45,335 bases of DNA from an uncultured Bacilli bacterium. Lineage in GTDB: Bacteria > Bacillota_I > Bacilli_A > RF39 > UBA660. Position numbers and translations under genes: made by a program. Within the stretch, counting starts at the first letter, position 1; each line of letters opens with the position of its first letter. Positions 1-45,335 of the stretch are shown here, piece after piece. The stretch spans positions 1 through 45,335 of the forward strand of contig CALVIU010000005.1 of the NCBI GenBank assembly GCA_944331835.1, given 5' to 3'. The notes under the pieces are model-generated. The model did not search any database. It worked only from the letters and a program-made list of their open reading frames with translations, and was not told where the DNA came from.

Positions 1-92
1 CAAAGAGATATTATACAATATATATCGGAATCTTTTTTATTAATGATAAGGTATCTTTTTAAAAAAGGATTAACAAACTTAAGTTTAACTGA

Positions 93-121
93 TTGACAAT
101 AAACTGCTTTTATATTAAAAT
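93..121 (+). promoter_or_regulatory. Promoter of tRNA-Ser
   Basis: A consensus -35 box TTGACA (93-98) lies 17 bases before a -10 box TAAAAT (116-121). Transcription would start near 128, just before the tRNA at 137. Bases 1-92 hold no gene that I can support. Confidence 0.75.
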
Positions 122-136
122 ATAGAAGTAGCGTTT

Positions 137-227
137 GGAGTAGTACTCAAGAGGCTGAAGAGGCGCCCCTGCTAAGGGTGTAGGTCGGGAAACTGGCGCG
201 AGAGTTCAAATCTCTCCTACTCCGCCA
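137..227 (+). tRNA. tRNA-Ser (GCT anticodon)
   Basis: The acceptor arms GGAGTAG (137-143) and CTACTCC (217-223) pair, followed by discriminator G and an encoded CCA (225-227). The anticodon loop CTGCTAA carries GCT at 171-173 on a five-pair stem. The 91-base length and the long variable arm are those of a class II serine tRNA, which reads AGC/AGT codons. Confidence 0.96.
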
Positions 228-228
228 T

Positions 229-268
229 AAAAAAAAACACAAGACTAGAAATTTTATCTAGTCTTTTT
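229..268. terminator. Bidirectional terminator between tRNA-Ser and the glycerophosphodiesterase
   Basis: A nine-pair stem, AAGACTAGA (241-249) with TCTAGTCTT (257-265), has a T run on the right and an A run on the left. It can therefore end transcripts from both sides. The stop codon of the minus-strand gene lies inside the right arm. Confidence 0.8.
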
Positions 269-971
269 CTATGCCTTCAATTATTAGGGTATTACTAATT
301 TTTTTAGCCTTATTTAAGATATTTTTATCTTTAATTGTAAACAAATGTAATGGTATATTATACTTTTGTAATTTATCAATTATTTCTTTATTTATTTCAT
401 CTATATTGTAAGCAACAAAATCAGGTTTATAAAATGGTAAATATCTTAATTCTAAAAGTATCTTTTTCATAAATTTAGGTATTCTTGCTTTATCCAAGTT
501 ACCTACCAATGCACCGCATTGGGTATTAGGATTTCTTTTTTTAAATAGATATGGAATAATGGGACTAAATGATTTTATAGAATAAGAACCTTTATAATCT
601 TTTAGTAATTTATAAACTTCATTTAATAACCTTATAGAATGCTTATAGTGTTTTATTTCGATATCTAAAAATACTTTGCCAGCAACTAATTTTAAAACAT
701 CTTTAAAATTTGGTATTGTTTCTTCGCTATTATTTAATTTGATATCTTTAAGTTCCTCATATAAGCATTCATCAACTAATTTATCAATTCCAGTCATTCT
801 TTTTAAATTGCGATCATGAAATACTATTACTTTATTATCTTTAGTAATTTGCAAATCTAATTCTATTGCTATATTTTTTTCAATCGCTTTTTTAAAGGCA
901 AGCATACTATTTTCCGGAACTATTTCATTATGTAATCCTCGATGTGCAATATAGTTTATTTTACTTGTCAT
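258..971 (-). CDS. Glycerophosphodiester phosphodiesterase
   Basis: This predicted cytoplasmic enzyme of about 237 residues would hydrolyse glycerophosphodiesters to glycerol 3-phosphate and an alcohol. The GDPD barrel signature is visible: HRG at residues 10-12, PENS soon after, an E-x-D pair in ELDLQ, and an HD in VIVFHD, which together form the metal site and catalytic histidines. An upstream in-frame ATG at 983 lies at or before the likely transcription start (-10 TATAAT at 988-993). The ATG at 971 follows a GGTGA ribosome site and is the better start. A second, shorter family member lies at 20537-21130. The family call is firm; the exact substrate is unknown. Confidence 0.88.
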   Translation of the reverse strand: MTSKINYIAHRGLHNEIVPENSMLAFKKAIEKNIAIELDLQITKDNKVIVFHDRNLKRMTGIDKLVDECLYEELKDIKLNNSEETIPNFKDVLKLVAGKVFLDIEIKHYKHSIRLLNEVYKLLKDYKGSYSIKSFSPIIPYLFKKRNPNTQCGALVGNLDKARIPKFMKKILLELRYLPFYKPDFVAYNIDEINKEIIDKLQKYNIPLHLFTIKDKNILNKAKKISNTLIIEGIEKD

Positions 972-1060
972 TTTTTTCACCATCTTTATTATAAAACAAA
1001 ATTACTCTCATTTTACTCTGACATATATGAAAAATATAAAAAATATGGAAAATATGAACA

Positions 1061-1085
1061 AAAAAAGTCCGAAATTTCGGACTTT
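1061..1085 (-). terminator. Terminator of tRNA-Glu
   Basis: The palindrome GTCCGAAATTTCGGAC (1067-1082), extended by three A-T pairs, is followed on the minus strand by a run of Ts. It lies directly behind the tRNA-Glu 3' end. Confidence 0.8.
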
Positions 1086-1095
1086 GCTTTTCAAT

Positions 1096-1172
1096 TGGTG
1101 ACCCGTACGGGATTTGAACCCATGAATGCATGCGTGAAAGGCATGTGTGTTAAACCGCTTCACCAACGGGCC
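1096..1172 (-). tRNA. tRNA-Glu (TTC anticodon)
   Basis: On the minus strand the acceptor GGCCCGT pairs with ACGGGTC and is followed by A and an encoded CCA. The anticodon stem CATGC/GCATG encloses the loop CTTTCAC, giving anticodon TTC. The TTC of the T-loop and the 77-base length are normal. Confidence 0.95.
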
Positions 1173-1281
1173 ATGTGTACTTTTACAGCACAGGTATAAT
1201 TCTATCATAAGAATTAGTTTTTGTGAATACTTTTTTTATATTTTTTATTAAAACTAAATAATTATTTAGTAATAAACACAA

Positions 1282-1358
<77 letters not shown>

Positions 1359-1469
1359 ATTGAAGAAACTAAATACATTTTATAATATTTATTTCATTTT
1401 TGCAAGTATTTTTTATACTTTTTGCAAATACATATAGATTATACTATAATTTATATTTCTTGTAAACAA

Positions 1470-2456
1470 CTAAATTTCAATTTCTTCAACATAATTAATT
1501 ATTATGTCCATTGGTCCATACCAATTCCATTTAGCATTAATAACATAACTATTAGTTATTCCAATGTTAACTATTTCTCCACCAGATGTTTCGCATTCTT
1601 TATAGACTCCATTATTAATTCTAGCATCACAAGATATATCTTTTAATAAACGATATCTTCCCATATCAAGATTTGGCAGGCTTAAAGTTAGTGTTTTAAA
1701 ATCACGCAAATTAACAAAATTAATTAAGGATTTATTTTGAGAATTAACTAAAGAAAAAGTTGTGTTTTCTTTAAAAGTTGAACTAAAGTTAAATAATAAG
1801 GTATTTTGTTTAGACAAATTACTTGGTGGTTGCATCTCATCATTTCCTAAGCCTAAAACTATGCCGCTATTTATTAAAAAGTCACCAGAAACATTAAAAG
1901 CATCTTTTTGGGCTATAATATAAAGATTAATGTCATTTATAATTAAATCACTATTGTTTACAGTAATACCATTACCATTATTAGCATATAAAAGTAAACT
2001 CCCCTCTCCTTCTAAAAATAAGTTTCCAATAGATTTTATGACCGATAAGGAATTAGTGCCATCACTTAAAATGTTATTAGATTTTTTTTCTAAGTTTATT
2101 ATAACTTTTGGAGATTTTCTATTATCAATAATGCTTGTATTTTCATTTACAATAGTTATCCCATTTAGATTAAGTGTAACTTCCTCATTTGTATCAATAT
2201 AAATTGTGCCATTGTGAAGGATTCCAGTTAATTCATATGTTCCTCCAGAATTAATATAAATATTGTTATCAGATACTTTGGCCTTATCACTGCTGATTTT
2301 AGAAATAACTCCTAGGTCTATATAAGTAATCTGTTCTTCTTCTATATCTTTAGAGTCATTCATTTCTAAAATTACTGGCTTTAATCCAATCAAAACTAAG
2401 AAAATAATGATTAGAATAATTATTATAATTAATAGTATGTTCCTTATTAATTTCAT
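1470..2456 (-). CDS. Membrane-anchored Cthe_2159-like carbohydrate-binding protein
   Basis: The 328-residue protein has one N-terminal transmembrane helix (about residues 5-26) and an outside domain. The outside domain has repeating beta strands of the pattern GGTYELTG, GTIYID, VTLNLNGI and later NNGNGITVNNSDLIIN. These repeats resemble the Cthe_2159/DUF4353 parallel beta-helix family, whose founding member binds pectin-type polysaccharides. It is shorter than many members and has no enzyme motif. The start has a GGTGG ribosome site five bases upstream. It stands alone between tRNA-Ile and tRNA-Lys on the same strand. A surface sugar-binding or structural role is inferred. Confidence 0.7.
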   Translation of the reverse strand: MKLIRNILLIIIIILIIIFLVLIGLKPVILEMNDSKDIEEEQITYIDLGVISKISSDKAKVSDNNIYINSGGTYELTGILHNGTIYIDTNEEVTLNLNGITIVNENTSIIDNRKSPKVIINLEKKSNNILSDGTNSLSVIKSIGNLFLEGEGSLLLYANNGNGITVNNSDLIINDINLYIIAQKDAFNVSGDFLINSGIVLGLGNDEMQPPSNLSKQNTLLFNFSSTFKENTTFSLVNSQNKSLINFVNLRDFKTLTLSLPNLDMGRYRLLKDISCDARINNGVYKECETSGGEIVNIGITNSYVINAKWNWYGPMDIIINYVEEIEI

Positions 2457-2560
2457 CTTTCCACCAACACTCTATATTTATTTTTATTATAAACCGCTTG
2501 TAAAATAATTTCTAGTGTTTTTTATATAGCTTGACAAAATTAAAGTTAGATTTTTTATAT

Positions 2561-2586
2561 AATAAAAAGCCCATTAAAATGGACTT
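2561..2586 (-). terminator. Terminator of tRNA-Lys
   Basis: On the minus strand, AAGTCCATT pairs imperfectly with AATGGGCTT and is followed by five Ts. It sits 14 bases behind the tRNA. Confidence 0.65.
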
Positions 2587-2599
2587 GATGTTTAAAAAT

Positions 2600-2675
2600 T
2601 GGTGTCCCCTTAGAGATTCGAACTCTAGACCCACTGATTAAGAGTCAGTTGCTCTACCAACTGAGCTAAGGAGAC
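2600..2675 (-). tRNA. tRNA-Lys (CTT anticodon)
   Basis: The acceptor starts GTCTCCTT and closes with AAGGGGAC before A and CCA. The anticodon stem ACTGA/TCAGT encloses the loop CTCTTAA, giving CTT. The length is 76 bases, with encoded CCA. A TATACT box upstream on the minus strand could be its -10, but no clear -35 is seen. Confidence 0.95.
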
Positions 2676-2776
2676 AAATCAAATTACTTGTTAAGTATAA
2701 CACATATTAGAACAAAAGAAAAGCCTTTTTTTTCTTTGGAGGTGCAAAATAGCTTTGTGCTTGTTAAAAATAGGAC

Positions 2777-2805
2777 TAGACGAAACAATAACTTCATGGT
2801 ACACT
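2777..2805 (+). promoter_or_regulatory. Candidate promoter of the surface-acylation cassette
   Basis: A TG-extended -10 box TACACT (2800-2805) lies 17 bases after a weak -35 TAGACG (2777-2782). The predicted start near 2812 leaves only a short leader, containing GGAGG, before the lipoprotein ATG at 2824. The rest of 2676-2776 shows no gene. Confidence 0.4.
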
Positions 2806-2823
2806 TATGCACGGAGGTAAAAA

Positions 2824-3291
2824 ATGACACATTTTAAAAAATTTGGTTTAGGGCTACTAATTATTGGAGTTTTATTCCTAACAGGATGTTCTGCTAAAGA
2901 AGAAAATATTGAAGGTTCTTTAGAAGAAATAATGGATAAATTATATGAAGGAATAAGTGAAGATGAGTTACCAATGGGCTTATCAAATATCGAAATTATT
3001 AGTGAAAATGTCGAAGGATATTTAGGAACAAGTGATATTGAATTTGAAAGTGCTTTGGCTTCAGAATCAATGGTTGGTTCAATTGCACACTCTATTATTT
3101 TAGTTCGTGCTAAAGAAAATCAAGATATTGAAGCTCTAAAAAAACAAATTGAAGATAGCATTAATCCAAATAAGTGGGTTTGTGTTACTGCTGAAAATGT
3201 TGTTGTCAAAAATAAAGGAGATTTAATTCTTGTTATTATGACAAACGAGTTGGCTCCAAAAATTGAAGAAAATTTTGACAAATTATCATAA
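2824..3291 (+). CDS. DUF4358-like lipoprotein
   Basis: This 155-residue protein has a clear lipoprotein signal: a KK-containing start, a hydrophobic helix and the lipobox LTGC with Cys22. It should be lipid-anchored on the outer face of the membrane. The mature part (ALASESMVGSIAHSIILVR, then NKWVCVTAENVVVKNKGD) resembles the DUF4358 family, which I recall near MBOAT acyltransferases in Clostridia; I could not check that here. GGAGG lies seven bases before the ATG. It is the first gene of a cassette with the MBOAT and DHHW genes, so a helper role in modifying a surface polymer is inferred. Confidence 0.7.
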   Translation: MTHFKKFGLGLLIIGVLFLTGCSAKEENIEGSLEEIMDKLYEGISEDELPMGLSNIEIISENVEGYLGTSDIEFESALASESMVGSIAHSIILVRAKENQDIEALKKQIEDSINPNKWVCVTAENVVVKNKGDLILVIMTNELAPKIEENFDKLS

Positions 3292-3311
3292 GCCTATCAA
3301 GGCTTTTTTTT
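3290..3311 (+). terminator. Weak terminator or attenuator inside the acylation cassette
   Basis: The five-pair stem AAGCC (3290-3294) with GGCTT (3301-3305) runs into eight Ts and overlaps the lipoprotein stop codon. The next gene starts 15 bases later with its own AAGGAGG site. The hairpin may lower expression of the downstream genes relative to the lipoprotein. Confidence 0.5.
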
Positions 3312-3325
3312 AAAGGAGGTTTTTT

Positions 3326-4717
3326 ATGGTATTTTCCAGCATTGCATTTATCTATTATTTTTTACCATTATGTATTTTGTGTTACTTTTTGGTTCCAACA
3401 AGATTTCGAAATAAAATATTATTAATATTTAGTTTATTTTTCTATTTTTATGGTGAATCAAAATACATTATTGTATTAATTTTTTCTTGTATATTCAATT
3501 ATTATTCAGGAAATTTTATTTTAAAATATCCTCGAAAGAAAAAACTTATATTAATAGCCAATTTAATTATTAATTTTGGATGTCTATTTTATTTTAAATA
3601 CTTTAACTTTTTTATAACAAATATAAATAATTTGTTAAATACTGAACTTCCAATACTTCAGATAATTATGCCAATTGGAATAAGTTTCTTTACATTTCAA
3701 GCTGCAAGTTATGTAATAGATATCTATAAAGGGAAAGTAAAGCCGGCGAAAAATGTTTTCGATTTTGCAACATATTTGACTCTATTTCCTCAGTTAATTG
3801 CTGGGCCAATAGTTCGTTATGAAACAGTTGCAGAAGAAATGGAAAATAGAACTACTAATGTTCAAATGATTTCAGCAGGATTAAAAAAGTTTATTATTGG
3901 TCTTGGTAAAAAAGTGTTAATTGCCAATCTTTTAGGTGCTTTTGCTACGAGCTTAGAGGCTTTAACGGCACCGACGGTATTAAGTTTTTGGTTAAAGGCT
4001 CTAGCATATACATTCCAAATTTATTATGACTTTTCGGGATATAGTGATATGGCGATTGGAATTGGCTTAGTTTTTGGTTTTCACTTCTTGGAAAATTTCA
4101 ATTATCCATTGATTGCCAAAAGTATAACTGATTTTTGGAGACGTTGGCATATTTCTTTATCAAGTTGGTTTAAAGATTATGTCTATATCCCACTTGGAGG
4201 TAACCGTTTAGGAATTAAAAAACAAATAAGAAATATTTTAATTGTTTGGTTAATAACAGGATTTTGGCATGGAGCAAGCTGGAATTTTGTTATATGGGGA
4301 CTATATTTTGCTATTCTTTTAATTTTAGAAAAATTTATTTGGCAAAAATTCTTAGATAAACACAAAGTATTTGCTCATATATCTACGTTCATATTAATTT
4401 TATTTAGCTTTATTATTTTTCAAACCGAGTCATTAAATGATATTTTTCTAACTTTCCAAAACATGTTTAATTTTGATCTACCTTTTACTAATGTAGAAAC
4501 AAACTTTTACTTAAGTAATTATGTTGTTATCTTAATTTTGGCATTTGTTGGTATGGGACCTTGGTTAAAAAAATTATACTCAAAAATAGCGGATTCCAAG
4601 ATTGGAAAAAAAGTTTTAGTAGTTGTTGAACCGATTGCTTTGATGGCGTTACTTTTGGTTATAACTAGTTTTATTATCGATGACTCATACAATCCATTTT
4701 TATATTTTAGATTTTAG
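3326..4717 (+). CDS. MBOAT family O-acyltransferase (AlgI/DltB-like)
   Basis: This is a 463-residue multi-pass membrane protein with about ten hydrophobic segments. The family signature WRRWHISLSSWFKDYVYIPL lies near residues 269-288. The catalytic histidine lies in GFWHGASWN near 312-320. MBOAT proteins such as AlgI, DltB and PatA move an acyl group from a cytoplasmic donor across the membrane onto a sugar polymer. The downstream DHHW protein fits an AlgI/AlgJ-type or PatA/PatB-type pair. No dltA or dltC is visible, so this is more likely O-acetylation of a polysaccharide than D-alanylation of teichoic acid. The ribosome site is AAGGAGG. Confidence 0.88.
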   Translation: MVFSSIAFIYYFLPLCILCYFLVPTRFRNKILLIFSLFFYFYGESKYIIVLIFSCIFNYYSGNFILKYPRKKKLILIANLIINFGCLFYFKYFNFFITNINNLLNTELPILQIIMPIGISFFTFQAASYVIDIYKGKVKPAKNVFDFATYLTLFPQLIAGPIVRYETVAEEMENRTTNVQMISAGLKKFIIGLGKKVLIANLLGAFATSLEALTAPTVLSFWLKALAYTFQIYYDFSGYSDMAIGIGLVFGFHFLENFNYPLIAKSITDFWRRWHISLSSWFKDYVYIPLGGNRLGIKKQIRNILIVWLITGFWHGASWNFVIWGLYFAILLILEKFIWQKFLDKHKVFAHISTFILILFSFIIFQTESLNDIFLTFQNMFNFDLPFTNVETNFYLSNYVVILILAFVGMGPWLKKLYSKIADSKIGKKVLVVVEPIALMALLLVITSFIIDDSYNPFLYFRF

Positions 4718-4726
4718 GAGGTACAC

Positions 4727-5815
4727 ATGAAAGATAAATTAACTATTCTTTGTATTTTGGGACCGATGTTTTTATTCTGTACTTTAGGAATACTTAAACC
4801 GGCGGATGAACTTTCTAAAGAAGAAAGAAGAAAATTAGAACAAATGCCCGAATTTTCTACTGCTAGTATTTTAGATAATACCTATTTTTCAAAATGGAAT
4901 GATTATTTAACTGATCAATTTCCTTATCGAACAGAATTTAGAAGATTAAAAGGAATGATATCTTTAAATTTATTTCAAAAAAAAGAAGAAAATAATGTTA
5001 TTCAAGTAGATGATAGTTTATATGAATTAAATACAAAAATAGATCAAAAATCTGTAGATCATTTTACAGAACTACTTCAAAAAACTATTGAGACATATAA
5101 TAAATCAGCAAATATATATTATAGTATTATTCCTGATAAAACTTATTATTTAGATGATGCTATCATTCCTAAATTAGATTATGAAAAGCTAGTATCACAA
5201 ATAAATGAAGAATTTAGGGAATATACTTATATTTCTTTATTTGAAGAATTAACAAAGGAAAGCTATTATCAAACTGATATTCATTGGAAGCAACCTGAAT
5301 TAAAAGAGGTTCTAGAAAAACTAAAAAAAGAAATGGGATTATCAGATACAACATATACTTGGACTAAAGAAGAAGTATCTCCTTTTTACGGGGCATTAAA
5401 ATCACGGATACCTAATAATATTGATGGTGAAGTAATAACATATTATACAAATGATATAATTGAACAAGCTTCAGTATATAATTATGAAAAACAATGGGTA
5501 GAAAAAGTTTATCAAAAGGAAAACATCAACAATTTAGATGGTTATGATGTATTCTTAAGTGGAGCAAGTCCTTTGCTCTTTATCGAAAATAAAAATGCCA
5601 CAACTGATAAAGAACTAATTGTCTTTAGAGATTCGTTTGCTAGTTCCCTTGTTCCTTTGTTAATTCCGGAATATCAAAAAATAACTTTAATTGATCTTCG
5701 TTACATCAGCAGTGATTATTTAAAAAAAGTTTTAGAAATCGATTGGCAAAATACAACTGATATTTTACTACTTTATAGTATTCCAGTTATTAATAGTAGT
5801 TATGCTTTAAAATAA
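4727..5815 (+). CDS. DHHW/AlgJ-like surface acyl-transfer protein
   Basis: This 362-residue protein has an N-terminal membrane anchor (about residues 5-20), then DQFPYRTEFRRLKG, which is typical of DHHW proteins. TDIHW lies near residue 183 and RDSFASS near 300. In the related SGNH-type proteins AlgJ, AlgX and DltD, the D-x-H and RDS motifs form the active site that places acyl groups on an extracellular polymer. Here the family's DHHW reads DIHW, keeping Asp, His and Trp. It starts nine bases after the MBOAT gene with AGGAGGT. The two proteins probably act as membrane transporter and outside transferase. Confidence 0.82.
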   Translation: MKDKLTILCILGPMFLFCTLGILKPADELSKEERRKLEQMPEFSTASILDNTYFSKWNDYLTDQFPYRTEFRRLKGMISLNLFQKKEENNVIQVDDSLYELNTKIDQKSVDHFTELLQKTIETYNKSANIYYSIIPDKTYYLDDAIIPKLDYEKLVSQINEEFREYTYISLFEELTKESYYQTDIHWKQPELKEVLEKLKKEMGLSDTTYTWTKEEVSPFYGALKSRIPNNIDGEVITYYTNDIIEQASVYNYEKQWVEKVYQKENINNLDGYDVFLSGASPLLFIENKNATTDKELIVFRDSFASSLVPLLIPEYQKITLIDLRYISSDYLKKVLEIDWQNTTDILLLYSIPVINSSYALK

Positions 5816-5817
5816 CA

Positions 5818-5855
5818 AAATGAGATTGAACTATTTAAATTCAATCTCATTTTTT
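5818..5855. terminator. Bidirectional terminator
   Basis: A perfect 13-pair stem (5818-5830 with 5840-5852) separates two convergent genes. Ts follow on the right, and a T-rich run follows on the minus strand. Confidence 0.85.
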
Positions 5856-6477
5856 ATCTTTCTAATTCTGCGAAGTCATAAACTTCTTCTTCACTAGGTC
5901 TTTCATTAAATTCTATTTTTTGGACTTTTGATACACTTTTACCAACGGCATCTGTAGCTGTATATTGTATCCAGTATTGATCTTTACCAGTCTCTGAGTT
6001 TACTTCGTGATAAACTTTATGAGTAACTGTAACTCCTGGTTTATCATCTTCTACTTCTAAATGATCATATGTAATTTCATCAATACTATTAACGTAATAT
6101 ACTGTATCAAAAAATTTTAGTGTTGGAGCAGAAATATCTTCTGGATTATTTATATCATCTAAGTAATCAGAACTATTAGAATTAAATATCCAGCCATATT
6201 TATCTTTTTCATACTCTATTTTATACCATTGAGTATTACCAACTGTTTCGACTTCAATGACCTTATAAACCTCTCCCTTTTTAACTTCTCCTAGAATATC
6301 AGAAGTAGCACTTGCCTCTTTACGAATATTGATATAATCATTTTCGACCTCAATATGCCAACCCTTTTTTATTTCTTCAATATTTCTTTCTTCCATTTTT
6401 CCTGAAAAAATATAATAAGCACCAAAACACCCACCTATAACTGCTAAAATAAGTACAATTATTAATAACTTCTTCAT
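5854..6477 (-). CDS. SH3b-domain surface protein
   Basis: This 207-residue protein has an N-terminal membrane helix (about residues 4-24). A bacterial SH3 domain follows at about residues 42-105 (YINIRKEASATSDILGEVKK, then WYKIEYEKDKYGWIFN). SH3b domains usually bind cell-wall peptides or sugars. The second half is a beta-rich region without a named domain. No hydrolase domain is present, so it is probably a wall-contacting or scaffold protein. It forms a separate minus-strand unit. Confidence 0.75.
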   Translation of the reverse strand: MKKLLIIVLILAVIGGCFGAYYIFSGKMEERNIEEIKKGWHIEVENDYINIRKEASATSDILGEVKKGEVYKVIEVETVGNTQWYKIEYEKDKYGWIFNSNSSDYLDDINNPEDISAPTLKFFDTVYYVNSIDEITYDHLEVEDDKPGVTVTHKVYHEVNSETGKDQYWIQYTATDAVGKSVSKVQKIEFNERPSEEEVYDFAELER

Positions 6478-6528
6478 TCCCTACTCCTTAAAAATATTTT
6501 ATCAAATATTAATACAAAAAACAATTAC

Positions 6529-7119
6529 TTAAGAAGGTAAAATTCTATTTAAACTAACTTCCTTTGCTTCACTAAATTCCTCCAAATAATAAAGGCCATT
6601 TACTTTAAACTTAGCAATCTTTTTATCTTCTGACAAAACTAAGGGCGAAACAAACACATCTGGTGATACAACACCATAAAAGCTGTCAAAAACTAGTAAA
6701 AAAGATTCCAATAATTTTGGCCAAATCATCTCTAAATCTGAAGAAAAAGCTTGCAAATCCGAGCGCACTACATAATAATCATGATTTTTATCATTCTTAT
6801 ATATAGCATAATCCTCCAATTGAAACACAAATCCTATATCATCATATGAATCAATACTATAATTACCATTATACAAATAATATCTCAAATTATAATCTTT
6901 TATATTTCCTTTAAATGTAACCTGAGCTATTCCTTCATAACATTCATTTTCAATCAAATCAGGATTAGAAAATGGGCAAATAACTCTCCCTGTAATGTCT
7001 TTTATTTCTAAATCCCTTTCTTGAGCTGAAAACGTTTCATTAAAAAAAGCAAAAAAAGGTGTTTGAAATACCAACTTTGAATTAAGTTTAATTCGATATT
7101 TTAATATAATTCTTCTCAT
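6529..7119 (-). CDS. Hypothetical protein
   Basis: This 196-residue protein is predicted soluble, with no signal peptide or membrane helix. It is rich in aromatic residues and beta-strand-like stretches. I do not recognise a domain. The ATG follows GGGGGA at good spacing. It lies between the SH3b gene on the same strand and a divergent membrane-protein gene. Confidence 0.6.
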   Translation of the reverse strand: MRRIILKYRIKLNSKLVFQTPFFAFFNETFSAQERDLEIKDITGRVICPFSNPDLIENECYEGIAQVTFKGNIKDYNLRYYLYNGNYSIDSYDDIGFVFQLEDYAIYKNDKNHDYYVVRSDLQAFSSDLEMIWPKLLESFLLVFDSFYGVVSPDVFVSPLVLSEDKKIAKFKVNGLYYLEEFSEAKEVSLNRILPS

Positions 7120-7163
7120 AATATCCCCCTAAATTTATTCTATCACAAAATCCATTTTTATGG

Positions 7164-7169
7164 TAGAAT
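7164..7169 (+). promoter_or_regulatory. Extended -10 element before the 7188 gene
   Basis: TAGAAT preceded by TGG forms an extended -10 box. No good -35 is visible. The leader to the ATG would be only about 12 bases and contains AGGTGA. Confidence 0.4.
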
Positions 7170-7187
7170 ATATTTAGGTGATTATCT

Positions 7188-7493
7188 ATGGAAAAAAATA
7201 AATATCAAAGAGCTACTAAAGAAGAAAAGAAAAAAGCTCGTGAAGCCCTATTTAAAACTCCTTTCGGAGCCGATTTAAAAAAAAGATTAAATAGACTAAT
7301 AATTTACAGTATATTACTATTCGCTTGTGGAATTTACCTAATAATTGATAACATTCTAAATGAAAATACTATATCAACTTATGTCTTTGTAGGATTCTTA
7401 TTCATATTTGCTATAATTTTTATAATTGGAAGACATTATGTAATCGTCAAGAATGCTAATGATTATATGATTAAAAATAAATGGAAAAAATAA
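7188..7493 (+). CDS. Small two-helix membrane protein
   Basis: This 101-residue protein has a basic N-terminal third (KEEKKKAREALFKTPFG and KKRLNRL) and two membrane helices, at about residues 37-54 and 64-82, then a short basic tail. AGGTGA precedes the ATG. I do not recognise the family. The charge pattern suggests both ends are in the cytoplasm. Confidence 0.6.
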   Translation: MEKNKYQRATKEEKKKAREALFKTPFGADLKKRLNRLIIYSILLFACGIYLIIDNILNENTISTYVFVGFLFIFAIIFIIGRHYVIVKNANDYMIKNKWKK

Positions 7494-7500
7494 ATTAAAA

Positions 7501-7566
7501 CCTCTGATCTAAGCATAAACTTTATTATGGATATATTAAATCGTTTAAAAATGCTTAGAACAGAGG
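7501..7566 (+). promoter_or_regulatory. Inverted repeat enclosing the start codon of the 7527 gene
   Basis: CCTCTGATCTAAGCA (7501-7515) and TGCTTAGAACAGAGG (7552-7566) pair at 14 of 15 positions around a 36-base loop. The loop contains the ATG at 7527 and the first eight codons. No Shine-Dalgarno site is visible. In RNA the hairpin could control translation of this gene or act as a processing or termination signal for the gene before it. Confidence 0.6.
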
Positions 7567-7898
7567 ATTTTATTTGGATTACTTATTTTTTTATCGCCAC
7601 TTTTGCTATATTTTCCAATGCCTTTGAAAGAGACTATGTTAAAACTAATAATATTTCATCTTATAAAAAAAGCAAAACGATTAATATTATTATTTTTTTC
7701 GTCGCTTTTTTTATTTATCTTTATTTTGTTTTATTATTTACTACTGAGTTAAATAACATGGAAAAAAATTTTAATAACAAAAAGTATCGCAATACTTTTC
7801 TTCAATTAATTGCAGCCATCCTCTTTTTAATTGGTGGAGCAATATATTTGTTTCAAGAAATATCATCTTATGACGTCGATGAAATAGGTTTTATTTAG
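7527..7898 (+). CDS. Small membrane protein with its start codon in a hairpin loop
   Basis: This 123-residue protein has about three hydrophobic segments (residues 16-32, 50-72 and 88-108) separated by basic or polar loops. The N-terminus reads LKMLRTEDFIWI. I cannot name a family. Its last eight bases overlap the convergent deacetylase gene. No ribosome site precedes the ATG, which lies in the loop of a long inverted repeat (7501-7566), so start choice and regulation are unusual. Confidence 0.55.
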   Translation: MDILNRLKMLRTEDFIWITYFFIATFAIFSNAFERDYVKTNNISSYKKSKTINIIIFFVAFFIYLYFVLLFTTELNNMEKNFNNKKYRNTFLQLIAAILFLIGGAIYLFQEISSYDVDEIGFI

Positions 7899-9114
7899 CA
7901 AAATATCGATATGTTTTATGGGCTTCTAAATCTGTATTAAAATGCTCTGCTAATTCTGAGACTGTAACTACTTGATAACCTTCTACATATAAATATGGTA
8001 ATATTTTTTCAATTGCATCAACACTAGATGCATGAATGTCATGAAACAAAACGATATACCCTTCACTTATATTCTCTAAAGTATAGTTTAACAAATATTC
8101 TGGATCTTTATGTCTCCAATCTTCAGTATCGACATTCCAAAGAATAAATGAAGCATCTATTGCATTTTTAATATCTGCATTAATTGATCCATATGGAGGT
8201 CTAATAAGAGAAAAAGTAGTTCCTGTAATACTTTTTAGAATCTCATTACTCGTAGCAAATTCACTTTTTATTGTTTCTAAATCTTGTCTTTTGAAATTAG
8301 CATGAGCATAAGAATGATACCCTATTTCATTGCCACTATTATAAACATTTAATACTGTACTACGATAATTTTCCAAATTCTTTCCTAACATAAAGAACGT
8401 AGCATTAACTTTATTAGAATTTAAAATATCTACTAATCTATCAGTATATGGCCCTGGTCCATCATCAAAGGTTATCGCAATAAGTTTTTTGCTTGCATTA
8501 ATAACAGAACCATCTTCATTTGTATACTCACTATCTAAATCGACAGTTATGTTTAAATAATCTTTTATTTCATTATAATTTACTACTAAAAACAAATCTT
8601 CTTTCGGTGCTGGTTCAATAACATAATTATAATAGTAAATCACTAATTCGTTATCCTTCAAAAAATAAACATTTTCCGCATTATTAAGACTAATAACATC
8701 AGCAATAAAATCCGGATACTTCAAATATACTAATTCCGTTATTTTATTCCAAAACTCTTCCTTTTTATCTTCTTTAATTAAATCTTCAATATTTATTTCT
8801 TCTCCAGTTTCATAATTAAAGATATGAGATTGATATTTATTATCTTCAGTAGTAAGTATTGATGTTATTTCCTTTTTAATATCGACTTCTTCTACCAAAT
8901 CCTGAGTTTCAATATTCTTTATATATTCATCTATTTTAGGACTTCTCACAATATTTTTATCAGCTTTTATCACATTTGCTGAATTTTGTTTTACCCCATC
9001 ATCCATTTTTTTCATATAAAAGGATGAAGAAGCCGCCAAAACAATAGAAACCACTAATATTAAAACAACAAACATATTTACTACTATTTTTCTATTCTTT
9101 AATTTGTACTTCAT
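7891..9114 (-). CDS. PdaC-like polysaccharide deacetylase
   Basis: This membrane-anchored protein of about 407 residues has one N-terminal helix and a middle domain near residues 90-190 resembling the DUF4163/DUF3298 region of PdaC. The NodB domain is C-terminal. Its motifs are visible: TFDDGP (about 215-220), the metal-binding HSYAH, RPPYGS and a late HDIH. Such enzymes remove acetyl groups from peptidoglycan or other N-acetylated glycans and give lysozyme resistance. A TTG at 9129 gives a longer frame. The ATG at 9114 has AAGGTG at ideal spacing, so I prefer it. It follows the ABC permease gene directly and may be co-transcribed. Confidence 0.85.
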   Translation of the reverse strand: MKYKLKNRKIVVNMFVVLILVVSIVLAASSSFYMKKMDDGVKQNSANVIKADKNIVRSPKIDEYIKNIETQDLVEEVDIKKEITSILTTEDNKYQSHIFNYETGEEINIEDLIKEDKKEEFWNKITELVYLKYPDFIADVISLNNAENVYFLKDNELVIYYYNYVIEPAPKEDLFLVVNYNEIKDYLNITVDLDSEYTNEDGSVINASKKLIAITFDDGPGPYTDRLVDILNSNKVNATFFMLGKNLENYRSTVLNVYNSGNEIGYHSYAHANFKRQDLETIKSEFATSNEILKSITGTTFSLIRPPYGSINADIKNAIDASFILWNVDTEDWRHKDPEYLLNYTLENISEGYIVLFHDIHASSVDAIEKILPYLYVEGYQVVTVSELAEHFNTDLEAHKTYRYFAK

Positions 9115-9129
9115 TACTAACACCTTCAA

Positions 9130-10578
9130 CTAAACATTTTTAATATCTTTGTGAATAAATACAATAAATGTAACAAGCAACATAATTATTAAATATGTCA
9201 AACATATCATTCCTGAAAATCCAATTGAAAGTCCAAATGGTGACTGACCTCCGAACAAATAAACAGTAAAGTCCCAATTAGTTGTTACGAAATAATTAAG
9301 TAATTTTATTTCATAAGCATAAGCAAAACTATTTATAATTTGTGATCCAATCAAACCACAGAAAGTAAGAGTAATAGCAAATGCTGTACTATTTATAATA
9401 ACTGAACAAGCAAATGCTAAAGTTGCTAATAAGATTATTTGTGGTAAATTTGCTAAGAAATTAATAAAGAAATAACTAAATACATTTAATACTTCCATAT
9501 TACCTGTAGTCATATTATATACAACTGCTGGAATGCTTAAAGAATCAAATCCTAAAAGTATACCTCCGATTAATAGTTCACCTAATAATAAGAAAACTAC
9601 AATAAATAATATACTTAACAATACAGTTATATATTTAGCCCACAATATACTAGCTCTTTCATGTGGCACAGTAAGCAAGTTTTTAATAGTACCTTTACTA
9701 AATTCATCACTTACTATTCCCCCAGCTAACATAATAACAAACACTAATATCAAAAATGAATATTCACTAAAAAAATTAATTAATACACTTCTTAATGTAT
9801 TACTATCTTTAGTATCTATTTTTTCTTCCAATATATACTTATTTTCATGATAATCTTTTACTACACTTTCATATTCACTTTCATCTATATCATCATTATA
9901 GTAATATTCTGCAATCGCATAAAGGTTGTTTTCAATGTCACTTATCGCCTGATTTAAATAGTCATTTCCATAAGCAACATCTTTTTCTAAACGGTAATTA
10001 ACTAATTCTAACTTTTCTGAATTTACAAAAAGCATTTTTTGATATTCAATAGTATCTGCCTCACTCAAATTAGACTCCTCAAGAATTTCTTTAGTTGCAG
10101 TAATTTCTTCTTCTAAATATTCTTTTTCACTTGTAGCAAAATATTTCCAATTATCATTATATACTGCTTGTAAAATAGCTAACATATTAGCATTTAATTC
10201 ATCAATTTTATCTTCATTTCTATTATCTGAATGCACTTCCAAATAGTATTCTATATCTAATTCTAAATATTTGCTCATAAAAATATCATATTGCCATGAA
10301 TCAACTGCATAATCTTGGGTTAAACTATAACAATCCAAAAGAGCCAAATTATAAGCATAATCTTCTAAACTATCAACACTAGAATCATAATTATTGATAA
10401 ACTCATTAACTGAGTCTATATCGATTTCTCCATAACTCATATAAGTATAAGTATCTGAATCATAATTTCGATAAATAACATTAGTTATAATAATAAATAA
10501 AATAGCAATTATCAAAATAATATATGTACTAATCCTATGAAACATTTTAAATAATTCATTTTTTATTAAATTAATCAT
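9130..10578 (-). CDS. ABC-2 type transporter permease
   Basis: This 482-residue protein has a first membrane helix at about residues 19-37 and a large outside acidic, helical region of some 220 residues. Four to five more helices fill the C-terminal half. SDEFSKGTIKNLLTVPHERA is typical of ABC-2 permeases, where it follows the second helix. The gene overlaps its ATPase gene by eight bases. Together they form an exporter of the bacitracin-export or antimicrobial-resistance type; the substrate is unknown. Confidence 0.8.
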   Translation of the reverse strand: MINLIKNELFKMFHRISTYIILIIAILFIIITNVIYRNYDSDTYTYMSYGEIDIDSVNEFINNYDSSVDSLEDYAYNLALLDCYSLTQDYAVDSWQYDIFMSKYLELDIEYYLEVHSDNRNEDKIDELNANMLAILQAVYNDNWKYFATSEKEYLEEEITATKEILEESNLSEADTIEYQKMLFVNSEKLELVNYRLEKDVAYGNDYLNQAISDIENNLYAIAEYYYNDDIDESEYESVVKDYHENKYILEEKIDTKDSNTLRSVLINFFSEYSFLILVFVIMLAGGIVSDEFSKGTIKNLLTVPHERASILWAKYITVLLSILFIVVFLLLGELLIGGILLGFDSLSIPAVVYNMTTGNMEVLNVFSYFFINFLANLPQIILLATLAFACSVIINSTAFAITLTFCGLIGSQIINSFAYAYEIKLLNYFVTTNWDFTVYLFGGQSPFGLSIGFSGMICLTYLIIMLLVTFIVFIHKDIKNV

Positions 10579-11458
10579 GTTTACCCCCAGTCTTTTTCAA
10601 GAAAGCCTCTTCCAAAGTAAGTTCATCTTTTCTAACTTCATAAATATCAATTTTATTTTTAACCAATTTTTTAATTATTTTAGCAACAGCATCCGGAGTA
10701 GCATTTACCACAAAACTATTTTTCTTTATTTCTTTAGCTTCCTTAATTTCTAAATTACTTGTATCACTTACCACAAATATTACTCTATTTTCATTCTTTT
10801 TAAATTCTTTTACTTCACTAGCTTCAACTATAACTCCCGAATTAATAATACATACTTTATTACAAAAACTATCTAATTCTGCTAAATTATGACTAGATAT
10901 TAAAATTCCCATCCCATCACTAGCAAGTTTTTTTAACAAATCTCGCAAATCACGTATTCCTTCTGGATCAAGCCCATTCGTCGGCTCATCTAAAATTAAA
11001 ATATTAGGTTTATTTATTAATGCTCTAGCAATACCTAATCTCTGACGCATTCCCAAAGAGTATTTACTTACTTTATCATTAATCCTGTTTTCCAAACCAA
11101 CATATTTAACAATTTCTCTTATCTGTTCATCTGTAATATGTTTATAGCAATTTGCAACCATCCGCAAATTTTGCCAACCAGTAAGATACATATAAGAATC
11201 TGGATTTTCAACAATTGAACCAACCTTTTCAATCGCTTTAACATATTCCATTGTTATATCATGTCCATTAATTAATACTGAACCCGAATCGATTCTTTGC
11301 AATCCTAATATAAGTTTAATAGTTGTTGTTTTACCACTACCATTTGGACCTATAAAAGCTAAAATATCTCCTTCAGCTATACTAAAAGAAACATCCCTTA
11401 ATATTTGTTTTTTTCCAAAACTCTTACATAAATTTTTACATTCTAAAATATTTTCCAT
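10571..11458 (-). CDS. ABC transporter ATP-binding protein
   Basis: This 295-residue ATPase has Walker A GPNGSGKTT, signature SLGMRQRLGIARAL, and Walker B plus D-loop LILDEPTNGLDP. It has a C-terminal extension of about 80 residues seen in BcrA-like drug-export ATPases. It lies upstream of the permease with an eight-base overlap. An extended -10 (TGA plus TATAAT on the minus strand) sits about 15 bases before the ATG. Confidence 0.9.
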   Translation of the reverse strand: MENILECKNLCKSFGKKQILRDVSFSIAEGDILAFIGPNGSGKTTTIKLILGLQRIDSGSVLINGHDITMEYVKAIEKVGSIVENPDSYMYLTGWQNLRMVANCYKHITDEQIREIVKYVGLENRINDKVSKYSLGMRQRLGIARALINKPNILILDEPTNGLDPEGIRDLRDLLKKLASDGMGILISSHNLAELDSFCNKVCIINSGVIVEASEVKEFKKNENRVIFVVSDTSNLEIKEAKEIKKNSFVVNATPDAVAKIIKKLVKNKIDIYEVRKDELTLEEAFLKKTGGKHD

Positions 11459-11572
11459 AATAACCTCAATCTAATTATATCACATAAAGCTTAAAGTTAA
11501 CTTCAAACTAAACTTTACTTGACATAACATTACCTCCATAATTATATACCCCAAAAATACTCTATTTCCTTT

Positions 11573-12448
11573 TTATCTATTAAAAGTTTTTAAATAAACT
11601 TCTTTCAAACGTTCATTTGATACATGCGTATATATCCCTGTAGTATTTAAACTAGCATGCCCTAAAAGTTCTTGAACACTTTTAATATCTGCCCCATTAT
11701 TAAGTAAATGAGTGGCAAATGTATGCCGCAGCGTATGTGGTGTCACATGTGTTTTAAGAGCTAAATCTTTGACAATATATCTGATAATTACTTCAACATC
11801 CTGAACACTCATAGCATCTTTCTTATCATTTAAAAACAAATATTTACTATCTTTATTAAACTCAGTTTCCAAATACATATTCAAATAAATTTGAGCATAA
11901 TCACCATAATAAACAATCCGCTCTTTACTTCCTTTACCCATTATCCTAATTGATTTGTTAGTAAAATTAATATCACTCATTTTTATATTTATAAGTTCAC
12001 TAACCCGACATCCAGTTGCATAAAACATCTCAATTAATAATCTATTTCTTATACCTGTTGGTGTACTTATATCGATACTATCTAAAATATCTCCCAATTC
12101 CTCATAACTCAAATAATTAGGTAACTTTTTTTCTAATTTAGGATTTCTAATACTATTAAATATATTATTAGAAATAATTCCCATACTAAGTAAATAATTA
12201 TAAAAACTTCTTATAGCACTTATTCTCCGCGCAATCGTACTATTTTTAAGTTTCAATTCATCCAAATACTTTAAATACTCTCTTACATCATATCGATTAA
12301 TACTCAAATAGTCTATACCTTGTCTATTTACAAAGCAAAAAAAGTCAGCTAAATCTTTACGATAGCTGTCTATTGTATTTTTTGAAAAATTCAATTCCTT
12401 ATCTAAATATTCTAAATATTTAACGATCTCTAGTTCCATATTCTTCAT
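11573..12448 (-). CDS. xerD: Tyrosine recombinase XerD
   Basis: This 291-residue site-specific recombinase has an N-terminal SAM-like core-binding domain and a C-terminal catalytic domain. All catalytic residues are visible: Arg148 in TGCRVSEL, Lys172 in MGKGSKER, His238 and Arg241 in HTLRHTF, His264 in LLGHASL and Tyr273 in TGIYTHV. It should resolve chromosome dimers at dif. It overlaps the preceding hypothetical gene by 29 bases. No integrated element surrounds it, so a housekeeping role is more likely than a phage integrase. Whether it is XerC or XerD cannot be settled from sequence alone. Confidence 0.85.
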   Translation of the reverse strand: MKNMELEIVKYLEYLDKELNFSKNTIDSYRKDLADFFCFVNRQGIDYLSINRYDVREYLKYLDELKLKNSTIARRISAIRSFYNYLLSMGIISNNIFNSIRNPKLEKKLPNYLSYEELGDILDSIDISTPTGIRNRLLIEMFYATGCRVSELINIKMSDINFTNKSIRIMGKGSKERIVYYGDYAQIYLNMYLETEFNKDSKYLFLNDKKDAMSVQDVEVIIRYIVKDLALKTHVTPHTLRHTFATHLLNNGADIKSVQELLGHASLNTTGIYTHVSNERLKEVYLKTFNR

Positions 12449-12815
12449 TTATAACTTTAACACTTTCTAATATTTGCTCTTTTTCCTTTTTAAATCTTTC
12501 AATAATTCGCATTATAGCAACATTATCACTTCTAAGTTCTGTTATGTCTTGATAAAATGTCCGAGGATCATCCATCTTAGCATCATTAAAAGCAATCTCA
12601 TCTTGAAAATCACTAATTATTTTGCTAATTTCATCCAATCTATAAACCGCAAAAAGCTTATAAACTTCTGGTGATACTGGACACATTAACGCTACTTCTT
12701 CATCAGTTAAATCATTAATTTCTGGATGACTCAACCGATATTCACTAACCAAAGCTTTCAAAGTCATATCATAGATACGACGATAACCATCACTATCAAT
12801 ATAATTTCTATCCAT
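12420..12815 (-). CDS. Hypothetical cytoplasmic protein before xerD
   Basis: This 131-residue soluble protein is highly charged, mostly helical and has no membrane segment. It includes DLTDEEVALMCPVSPEVYKL and a coiled-coil-like end rich in Lys and Glu. I do not recognise a family. Its end overlaps the start of xerD, so the two are translationally coupled. Confidence 0.6.
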   Translation of the reverse strand: MDRNYIDSDGYRRIYDMTLKALVSEYRLSHPEINDLTDEEVALMCPVSPEVYKLFAVYRLDEISKIISDFQDEIAFNDAKMDDPRTFYQDITELRSDNVAIMRIIERFKKEKEQILESVKVINEEYGTRDR

Positions 12816-12825
12816 AACACCCTCA

Positions 12826-13464
12826 CTAACTTGCCATTTCTACTCGAAGAGTCCCATTAAAAGTTTTTCCCATATTAGCACCTTGATCACTAGCTAAATT
12901 GACAAATGTCACATCGACATTCCAAACTTGTTCAACTTCTCTATTAGTACTTATTAATTGATTTTGCACAATATAATAGTCTCCCAATCCAGTAGTTATA
13001 TCAAAACCACTTATCATCTCACCATCTCCATTAGTAACAGTTACATATTTAAGTCCTGGAATACTTGTAACTTCATTACCTTCCGGATTTTTCACGGTAA
13101 GAAGCAATTCTGCCGTATTACCTGATGTTGTATATTCAAAATCATTATTTGCAATATTTAAAACTACATTATACCTATAACTTACCACTGTATCACTATT
13201 AGTAACTCTAAGTAAAGCACTACCAAATGTAGAACCGCTCAAATCTCCCATGCCTTCTCCAAAATTACGGTCATTAGCATTAATATAAATCGGGTCACCT
13301 ACATTAAATATTAACCAATCTGTAGTTGCAGTACTCGTCTGTACCTGTGGTGAAACATTTGAAACTTCAATAATTGTAAAATAAGCAAATGTTGCACTAG
13401 CTCCAACTGCAACTAAAGCTAGAACATAAACAACTAATAATATTCTTTTTAATCTCTTATCCAT
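12826..13464 (-). CDS. TasA/camelysin-like secreted protein
   Basis: This 212-residue protein has an N-terminal signal or anchor helix (about residues 7-28) followed by a beta-rich domain. It contains KNPEGNEVTSIPGLKYV, then ISGFDITTG and WNVDVTFVNL. The first 200 residues of the large protein at 40334-42259 contain the matching motifs (TDPEGNPVTKL, KGFDITTA, WIFTVTFINL), so the two are paralogs. The style resembles SipW-dependent TasA/CalY fibre proteins, but no SipW-like peptidase is in the window. A secreted or surface-attached structural role is inferred. GGGGAA precedes the ATG. Confidence 0.6.
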   Translation of the reverse strand: MDKRLKRILLVVYVLALVAVGASATFAYFTIIEVSNVSPQVQTSTATTDWLIFNVGDPIYINANDRNFGEGMGDLSGSTFGSALLRVTNSDTVVSYRYNVVLNIANNDFEYTTSGNTAELLLTVKNPEGNEVTSIPGLKYVTVTNGDGEMISGFDITTGLGDYYIVQNQLISTNREVEQVWNVDVTFVNLASDQGANMGKTFNGTLRVEMAS

Positions 13465-13537
13465 TATTTATTCCCCATTACCTTTTATATTCTCTATTCT
13501 AAGAATAACATTATTATAAGTAAAAATCAAGTTAATA

Positions 13538-14008
13538 TTAATTTTTCTTTTTTATTATTTTTATTAACCAAATATAAATTGGCACCAATAAATTCAATGC
13601 TAATGTAAGCGTACAAGTATTAAATAAATTTTTACTAATAAGCATATATCCAAAAGCTACTATTACTAAAACTATTGCTCCAGAATAATAAACTAACTCT
13701 TTTCTCAAATCAATTTTTTCTTTTTTATAATTATCCGCAATATCATATACTACATACACAATATTTGTAAGAACAATTATTAAGTACAAATAAGGTAAAA
13801 CTCTATTATCAGCAAAATCACTATATATTAAATATACTATTAAGAAGAATAAACTATCGATTCTTATTATATGAAATGGTCTTTTTATAATTAATTCTTT
13901 ATTATATTCCTTAGCAAATTTATTTTTTCGACCAATCTCGCGATTAACCAACAAAAATAAATAAATTATCCATAAAATCAAACCACAATATTCAATAACT
14001 TCCATCAT
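13538..14008 (-). CDS. Hypothetical multi-pass membrane protein
   Basis: This 156-residue protein has about five hydrophobic helices and basic loops (NREIGRKNKF, KKEKIDLRK). I do not recognise a family. Its ATG overlaps the queH stop codon as ATGA, making it the last gene of the murG operon. Confidence 0.6.
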   Translation of the reverse strand: MMEVIEYCGLILWIIYLFLLVNREIGRKNKFAKEYNKELIIKRPFHIIRIDSLFFLIVYLIYSDFADNRVLPYLYLIIVLTNIVYVVYDIADNYKKEKIDLRKELVYYSGAIVLVIVAFGYMLISKNLFNTCTLTLALNLLVPIYIWLIKIIKKKN

Positions 14009-14598
14009 AAACTAGTTCTCCCAAATTCACATCCACAATAATCCTGACGATATAAATTGTATTTCTTACTAAGTTCAATACTTCTCTTATATCCATCTTT
14101 CTTTTTAAAATCACTATATAAATATTTTACACCATATTCAGTTTCTAATAAAGCCCCAATTTTATTTATTACTTCGCTATTTTTATGAGGACTTACTGTT
14201 AAAGTTGTTCCAAAATAATCAAAATCTAAAGCTTTAGCAATTTCAGCTGTTTTTTCTAATCGCAATTTAAAGCAAACAGCACATCTTGCTCCACCTTCCC
14301 TTTCTTGTTCTAAGCCCACAACTCGACTACGAAAATCCTGATTATTATAATCACAATCCATAAACTTTATATGTTCATTATTAAATTCCTTAATAAATCT
14401 AATTTGTTCTTCCTTGCGTTTATAGTATTCCTCTTTAGGTTCAATATTAGGATTATAATATAGCACTGTAATATCAAAATATGAGGCAAGCAAAGATAAA
14501 ACAGTCGTCGAGCAAGGGCCACAACAACTGTGAAGCAATAATTTAGGACGAAAGTTTAATGATTCTATTATTTCTTGCATCTTATTCTGATAATTCAT
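14005..14598 (-). CDS. queH: Epoxyqueuosine reductase QueH
   Basis: This enzyme of about 197 residues reduces epoxyqueuosine to queuosine in tRNA, the last step of that wobble-base modification. Conserved cysteines are present: LLHSCCGPCS near the start (Cys25, Cys26, Cys29), CAVCFKLR in the middle and YCGCEF at the end. In the family these bind an iron-sulfur cluster and a second metal. A longer frame from 14616 exists, but the ATG at 14598 follows GAAGGTG at ideal spacing. It overlaps ftsQ by 17 bases in the same operon. No other queuosine gene is in the window. Confidence 0.9.
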   Translation of the reverse strand: MNYQNKMQEIIESLNFRPKLLLHSCCGPCSTTVLSLLASYFDITVLYYNPNIEPKEEYYKRKEEQIRFIKEFNNEHIKFMDCDYNNQDFRSRVVGLEQEREGGARCAVCFKLRLEKTAEIAKALDFDYFGTTLTVSPHKNSEVINKIGALLETEYGVKYLYSDFKKKDGYKRSIELSKKYNLYRQDYCGCEFGRTSL

Positions 14599-15355
14599 TA
14601 CTGCCACCTTCTTCACTACTATTTTGTGCTTCTAATGCTGCAAACGATGTAAATATTATTGTATCAGAATCACTACCTGAATAAACCCCATCTAAATGCA
14701 ACACTCCCTTTTCATCCAAATTAGAATATATAACTTTGTAACGATTTAAATTTTCAAAGTTAACTAAATCAATATAGACATGATTGCCATCGCTCATTCT
14801 TAAAATAAATCTACTATCATTAATTGTTATATCATCTTTCACGTCCGGACTATATTCTATTTCACTTATTAAAGAAATAATATCAGTTTCTGTTGCACTC
14901 ATTTTACCAATTAATTCTTTATAAATATCACTTGGCACATAATTTACAAGTGTTGGTATTCCAATAATATCTGCAACATTTTTTTCAACTTCTTCTCCAT
15001 TTGAAAGAGCAACACTTTTATTTAAAACATTATAAAATAATGGTTTAGATTCCGTAACAGTTATTGTTATTGTCCCATTAATACTTTTATTAACTTTAGC
15101 ATTTTCAATAAAATCTAATGCTTCAACACTATTAACAATCTTCTTACTGCTTGTCCTAAATATATTCGGATAATCTTTAATACCAGCAGCTTCAATAATC
15201 ATTGCATCTGTTACCAAATTATTTCCAACAATATTAATATTTCTAATAGGTAAAGTAAATACATAATAAAAAGCCATTATAATTAAATATAATGTTAAAA
15301 GAATAACCAATAAAGCTTTTTTATTTAATTTTCTCCTTACCTTTTTATTTCCCAT
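14582..15355 (-). CDS. ftsQ: Cell-division protein FtsQ/DivIB
   Basis: This 257-residue bitopic membrane protein has a basic cytoplasmic start and a helix at about residues 13-31. A POTRA domain follows (IRNINIVGNNLVTDAMIIEA and GTITITVTESKP). The outside C-terminal part has the FtsQ-like YKVIYSNLDE and a short tail. It scaffolds septal peptidoglycan synthesis with FtsL/DivIC and FtsB. Its place behind murG and murB is the classic divIB arrangement. It starts four bases after the murB stop. Confidence 0.85.
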   Translation of the reverse strand: MGNKKVRRKLNKKALLVILLTLYLIIMAFYYVFTLPIRNINIVGNNLVTDAMIIEAAGIKDYPNIFRTSSKKIVNSVEALDFIENAKVNKSINGTITITVTESKPLFYNVLNKSVALSNGEEVEKNVADIIGIPTLVNYVPSDIYKELIGKMSATETDIISLISEIEYSPDVKDDITINDSRFILRMSDGNHVYIDLVNFENLNRYKVIYSNLDEKGVLHLDGVYSGSDSDTIIFTSFAALEAQNSSEEGGSNELSE

Positions 15356-15359
15356 ATTA

Positions 15360-16232
15360 TCACCAAATAATTTGTTGTTGTTCTAAAATTAATTCTACTT
15401 TATATTTATTTTTCACTTCTTTTTTAATAAGTTCAATCAACTCTATTATATCATGACCTGTTGCATTATTGTAGTTTATTATAAAATTTGCATGCTTTTC
15501 CGATACTTGAGCACCACCAATAGTAATACCTTTTAAACCGGCATGTTCAATCATATATCCAGCAGAAAGCCCCGGTGGATTTTTAAAAACTGAACCTGCA
15601 TTTTTATATTCTAAAGGTTGAGTATTCTTACGTTTTTTAGCATTTTCTCTAATATTGTCTAACTCAAGAGTAACATCACCTTTAACACCCTGAAATTCTG
15701 CTTCAATTATAATGATATTTTGCTTTTTAAACTCCGTTTCCCGATAATCATATTTAATATCATCTTTTTTCAGTTTGCGAATATTTCCTAATTCATCCAT
15801 AATAGTTACACTAATTAAATAATCAAATATATTTACACCATATGCTCCGGCATTGCCACGAATAGCTCCACCAAGTAGACCAGGAATTCCCATTAAAGAG
15901 CCATAATTAGTATAACCATCATCTAGCATATTCTTGACAAATTTTGCTAAAGAGATACCCGCTTCAACTATAACTTTATCATGATTAACCGCATACTTAT
16001 CCAATTTATCCAGTTTAATTATTGCTCCAACAAAATCTTGATCAGGCAATATAACATTTGACCCGCCACCTAAAACATACCAAGGAATGTTTTTATCTGC
16101 CAAGCATTTTAATAATTTTTGCAAATTACTGACTGATGAAGGATAAATTACATATTTAGCACATCCACCAATACCATAAGTATTATATTTTCTTAAATCT
16201 ACATTTTCTAAAACTTCGCCATACTCTTTCAT
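15360..16232 (-). CDS. murB: UDP-N-acetylenolpyruvoylglucosamine reductase MurB
   Basis: This 290-residue FAD enzyme reduces enolpyruvyl-UDP-GlcNAc to UDP-MurNAc in peptidoglycan precursor synthesis. Visible motifs are the substrate loop start NTYGIGG, VLGGGSNVIL and GSLMGIPGLLGGAIRGNAGA for FAD binding. NAGSVFKNP contains the catalytic serine, and GAQVSEKHANFIIN follows near the C-terminus. The length fits the short Firmicute MurB. Its start overlaps the murG stop as ATGA. Confidence 0.93.
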   Translation of the reverse strand: MKEYGEVLENVDLRKYNTYGIGGCAKYVIYPSSVSNLQKLLKCLADKNIPWYVLGGGSNVILPDQDFVGAIIKLDKLDKYAVNHDKVIVEAGISLAKFVKNMLDDGYTNYGSLMGIPGLLGGAIRGNAGAYGVNIFDYLISVTIMDELGNIRKLKKDDIKYDYRETEFKKQNIIIIEAEFQGVKGDVTLELDNIRENAKKRKNTQPLEYKNAGSVFKNPPGLSAGYMIEHAGLKGITIGGAQVSEKHANFIINYNNATGHDIIELIELIKKEVKNKYKVELILEQQQIIW

Positions 16233-17311
16233 TTTAGCATTTCCTTTATTTTTTCATAAATAATCGTCGATGAACTCTTCGTATTTAATTTTTCCAAATT
16301 TTTCTTTAGTTCATTATACTTATCTTTATTGTTAACCAGTTCATTAATTGACACTTGAATTAAATCAGTAGTTAGATTCTTTTCTTCGATTAGCTCTGCA
16401 ACTTTCATATTAACTAAATCTAAAGCATTATAATACTGATGATTATTTGCAACATATGGACTTGGAATTAAAATACTTGGAATTTTTAATGCTAATATTT
16501 CACTAATTGTACTAGCTCCAGCTCTACTAATAAGTAAATAAGCATCTTTCATTAATCCCGCCAAATTATCGAAATATGGCACTACCTTAACATTTTTAGG
16601 AAACTTTGTATCCTTTACAAAATCATCATAATATGCCTTACCTGTTACATAAAGAATTTTATAATCTTCATCTCCCACAATTTGCAAAAAAGCTTTAAAC
16701 TTCTCATTAAAAGCACTACTGCCAAGTGAACCAGCTACAATAATAATAAGCTTATCACTAGCCTTAAATCCAAGAGTAGTCTTAGATATTTTGGGAACAG
16801 TTAAAGCGTTTTCGCCACAAGGATTTCCCGTATAAACAACTTTCCGCGCAGTTTTAAAATAATCTTTTGAATTTTTAAAAGAGACTCCAACTAAATCGAC
16901 ATATTTAGCCAGTGTGATATTACTCTTACCAGCAATGCTATTTTGTTCATGTATAAAAGTCTTTATACCAAGTTTATGAGCTGCTCTAATTACTGGATAA
17001 GTAACATAACCACCTACTCCAATTACTACGTCCGGTTTAAAATCCTCCATAATACTTTTACATTTTTTTATCGCCTTATAAATCAAAAACACGTTTTTAA
17101 AATCTCTAACAATCTTGGTTTTACTAAACCCATATATTTCAATCTTCTCATATTTTATTCCCATTTTAGGAACTATATCTTTTTCCATTCTATCATGTGT
17201 ACCAATGTAAAGCACTTCCAAATCTTTTTCACATTCTTGAAATTTTTTTATAATTGCTAAAGCTGGATAAATATGTCCACCAGTACCTCCAGCTGAAACG
17301 ATAATTTTCAA
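16229..17311 (-). CDS. murG: Lipid II synthase glycosyltransferase MurG
   Basis: This enzyme of about 360 residues adds GlcNAc from UDP-GlcNAc to lipid I at the inner membrane face, making lipid II. The glycine-rich loop SAGGTGGHIYPALAI lies at residues 6-20. A second loop, GSLGSSAFN, and the donor-site ISRAGASTISEI are present. I choose a TTG start at 17311: AAGGTGA stands five bases before it, and the protein then begins MKIIVSAGG as is usual. The longer frame from 17338 would reach into the -10 region. Confidence 0.93.
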   Translation of the reverse strand: MKIIVSAGGTGGHIYPALAIIKKFQECEKDLEVLYIGTHDRMEKDIVPKMGIKYEKIEIYGFSKTKIVRDFKNVFLIYKAIKKCKSIMEDFKPDVVIGVGGYVTYPVIRAAHKLGIKTFIHEQNSIAGKSNITLAKYVDLVGVSFKNSKDYFKTARKVVYTGNPCGENALTVPKISKTTLGFKASDKLIIIVAGSLGSSAFNEKFKAFLQIVGDEDYKILYVTGKAYYDDFVKDTKFPKNVKVVPYFDNLAGLMKDAYLLISRAGASTISEILALKIPSILIPSPYVANNHQYYNALDLVNMKVAELIEEKNLTTDLIQVSINELVNNKDKYNELKKNLEKLNTKSSSTIIYEKIKEMLK

Positions 17312-17329
17312 TTTAATCACCTTGATATA

Positions 17330-17335
17330 ATTATA
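17330..17335 (-). promoter_or_regulatory. -10 box of the murG operon
   Basis: A perfect TATAAT on the minus strand lies about 19 bases before the murG TTG, with a short leader carrying AAGGTGA. The -35 region is weak (TATTAT at 17 bases). It supports the late murG start. Confidence 0.45.
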
Positions 17336-17387
17336 CACTAAATATGAAAATAATAATAACTTTTTAATATATTTTTAGGAGTATTTA

Positions 17388-17415
17388 CAAAAAAGAGACT
17401 AAATTTTCAGTCTCT
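17388..17415 (-). terminator. Terminator of the GntR/ABC operon
   Basis: AGAGACT and AGTCTCT form a seven-pair stem followed by six Ts on the minus strand. The stop codon of the regulator gene lies in the loop. Confidence 0.8.
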
Positions 17416-17755
17416 TCTTAATTTCTTCTTTTGACATACCAATATTTTCTAATTCTTCAATCTTAGTCTTTATTTCTTTAATTATACTTTCTACCTTTGC
17501 TTCTTTAGCTCCAGTTACATCATCAGCTATAAATGAACCTTTAGTAGATTTTGAAACAATAATATTTTTATTTTCCAAAATATCATAAGCCTTCTTCACA
17601 GTATTAGGATTAATTCCTAACTCACATGCTAAATCCCTAATCGATGAAATCTGCTCTCCTGGATTTAATACCCCTAAAGCAACCATCTTTTCTATTTCCA
17701 AAACCACTTGCTCGTATATAGGGACTCTACTTTGATAATCAATATTGATATTCAA
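17399..17755 (-). CDS. YtrA-type GntR transcription regulator
   Basis: This regulator of about 118 residues has the short GntR winged helix of the YtrA subfamily: QSRVPIYEQVVLEIE, then the recognition region SSIRDLACELGINPNTVKKA. A short helical C-terminal tail of about 40 residues follows, and there is no ligand domain. An AGGAG site sits directly against a GTG at 17764, too close to serve it. The TTG at 17755 has workable spacing and is my start. It is the last gene behind an ABC ATPase and permease and probably represses that operon through the palindrome at 20489-20511. Confidence 0.82.
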   Translation of the reverse strand: MNINIDYQSRVPIYEQVVLEIEKMVALGVLNPGEQISSIRDLACELGINPNTVKKAYDILENKNIIVSKSTKGSFIADDVTGAKEAKVESIIKEIKTKIEELENIGMSKEEIKKRLKI

Positions 17756-17769
17756 AAAAACCACTCCTA

Positions 17770-19608
17770 TCAGGAAGTATAAACTGCATACTCCCTAAAA
17801 AAATCCTCCCGATTTATTATATATCTTTCTGTCTCATAATATAATATCACATATTCGCCATCTAATTCATCATTTTTATGTTCTTTTAAAAATTCTAATA
17901 ACCTATCTTGATTTCTATTAATCGCTTGATTTTCTTCTTCGTAATTTTCAGTTCCATCAGCCCCCGCTATTCCAATTTCATCGCCATCAAAGTTTTTAAT
18001 AAAATGATCATTAAAAGATGTTTTAATATGATTTAGCAAATTTAAATTATCATTTATTTTTACATCAATTCTTTTTAACTCATGATTTTCATATTTATAA
18101 ATACTAACGAATAAATTATCAGGATCTTCTGGTATTTCATAATTATTAATATATTCTGCTAATTCTTTTTTAAATTCTTCATTTAATGAAACGCTTATCG
18201 AAGAATCTAGTGATGAAGCAACATAAACTATATTATCTGCTGTAAATTTTTCTCCTAGATTGTTTTCTTTTGCATAATTTACCAATTCATTATAGGTATC
18301 TTTTGCTACATAACGACGCGTATAATATTTACCTTCAATTTCTATTTCTACCATATAATTAGCCATTCCTACACTATCTTCGCCCCTTATAAGTTTTTTT
18401 ATTAAACCTTCATCGGTTATTGGAATAGATTGGCTTATTCCTAGTTTTGCTTCATTATAACTTACAGTAACTTCATCAATTGATTCAATAACTGGAATAT
18501 TATTTTCATAAATATTATTTAATATAATATAGATAATAAATATTAAAGAACTTACGACAATTGATTTTAAAATTAACTTTATCGGATCTGTAATCACTCT
18601 TTTTAAAACTAAATCATAAACAAAATAATAACCTAAACATATAACCAAACTAATCAGTATATAAGCAGAATTGTCAGAGGACATTGTATAAGCAATAAAA
18701 GTTACTGGTATAAATGTAGCAATTTTTATAATTTCATACAAATACTTATTTTTAAAACTTACTTCACTATCTTCCATCTTCCGATATTTAAAAGCATAAT
18801 AACCTAAAACTAAATAGATTAAAGAAAGGATTGTTGTTTTAATTATGCTAGGTGTGCTAAATTCCGAAGTGACCCAATAATTAACTGGTGCAGATAAATT
18901 ACCTGTAAAGTTATAATAGAAATAATAATTTACTCTACTTTCATCAATGACTTCACAATTATCTGTGCTATTTAAACAATATATTTCTCTATTTGGGATA
19001 CATTCTTCATCAGTACAAACATATATGGCATTACCACTTGCATATCTAAAAGAATAATTTAAATAACTTAGAGTTGGAAATAAGAATAAAAGTAAAAGTA
19101 TTACTACTAATGAACTCATTATATTGCCCGCAAATGTTATTGCTAAAGAGGAGATTAAAAAGACAAATATATAAGTAATTAACCAATAGATAAAATAATC
19201 TATTAATACCCCAATTGGAATATATATTTTGGCAAATAATGATAATAAACCAAAACCAACTGTCGTAATTAGTACAGTAATTAATAATATTATTATACCT
19301 CCGAATATATTAGAAGCATAAATCTTTTTTCTCGTGATTGGTTGAGACATTATAAAATCGACAGTTTTTCTCTTAAAAACAAAACCAAATAATAAATATG
19401 CTAATAAACTTGGAAAAGAGAAAGATAAAATAGCAGTTATATTACTAATTTTCGCAAAATCTAATACATAATTGGCATTTAAAGAATTTAAACCAACAAT
19501 CCATAAATTTATAAAAGGAACTGCACACATCAAAAATATAATTATTGATTTTGATTTTTTGATATTTTGCCATAAATATTTAAAGTGAAAAAGTTTAGTT
19601 GAATTCAT
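17770..19608 (-). CDS. YtrC-like ABC-2 permease with large outside domain
   Basis: This 612-residue protein has six N-terminal membrane helices (residues 20-185), an outside loop with four cysteines (CTDEECIPNREIYCLNSTDNC), and then several more helices to about residue 375. A long C-terminal domain of some 240 residues is predicted outside. FKRKTVDFIMSQPITRKKIY is typical of ABC-2 permeases. It overlaps its ATPase gene by 14 bases. The cysteines could form disulfides. The family resembles Bacillus YtrC/YtrD-type transporters of cell-envelope stress; the substrate is unknown. Confidence 0.72.
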   Translation of the reverse strand: MNSTKLFHFKYLWQNIKKSKSIIIFLMCAVPFINLWIVGLNSLNANYVLDFAKISNITAILSFSFPSLLAYLLFGFVFKRKTVDFIMSQPITRKKIYASNIFGGIIILLITVLITTVGFGLLSLFAKIYIPIGVLIDYFIYWLITYIFVFLISSLAITFAGNIMSSLVVILLLLFLFPTLSYLNYSFRYASGNAIYVCTDEECIPNREIYCLNSTDNCEVIDESRVNYYFYYNFTGNLSAPVNYWVTSEFSTPSIIKTTILSLIYLVLGYYAFKYRKMEDSEVSFKNKYLYEIIKIATFIPVTFIAYTMSSDNSAYILISLVICLGYYFVYDLVLKRVITDPIKLILKSIVVSSLIFIIYIILNNIYENNIPVIESIDEVTVSYNEAKLGISQSIPITDEGLIKKLIRGEDSVGMANYMVEIEIEGKYYTRRYVAKDTYNELVNYAKENNLGEKFTADNIVYVASSLDSSISVSLNEEFKKELAEYINNYEIPEDPDNLFVSIYKYENHELKRIDVKINDNLNLLNHIKTSFNDHFIKNFDGDEIGIAGADGTENYEEENQAINRNQDRLLEFLKEHKNDELDGEYVILYYETERYIINREDFFREYAVYTS

Positions 19609-20479
19609 ATCCTAAAGCCTCCATTTGATAGATAAATATTTCTTCTAAAGTGAGTGGCAAATAATCAAGTATCACTGGTTTTAAACTTTCCAAATACTTT
19701 TTACTGTCCTTTTTATCTTTAATAATTAAAGTGGCTACTTTGCCAATCTTTTTAAAGTATAAAACATCTAATTTAGCAAAAAGTGATTCATCAAAATCCT
19801 TTTTAAAGGATATTTGTACCTTTATCATATCGGTCTTTAATGAATTAACATCACTTTCAAATAATATCTTATGTTCTGATATTAATCCTAAGTTATCACA
19901 AATGTCTTCTAATTCTCTTAAATTGTGCGATGTCATGATGATAGTTGTATCCTGTTTAGTCATTTGTTTAGCAATAAGTTTTTTAAAGTATTGACGCACT
20001 ACGGAATCGATACCATCAAATGTTTCATCAAAGAAAATATATTTAGCATTAGTAGCTAAAGCACAAATAATTGCACATTGACGACGCATTCCTTTAGAAA
20101 ATGTATTAATACTCTTATTAAAATCTAGTTTTAATTTTCTAGCTGTATCAAAGACAAATTCCAAATTAAATTTCGGATACATCGCTTGATAAAACTTAGC
20201 AGTATCATATAAACTATATCCCGGATAGAAAAATAAGTCATCTGGTACAAATACCATTTCCTTTTTTACCTCTTCATTATCATAAGAACTAACTCCATCG
20301 ATAAGAATAGTTCCCTCATCAGGCTTATAAATACTATTAATTAATCTTAACAGCGTTGATTTTCCCGAACCATTTGCTCCAATTAAACCATAAATAGCAT
20401 TATCTGGGATATTTGAACACAAATCAGACAAAACTATTTTAGTATCAAAGCTTTTTTTTAAATTTTTGATTTCAATCAT
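19595..20479 (-). CDS. YtrB-like ABC transporter ATP-binding protein
   Basis: This 294-residue ATPase has Walker A GLIGANGSGKSTLL, signature TFSKGMRRQCAIICAL and Walker B YIFFDETFDGID. The signature begins SKGM rather than SGGQ, as in YtrB-type ATPases. It is the first gene of the ABC-ABC-GntR operon. AGGAGG lies six bases before the ATG, with a promoter and operator directly upstream. Confidence 0.88.
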   Translation of the reverse strand: MIEIKNLKKSFDTKIVLSDLCSNIPDNAIYGLIGANGSGKSTLLRLINSIYKPDEGTILIDGVSSYDNEEVKKEMVFVPDDLFFYPGYSLYDTAKFYQAMYPKFNLEFVFDTARKLKLDFNKSINTFSKGMRRQCAIICALATNAKYIFFDETFDGIDSVVRQYFKKLIAKQMTKQDTTIIMTSHNLRELEDICDNLGLISEHKILFESDVNSLKTDMIKVQISFKKDFDESLFAKLDVLYFKKIGKVATLIIKDKKDSKKYLESLKPVILDYLPLTLEEIFIYQMEALGYEFN

Positions 20480-20488
20480 ATATCCTCC

Positions 20489-20511
20489 TTGTACTATTTG
20501 TTATAGTACAA
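20489..20511 (-). promoter_or_regulatory. Candidate GntR (YtrA-type) operator
   Basis: TTGTACTAT and ATAGTACAA are perfect nine-base inverted arms with a five-base spacer. The palindrome covers the -10 box (20500-20505) of the ABC operon. A dimeric repressor binding here would block the promoter, and the operon encodes a GntR protein of the right class. Confidence 0.75.
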
Positions 20512-20527
20512 TTAAAACATATCACAA
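20500..20527 (-). promoter_or_regulatory. Promoter of the YtrB-like ABC operon
   Basis: On the minus strand TTGTGA (20522-20527) and TATAAC (20500-20505) are 16 bases apart. The -10 overlaps the operator palindrome. Confidence 0.65.
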
Positions 20528-20536
20528 TTACTTACC

Positions 20537-21130
20537 TTACGCAATACTTAATTTATAATCATCTATAATATATGTCAATTTTTGATTAGGTTTTATCGTT
20601 CCATAAATTAATACATCAATATTTCTTTTTTTAAAACTTTCAATAATTAGATTACTACTGAAAGCATCAAGCAAACAAATAAAGTCAAAATTATAATCAG
20701 AGTCACTGTTTAAAATATAATTTAAAACTCCTACTTTGTAGTTAGAAGTTTCTTTTCTTATCCTTTCAATTATTTTATTATCAAAAGACATAAGCATGAT
20801 ATTTCTTTTATATTTACTTAATAGTTTTAAAAAACTTATTACATTCATTTGAAAATCTTTTATTTCTAACAAAAATATTTTATTACTTTTAATTTTTAAA
20901 ATATCCTCTAACTTACACGTATCATCTTTAATTTCTTTATACAATACATTTTTAACTAAAGAACCATTATATAAAGCATCATGATATAAAATAAACACTC
21001 CATCTTTTGTAACTCTTATATCTGTTTCAATACCAATATATTTGTCACTATTTAAACCATTTGAAATTGCTTCATAAGAATTAGGTTTAACATTTTTATT
21101 CCAAACACCTCGATGAGCAATAAATTTCAT
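20537..21130 (-). CDS. Short glycerophosphodiester phosphodiesterase family protein
   Basis: This 197-residue GDPD-type barrel protein begins MKFIAHRGVWN and has ETDIRVTKDG and LYHDAL, matching the HRG, E-x-D and HD motifs of the enzyme at 258-971. It is about 40 residues shorter, and C-terminal motifs of the full barrel are weak. It could have narrower activity. An AGGTG ribosome site lies in the 3' arm of a terminator-like hairpin (21131-21166) that ends at the ATG, so read-through from upstream would be needed or the hairpin regulates translation. Confidence 0.75.
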   Translation of the reverse strand: MKFIAHRGVWNKNVKPNSYEAISNGLNSDKYIGIETDIRVTKDGVFILYHDALYNGSLVKNVLYKEIKDDTCKLEDILKIKSNKIFLLEIKDFQMNVISFLKLLSKYKRNIMLMSFDNKIIERIRKETSNYKVGVLNYILNSDSDYNFDFICLLDAFSSNLIIESFKKRNIDVLIYGTIKPNQKLTYIIDDYKLSIA

Positions 21131-21166
21131 AAAAAAACACCTAATAAATTTTATTAGTGTTTTTTT
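21131..21166 (-). terminator. Terminator/leader hairpin between a tiny gene and a GDPD gene
   Basis: On the minus strand AACACTAATAAA pairs with TTTATTAGGTGTT and is followed by seven Ts that touch the GDPD ATG. The hairpin also holds that gene's AGGTG site. It can serve both as a terminator of the 29-codon gene and as an attenuator of the next gene. Confidence 0.7.
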
Positions 21167-21256
21167 CTAAAATGCCAATAGACTTGTAAAATATAATAAT
21201 ATTAAAACAACTAAAATTACAGTTTTGCCAACTGTACCAACTTTATCTTCTCGCAT
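21167..21256 (-). CDS. 29-residue small membrane protein
   Basis: A short frame encodes a protein with a polar start (MREDKVGTVGK) and a single membrane helix (TVILVVLILLYFTSLLAF) to the end. It has its own strong promoter (TTGATA, 17 bases, TAGAAT) and ends in a terminator, so it looks like a separate gene. AGGA lies 14 bases before the ATG, but in the loop of an eight-pair hairpin (21257-21280), which would bring it close in space. No family is recognised. Confidence 0.6.
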   Translation of the reverse strand: MREDKVGTVGKTVILVVLILLYFTSLLAF

Positions 21257-21280
21257 TTATTATTTTCACATCCTGAAAAT
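21257..21280 (-). promoter_or_regulatory. Leader hairpin with AGGA in its loop
   Basis: On the minus strand TTATTTTC and GAAAATAA form a perfect stem with loop AGGATGT. The ATG of the 29-residue gene follows three bases after the stem. The hairpin may set translation efficiency. Confidence 0.5.
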
Positions 21281-21361
21281 AATTCTAGCAAAAAACATAG
21301 AATATATCAAGATAAAATCGGCCAATTTGACATAATAAGACATTACCTTTTTCTTCGCCAT
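21266..21361 (-). CDS. Possible 31-residue peptide overlapping a promoter
   Basis: A frame ATG to TGA encodes a basic start (MAKKKVMSYY) and a hydrophobic middle (LADFILIYSMFFARIIF). Its ribosome site is weak, and the frame contains the -35 and -10 boxes of the next gene. It may be chance; I list it as a low-confidence candidate. Confidence 0.2.
   Translation of the reverse strand: MAKKKVMSYYVKLADFILIYSMFFARIIFRM
21282..21310 (-). promoter_or_regulatory. Promoter of the 29-residue membrane protein
   Basis: TTGATA (21305-21310) and TAGAAT (21282-21287) are 17 bases apart on the minus strand, with TGC before the -10. Transcription would start near 21275. Confidence 0.75.
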
Positions 21362-21400
21362 TTTTTCTTCAATTGATTTTGTCTAATTTTAGCAAATAAA

Positions 21401-21428
21401 AACTATAAACGTCGAAACATCTATAGTT
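21401..21428 (-). terminator. Terminator of the trmD operon
   Basis: AACTATAGATGT pairs with ACGTTTATAGTT, including wobble pairs, around a TTCG tetraloop. Ts follow on the minus strand. It lies directly behind the InlB-repeat gene. Confidence 0.75.
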
Positions 21429-21429
21429 C

Positions 21430-21726
21430 TTAATTTTCTTCCCATTCAGCAGTAATAGTTATATCTTCTTTTACCGGTGTACTAAAATCATATTCCTTAC
21501 CATCAACATACCAACCTGTAAATGTATAACCATCTGCAGTCGGATCCTCAGGCCTTGTAGCTGTATCCCCCACTTTTACTTCTTGTGCTTCTATCCCTGC
21601 TCCAATACGCACATCAAAAGTTACTGTAAATGTTCTAAAATAATTAAGATAAAGAAATATAAGAACAACAGCAACTACCAACAAAATCCCCATTAAAATA
21701 GTTTTTTTCTTATCTAATTTCTCCAT
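21430..21726 (-). CDS. Membrane-anchored single InlB B-repeat protein
   Basis: This 98-residue protein has a basic N-terminus, one membrane helix (about residues 10-29) and one InlB B-repeat (Listeria-Bacteroides repeat). The repeat's signature is clear: FTVTFDVRIG, then DGYTFTGWYVDGKEYDFSTP and ITITAEW. The repeat is usually present in tandem on surface adhesins; a single copy is unusual. Its start overlaps the stop of the preceding gene by one base, so it is the last gene of the trmD operon. Confidence 0.78.
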   Translation of the reverse strand: MEKLDKKKTILMGILLVVAVVLIFLYLNYFRTFTVTFDVRIGAGIEAQEVKVGDTATRPEDPTADGYTFTGWYVDGKEYDFSTPVKEDITITAEWEEN

Positions 21727-22151
21727 TATCTACTTTTTCCTCTTTCTTCCTCTATTTCATCAGTTAATTCCATAACATGTACTTTTTTTAATTCTAATTC
21801 CAACACATATAATTTCTTCGTATATTTTTCAACAAATTGTTTTTTTAAATATTGATTATATTTATAAAGTAATATATTTCGAATACGATCTAATTCAGTA
21901 TAAGCAACTAAAACATCTCCGCTAGTTGTTTCATCTCCAGCAGTTATAAGACTATATATTATTTTTATCAATCTATTATAAGCCCTAACTACTTTATCTT
22001 CTAAAATACTGCTTACCATATCTTCATCGATAACAGTAATTTTCTTAACTCTTTTAATTCCCTTCTTGGGAGAAAATTCATAGCCGGTTTGTTCTTTATA
22101 AAGCAGTACTTTTTTTTCTTCATCATCTTTTTTTAAAATATAACTATTCAT
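21726..22151 (-). CDS. Hypothetical protein downstream of trmD
   Basis: This 141-residue soluble protein has a beta-like start and a long helical region (RAYNRLIKIIYSLI, then ELDRIRNILLYKYNQYL). It has no membrane helix. It overlaps trmD by eight bases and the next gene by one. I do not recognise a family. Confidence 0.6.
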   Translation of the reverse strand: MNSYILKKDDEEKKVLLYKEQTGYEFSPKKGIKRVKKITVIDEDMVSSILEDKVVRAYNRLIKIIYSLITAGDETTSGDVLVAYTELDRIRNILLYKYNQYLKKQFVEKYTKKLYVLELELKKVHVMELTDEIEEERGKSR

Positions 22152-22818
22152 TTTTATCCCCCATTAAATCAGGTCTAAGCGCTTGTGTCTTTTTAATTTG
22201 TTCTGCCGCGCGATATTCCGCAATTTTTTTGTGGTCTCCACTAATCAAGACATCTGGCACCTTTAATCCTCGGTATTCACTCGGCTTGGTGTACTGTGGA
22301 TAATCTAACAAATTATTGTTAAATGATTCACTAGTTAAAGAATCACTATTTATTACTCCCGGAATTAAACGAACTACTGAATCAACAATTGCACATGCCG
22401 GTATTTCGCCACCAGTTAGGATGAAATCTCCAATACTGATGATTTCATCAACCTGTGTTTTTATGCGTTCATCAAAGCCTTCATAGTGACCACAAATAAT
22501 AATTATGTGCTTGTATTTTGTTAACTCTATTGCTCTTTTTTGACTGTAAGTTTTGCCCTCCGGAGAAAGCAGTATCACATGAGAATCAGGGGTTTTAATA
22601 TGATCTAAGCACTCAAATATCGGCTCACATCTAAGTAACATCCCTGCCCCTCCACCATAAGGAGTATCATCAACTTGTTTATTATTAAGAGGTGAAAAAT
22701 CACGAAAATTGATAACATTTATTTCTACAAGATTTGCAGCAATTGCTCTTTTAATAATTGATTCAGATAAAAACCCTTCAATCATCCCCGGAAAAAGAGT
22801 CATTATATCTATTCGCAT
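22144..22818 (-). CDS. trmD: tRNA (guanine-N1)-methyltransferase TrmD
   Basis: This 224-residue SPOUT enzyme methylates G37 of tRNAs to prevent frameshifting. It has MRIDIMTLFPGM at the start, PYGGGAGMLL, IIICGHYEGFDERI and the knot region SIGDFILTGGEIPACAIVD. DYPQYTKP lies near the C-terminus. The ribosome site is GGAGGTGA. It sits behind rimM, the usual order. Confidence 0.96.
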   Translation of the reverse strand: MRIDIMTLFPGMIEGFLSESIIKRAIAANLVEINVINFRDFSPLNNKQVDDTPYGGGAGMLLRCEPIFECLDHIKTPDSHVILLSPEGKTYSQKRAIELTKYKHIIIICGHYEGFDERIKTQVDEIISIGDFILTGGEIPACAIVDSVVRLIPGVINSDSLTSESFNNNLLDYPQYTKPSEYRGLKVPDVLISGDHKKIAEYRAAEQIKKTQALRPDLMGDKNE

Positions 22819-22844
22819 AATTCACCTCCATCATTTTTATTATA

Positions 22845-23336
22845 CTAAATAATTAAATTTTTTGCATTAATTGTATATAATGTTTTATTATTCTTGTCAA
22901 ATTTCTTAATATAAGCATCTACTAAAGGAATTAAATATTCTTTATTATCTTTAAGTACTCGTACATAACTAGATCCCGGAGCAATATAAGCATCAATTAC
23001 TTCTCCAATTGCTTCATCATCTTCTATTACTTTAGCTCCAATTAAGTCTTCTAGCAAATATTCATCATCTTTTAAATCAAGATCTGCTTTTTTTACATAG
23101 ACATTAAATCCAATATACTTAGTTATTAAATTAATATCATTTAAATTATTTACTCTAATTAAGATATAATTTTTATGATACCTAACACTAGTAATAGTAA
23201 GCCACTGTTCTTTTATCATCACAGGCATGCCAACTTTAAATGCTAAATCTTTTTTATCAAAATCACTAAGTATTTTTAATTCTCCCTTAATTCCAAAGAA
23301 ATTTATTACTTTTCCAACTATTACTAATTCATTCAT
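22845..23336 (-). CDS. rimM: Ribosome maturation factor RimM
   Basis: This 163-residue protein binds ribosomal protein S19 and helps mature the 30S head. The N-terminal barrel begins VIVGKVINFFGIKGELKI, and the C-terminal PRC-like part has YLLEDLIGAKV and YLIPLVDAYIKKFD. It overlaps the preceding rRNA methyltransferase by eight bases and precedes trmD. Confidence 0.93.
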   Translation of the reverse strand: MNELVIVGKVINFFGIKGELKILSDFDKKDLAFKVGMPVMIKEQWLTITSVRYHKNYILIRVNNLNDINLITKYIGFNVYVKKADLDLKDDEYLLEDLIGAKVIEDDEAIGEVIDAYIAPGSSYVRVLKDNKEYLIPLVDAYIKKFDKNNKTLYTINAKNLII

Positions 23337-24039
23337 GATTTACCTCGTACATTAATATACTTGCAGCAACACCAACATTTAATGATTCACAAGATTTATT
23401 CATATTTATATAAACAAATTCATCGCATAATTTCCTAACACTTCCACTAATTCCCTGACCTTCACTACCTAAAACAAGAGCAATATCATCATGTTTCAAG
23501 TTTTTTATATCAACTCCATTTAATACATCAGTTCCTACTATTTTATAACCTAAATTTTTAAGAGTTGGAATAAATTCCACCAAATTTCTTCGCAAAACAT
23601 TGATATGAAAAATCATTCCTTCGGTTGCTCTTACAACTTTAGGATTATACAAATCGACTGAGTTATCTCCTAGAATTATCGTAGTAAAATTAAAAGCGAT
23701 GCAAGAACGAATTATCGTTCCTAAATTACCTGGATCTTGAATACCATCCAAAATAATTATATTCCCACTGATACTATCTTCTGGAATAAATCTAACTACA
23801 GCAGCATTATAACTAATCGATGTTTGAGAACTTATTTTTTTCATTATATCCTCAGTTACTAAATAGTCTGCTGTTGAATCAATCACACTTATTGTCTCAA
23901 TTATTAAATTTTGACGTTTTGCTTCATTAATTAAATGATCACCCTCAATTAAAAATCTTCTTTCTTTATCACGAACTTTCTTTTCTTTCAAAGAATTCCA
24001 ATACTTAACATGTTCATTTTGTAAACTAGTTATATTCAT
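23329..24039 (-). CDS. TrmH/SpoU-family rRNA 2'-O-methyltransferase
   Basis: This 236-residue enzyme has an N-terminal substrate-binding domain (ERRFLIEGDHLINEAKR) and a SpoU methylase domain. The three motifs are seen: DPGNLGTIIRSC, VLGSEGQGIS and SLNVGVAASILMYE. It should methylate a ribose of 23S or transfer RNA using S-adenosylmethionine. It resembles the RlmB/YsgA-type proteins, and the exact target is unknown. It lies between the metalloprotease gene and rimM. Confidence 0.88.
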   Translation of the reverse strand: MNITSLQNEHVKYWNSLKEKKVRDKERRFLIEGDHLINEAKRQNLIIETISVIDSTADYLVTEDIMKKISSQTSISYNAAVVRFIPEDSISGNIIILDGIQDPGNLGTIIRSCIAFNFTTIILGDNSVDLYNPKVVRATEGMIFHINVLRRNLVEFIPTLKNLGYKIVGTDVLNGVDIKNLKHDDIALVLGSEGQGISGSVRKLCDEFVYINMNKSCESLNVGVAASILMYEVNHE

Positions 24040-24675
24040 CTAATACCTCAATTTCTTTCTTGCTTCTTTATAATTAGGATAGGCCTGTCCAACTAAATTC
24101 CAGAAATTCTTGCTATGATTTCCTTCAAAAAAATGACAAAGCTCATGAACAATAACATAATCGAGTAACTCGATATCTTTTTTGAGTAACTCAGTATTTA
24201 AAGTAACTGTCATTTTAGCAGTATTACAAACTCCCCATCTCGTTCGCATTTTTCTGAATTTTAGTGTGAATTCCGGCAAATAAGCAAAACATTTCTTAGC
24301 AATTTCTACTTCTTTAGTAAATATTTCGACAACTTTTTCTTGATAAAATCTATCAAGATCCTTTAATGATGGTGTATAAACATACTTATCATCAAAGGTT
24401 ACCTCATCAGCATCTTCTTTTATTTCAATATAATATTTTTTACCTAAATACCAAAACTTATCATCGTCTTTACATCTATCTTCCATTTTTTCATACATTT
24501 TCAAAATATCTTTCTCATTTTCTCCGATAAGTTTTAATATACTATTAGAACTTAAAAACATTGGTGCATTAACATAGAGTTTCAAATCTTCTTTAACTCG
24601 AAAATAAATATTTTTATTATTTTTTCTATTTACTATTACTTCTATTTCTAATCCATTACTTGCTTTGTATGTCAT
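24040..24675 (-). CDS. YgjP-like zinc metallopeptidase (M48/DUF45)
   Basis: This 211-residue protein has the zinc motif [16 protein letters not shown], preceded by [15 protein letters not shown]. These are hallmarks of the YgjP/UTP-pyrophosphatase-type M48 metallopeptidases. The two histidines of HELCH plus the His of NHS probably bind zinc, with Glu as catalyst. No signal peptide is present. It overlaps the mscL end by 20 bases. The cellular substrate is unknown. Confidence 0.85.
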
Positions 24676-25042
24676 TTTTAAGTATATCCCTTATTTCTTC
24701 TAATGTTTTAAGTTCAGCACTTTTAGTGTCTTTCTTTTCTTCTTTCTTTTCCTTTTTAGCAGTTACTTTATTTACTACTTTAACAACTAAAAATAAACAG
24801 AAAGCCACGATTAAAAAGTCTATAACACTTTGAATAAATGCCCCATACATAATTTGGGTATCCCGAAATGTTATGGATAGATTGGAAAAATCAACACCAC
24901 CAAGAATAAGACCAATAATTGGTGTAAATATATTATTAACAAGACTAGTTACAATTGATGAAAAAGCACCACCAACAATAACCCCAACAGCTAAATCTAA
25001 CACATTACCTCTAGCAATAAATTTCTTAAATTCTTTTATCAT
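24656..25042 (-). CDS. mscL: Large-conductance mechanosensitive channel MscL
   Basis: This 128-residue channel opens under membrane tension to release solutes during osmotic downshock. The signature [21 protein letters not shown] is at the N-terminus with TM1. TM2 lies at about residues 70-92, and a charged Lys/Glu-rich cytoplasmic helix follows. It heads the minus-strand operon leading to trmD. Confidence 0.96.
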
Positions 25043-25070
25043 ACTACCACTTCCTATATAATTTTATCAC

Positions 25071-25096
25071 ATAAAAACTGGTATTGCTACCAGTTT
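25071..25096 (-). terminator. Terminator behind the broken surface gene
   Basis: AAACTGGTA (25075-25083) pairs perfectly with TACCAGTTT (25088-25096) around loop TTGC. On the minus strand it is followed by Ts. It ends transcription from the pseudogene before mscL. Confidence 0.8.
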
Positions 25097-25149
25097 ATTT
25101 AAAAGACAATTTTAAATGTATTTTTTCTTTATTATCTTAAAACTATCCG

Positions 25150-26057
25150 TTAGTCAGTAATCAAAATCGGGTCACTGGCAGTGCCAGTTCCCCCAGCATA
25201 AGCCACCGAAGACTCAAGATAAAAGGACGGGCGCACGCCACCGTACTCCGCAGTACTGCTGTTCACACCAGCGTTCATAACCTGGCCTGTGTACCGCACG
25301 ACGAACGCATTAGTCGTATTGTTCGAACGGCGGGAAATTGTCCATTCCGTTACTCCCATATACATCCAATTATTATCATCGTTTGTACTATTATTGTAAT
25401 TAGCTAAACCCCTATTCCAGTTTTCTGAACTAACTGCATAGCCATAATCACTTATATACATTAACCCTACTTTTGCACTATATGTTGTGATACTTGAACT
25501 GCTTCCTAGTTCCGTTGTATAGTATTGTTTTGCTGTATTTGTCCCCCTACTTTCCATTCTATTGTTGCTATCATGCTTGCCCATTCACCTCCTATTGTAT
25601 TTAAATATGTCCCATTTAATATTTCTGTATTTAATGTGCTATTGCTCCAAATGTTACTTTCAATACTGCTAGAACCACTCCAATAATAAGTTGGTATACT
25701 ACTTAAACTTCCTTTATAGTAACTAGAACTTGGTGTTCCATTTCTTGATGGCGCTGTTCCGAGTGTGCTTTCTCCTGCATAATCATGTTTTATTAGTTTT
25801 ACTTGGCCATCAAATACTCCTATGATTCGGTATAAATTATCATAAGGGCATGGAGTTACATCACTTCCAAAACATACATAATTATTAGGGTCTCCACTAA
25901 ATCTATATGAGTTAACACCAGCTTCTTGATCAGCATTGGTATATGTTCCTGTTCCATCATGATAGTATAATCCATTTTCGCCATCTGTTCCTGTATATAC
26001 CTCTGTCGTTATATAATCTGCTAACGTTAATAATGCTACATCAAAATACACATAACA
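25150..26057 (-). pseudogene. 3' part of a broken surface-protein gene, with frameshift
   Basis: This is the continuation of the gene whose start lies at 26392-26736. From 26057 it encodes CYVYFDVALLTLADYI, then YRIIGVFDGQVKLIKHDY, and runs in one frame to a stop near 25506. The downstream part (TNTAKQYYTTELG, then VGLMYISDYGYA and FYLESSV) is in another frame, starting near 25542. Both parts align with the intact paralog at 40334-42259. The break is at a run of five Gs (25543-25547); one more G would rejoin the frames. The last 130 bases are GC-rich (56% at 25221-25320, against about 30% at 25621-25720). Either a real mutation or an assembly error at the G run is possible. Confidence 0.82.
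25212..25345 (-). other. GC-rich, A-poor-wobble 3' segment (possible variable region)
   Basis: In sense direction, 49 codons from the one after the EWT triplet contain only one ending in A (ACA), while the gene body prefers A and T endings. Bases 25221-25320 are 56% GC. The pattern fits a diversity-generating retroelement variable region, where adenines are mutated. No reverse transcriptase or template is in the window, so this is inference. Confidence 0.4.
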
Positions 26058-26392
26058 AATATATGAGACATATACTATTTTTATCAGCTTTGAATATCGT
26101 AAGAATTACATCACTAAGTAAAAAAGAAAACGACATTGAAATTTATTACAGAAAAAAACGTAACGAAGGTAAACATCATTACGTTGCTACAATTGCTACA
26201 ACTACAAAATTACTCAGAAAAATTTTTGCAGTTTGCAAACAAATTAATAAATAGTTATCACCACATAACTACATTAATATTATATACCAAATAAAACACA
26301 AATGTTAATTTTTTAAAAAAAAGTTAAATTTTGTGTCTTTTTGGCATGTATATAATACCATAAAAATTTACTCTTGACAAATCTTAGAATGT
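26058..26392 (+). mobile_element. IS110-family remnant inserted in a surface-protein gene
   Basis: The segment encodes only the last 64 or so residues of an IS110/IS116/IS902 transposase (MRHILFLSALNIVR, then YYRKKRNEGKHHYVATIAT and LLRKIFAVCKQINK), stopping at 26254. About 138 bases of noncoding right end follow. It is flanked by CA at 26056-26057 and 26393-26394. Removing it joins AAG to TGT TAT GTG in the host gene without a frame change. IS110 elements recombine at a short core, and a two-base duplication fits that. The element lacks its left end and most of its transposase, so it cannot move by itself. Confidence 0.82.
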
Positions 26393-26736
26393 CACTTATC
26401 TGAAGTATTTGATTCCATCATTACTCTATTAGTTTGACTATCCCAATACATTTTACTTTCATTTTCACATTTTGACAGAATTTCATTAAAAACATATCCA
26501 TCCTGTGGCCATGTAGTATCACTAGTTACTTGATACTCCCCACTACCAGCTTCTGTTTCATACATCATAGTAAGTGCATTAGTATTCATTAATTGTTTAC
26601 TTTCTTCATTATTTATAACTATTCTTTTTGTGTTATTATCAATTAATAGTATTATTATAATTAAAAATATAACCAATATTATTGATACCCCAAAAATTAA
26701 TTTTTTGTAGTGATATCCTAGTTTTGTTTGTCCCAT
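26392..26736 (-). pseudogene. 5' part of the broken surface-protein gene
   Basis: The 114 codons encode a short basic start (MGQTKLGYHYKKL), one membrane helix (about residues 14-32) and an outside region. That region reads MYETEAGSGEYQVTSDTTWP and LSKCENESKMYWDSQTN, ending in SDK. The stop codon TGA is formed by the IS junction. In the uninterrupted gene SDK would continue as CYVYFD at 26057. The reconstructed protein would be about 417 residues: anchor, small Cys-containing domain, then the C-terminal domain shared with the 40334-42259 protein. It may still be made as a short membrane peptide. Confidence 0.8.
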
Positions 26737-26830
26737 ATAAACTTCAATTCCTTTCTTCTGGCATAATGCAAATTTGGTATAAACTAAAGTATTGCAATTC
26801 TAACATGTACCCTCTATATTTTCCATATTA

Positions 26831-26859
26831 TCAAAAAAACTCAACCTTTTCAGGTTGAG
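26831..26859 (-). terminator. Terminator of clpB
   Basis: CTCAACCT and AGGTTGAG form an eight-pair stem with a four-base loop, followed by seven Ts on the minus strand, behind the clpB stop. Confidence 0.88.
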
Positions 26860-26885
26860 ACAGCGTAAATTTACACTATTTAACA

Positions 26886-28997
26886 TTATTTAATATTAAC
26901 TACAAATTCATTATTCTCATCTAAATCGACAACTAATGTTGAACCAATAGATATATTACTATCAATCAATTTATGAGCAAGTAAACTTTCAATATTCTTA
27001 GTAATATATCTTCTTATAGGTCTAGCCCCATATCTTTCATCGTAAGATTCTTCGATAATCTTATCTTTGACAGCATTGGTAATTTCTACATGTAAATAAT
27101 TTTGTTGTAACCTTTCATTAATTTCTTTAATAATCTTATCGACAATATCTCCAACAACATCTTTCTTAAGGGAATTAAATACTATTATTTCATCTATACG
27201 ATTGATGAATTCAGGACGGAATGTATTTTTTAATTCATTCATTACCATTTCGCGAGCATTATCTAATCCTTCTAGAATATATTCACTACCCAAGTTACTT
27301 GTCATAATAATTATAGTATTTTTAAAATCAACTGTTCGACCTTGAGAATCTGTAAGACGTCCATCATCTAAAATTTGCAAAAGAATATTAAATACATCTT
27401 TATGAGCCTTTTCAATTTCATCAAAAAGCACTATTGAATATGGATTTCTTCTTACTGCTTCCGTTAGTTCTCCACCTTCGTCATATCCGACATATCCTGG
27501 AGGAGCTCCAACTAAACGAGAAACATTAAATGCTTCCATATATTCCGAACAATCAATTCGAATCATGTGTTTTTCATCATCAAATAACTCATAAGCAAGA
27601 CTCTTAGCAACTTCCGTTTTACCTACACCAGTTGGTCCTAAGAAGATAAATGACCCGATTGGTTTTGTTGGATCTTTAATTCCACTTCTTGCTCGAATAA
27701 TCGCTTCACTAACAAGTTTTAAAGCATTATCTTGGCCCATGACTCTAGATTTTAATCTATCATATAAATGTAGTAATTTATCTTTTTCACTACTTACTAA
27801 TTTCGAAACTGGAATGTGTGTCCAACGGGAAATAATTTCAGCAATACCTTCTTCATCAACAACATCAGAAAGAATACTACTTTGATTATTATCTTGCAAC
27901 TTTTTTAGTTCTTGTTCAAGTTTTGGAATAGTACCATGTCTTAGTCTTGCACTAGTTTCAAGATCATAATTATTTTCAGCAGTTGCCAAATCAAATCTAG
28001 CTTTTTCTAATTCTTCTTTCTTCTTATTGATTTCTTCTTTAACACCTTTTTCAGTTTCCCATTTATCTCGCATTATCTTTTCTTGGCTCTTCAAATCAGT
28101 AAGTTCTTCTTCAATCTTCGCAAGTCTTTCGCGACTCAATTCATCTTTTTCTTTCTTGATTGCTTGCTTTTCTATTTCCAAACTCATGATTTTACGAGTA
28201 AGTTCATCAAGTTCAACCGGAACTGAATCAAGTTGCATTTTTATTGTTGCACATGCTTCATCAACTAAATCAATAGCCTTATCTGGCAAAAATCTATCAG
28301 TAATATATCTATCAGATAATGTTGAGGCCGCAACTAAGGCGCTATCTTTAATGGTAACACCATGAAATATTTCAAATCTTTCTTTTAAACCACGAAGTAT
28401 AGTAATCGTATCTGCCACATTTGGTTCACTTACTAAGACTTTTTGAAATCTTCTTTCAAGGGCTCCATCTTTTTCTATAAACCTACGATATTCATTTAAA
28501 GTTGTTGCCCCGATAACATGGATTTCCCCACGAGCAAGCATTGGTTTTAACATATTAGATACGTCCATAGCTCCGGTATCACCTGCTCCAACAATCATGT
28601 GAATTTCATCGATAAACATGATTATTTGACCATCACTATCTTTTATTTCTTTTAAGACTGCTTTTAGTCTTTCTTCAAATTCACCACGATATTTAGCACC
28701 AGCAACTAATGAACCTAAATCAAGTTCCCAAATAGTATGATCTTTTAGACTGTTAGGCACATCACCTTTTACTATTCTTTGAGCAAGACCTTCCACTATG
28801 GCTGTTTTACCTACCCCTGGTTCTCCGATTAATACCGGATTATTCTTACTTTTACGCGACAATATTCTAATAACATTACGTATTTCTTCATCACGTCCAA
28901 TGACAGGATCAACTTTATTATCCTTGACATTTTTAGTTATATCCCGTCCATATTTATTTAAAACATCTTTTAATTCTTCTTCATTATTTGGATACAT
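26886..28997 (-). CDS. clpB: ClpB disaggregase lacking the N-terminal domain
   Basis: This AAA+ ATPase of about 703 residues, with DnaK, pulls proteins out of aggregates. Two AAA modules are seen: Walker [10 protein letters not shown] near residues 58-66 with the sensor region [12 protein letters not shown], and a second Walker [15 protein letters not shown] near 450 with [14 protein letters not shown]. Between them is a coiled-coil M domain, which separates ClpB from ClpC. The usual N-terminal Clp_N domain of about 145 residues is absent. A longer frame reaches 29057, but AGGAGGGG before the ATG at 28997 sets the start. CIRCE overlaps its promoter, so HrcA control is expected. Confidence 0.9.
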
Positions 28998-29022
28998 ATT
29001 ATACCCCTCCTTTACGATACGT

Positions 29023-29051
29023 ATTGTAACACTAAAATTAGCACTTGTCAA
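29023..29051 (-). promoter_or_regulatory. Promoter of clpB
   Basis: TTGACA (29046-29051) and TACAAT (29023-29028) are 17 bases apart on the minus strand, a near-consensus vegetative promoter. Its -35 lies within CIRCE. Confidence 0.85.
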
Positions 29052-29064
29052 TATCAAGTGCTAA
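29038..29064 (-). promoter_or_regulatory. CIRCE operator (HrcA site)
   Basis: TTAGCACTT, nine bases, AAGTGCTAA: the arms are perfect inverted repeats that differ from the CIRCE consensus (TTAGCACTC) by one symmetrical change. It covers the clpB -35 box. HrcA binding would repress clpB until heat shock. hrcA is not in the window. Confidence 0.85.
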
Positions 29065-29080
29065 TTGTTTAGAATTTATA

Positions 29081-29100
29081 TTTGTCGAACTTTGTCGTAC
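29081..29100 (+). promoter_or_regulatory. Direct repeat upstream of the unit 1 promoter
   Basis: TTTGTCGAAC is followed at once by TTTGTCGTAC, eight bases before the -35 box. Unit 3 has the same element at 30313-30330, and unit 2 has a variant at 29413-29428. A ten-base period suggests an activator or repressor binding one face of DNA. Confidence 0.45.
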
Positions 29101-29108
29101 CCTTTTTC

Positions 29109-29137
29109 TTGCGTTTATATTGTTTTAATTTTAGAAT
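29109..29137 (+). promoter_or_regulatory. Forward promoter, unit 1
   Basis: TTGCGT (29109-29114) and TAGAAT (29132-29137) with a 17-base spacer. The predicted start near 29144 is two bases before GTTACCC. Confidence 0.65.
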
Positions 29138-29235
29138 AATAAACTGTTACCCATTAGTGGGAGTGCCTGTTTAACTTTAGTATCTTGTATAATCGGGGGT
29201 TTTGACCTTTAGAGAGCCGGGTATTGGGGAAAACC

Positions 29236-29322
29236 ATGAGTAATAATATATTTTATCAACTTGTGATAATCTTGTTGTTTGGTATTATATATCAAAATAT
29301 AGAAAAAAGGCACCGAAAATAG
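29236..29322 (+). CDS. 28-residue hydrophobic peptide, unit 1 (toxin-like)
   Basis: The peptide starts MSNNIFYQLVII, has a single hydrophobic helix and ends in the basic EKRHRK. It matches the peptides of units 2 and 3 in its polar start, F(Y/C), hydrophobic core and basic tail. GGGGA stands five bases before the ATG. Its stop codon lies in the loop of the GGCAC/GTGCC hairpin, next to its right arm. Small single-helix peptides of this kind with antisense control are typical type I toxins that damage the inner membrane. The function here is inferred. Confidence 0.6.
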   Translation: MSNNIFYQLVIILLFGIIYQNIEKRHRK

Positions 29323-29367
29323 TGCCTGCCAACTAAACAGGTGCTAACCACTAAGGGTAACACTCAT
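29303..29367 (-). ncRNA. Predicted antisense RNA, unit 1
   Basis: A reverse promoter (29374-29402) would start RNA near 29367. It would run across the 3' end of the peptide gene to a minus-strand terminator: GGCAC, loop, GTGCC, then six Ts. The RNA of about 65 nt would be fully complementary to the toxin mRNA 3' region. Its 5' end resembles the mRNA 5' end. Confidence 0.55.
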
Positions 29368-29373
29368 ATTTAT

Positions 29374-29402
29374 AATATATCAAAATACTCATAATTATTC
29401 AA
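29374..29402 (-). promoter_or_regulatory. Reverse promoter, unit 1
   Basis: On the minus strand TTGAAT (29397-29402), 17 bases, TATATT (29374-29379), with TGA before the -10. It drives the predicted antisense RNA. Confidence 0.6.
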
Positions 29403-29436
29403 GTTTTTTTAACGTCGATTTGTCGGACTCTTTTCC

Positions 29437-29465
29437 TTGCAATTATTTTCAATTATTCTTAGAAT
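29437..29465 (+). promoter_or_regulatory. Forward promoter, unit 2
   Basis: TTGCAA (29437-29442), 17 bases, TAGAAT (29460-29465). The leader begins near GTTACCC at 29474. Confidence 0.65.
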
Positions 29466-29565
29466 AAATAACCGTTACCCATTAGTGGGAGCGTCTACTT
29501 TGCTTTGCTGGATTCCAGCTATCAGGGGGAACCTTGGGAGTCAGGTTTGAAAGGAGAGTGAGGTC

Positions 29566-29646
29566 ATGAACGATAATGAATTTTGTCTAGTAATGATAAT
29601 CATTATACTTAGCTTAATTGCTGATATAAAGGAAAAAAGACGCTAA
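29566..29646 (+). CDS. 26-residue hydrophobic peptide, unit 2 (toxin-like)
   Basis: The peptide begins MNDNEFCLVMIIIILSL and ends DIKEKRR, with one hydrophobic helix and a basic tail. An AAGGAG site lies nine bases before the ATG. The stop codon TAA at 29644-29646 is inside the GACGCTA/TAGCGTC hairpin. Closest relatives are the peptides of units 1 and 3. Confidence 0.62.
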   Translation: MNDNEFCLVMIIIILSLIADIKEKRR

Positions 29647-29689
29647 AATAGCGTCAACACAGATGCTACCCACCACTATGGGTAACAAC
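29633..29689 (-). ncRNA. Predicted antisense RNA, unit 2
   Basis: From the reverse promoter at 29696-29724 an RNA would start near 29689. It would end at GACGCTA, TTT, TAGCGTC plus six Ts, a strong intrinsic terminator on the minus strand, giving about 57 nt. Its first part folds as TACCCA/TGGGTA. Confidence 0.58.
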
Positions 29690-29695
29690 ACATAT

Positions 29696-29724
29696 AATAT
29701 ACCAAATTATTCGTTATTATTCAA
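29696..29724 (-). promoter_or_regulatory. Reverse promoter, unit 2
   Basis: TTGAAT (29719-29724), 17 bases, TATATT (29696-29701) on the minus strand, with an extended TGG before the -10. Confidence 0.6.
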
Positions 29725-29751
29725 TACATTATCAAAAATATTTAATATTTT

Positions 29752-30234
29752 AATGTGCGGTTATAATAGATGTGTAACATTTATTCCGATTTGTCATTAA
29801 TATTTCATGAACCAATAATGTGGTAATGAGGATGAAAGGCAGTAATAAATGCTACGCATATAAAGCAGCCTACCACATTATTCCTAAAATTTTAATGTTT
29901 TCGGCATTACTTACAAATTTATGGAGTGAAATCTACATATAATTCTTACAAATTCTTGTTAGAAGTAATAAAAAGATTTCCATTCAAAATTTATACTGTA
30001 AGAACCGATAATGGATTAGAATTCACTAAACGGTTAATTGCTAAAGATGAAAACAGTCTTACAATATTTGAACATGGCCTAGCTAAAGCAGATATCCGAC
30101 ACGACTTAATTAAACCTTACACGCCTAACAAAATGGTAAGGTTGAAAGAAGTCATAAGAAAGATAATGAACGGTTTTATTCTACTCGCCGCTTTTATTCA
30201 ATTGATGTGGTTCATGATTATTTTAACAAGTTAA
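29752..30234 (+). pseudogene. Decayed DDE transposase (IS3/IS481-like)
   Basis: The frame from 29926 encodes an integrase-core fragment: FLLEVIKRFPFKIYTVRTDN, then GLEFTKRL and KADIRHDLIKPYTP. The catalytic Asp of TDNG is visible. After YTP one base is missing. In the other frame the sequence continues NGKVERSHKKDNERFYSTRR, then FYSIDVVHDYFNKLK and a stop near 30234. The start and first two thirds of the gene are gone. A possible left end (TGTGCGGTTATAATAG, 29755-29770) lies upstream. The fragment splits the peptide array between units 2 and 3. Confidence 0.75.
29814..29882 (+). other. Structured RNA-like inverted repeat in the transposase remnant
   Basis: AATAATGTGGTA (29814-29825) pairs perfectly with TACCACATTATT (29871-29882). 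Inside, GGC pairs with the GCC next to the right arm, and ATGC pairs with GCAT around TAC. It may be a terminal structure of the lost insertion element. I do not recognise a riboswitch class. Confidence 0.5.
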
Positions 30235-30340
30235 AATAATCTATAGTTGGTTTGTCGTGACTTTGACTTATGTTTGACAAACCTACAAATTGCTAATCTT
30301 TTAAAATCTATATTTGTCGAACTTTGTCACACTGTTTTTC

Positions 30341-30369
30341 TTGCGTTTATAACGACTTAACTTTAGAAT
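30341..30369 (+). promoter_or_regulatory. Forward promoter, unit 3
   Basis: TTGCGT (30341-30346), 17 bases, TAGAAT (30364-30369). The direct-repeat element lies at 30313-30330. Confidence 0.65.
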
Positions 30370-30475
30370 AAATAACTGTTATCCGTAGTGGGAGCGTCTG
30401 CTAACTTTTAGTAATTACCGTATTTTTTTCTGGGGGTTTTCTTCGGGAGAGGTCTTTAGTGAAAGAGGTGATGCA

Positions 30476-30559
30476 ATGAACGACAAAGCTTTTTGTCAAG
30501 TAGTTATAATTCTGGTACTCGTACTTTTTAGTAATAGAGGCCAAGCAAAAAGACGCTAA
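30476..30559 (+). CDS. 27-residue hydrophobic peptide, unit 3 (toxin-like)
   Basis: The peptide begins MNDKAFCQVVIILVLVLF and ends QAKRR. AGAGGTGA lies about seven bases before the ATG at 30476. The start MND.xFC and the final KRR are shared with unit 2. The stop codon is in the GACGCTA/TAGCGTC hairpin. Confidence 0.62.
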   Translation: MNDKAFCQVVIILVLVLFSNRGQAKRR

Positions 30560-30607
30560 CAATAGCGTCTACCCAAGTAGATGCTACCCACCACTATGGG
30601 TAACAAC
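30546..30607 (-). ncRNA. Predicted antisense RNA, unit 3
   Basis: From the reverse promoter at 30614-30642 an RNA of about 62 nt would end at GACGCTA, TTGT, TAGCGTC plus five Ts. It covers the last codons and the 3' untranslated part of the peptide gene. Confidence 0.58.
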
Positions 30608-30613
30608 ATATAT

Positions 30614-30642
30614 AATATACCAAAATATCCTTAACTATTCAA
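30614..30642 (-). promoter_or_regulatory. Reverse promoter, unit 3
   Basis: TTGAAT (30637-30642), 17 bases, TATATT (30614-30619) on the minus strand, with TGG before the -10. It begins just behind the stop codon of the FAD gene. Confidence 0.6.
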
Positions 30643-30648
30643 GTATCT

Positions 30649-32601
30649 TTATTTATTTTTCAAAATATCCTTAGCAGCTACAATTCCTGTTGCGGCTGCC
30701 GTTACAATATTTCCAGCTTTACCAGCACCATCACCAACAAAATAAATATTTTCATCCGCCAACTTCATATTATTATCAGTTTCTATTTCATTACTAAAGA
30801 ATTTTATTTCTGGTCCGTATAATAAGGTTTCATCATTAGCAACTCCTGGAATAATCTTATCTAAAGTTTCTAACCCTTCCAAAATATTGGTAATAATACG
30901 ATGAGGCAAAACTAAAGCTAAATCTCCAGCGACACAATCTTTGAGTGTTGGTTCGATAAAACCTTTATTAATCCTTGATTCCGTACTTCTTCTACCTCTT
31001 TTTAAATCCTTAAGTGTTTGAACTATCGGTTTACCTCCTCCAAGAGTATTGGCAATCTTGGCAATTGATTCGCCATATTCTCTAGTATTTGTCACCGGTT
31101 CAGTCAAACTAATTTTAGAAATAAAAGCAAAATTAGAATTATTACTTTTCTTAGATTTTAAAGCATGTCCATTAACACAAATATAACCATAATAGTTTTC
31201 CTTAGTTACATAACCTCCGGGATTAGTACAAAATGTTCTTATTTCATCATCATAAGTTCTTGTTTTAATAAATATACTAGGGTCATATATCGTATTAGTA
31301 ATGCTTTCTAGTATTTCTCTTCGCACTTCTACTCTAACTCCAACTTCAATACTTTGAGATACATAAGGAATATCATGTTTGTCGGCGATTTCTTGAATCC
31401 ATTTTGCTCCAGTTCTTCCTGGGGCTATTATTATATTTTTAGTATCAACACTATAATCTTTTTTATATAACTTACCAGTCAATTTATAATAGTCTTTTTC
31501 TTTGGTGTAATCTAGTATTTCACAGCACTCTAATATTTCTACCCCTTTATCTTTTAGAAACTCTGTAAAATCACTAATATATTTAGGTAAATTATCACTA
31601 CCTAGATGTTTTTGTTTAATAACTAATAGATTAGCGCCATTTCTAGCTACCATTTCTTTAATCTTTAATGCTTCATCCATATTACTAGGATAAATATCAC
31701 TATCCATACCAAACTTTGTAAATACACTTTCGGTATAATCGATTAGTTCTTCGGCTTCACTGATACTCATATATTTATATAAGTTACTTTTACCAAGTTT
31801 AGGAATAAAATTTAATTTACCATCACTAAATGTTCCTGCACCACCAAAACCTGCCATAATATTGCAAGGATTACAATTAGCACAAGGAATTTTCTTTTCA
31901 TTCATCGGACAATGCCTATTGCACGCCAAGAAGCCCTGATCTAGCAAAGCAATCTTAAGTTTTGGATTATTGCTAATAAGTTCATAAGCAGCAAATAAAC
32001 CAGCAGGACCTGCTCCAACAATTACTACATCTTTCATATCATTACTCCTTACTTTAAATACTTCATTTCTTTTTATCCACAATTGGCTTAAACAAGAATA
32101 GCATTTCTTATCTTTATTAACACAAAAGGGACAATAACCCTTATTTTTATAATAATTAGTTCCTAAATCTATATACAATTCAAAACCTAACTTTTCCAAT
32201 AAAAACTTTGAATTAATATACCTACCATTATCGCCCCAACCTTCATACAAAATATCACAAGCTTCATTATTTATACACAAAGACAATAACTTAGTACCAA
32301 TTCCTTTCCTTTGATATTCCTTATCAACTGCAAAATAAAGTATCTCTTTTATGTCAGTCATGCCCAGACTATAACTATCAGTTTTAAGAATATCACTAAT
32401 TCCACAAACACCTATAATATTATTTTGATATTCACAAACAAAATAATTAGAAATGCTATCAGTAATCTCTGCAATATTATTTTCAATTATCGAATGATTT
32501 TTTTGCAAATTACAAGTTCCTATAGTACCTGACACCAGTTTAGCTATCTGCTCTACATCTTTAATTTCTGCTTTTCTATAAAGCAAATCCTGATATTCCA
32601 C
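30649..32601 (-). CDS. GNAT acetyltransferase fused to a COG2509-like FAD dehydrogenase
   Basis: The 650-residue frame has a GNAT domain (residues 1-155; acetyl-CoA loop KEYQRKGIGTKLL). A cysteine-rich linker (CPFCVNKDKKCYSC) follows. From residue 189 comes an FAD oxidoreductase with GAGPAGLFAAYE, CNRHCPMNEKKIPCANCNPC, GFGGAGTFSDGK and the C-terminal FAD contact YFVGDGAGKAGNI. The second part resembles the uncharacterised COG2509 dehydrogenases. An in-frame ATG at 32037 follows AAGGAG at good spacing, so the FAD part may also be made alone. The full frame starts at GTG, five bases behind valS, suggesting one transcript. Substrates are unknown. Confidence 0.75.
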   Translation of the reverse strand: MEYQDLLYRKAEIKDVEQIAKLVSGTIGTCNLQKNHSIIENNIAEITDSISNYFVCEYQNNIIGVCGISDILKTDSYSLGMTDIKEILYFAVDKEYQRKGIGTKLLSLCINNEACDILYEGWGDNGRYINSKFLLEKLGFELYIDLGTNYYKNKGYCPFCVNKDKKCYSCLSQLWIKRNEVFKVRSNDMKDVVIVGAGPAGLFAAYELISNNPKLKIALLDQGFLACNRHCPMNEKKIPCANCNPCNIMAGFGGAGTFSDGKLNFIPKLGKSNLYKYMSISEAEELIDYTESVFTKFGMDSDIYPSNMDEALKIKEMVARNGANLLVIKQKHLGSDNLPKYISDFTEFLKDKGVEILECCEILDYTKEKDYYKLTGKLYKKDYSVDTKNIIIAPGRTGAKWIQEIADKHDIPYVSQSIEVGVRVEVRREILESITNTIYDPSIFIKTRTYDDEIRTFCTNPGGYVTKENYYGYICVNGHALKSKKSNNSNFAFISKISLTEPVTNTREYGESIAKIANTLGGGKPIVQTLKDLKRGRRSTESRINKGFIEPTLKDCVAGDLALVLPHRIITNILEGLETLDKIIPGVANDETLLYGPEIKFFSNEIETDNNMKLADENIYFVGDGAGKAGNIVTAAATGIVAAKDILKNK

Positions 32602-32606
32602 TTTAA

Positions 32607-35129
32607 TTAATTCTCCATCGATTTTAGTTTTTCTTCTTCTTCCGCTAAAGTCTTTCTTTCCTTTTCAACCAATTCTTGCGGAGCCTTATTTACATAGTTA
32701 ACATTCGCTAGTAATTTCTTACGTCTTTCAATACTTTGTTTTAATGATTCAATTTGTTTTTGTTTAAGTTCTAAGTCTTCCTTGCTAAGTACTACTTCGT
32801 AATAGATATCTAAATCATAATCTTGATATTTAACATTTATCTTATTTTTGGCAGATTCTTGAATTATCATATCGTTATTAATCTTTAATACTTTAAATAT
32901 CAAATCATAATTAGCATCACTATTAACTTTTACTTCGTAGTCCTTACCAATTTTGTTTTCTAATTTTACATTTCTAAACATTCTAATAAATTCTAATTTA
33001 GCATTAACACTTTCTAATTCAGTATTAAATACTTCTTTTTTATTGAAAGTTGGATAAGTACTAATCATAATATTTTCTTCTTTAATTGGAAGCATATTAT
33101 AAATTTCATCTGTTACATAAGGCATAAATGGATGTAACATTTTAAGAATACTTGTAAGTACTTTAAGAAGAACTGATTTTGTTGTTAAACTTTCCAAACT
33201 AAATTTAGCAAATTCAATATAATTATCACAAAAATCATTCCAGATAAAACTATAAAGTTCAGAGCCAACGATATTAAATTCGTAATGTTCCATACTCTTA
33301 GTAACTGTTTTTATTAAATTATTTAACTTAGTTAATATCCATTTATCTTCTTCGCTCAAAGCATCTAAAGTATAATTGCTATCGTTTAAGTCTTCGATAT
33401 TCATTAAAACAAAACGTGAAGCATTCCATAACTTATTGATAAAGTTCCAAGTAGAAGCTACTTTTTCTTCATCATAACGAAGATCCATCCCTGAAGCCGT
33501 ACTAGTTGCTAAGAAGAAACGTAGAGAATCAGCCCCATATTTTTCAATAACATCCATTGGATCAACACCATTACCCAAAGACTTACTCATCTTTCTTCCT
33601 TCTTTATCGCGAATCAAACCATGAATTAAGCAATCTTTAAATGGTCTTTTACCTGTAAAATGTAGTCCTTGGAAAGTCATTCTATTTACCCAAAAAGGTA
33701 TAATATCATAACCAGTAACTAAAACATTATTAGGATAAAATTTCTTAAAATCATCAGTAATTTCTGGCCAACCTAAAGTTGAAAATGGCCACAAGGCACT
33801 ACTAAACCAAGTATCTAATACATCTGGATCTTGTACCCAATCATCACCTGGAGCAGTATCTCCAACATATACTTCATCACCCTTATACCAAGCAGGAATT
33901 CTGTGTCCCCACCAAAGTTGACGAGATATACACCAATCATATGTTATTTCCATCCAGTGGTTCATGATTTTTTCAAAACGGGCCGGAACAAAATTTACTT
34001 TAGTATCTTTATTCTTTTGGTTTTCTAAAACAGCATCTGCTAAAGGACGCATTTTAACAAACCATTGCTTTGATAAGTATGGTTCAATCATTACTCCACT
34101 TCGCTCACTATGGCCAACATTATGAGTTATTTCTTTAACAGAAATAAGTAAATCTTGTTCTTCTAAATCTTTAACTAATTCTTCGCGACAAGCGAAACGA
34201 TCAAGGCCTGCATACTTACCAGCATTTTCATTCATTGTGCCATCTGGATTAATGACAACAATTCTTTCTAAATTATGTCGATTCCCTACTTCAAAGTCAT
34301 TAGGATCATGCGCTGGCGTAATCTTAACGATACCTGTTCCAAATTCTGGATCAGCATGTTCATCTCCAATAATTGGAATAAGTCTATTAGATATCGGAAG
34401 TCTTACCATCTTACCAATTAACTTATTGTAACGATTATCTTGCGGATTTACAGCAACTGCAGTATCTCCAAATAATGTTTCAGGTCTTGTTGTTGCAACT
34501 TCCAAATAATCATCAGTTCCCGCAATATAATATTTAATATGATAAAAAGCACCCTTTATTTCTTTATAAATAACTTCTTCATTGGATAAGGCAGTCATCG
34601 CCGCAGGATCCCAGTTAATTATTCTTTCTCCCCGGTAAATTAAACCTTCTTCATATAATTTTTTAAATACATGAACAACTGCTTTATTAAGTCCCTCATC
34701 AAGGGTAAATCTTTCTTTCGAATAACATAAAGATAAACCTAACTTCGCCCATTGTTTATGAATGTTGTCGGCATATTCATCTTTCCAATCCCAAGCATAT
34801 TTTAGCCATTCTTCCCGAGTTAAACTCCTTGGATTAATACCCATATCTTTAAGTTTGGCATCAACTTTAGCTTGGGTAGCAATACCAGCATGATCCATCC
34901 CCGGAAGCCACATAGCATTATAGCCTTGCATTCTTTTAAAACGAATTAAAATATCTTGCAAAGTAGTATCCCAAGCATGACCTAAATGTAGTTTTCCTGT
35001 AACATTTGGTGGGGGAATAACTATCGCATAAGGTGGTAAGCCATCTCTTTCTTCAAAATAATTATTTTGAAGCCAATTCTCATATTTTCCTTCTTCAACA
35101 GATTTATGATCATATTTTTTATCTAACAT
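32607..35129 (-). CDS. valS: Valine-tRNA ligase ValS
   Basis: This class I synthetase of about 840 residues charges tRNA-Val. The HIGH-type motif is in [16 protein letters not shown] and the second motif is KMSKS. The large editing domain and a C-terminal coiled coil ([17 protein letters not shown]) are present. Longer frames from 35192 run through the T-box terminator and are not real. The ATG at 35129 follows AAAGGA at eight bases. Expression is controlled by the upstream T-box leader. Confidence 0.96.
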
Positions 35130-35149
35130 ATTATTCATCCTTTCCAAAA

Positions 35150-35336
35150 ATAAAAAAGGATGATACCAAGGAGTCATAAATGACGGTACCATCCTTTATT
35201 TAACTTAATTATTTTAAGGCATCTCTGCCGTATTTCTCCATTTGCAACCTTCAAATAACCTTAATTTTAGTTTCCACCAACCACTAAATCTCTTTAAATA
35301 AGTATTATTTTACTCCTCAAATTTCTTCAAAACACA
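35150..35336 (-). promoter_or_regulatory. T-box riboswitch controlling valS
   Basis: In the sense direction the leader has a stem I region with GGTTGGTGGAAAC and a likely specifier GTT (Val) in GAAGGTTGC, then a GGCA/TGCC hairpin. The T-box proper, GGATGGTACCG, follows. The terminator pairs GGATGGTACC (35185-35194) with GGTATCATCC (35158-35167) before a run of Ts (35151-35157). Uncharged tRNA-Val should favour the antiterminator and switch valS on. Confidence 0.9.
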
Positions 35337-35341
35337 AACTT

Positions 35342-35370
35342 ATTTTAACAAAAAATTTAAGCTTGTTCAA
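35342..35370 (-). promoter_or_regulatory. Promoter of the valS leader
   Basis: TTGAAC (35365-35370), 17 bases, TAAAAT (35342-35347) on the minus strand, with TGT extending the -10. The -35 lies in the last codons of the upstream gene. Confidence 0.7.
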
Positions 35371-36280
35371 TAGTTTGATACAAATTTCCATCTAACATTA
35401 TTTCTACCCCTGCCTCTGTTTCGTTAAAATATAACGAAGTATAAGATGGCAATGTTATTCTTCTAATCTCAGCTGAACTTAAATCTTGATAAACTGATAA
35501 AGAATTATCTGGATTAAGTATTATTATATAATCTTGCGTAGCATATACTCCACTCTTTGTAACTGCCCCTAAAAATTCTTGATTATTATAATTATATATA
35601 TGATAAGCATTATCATAAGTAATATAATAATTATCATTAAAATCTACTATTTCTTGTGAAAATGCCGGATAACTACTAGTTCCATCAGAATTTAAAATAT
35701 ACCAATAATTATTCCTTTTAGCAATAAACTTTGAAGTATCCAATTTACCATCTATAATATGAGCAGGTAGACTAATATATTCATAATCGTAATCAATAGT
35801 TACAACTAACGTTTGATCATTTACTGTAACTACTCCCCAGAAATCACCACTTCTAACAATTAATATTTGTGATGCATGCTCAACCCTATATGTTTTTATT
35901 GCATCAAAATTACTAATAGTTCTTCCTAACAAAACACTATAAACATAATCATATCTATCTTGATGAAATATTGCAACATTAGGATTTAAAACTGTTGGAA
36001 TTTCATAATTTCCATCTTTAAAATAATTTGTATGATAATTATTATCATCAATTACTGTTGTAGTTTGAGTACAATCAACACAATCATATGTAGCAATAAG
36101 CTCATCATTATAATAAAAATACACTTTATTATTATATAAAAAATCATGATTAGGATTATCATCAACAATTGTTGGACCATCTTCAGTCCTTGCAGAACTC
36201 CTATAAGTCCCAACTATTGAAGCTGGAAGGAATATTGCTAACAAAACTATAATAGTAATTAAAGTTTTCTTATCTTGCAT
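35357..36280 (-). CDS. Membrane-anchored WG-repeat-like surface protein
   Basis: This 307-residue protein has one N-terminal helix (about residues 7-25) and an outside domain of beta-strand repeats. The repeats follow the pattern of a short polar turn, an aromatic pair and a strand (SGDFWGVVTVNDQTLVVTID, RNNYWYILNSDG, DGNLYQTI). This resembles WG or propeller-like repeats. The pair CVDC near residue 65 may bind metal or form a disulfide. GGGAGG precedes the ATG. It lies nine bases behind the related larger gene. Confidence 0.6.
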   Translation of the reverse strand: MQDKKTLITIIVLLAIFLPASIVGTYRSSARTEDGPTIVDDNPNHDFLYNNKVYFYYNDELIATYDCVDCTQTTTVIDDNNYHTNYFKDGNYEIPTVLNPNVAIFHQDRYDYVYSVLLGRTISNFDAIKTYRVEHASQILIVRSGDFWGVVTVNDQTLVVTIDYDYEYISLPAHIIDGKLDTSKFIAKRNNYWYILNSDGTSSYPAFSQEIVDFNDNYYITYDNAYHIYNYNNQEFLGAVTKSGVYATQDYIIILNPDNSLSVYQDLSSAEIRRITLPSYTSLYFNETEAGVEIMLDGNLYQTIEQA

Positions 36281-36289
36281 ATTTCCTCC

Positions 36290-38419
36290 CTAACTCAAAT
36301 TAATTTCTACTACTTGATTACTTCCATTATGTGTATAAGTTAATACCAAAACATTACCATTTAAGCCATATTTTAATTCATTACTACAATCTTTTCCATC
36401 AATTACTATATCAAGATTTTCTGCTATATTAATATTACCTTTAGCAAATGTATAAACCCCCACTTTATTAGAACTATCTACTGTAATATAATATTTTTCT
36501 TCCAAAGCAATATATTTATATTCTCCACTTACAATACTGCCATCTAAATTATAAATAACATAATTATCACTAGATTTAACTAAAATATAATCTCCTTTAT
36601 AATCTACAATTTCATTTTTAGTTTCAATATTTTCAGTTATTTCATTTCCCTTTGTATCAAACAAATGATATGTTCCATCGCTTCTTTGCATCAATATATT
36701 ACCATTTAGTCCAGATGCCTTAGTATTAGTATTTCCATCATCATCTTTAAATGCGATAAGACCATTTACATTACTTGATTCAATATTTATAAGTCCATAA
36801 GAATCACTAGTATTTTTAGCTAACACTATTGTACCAGCAGTTTCTACAAAATTAATCTTATTTTCATTATTATAATATTTAGCATCAACTTCTTTATAAG
36901 TAGCCATATTCTTACTATTTCTTAAATCATATAAAATTATATTGTCATTTGCTCCAGGCCTTGAAGTATCAGCTATAAATACATATCTTTCATTATATAT
37001 TGGTAAATATCCTAAATCCGGATTATCTTCTTCCTTAAAAACATTACTTTCTTTAGCAACAAAACAATTTGTAAGTTCTGTTGTAGATTCTGTTACTTCA
37101 TTAGCATAATTACATGCATAACTACCTAACACTTCCGTTTTCTCTGCATCTTTATAGAAATATAGCTTACCTTGAAAATAACTATAATATTCCTGAGTCT
37201 TACTAAATTTACCCTCATTTAGATTAACATCAGTATATTCCTCATCATATTCAATTCTTAAAGTATTTCCATTAACATAAGCATCAAAAGCTTCTTCTTT
37301 ACCAGTTTGAACTAATTCATCATTAAATATTAATTCTGTATTATATTTATTACTACTAATCCGTATTCCTTCCATAGTCATATTATCTGCATCTTTATCA
37401 AATACGTATAATCTTTTATTATCAGCAGCAATTATATAAGAATCTACAAAACGAATATAATCATATGCTTCCTCGCTTTGTCTTACACCTTGATAATTAT
37501 AAATGTAATAGTCCCCATCAATTTCTACACTAATATTAGTACCATCAAAGTTTTTGATTTCACCAGGAATATTCTTACTTACTTCACTACCTTCTAAATC
37601 AAGTAAAACATAGTTACTGTTATTAGCTCCAACTATTGCATCACTTTCAAGAATATATCCTAAATAATCATACTCAAATTCAATCAAATTTTCTACATTA
37701 TCTTCACTAAATACTAATGTACCATAATTATCATCTAAATCTTTAACAATCACTTTATCACTACTTACTTCCTTAACTAGTGCATATTCATCTGTTACTT
37801 CTTTAGATTCAATATTGTATAATAAAACATTGCCATCTTCAGTCTCAGTATTATCATATATAAATACATAGTTATCTAGTATTATATCACTTCTAAATTC
37901 AACTGGAATTCCATTTTCATAGACATTTTTATTTACATCAAAATCATCTTCATTGCTGTAATAAGCAACATAACATAATTCTTCATCTTTATTAGTGCAT
38001 TCGTATTCCCCTAATTCTTCATCATTTTCTCCTAGGAATACTAACCAGCCATCTTCATAACGGTAATTATCTTTTTCAACTATTACAACTGGTTCTTCAG
38101 GTTTCTTATTTTCCTCTTCGTCATCTTTTTTAAATACCAAGAAATAAAGAAGAATTCCAACTATAACAAGAAGTAATATAACACCACAAACAATCATAAT
38201 TACCTTTTGTTTTTTACTTAACTGACTCCATTTACTAGGACCTTTAGGTTTCTTTTCTTTTTTCTTCTTTTTCTTACCATCCTCTGGATCGGTTACTTCA
38301 GGCATATCATATTGGGTATTAGTTATTTCTTCATTCTCATCAATTTCCACAATCTCATTTTTGTTCTTATTTTCCTCTTCATTCTTTTTTATTTCATTTA
38401 AGATATCATCTTCTAACAT
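36290..38419 (-). CDS. Large membrane-anchored WG-repeat-like protein
   Basis: This protein of about 709 residues has a cytoplasmic acidic and Lys-rich region (residues 1-80, with GKKKKKKEKKPKGPSK) and one membrane helix (about 90-112). A long outside domain of some 600 residues follows, with short beta repeats of the type NSNYVLLDLEGSEV and GDYYIYNYQGV. Such repeats form propeller-like folds. An upstream in-frame ATG at 38434 exists, but the ATG at 38419 has GGAGG seven bases before it. It is probably co-expressed with the smaller paralog downstream. The binding partner is unknown. Confidence 0.6.
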   Translation of the reverse strand: MLEDDILNEIKKNEEENKNKNEIVEIDENEEITNTQYDMPEVTDPEDGKKKKKKEKKPKGPSKWSQLSKKQKVIMIVCGVILLLVIVGILLYFLVFKKDDEEENKKPEEPVVIVEKDNYRYEDGWLVFLGENDEELGEYECTNKDEELCYVAYYSNEDDFDVNKNVYENGIPVEFRSDIILDNYVFIYDNTETEDGNVLLYNIESKEVTDEYALVKEVSSDKVIVKDLDDNYGTLVFSEDNVENLIEFEYDYLGYILESDAIVGANNSNYVLLDLEGSEVSKNIPGEIKNFDGTNISVEIDGDYYIYNYQGVRQSEEAYDYIRFVDSYIIAADNKRLYVFDKDADNMTMEGIRISSNKYNTELIFNDELVQTGKEEAFDAYVNGNTLRIEYDEEYTDVNLNEGKFSKTQEYYSYFQGKLYFYKDAEKTEVLGSYACNYANEVTESTTELTNCFVAKESNVFKEEDNPDLGYLPIYNERYVFIADTSRPGANDNIILYDLRNSKNMATYKEVDAKYYNNENKINFVETAGTIVLAKNTSDSYGLINIESSNVNGLIAFKDDDGNTNTKASGLNGNILMQRSDGTYHLFDTKGNEITENIETKNEIVDYKGDYILVKSSDNYVIYNLDGSIVSGEYKYIALEEKYYITVDSSNKVGVYTFAKGNINIAENLDIVIDGKDCSNELKYGLNGNVLVLTYTHNGSNQVVEINLS

Positions 38420-38466
38420 AAGTTTAACCTCCATATCTTATGAAATAATTGTAGCATATTTTTAGG

Positions 38467-38494
38467 TATTTTAAAAGAGTCTTATGACTCTTTT
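38467..38494 (-). terminator. Terminator of the ToxN gene
   Basis: AAAAGAGTC (38473-38481) and GACTCTTTT (38486-38494) form a nine-pair stem over the toxN stop codon. Ts follow on the minus strand. Confidence 0.75.
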
Positions 38495-38994
38495 GTATTG
38501 TTATATTGTTTACAGGCTTTCTCTAATAATTTGAAATTACAACATCTATTTTTTATACTTAATGGTAATTTATTATTTATATACAATTTATATAATTTTT
38601 GAGATTTATTTTTAACTTTATCCAAATTATTATTTAACCAAATCAATTGTTTTTGTAACAATATTAAATATTTAACTTCATTAATATCTTTTGATTTTCT
38701 ATTTAAATCCGGCAAAATATAGTTTTTGCTAGTAACAGGAATCATATTATTAAAATTAATAGCTCCTAGAATACCATTATCAATTTTTAGAAAGTCTATA
38801 GTATTTTTCATAACTAAATGTTTTGGTTTGGGGCTATATAATGGAGCAAAGTATTCTAACTCACCAATATTAAATAATATTCCGATAAATGGTCTAGTAT
38901 CTTTCTTGCCATAATTATAAGCAACCCTTGAATCTAAAGTTCTTAAATAATTACAATAATTTGTATCAATAATTACTAATTTTAAGTTATACAT
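38482..38994 (-). CDS. ToxN/AbiQ-family type III toxin
   Basis: This 170-residue protein belongs to the ToxN/AbiQ/CptN endoribonuclease family. Visible features are an N-terminal YLRTLDSRVAYNYGKKDTRP, FIGILFNI, then APLYSPKPKHLVMKN and ILGAINFNNMIPV. The family cuts mRNA and its own repeat RNA and is held inactive by that RNA. Many members cause abortive infection against phage. Three RNA repeats and a terminator lie upstream in the right order, so the locus looks complete. The ribosome site is GGGGG. Confidence 0.92.
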   Translation of the reverse strand: MYNLKLVIIDTNYCNYLRTLDSRVAYNYGKKDTRPFIGILFNIGELEYFAPLYSPKPKHLVMKNTIDFLKIDNGILGAINFNNMIPVTSKNYILPDLNRKSKDINEVKYLILLQKQLIWLNNNLDKVKNKSQKLYKLYINNKLPLSIKNRCCNFKLLEKACKQYNNTKES

Positions 38995-39043
38995 TTTATA
39001 ACCCCCTTCTCTAATTATATGTATTTTATCATAGATTTACATA

Positions 39044-39073
39044 AAGCAAAAGACTGAAATGTTACTTTCAGTC
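39044..39073 (-). terminator. Terminator between the type III antitoxin RNA and the toxin gene
   Basis: GACTGAAA (39052-39059) and TTTCAGTC (39066-39073) pair, followed by four Ts and GCTTT on the minus strand. In type III loci this weak terminator sets the excess of RNA antitoxin over toxin mRNA. Confidence 0.82.
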
Positions 39074-39185
39074 AACTTTTTTAGTTCCCATTTATGGCTG
39101 GGTTCACCGCTTTATTAGTTTCCATTTAATGGCTGGATTCACCGCTTTGTTAGTTCCCCATTTTCGGCTGGGTTCACCACTTTTT
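39074..39185 (-). ncRNA. Type III antitoxin RNA repeats (ToxI-like)
   Basis: Three tandem repeats of 34-35 bases (starting at 39081, 39115 and 39150 on the plus strand) share GGTGAACCCAGCC and ATGGGAACTAA in the sense direction. CCCA near the start of each repeat can pair with TGGG further on, as in the pseudoknot of ToxI RNAs. The middle repeat has GGTGAATCCAGCC with a matching change to TGGAAACT, so CCCA/TGGG becomes TCCA/TGGA, a compensatory change. The toxin should cut between repeats and be inhibited by them. Confidence 0.88.
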
Positions 39186-39186
39186 A

Positions 39187-39204
39187 ACAACTACCTTAGT
39201 AGTT
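39187..39204 (-). promoter_or_regulatory. Hairpin and likely promoter zone before the antitoxin repeats
   Basis: AACTAC and GTAGTT form a six-pair hairpin at the 5' end of the repeat RNA. A TATAAT box lies just upstream on the minus strand, but I see no convincing -35. Confidence 0.4.
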
Positions 39205-39274
39205 ATTAATATTATATGCATTTTTTCTAATGCAAATAAATAATATCATACTATCCCTATTATTTCAATAACTT

Positions 39275-40114
39275 TTAATTATTTTTAAAGTCTTGATACC
39301 AACTATCTAGTTTATCTTTTACACTATTAAATACTTTACCACCGACATCTCCTAGGAAGTTAATAGCATTCTTTGTGTAATATACTAATTCGTCTTTAGC
39401 ATCTATTATGCTTTGATAATTTTCTTCCCCTAGTTTTTCGCGAGCAAAGTTATTTAAGCTATTAGCACCACTCTTAATAATTTCACTAGCCTTATTAAAT
39501 GCTTTACTAGCAGTATCACTAATAGTTTCTTTATATCCCGGTATCTTACTTTCAATAGCACTATCAACTTTACTAGCAATTTCTAATACTTTTTGTTTTC
39601 CGCTATCAGTTAATTCATCAAAAGTAACTCCACTAATTTCTCCATTATAGAACAAAAAATCTACAATACTTACAAATACACCTTTAGCAGAATCCGCAAA
39701 TGATGAATCACTTCCATCACCATTATTTATTTTAGTTAAAGAACTTTCCAAACTATTAATAACTACTTCATCATTATTTGAATAATTACTTGTCTCACTA
39801 ATGTCATTAGTATTATTAGTAGAATTATTACTTTGAGTATTTTTACTACTTGTACTATCATCATTACTTATAATATTTATAGAATTATTTTCACTACTAC
39901 TATTATCACTTATTACCTGTTCTTCTTTAATATCTATTTCATCACCAATTACTTCAATTTCATTATTGCTATTATTACTTTCAGTACTAGCTACCATATC
40001 TACACGAGTATAAACTTCTTTTTTATTTATGTTTAATCCAATTACCAATCCTATGGCAAGTATTACTATAGCCCCAATTATAAATGGTAAATTAGAATTC
40101 TTAACATACTTCAT
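39275..40114 (-). CDS. Membrane-anchored hypothetical protein with Ser/Asn-rich linker
   Basis: This 279-residue protein has an N-terminal membrane helix (about residues 8-27) and a flexible linker of Ser, Asn and Thr (about 45-120). A helical outside domain of some 140 residues follows (AKGVFVSIVDFLFYNGEI, LTDSGKQKVLEIASKVDSAI). It has no known catalytic motif. Its promoter is strong (40138-40166) and AGGAGG precedes the ATG. I cannot name the family. Confidence 0.62.
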   Translation of the reverse strand: MKYVKNSNLPFIIGAIVILAIGLVIGLNINKKEVYTRVDMVASTESNNSNNEIEVIGDEIDIKEEQVISDNSSSENNSINIISNDDSTSSKNTQSNNSTNNTNDISETSNYSNNDEVVINSLESSLTKINNGDGSDSSFADSAKGVFVSIVDFLFYNGEISGVTFDELTDSGKQKVLEIASKVDSAIESKIPGYKETISDTASKAFNKASEIIKSGANSLNNFAREKLGEENYQSIIDAKDELVYYTKNAINFLGDVGGKVFNSVKDKLDSWYQDFKNN

Positions 40115-40137
40115 AAAAAATCCCCTCCTTGCAGTAT

Positions 40138-40166
40138 ATTATACTACAAAGAAGGGAAAGCGTCAA
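40138..40166 (-). promoter_or_regulatory. Promoter of the 39275 gene
   Basis: TTGACG (40161-40166), 17 bases, TATAAT (40138-40143) on the minus strand, near consensus. Confidence 0.8.
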
Positions 40167-40284
40167 AAAGGGGCATAACATGCTAGTCATATATGACAAA
40201 TTAAGTTTCTACTTCATCAAATTAATCTAGCAAACCTTTTTCTCAATACCACAGATTCACACTTGCTTTTTTATGTTGATAACT

Positions 40285-40323
40285 CGGCGGCCTCCGGGCG
40301 GATTGAGAGCCGCCGGCGGAGGC
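40285..40323 (-). other. Very GC-rich hairpin behind the TasA-like gene
   Basis: CGGCGGC (40285-40291) pairs perfectly with GCCGCCG (40309-40315). An alternative fold pairs GCCTCC (40290-40295) with GGAGGC (40318-40323). No run of Ts follows at once. In a genome this AT-rich the element stands out. It begins 11 bases behind the stop codon of the gene with the GC-rich 3' end, the place where retroelement targets often carry a hairpin. Confidence 0.65.
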
Positions 40324-40333
40324 TTAAAGGCCA

Positions 40334-42259
40334 TCACACTGCAAGGCGATATGGATCACTTGAAGTTCCTGTTCCTCCGCTAAGTTCTACATTAGATTCT
40401 AGATAAAAGACCGGTCTAGCGGCATACCCGAGGCGAGCGCTATAGCTGTCCAAGTAGCCGTTGCTGCTCACATTAAACACGTAGTCACTGCTCGACGAAT
40501 TCGGAGTTACTGTCCATTCATCAAGCTCCATATATAGCCAATTGTTTGATGTTATTGTTGAACTGTCATAATCGCCTATAACTGTTGCCCACGCATCGGG
40601 ACTTGCGGCATATCCATAATCGCTTGGATACATTAATCCTATTTCATCGCTATATGTAATTGGATTACTTCCATATCCCGTGTTATTTCTTTCGCCATTA
40701 TAAAATGCTTTGGCTGTATTATCCCTTGATGTCATTCCTCCCAGATGCCATGTTGTTTCTGCTATTAAGTTTTGCCATGTTGCACCTAAATAATTCCAAT
40801 AATTGGTATTTAGATTTATTGTATTAAATTCACTTGTTGTCCAGTTATTTGATCCATACGTACTTACACTTGTATCATAATTCCATCTATATGCTGCTAT
40901 TGTACTTGTATCCATACTTCCTTTATAATTTGAAGTTGATTGATTATATGTACCATAATAATCTCTTCCATCCGTTCCAAGCATATCACTTGTTGTATAA
41001 TCGTTCTTTATTAATTTTACTTTTCCATCAAATACTCCGATGATTCTATATAGGTTTTCTGCTGGACATGTTTCTTCATCATTTCCAAAGCATACATAAT
41101 TAATTGGATTTGCTCCTGCATATCGATATGAATAATCTTCTGCATCGAGTACAGCAGTTTCAATAGTTCCACTACCTACATTAATCATTATAACTGTGGA
41201 ATATACTGTCATTGCTGCATATCCACTACATGATTCTTGTGATACCGGAGTATTATTATTCATATCTGTATATACAGTCGCTCCACTAGTGGTTGTTTTA
41301 CAAGTTCCACCATCCCATGTTACTTCTTCAACTATACCTTCTGCTAAACCGTCGGTAATTACTGATGCATCATAATACATACCCGCAAATGAATAAACGG
41401 TGTTACAATCTTCTGCATTTGTTGACGGAGCGCCATCAGGAAAACTTAACACTTGGTTGCCTTCAAACATACAATATTCATTTTCACTAGTATATGTACC
41501 ATTATGATAATATAATCCATTTGATTCTGGATTTTCTTCGTTATATAACCTTGCTATATCACATGCCATTGTGCCTGGCTCACATATTTCATGATAATTT
41601 GTCTCACCCCTGCTTAATATTATTTCAGCATCTAATGTACTCCCGCCATTTTCTGATTGATTGGTTGTTAAATTTATAAACGTTACTGTAAATATCCAAT
41701 CTTGTTCTGTTGCATCTGTACTTGAACTTGATGTTATTTCATAATTGCTTGCTATATTAATTAGACCAGATGCTGTTGTTATATCAAAACCTTTAGTAAT
41801 AGTTCCATCAGCATTTTCAGCTTCAACATATTTTAAATCGCTATTTGCAAGTTTTGTAACGGGATTTCCTTCTGGATCTGTTATAGTAAGTACTATCTCT
41901 GGCTTGTTATCTTCTGTTGTATAGATGTATTCATTTGTATTTATTAAAAAATATACATAATAATCAAATGTTGCACTCTTATTTGTGGAATTGGCAAGTA
42001 ATGATGCTGTTCCTGTTGCTGTGTCTGAAAGTCCTCCACCACCTTCAACTACATTAAATTGAGTTGGGTTTAGAGTTATATCCTTATCAATACTAAATTG
42101 TAAGTTATCGGTTGTATCTGCTGTTATATTAACATTGCCTATAGCACTACCAGATATTTGGGCTACTATATAAGCAAAAGATATACCTATAAATACTACA
42201 AGTACACTTACTAAGATTATTATTTTTTTACGCTTATCGTTTAATTTTGTTTGTTCCAT
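40334..42259 (-). CDS. TasA-like surface protein with hypervariable-looking C-terminus
   Basis: This 641-residue protein has a signal or anchor helix (about residues 13-33) and a TasA-like beta domain (to about 225; paralog of 12826-13464). A Cys-containing middle follows (CEPGTMACDIARLY). The C-terminal domain from about 400 (YRIIGVFDGKVKLIKNDY, EIGLMYPSDYGYAAS, RPVFYLESNVELSGGTGTSS) also occurs in the pseudogene at 25150. The last part before RPVFYL is 55% GC (40411-40510) against 28% in the body (40801-40900). Thirty codons in a row there have no A in the third place. An adhesin or binding protein diversified at its C-terminal domain is a possible reading. A TGT-extended TATAAT lies upstream. 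Confidence 0.7.
   Translation of the reverse strand: MEQTKLNDKRKKIIILVSVLVVFIGISFAYIVAQISGSAIGNVNITADTTDNLQFSIDKDITLNPTQFNVVEGGGGLSDTATGTASLLANSTNKSATFDYYVYFLINTNEYIYTTEDNKPEIVLTITDPEGNPVTKLANSDLKYVEAENADGTITKGFDITTASGLINIASNYEITSSSSTDATEQDWIFTVTFINLTTNQSENGGSTLDAEIILSRGETNYHEICEPGTMACDIARLYNEENPESNGLYYHNGTYTSENEYCMFEGNQVLSFPDGAPSTNAEDCNTVYSFAGMYYDASVITDGLAEGIVEEVTWDGGTCKTTTSGATVYTDMNNNTPVSQESCSGYAAMTVYSTVIMINVGSGTIETAVLDAEDYSYRYAGANPINYVCFGNDEETCPAENLYRIIGVFDGKVKLIKNDYTTSDMLGTDGRDYYGTYNQSTSNYKGSMDTSTIAAYRWNYDTSVSTYGSNNWTTSEFNTINLNTNYWNYLGATWQNLIAETTWHLGGMTSRDNTAKAFYNGERNNTGYGSNPITYSDEIGLMYPSDYGYAASPDAWATVIGDYDSSTITSNNWLYMELDEWTVTPNSSSSDYVFNVSSNGYLDSYSARLGYAARPVFYLESNVELSGGTGTSSDPYRLAV
40405..40512 (-). 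other. Possible diversity-generating variable region
   Basis: From ACT CCG AAT to GCC GCT, 30 consecutive sense codons lack A in the wobble position; A endings return directly after (AGA, CTA, GAA). GC content is 55%. This fits adenine-directed mutagenesis of a codon set kept free of wobble A. No template repeat or reverse transcriptase is present in the window. Confidence 0.4.
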
Positions 42260-42294
42260 TTTTATCTACTCCTCTTTATTTTTAATCTATATCC

Positions 42295-42300
42295 ATTATA
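42295..42300 (-). promoter_or_regulatory. Extended -10 of the TasA-like gene
   Basis: TATAAT with TGT directly before it on the minus strand, about 36 bases before the ATG at 42259. The -35 is poor, which suits a regulated promoter next to the divergent HTH gene. Confidence 0.5.
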
Positions 42301-42373
42301 ACACAATGTGCGTATTTAGAGAAGATAAAACACAAATTTATTTTTAAATGGGAAAATAAATACGGTGATAACT

Positions 42374-42811
42374 ATGTTTGAGAACAAATTAGAGGAATTA
42401 AAAGAAGAAAAAAATCTAAAATCTAAGGATATCTCTAAGTATTTGCATGTACATGAATCAACTTATTCAGAATGGAAACATAGCAAAATTCCTATTCCTA
42501 CTAAGCGATTAATTGAATTAGCAGATTTTTATCATATAAATATCGACTACATGATTGGATTAAGTAAAAATAAAATTACTATAGATAAGGCTACTGTGAT
42601 AGATTTAAAATTAATTGGAGAAAGATTAAAAACCACAAGGAAAAAATTGAATTTATCTCTAAGAAATTTAGGCAACAAACTCAACTTTTCTTTTTCGGCA
42701 TTTGCTAGTTATGAAAGAGGAGAAAAACTAATTAATTCTGAAATATTAATTAGTTTTTGTGAGGCTACTGGAGTCTCTATTGATTGGATATTAGGAAGAA
42801 CTGATTATTGA
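42374..42811 (+). CDS. XRE-family regulator with two HTH domains
   Basis: This regulator of 145 residues has two copies of the Cro/C1-type helix-turn-helix. Domain 1 covers residues 1-60 (SKDISKYLHVHESTYSEWKH), and domain 2 covers about 78-145 (LSLRNLGNKLNFSFSAFASY, then VSIDWILGRTDY). Both end in the typical IDYMIGL or IDWILGR. A GTG at 42365 extends the frame, but GGTGA before the ATG at 42374 marks the start. It is divergent from the TasA-like gene and may control it. Each domain could contact one half of a long operator. Confidence 0.82.
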   Translation: MFENKLEELKEEKNLKSKDISKYLHVHESTYSEWKHSKIPIPTKRLIELADFYHINIDYMIGLSKNKITIDKATVIDLKLIGERLKTTRKKLNLSLRNLGNKLNFSFSAFASYERGEKLINSEILISFCEATGVSIDWILGRTDY

Positions 42812-42822
42812 AGCACGCAGAA

Positions 42823-42869
42823 TAAAAAAGAGCAGTTTTAGATATTTGTATCCAAAATTGCTCTTTTTA
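42823..42869 (+). terminator. Terminator of the HTH gene
   Basis: A long stem, AAAAAGAGCA...GATA with TATC...TGCTCTTTTT (one to three mismatches), is followed by Ts and As. It meets the convergent dedA terminator. Confidence 0.75.
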
Positions 42870-42894
42870 AAAAACTAGAGAAAAACTCTCTAGT
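42866..42894 (-). terminator. Terminator of the DedA gene
   Basis: ACTAGAGA (42874-42881) and TCTCTAGT (42887-42894) pair, followed by six Ts on the minus strand. The stem includes the stop codon. Confidence 0.78.
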
Positions 42895-43528
42895 CCGATT
42901 TAATATCATTTTTTTTCTTACTTTTCTTTCTAAATTTATAAAACCATATTATAAATCCTATAAAAATTATGACAAGGATTATTAAAACTATGTGGGAATA
43001 TTGATCAAATATACCTAAAATTGATTCCCAATTATCTCCTACTCTATTGCCGATAAATATTAATACTGTGTTCCAAATAAGAGAACCAACTGTAGTATAA
43101 AGTAAGAATTTAATCATTGGCATTTCACTCATACCTGCTGGTATAGATATTAAACTACGAACAATTGGAATAAATCGACAAAAAAATACGGTAATATTTC
43201 CTTTTTTATCAAACCATTCATCTGCCATATCAATATCTTTTTCTTTAAGTCTTAAAACTTTTCCAATCTTACCAGAGATAATTTTTTTTAATCTCTCTTT
43301 ATTAAATATTTTACCTATAAAATATAATGCTATTGCCCCAATTACTGAACCAAGGGTAGCAGCAATAATCATAATATATACATTTAAATCGATAGTTGTA
43401 GTTAAAAAGCCCCCACCAATAAGTATTACTTCTGAAGGTATTGGTGGAAATATATTTTCAATAGCTATTAAGGCAAATACTGCAAAATAACCATATTTAC
43501 TCATAAGAGACAATATCAATTCTTGCAT
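42890..43528 (-). CDS. DedA-family membrane protein
   Basis: This protein of about 212 residues has four to five membrane segments. It has the DedA signatures FPPIPSEVILIGGGFL near the N-terminus and FFCRFIPIVRSLISIPAGMS in the second half, with conserved Glu and Arg residues. DedA proteins flip or recycle lipid carriers such as undecaprenyl phosphate or phosphatidylethanolamine. A GTG at 43546 gives a longer frame, but GGAGAG before the ATG at 43528 is better placed. Its promoter is a near copy of that of the next gene upstream. Confidence 0.88.
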   Translation of the reverse strand: MQELILSLMSKYGYFAVFALIAIENIFPPIPSEVILIGGGFLTTTIDLNVYIMIIAATLGSVIGAIALYFIGKIFNKERLKKIISGKIGKVLRLKEKDIDMADEWFDKKGNITVFFCRFIPIVRSLISIPAGMSEMPMIKFLLYTTVGSLIWNTVLIFIGNRVGDNWESILGIFDQYSHIVLIILVIIFIGFIIWFYKFRKKSKKKNDIKSD

Positions 43529-43540
43529 AGTGCACTCTCC

Positions 43541-43607
43541 AATCACTAAAATTTTAGCATCTTATTAAGTGTTTGGCAACACAATTTAAGAAACTTGACA
43601 ATTATCT
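43541..43607 (-). repeat. Promoter repeat, copy 1 (before dedA)
   Basis: TTGCCA (43574-43579), 17 bases, TAAAAT (43551-43556) with a TGC extension on the minus strand. The surrounding 65 or so bases match 44214-44280 closely, including AGATAATTG at the far end. Confidence 0.7.
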
Positions 43608-43660
43608 TTGGAAATTTTTTCTATCTTAATTAAAATCATTGCTTTTTTCATTTTAAATAG

Positions 43661-44197
43661 TTAACTCTTTTTATCTGGCTTTTGTTTCCGAAGAAGATTT
43701 AAATTTCTATATTTTGCTAAAACTTCTTCCGTTTTGTCTGGATTATAGTGAAATTTATCTAAATATGTGGCAATAGATTCACTATCGTTTGATGGATGAT
43801 AAGTATTTTTTTCTTCTTCTTGTAAATTTTCAACTAATTGGAAAACAACATATCTTACTTCTTCTGGATAATCAGCTATTACTTTCTGAGCCTCCTCTAA
43901 AGATAAATTTATTAAAAATTGAGTATTACTTGTAGTATCAATTTTAATTAATAAACCAAATGTGGTTGCTATTTGAAAAGCTTTAGTTAAATCTACATAA
44001 TTGTTTGCATCTTTGCTTATTCTTTTACAAATATTTTCAAATAATGGATAAAACTTTAAATTGTCATAAAAAATATTTAATTTGCGTTCTAGTATTTTTT
44101 TATCTATTATATTTTTATATTCTTTAACTATAAAGTATGCTGATAATAATCTTAAGAAGCTATAGTCGGTTAATATTATAGTTGTTTCTTTTTCCAT
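43661..44197 (-). CDS. Hypothetical cytoplasmic protein
   Basis: This 178-residue protein is predicted soluble and mainly helical, with SFLRLLSAYFIVKEYKNI and EEAQKVIADYPEEVRYVVFQ. The basic tail is NLLRKQKPDKKS. No domain is recognised. It has its own copy of the repeated promoter and lies between the channel-like gene and dedA. Confidence 0.6.
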   Translation of the reverse strand: MEKETTIILTDYSFLRLLSAYFIVKEYKNIIDKKILERKLNIFYDNLKFYPLFENICKRISKDANNYVDLTKAFQIATTFGLLIKIDTTSNTQFLINLSLEEAQKVIADYPEEVRYVVFQLVENLQEEEKNTYHPSNDSESIATYLDKFHYNPDKTEEVLAKYRNLNLLRKQKPDKKS

Positions 44198-44213
44198 AAT
44201 TAAATCACTCTCT

Positions 44214-44280
44214 AATCAATAAAATTTTAGCATCTTATTAAGAGTTTGACAATACAAATTAAGGAACTTAACAATTATCT
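44214..44280 (-). repeat. Promoter repeat, copy 2 (before the 43661 gene)
   Basis: TTGTCA (44247-44252), 17 bases, TAAAAT (44224-44229) with TGC before the -10 on the minus strand. It overlaps the last codons of the channel-like gene. The near-identity with copy 1 suggests a duplicated control region and co-regulation. Confidence 0.7.
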
Positions 44281-45335
44281 GGTAATTATTTTTAAATCAC
44301 CAATTTGAAGATCCCCAGTTGAAGCATTGTCTTTGTTAAATATTGTATAACAGATTTCTCTTATTTCTTCTAAATTATTAGGAATATCTTTTAAAGACAA
44401 TCTAACTATCTTTTCTTGATTATTAATTGTTATTTTTCTACTTATTGTACTATTTGCCAATTTAATTTCAATACATACATTAATATTATTTGAAGATTTA
44501 AAAGGAACTTCTAAATAAGTTTCATCTTTATTATATTTTTCTAAATTAAGAAGTTGTTCATGAAAATCATAATAAAGCATTACAAAACTATTACCATCAC
44601 TTTTTTTACTAAATTTATAATTGATATCTACTACCTCAGTTTTAGAAATCGATAATGTACCATTATTTTCTATTGGTAATAAGTTTTGGCATTGAAGAAT
44701 TATTGGTTTAATAAATTCTTCATACGTCAATATATCATGACCATTTTTTATATTGTTTCTAGTTATTTGTTCTACTTTTATACTATTTTGACCAGATTTA
44801 GTATCAACAAAAGAAAATACACAATATAATTTTTTATCAGTAGTTGTTAACAAACTATGGACTACTTTATACCAAAATGTTTCATTTAAATTTGGGGTTA
44901 TATTCCATGCTGATTTTTTAACTAATATTGGCATGTAGTATTCTTTGGGATCCAAGATGTTTTCGGAGTGATTCTCATCATGCAAAACAAAAGTGGCTTT
45001 CATATCACAAATGGTTTGACCTCTATTTCTAAAACTTATTTTTAAATGGTCATTTTCATAAAATATTTCTTTATTCAATTTAACATCATCTAACCTCCAA
45101 AATAAATTGATTGTTAAAAATGTTGTCATCAAAGCAAGAGAAATAATCCCTACCATTGCCAATATATTTTGAATAACTGAATCCCCTTCAAGAGCACCAT
45201 AACCTATTGTGTATAAAAAATAAAGCCCTGTTTCACTAAATATATCTGATAAAGGAATATCACCTACTAATGCTTTATATAAACTGAACATAAAGCAAAT
45301 AATAAACATTACTACTATAAATATAATTACAGTAT
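44275..45335 (-). CDS. Two-helix potassium-channel-like protein (5' end outside the window)
   Basis: The frame is open to the window edge, so the start is missing. A first membrane helix (VIIFIVVMFIICFMFSLY) is followed by a pore loop with TIGYG, the potassium selectivity filter. A second helix comes next (ILAMVGIISLALMTTFLTI). The cytoplasmic part of about 250 residues is beta-rich (HLKISFRNRGQTICDMKATF), like the ligand domain of inward-rectifier channels. Two-helix channels assemble as tetramers. A role in potassium flow or signalling is inferred. An ATG at 45309 is within the helix and is not the true start. Confidence 0.72.
   Translation of the reverse strand, partial: TVIIFIVVMFIICFMFSLYKALVGDIPLSDIFSETGLYFLYTIGYGALEGDSVIQNILAMVGIISLALMTTFLTINLFWRLDDVKLNKEIFYENDHLKISFRNRGQTICDMKATFVLHDENHSENILDPKEYYMPILVKKSAWNITPNLNETFWYKVVHSLLTTTDKKLYCVFSFVDTKSGQNSIKVEQITRNNIKNGHDILTYEEFIKPIILQCQNLLPIENNGTLSISKTEVVDINYKFSKKSDGNSFVMLYYDFHEQLLNLEKYNKDETYLEVPFKSSNNINVCIEIKLANSTISRKITINNQEKIVRLSLKDIPNNLEEIREICYTIFNKDNASTGDLQIGDLKIITR

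Follow-up and report, generated by a model that had tools for sequence, protein, structure and literature searches.

The window, i.e., the whole stretch of DNA analysed here, comprises 45,335 nucleotides and is contig C5 of the genome of an uncultured Bacilli bacterium (1.25 Mb, 58 contigs, 90.8% complete). This genome is referred to as G000, and other G-numbers denote further genomes of the genus. The following features of the window bear on a possible link to a diversity-generating retroelement (DGR):

40334-42259, minus strand: candidate target (variable protein) gene, an open reading frame of 641 amino acids.
About 40413-40510, best-supported core 40415-40504, minus strand: putative variable repeat (VR), recognised by ungapped homology to DGR template repeats (contig C32 of the same genome and congener G013) and by adenine-specific differences.
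40416-40429, minus strand: 3′ end of the VR, a GC-rich non-A segment reading GGGTATGCCGCTAG, the expected place of an IMH.
40290-40323, minus strand: GC-rich hairpin GCCTCCG..GGCGG..CCGCC..CGGAGGC, which begins 10 nt past the stop codon (TGA) and has a DNA fold of −13.6 kcal/mol.
40274-40285, minus strand: conserved block GAGTTATCAACA immediately after the hairpin, found behind seven of the eight class A targets of this genome (classes given below).
25150-26051, minus strand: second target-like gene (L020), split by a frameshift, whose VR-like segment is nearest to the template on contig C3 (class B).

Composition of the 3′ end and predicted fold

The 3′ end of the candidate target gene differs sharply in composition from its surroundings. 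The GC content of 40411-40510 is 55%, whereas the window as a whole has 28.3% and the gene 34.6%, and only four 100-base stretches in the window reach 55%, two of which are the VR and its hairpin. An uninterrupted run of 30 codons lacks a wobble A (40418-40507), while the next longest run in the gene is seven codons and none of 5000 shuffles reached 30. Both figures had been given in the first-pass annotation and were exact on recount; it had also reported a further gene in the window whose C-terminus matches, and this is likewise real, being the frameshift-split gene listed above. The segment GGGTATGCCGCTAG at the 3′ end of the VR is the same in L004, L005, L006 and the G013 template, and the C32 template reads GGCAATTCTGCCCG at this place. 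Between 38994 and 39275 the window also holds a tandem repeat of three imperfect units of about 37 bases (39077-39190; TTAGTTyCCATTTATGGCTGGGTTCACCGCTTT).

An inverted repeat CGGCGGC/GCCGCCG had been placed 11 bases past the stop codon. It is present (40285/40309), but the named arm starts about 18 nt after the stop, and the more stable stem is the listed one, in which GCCTCCG pairs with CGGAGGC and GGCGG with CCGCC. As RNA, this is the strongest 3′-flank fold of the 37 long open reading frames in the window (−24.8 against a median of −5.8), and the hairpin contains the 40-mer with the highest GC content of the window (80%). Against dinucleotide shuffles the DNA fold gives a z of only −1.35, because composition alone accounts for much of the energy; conservation is the better argument for this structure.

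The N-terminus of the encoded protein has one hydrophobic, membrane-type segment, judged by eye. Neither Pfam nor NCBIfam gave a family over the cut-off for the gene, and a PDB sequence search named none. An AlphaFold2 model of the last 230 amino acids, built from an alignment of 42 family members, reached a pLDDT of 90.7 and a pTM of 0.86. The top fold match from VIA-align was 9qa6 (IgA peptidase residues 62-284; Z 12.8), followed at Z 4-6 by formylglycine-enzyme-like and C-type-lectin proteins, the matches in this range including CarF, PvdO, a Bacteroides fimbrial protein, the Lcl C-terminal domain and many C-type lectins; Foldseek alone gave weak fold matches. With moderate confidence, the modelled C-terminal domain can be assigned a C-type-lectin-like fold. 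The lists of fold matches contained none of the known DGR variable proteins, which we do not count against a DGR interpretation.

Retroelement loci, templates and the dispersed target family

Three RVT_1 genes were found in the genome, of which two are intact (contigs C3 and C32) and over the cut-off. Both carry the motifs LPIGNxxSQ, in place of QGxxxSP, and YMDD. By sequence, the solved structure closest to the C32 reverse transcriptase (RT) is 8ub7_A (E 2e-14), labelled 'Reverse transcriptase', which we take to be the BPP-1 DGR RT. Each intact RT is preceded by an Avd-like open reading frame and another small one, the latter matching MutS domain I at C3. The Avd genes of the two loci match phrog_3206, 'Avd protein of DGR' (E 8e-11 and 5e-9), and, below the curated cut-off of the family, NCBIfam DivGenRetAVD (NF033474; E 8e-12 and 2e-6); a match to bAvd PF22296 (E 6.5e-7) is also below cut-off. 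The third RT gene is a fragment (L001, G000:C40:4358-4930) that is interrupted by a stop codon, and its surroundings hold no DGR parts. The template repeats and the VRs that template-aware alignment assigns to them are as follows:

C32:11045-11143, minus strand: AAC-rich template repeat adjoining the RT (template A), reading NSSNSNNVFNVNNNGNLNNNNANNGNSAR.
C3:5919-5983, plus strand: AAC-rich template repeat adjoining the RT (template B), reading SRNSDNTNNAFNVNNTGYVNNNNVNNTNAVRP.
Class A/A′ VRs: L010 and L012, which adjoin the C32 RT; L007; and the window type, L004, L005, L006, L008 and L009.
Class B VRs: L011, L015, L016, L017, L018 and, weakly, L020.

A short motif, AAGGACA...ATTATCC, stands behind both templates (L003 near 1125-1090, minus strand; L039 near 6080-6110, plus strand) and also in congeners; it could belong to the spacer of the template RNA.

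When the last 70 amino acids of the window gene were used as a query, 24 places in the genome matched, including the C32 template itself. About 14 hold VRs recognisable by template-aware alignment, and the remaining places have the domain but fit no template. Five close copies of the C-terminus of the window gene, together with its 3′ hairpin, lie on five other contigs. Targets that adjoin an RT differ from their own templates at almost no sites other than adenines (0/49, 1/59 and 0/63 mismatches). The fit of L020 to template B is weak, with differences at 16 of 37 adenines and 13 of 55 other sites. The first-pass annotation had supposed a dispersed target family served by an element elsewhere, and this is borne out by RT, Avd and template repeats on other contigs, by the scattered template-related VRs and by changes at template adenines.

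In several pairs of target genes the VRs are identical (L075 in G005; L074 in G012; L017/L018 on C3 and C16 of G000). The identity extends several hundred bases upstream and ends shortly past the gene, which suggests gene conversion or recent duplication between targets.

Among the 30 congeners, compared as one genome per species, a DGR-type RT was found in 23, and all 30 have 10-40 copies of the C-terminal domain. Copies also occur in genomes where no DGR RT matches, e.g., 40 in G024, which had none at E 1e-20. At about the same site in G012:C17 (L074) and G028:C43 (L072), the template repeat is interrupted by over 3 kb of inserted DNA that holds three tyrosine-recombinase open reading frames in a row; one end of the insert reads GTCCGATAA and, in G028, the other end reads TTATCGGAC. 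This insert resembles a recombinase-in-trio element.

Adenine-specific differences and the source of the variable repeat

A same-genome search for a template repeat, as had been proposed in the first-pass annotation, thus returned two, on C32 and C3, but neither matches the window VR. The better of the two, template A, differs from it at 16 of 35 adenines and at 15 of 60 other sites. Five remote VRs have their non-A differences from template A in common, and when their consensus was used as a query in relatives the best match (95%) was an intact template in G013. The window VR differs from this template at 14 of 34 adenines and at 3 of 56 other sites (p=4.4e-5), and four further copies gave p-values of 6e-6 to 5e-7; pooled over the five copies, differences fall on 88 of 160 adenines and 20 of 260 other sites (p=4e-27), where all these p-values assume independent sites and, the copies being related, indicate ordering and not exact values. 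By template base, the pooled substitution rates are 0.55 for A, 0.06 for C, 0.08 for G and 0.09 for T. Compared in pairs, the five copies are 35% identical at template adenines and 96% at the remaining VR sites, with 82% identity upstream and 89% downstream. Of the non-A columns of the VR, 6 of 52 vary, versus 53 of 188 flank columns (p=0.017; p=0.09 for wobble positions alone, with the same caveat on independence). The 96% identity at non-A sites beside flanks of 82% and 89% indicates that a single template brought the VR frames of the copies into line once the genes had already diverged. We conclude from these comparisons that at least five dispersed copies appear to have been rewritten independently from one common template. 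Since this most likely happened after the genes had separated, retrohoming probably acts in trans. Writing in trans is also visible in G013, where the remote target on C17 fits the intact template of its own genome, differing at 18 of 36 adenines and 1 of 58 other sites (p=1e-8).

The C32 locus is orthologous to loci in G013 and G029 (RT 80-91% identical, with the same large downstream open reading frame), at which the template is of type A in G000 and G029 and of type A′ in G013. At 11 diagnostic non-A sites, the VRs that adjoin an RT match their own template, while the remote VRs fall into two types common to several species. The diagnostic strings, PPPAPPPPPPP and AAAPPAAAAAA or AAAPPPAAAAA, occur in remote targets of G000, G029, G013, G007 and G027, and the DGR-A locus of each species examined has a single template that exactly matches neither string. 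The five VRs of the window type and both tested remote VRs of G029 are of type A′ at 10 of the 11 sites; at these sites the window type agrees fully with G013 C17 and with the remote VRs in G029. G000 L007, G013 C22 and C14, G007 and G027 have the other type.

Searches for a better-fitting template covered several sources. In the 90.8%-complete assembly of G000, only the two known templates emerged, whether from a DNA search run to E 10 or from an AAC-rich pattern that allowed three mismatches; a short extra match on C23 was rejected as it falls in a DnaJ-like coding frame. None of 145 genomes of the family held an exact fit. With the few patterns used, no viral contig contained an exact template core, and one distant RT relative (25% identity) was seen there; these contigs gave no sign of a phage-borne element. 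The template that wrote the window VR may have been lost, replaced or left unassembled.

On sequence grounds, we regard it as very probable that the gene at 40334-42259 is a remote DGR target and that its GC-rich segment is the VR. The contrary explanation, that no retroelement acts on the gene and that an ordinary surface-protein family owes its diversity to selection and gene conversion, could draw on the size of the paralogous family (10-40 copies per genome) and on recombination, which does occur, since neighbouring targets in G005 and in G012 have long stretches of identical sequence in common. However, the differences are found at template adenines, while the C, G and T sites next to them, including synonymous ones, are spared, and selection at the protein level cannot create such an asymmetry in DNA, so we consider this explanation extremely improbable. 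If the gene is a DGR target, it could still be an orphaned one, its VR having been written by a former type A′ template at the same locus that was later replaced by type A, so that rewriting has ceased and the gene is left with its last variant. To this we give an even chance. It agrees with type A templates in G000 and G029 where G013 has A′, with the type A′ character of the window-type and G029 remote VRs at the diagnostic sites, and with the 0-1 non-A mismatches of RT-adjoining targets to present templates compared with 6-13 for remote VRs, and there is a precedent in Treponema denticola SP32, where a remote target that fits the template of another strain was described as a likely leftover (PMC4891356). 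Yet about 9% of the genome is unassembled, leaving room for a second template, the reading frame, hairpin and scaffold of the window gene are intact, and the flanks vary more than the non-A sites of the VR, which argues that rewriting went on after the copies had separated. More tentatively, and with slightly less than even confidence, we suggest that the remote VRs of the genus form an archive of template turnover, due either to a still unseen dedicated trans template or to template alleles that were repeatedly swapped between species while remote targets kept the old ones.

The role of the hairpin is a separate question. The first-pass annotation had stated that known retroelement targets need a hairpin just downstream of the variable region. 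A GC-rich hairpin indeed recurs behind targets in several species, but here it lies about 89 nt past the VR, compared with 4-34 nt in the phage DGRs described (PMC3240598, Guo et al. Figure 5). Among the class A targets examined, those of G000, G013, G029, G012, G022 and G028 (C43) have the same hairpin 8-13 nt past the stop codon; in G004, G005, G016 and G026 another stem sequence, still paired, occupies the same place. In most copies GAGTTATCMACA then follows it. RNAalifold found only two pairs with changes on both sides, and the unlike stems align poorly; we base the case for conservation instead on the differing yet paired stems that G004, G005 and G026 have at this position. The block GAGTTATCAACA was also considered as an independent dispersed repeat and rejected, as its other copies lie inside the coding sequence of unrelated genes or have no hairpin. 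A mere transcription terminator that travels with the gene would be expected to keep such a constant 3′ position, and the distance from the VR and the loops, mostly of 5-9 nt and not of the GRNA kind of phage DGRs, would suit it as well. Nevertheless, no T-run follows the hairpin, several family members that do not fit a class A template have none (C2 and C50 of G028; the class B targets C14, C28 and C48 of G000), and different targets within G004 and within G005 have one stem sequence in common. A terminator is a serious candidate that we do not favour, and a role of the hairpin in target recognition is plausible.

Proposed mechanism and comparison with known systems

Under the DGR interpretation, template RNA from a distant chromosomal DGR would be copied by an error-prone RT-Avd complex with misincorporation opposite adenines, and the mutated cDNA would replace the homologous 3′ segment of a gene for a membrane-anchored surface protein. 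Up to about 18 codons of the C-type-lectin-like domain could be altered in this way, leaving the scaffold untouched. The template codons are mostly AAC or AAT, and therefore changes yield many residues and no stop codons. The hairpin would take part in retrohoming, and the target protein is presumably displayed on the surface, where it would bind ligands on the outside.

This kind of system is already known, and the window gene is an added case with a record of template turnover. What the family offers is a genome of about 1.25 Mb with some 14 template-related VRs for two DGR loci, in a genus whose genomes each carry 10-40 copies of the target domain. As non-A sites record the template that wrote a VR, the last rewriting of remote targets and the exchange of templates between species become directly testable here. 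Remote targets of this sort are missed by large DGR surveys that require RT and VR on one contig, as the surveys themselves state (PMC8144416).

There is a close likeness to the DGR of Treponema denticola, which has seven dispersed TvpA-type targets (PMC4891356). Both combine an RT and template locus with several remote VRs, adenine-linked differences and VRs that fit a foreign template; however, the present genome has two template classes and some 14 template-related VRs within 1.25 Mb, and its accessory gene is Avd and not HRDC. Several DGR loci with remote targets are also found in the multi-target systems of Trichodesmium erythraeum and Thiohalocapsa PB-PSB1 (18 TR/VR loci and 15 targets, respectively), where remote diversification was inferred from reads (PMC8867640, PMC10907252), whereas here the host is an uncultured member of the Bacilli with a small genome, the targets are probably membrane-anchored and no conflict-system domains were recognised in the window target. 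With the DGR of Bordetella phage BPP-1 the system has in common the RT, Avd, template, an adenine-specific VR at the 3′ end of the target and a GC-rich hairpin downstream (PMC3240598); it departs from it in a target far from the element and in a hairpin that is more distant from the VR and has longer loops.
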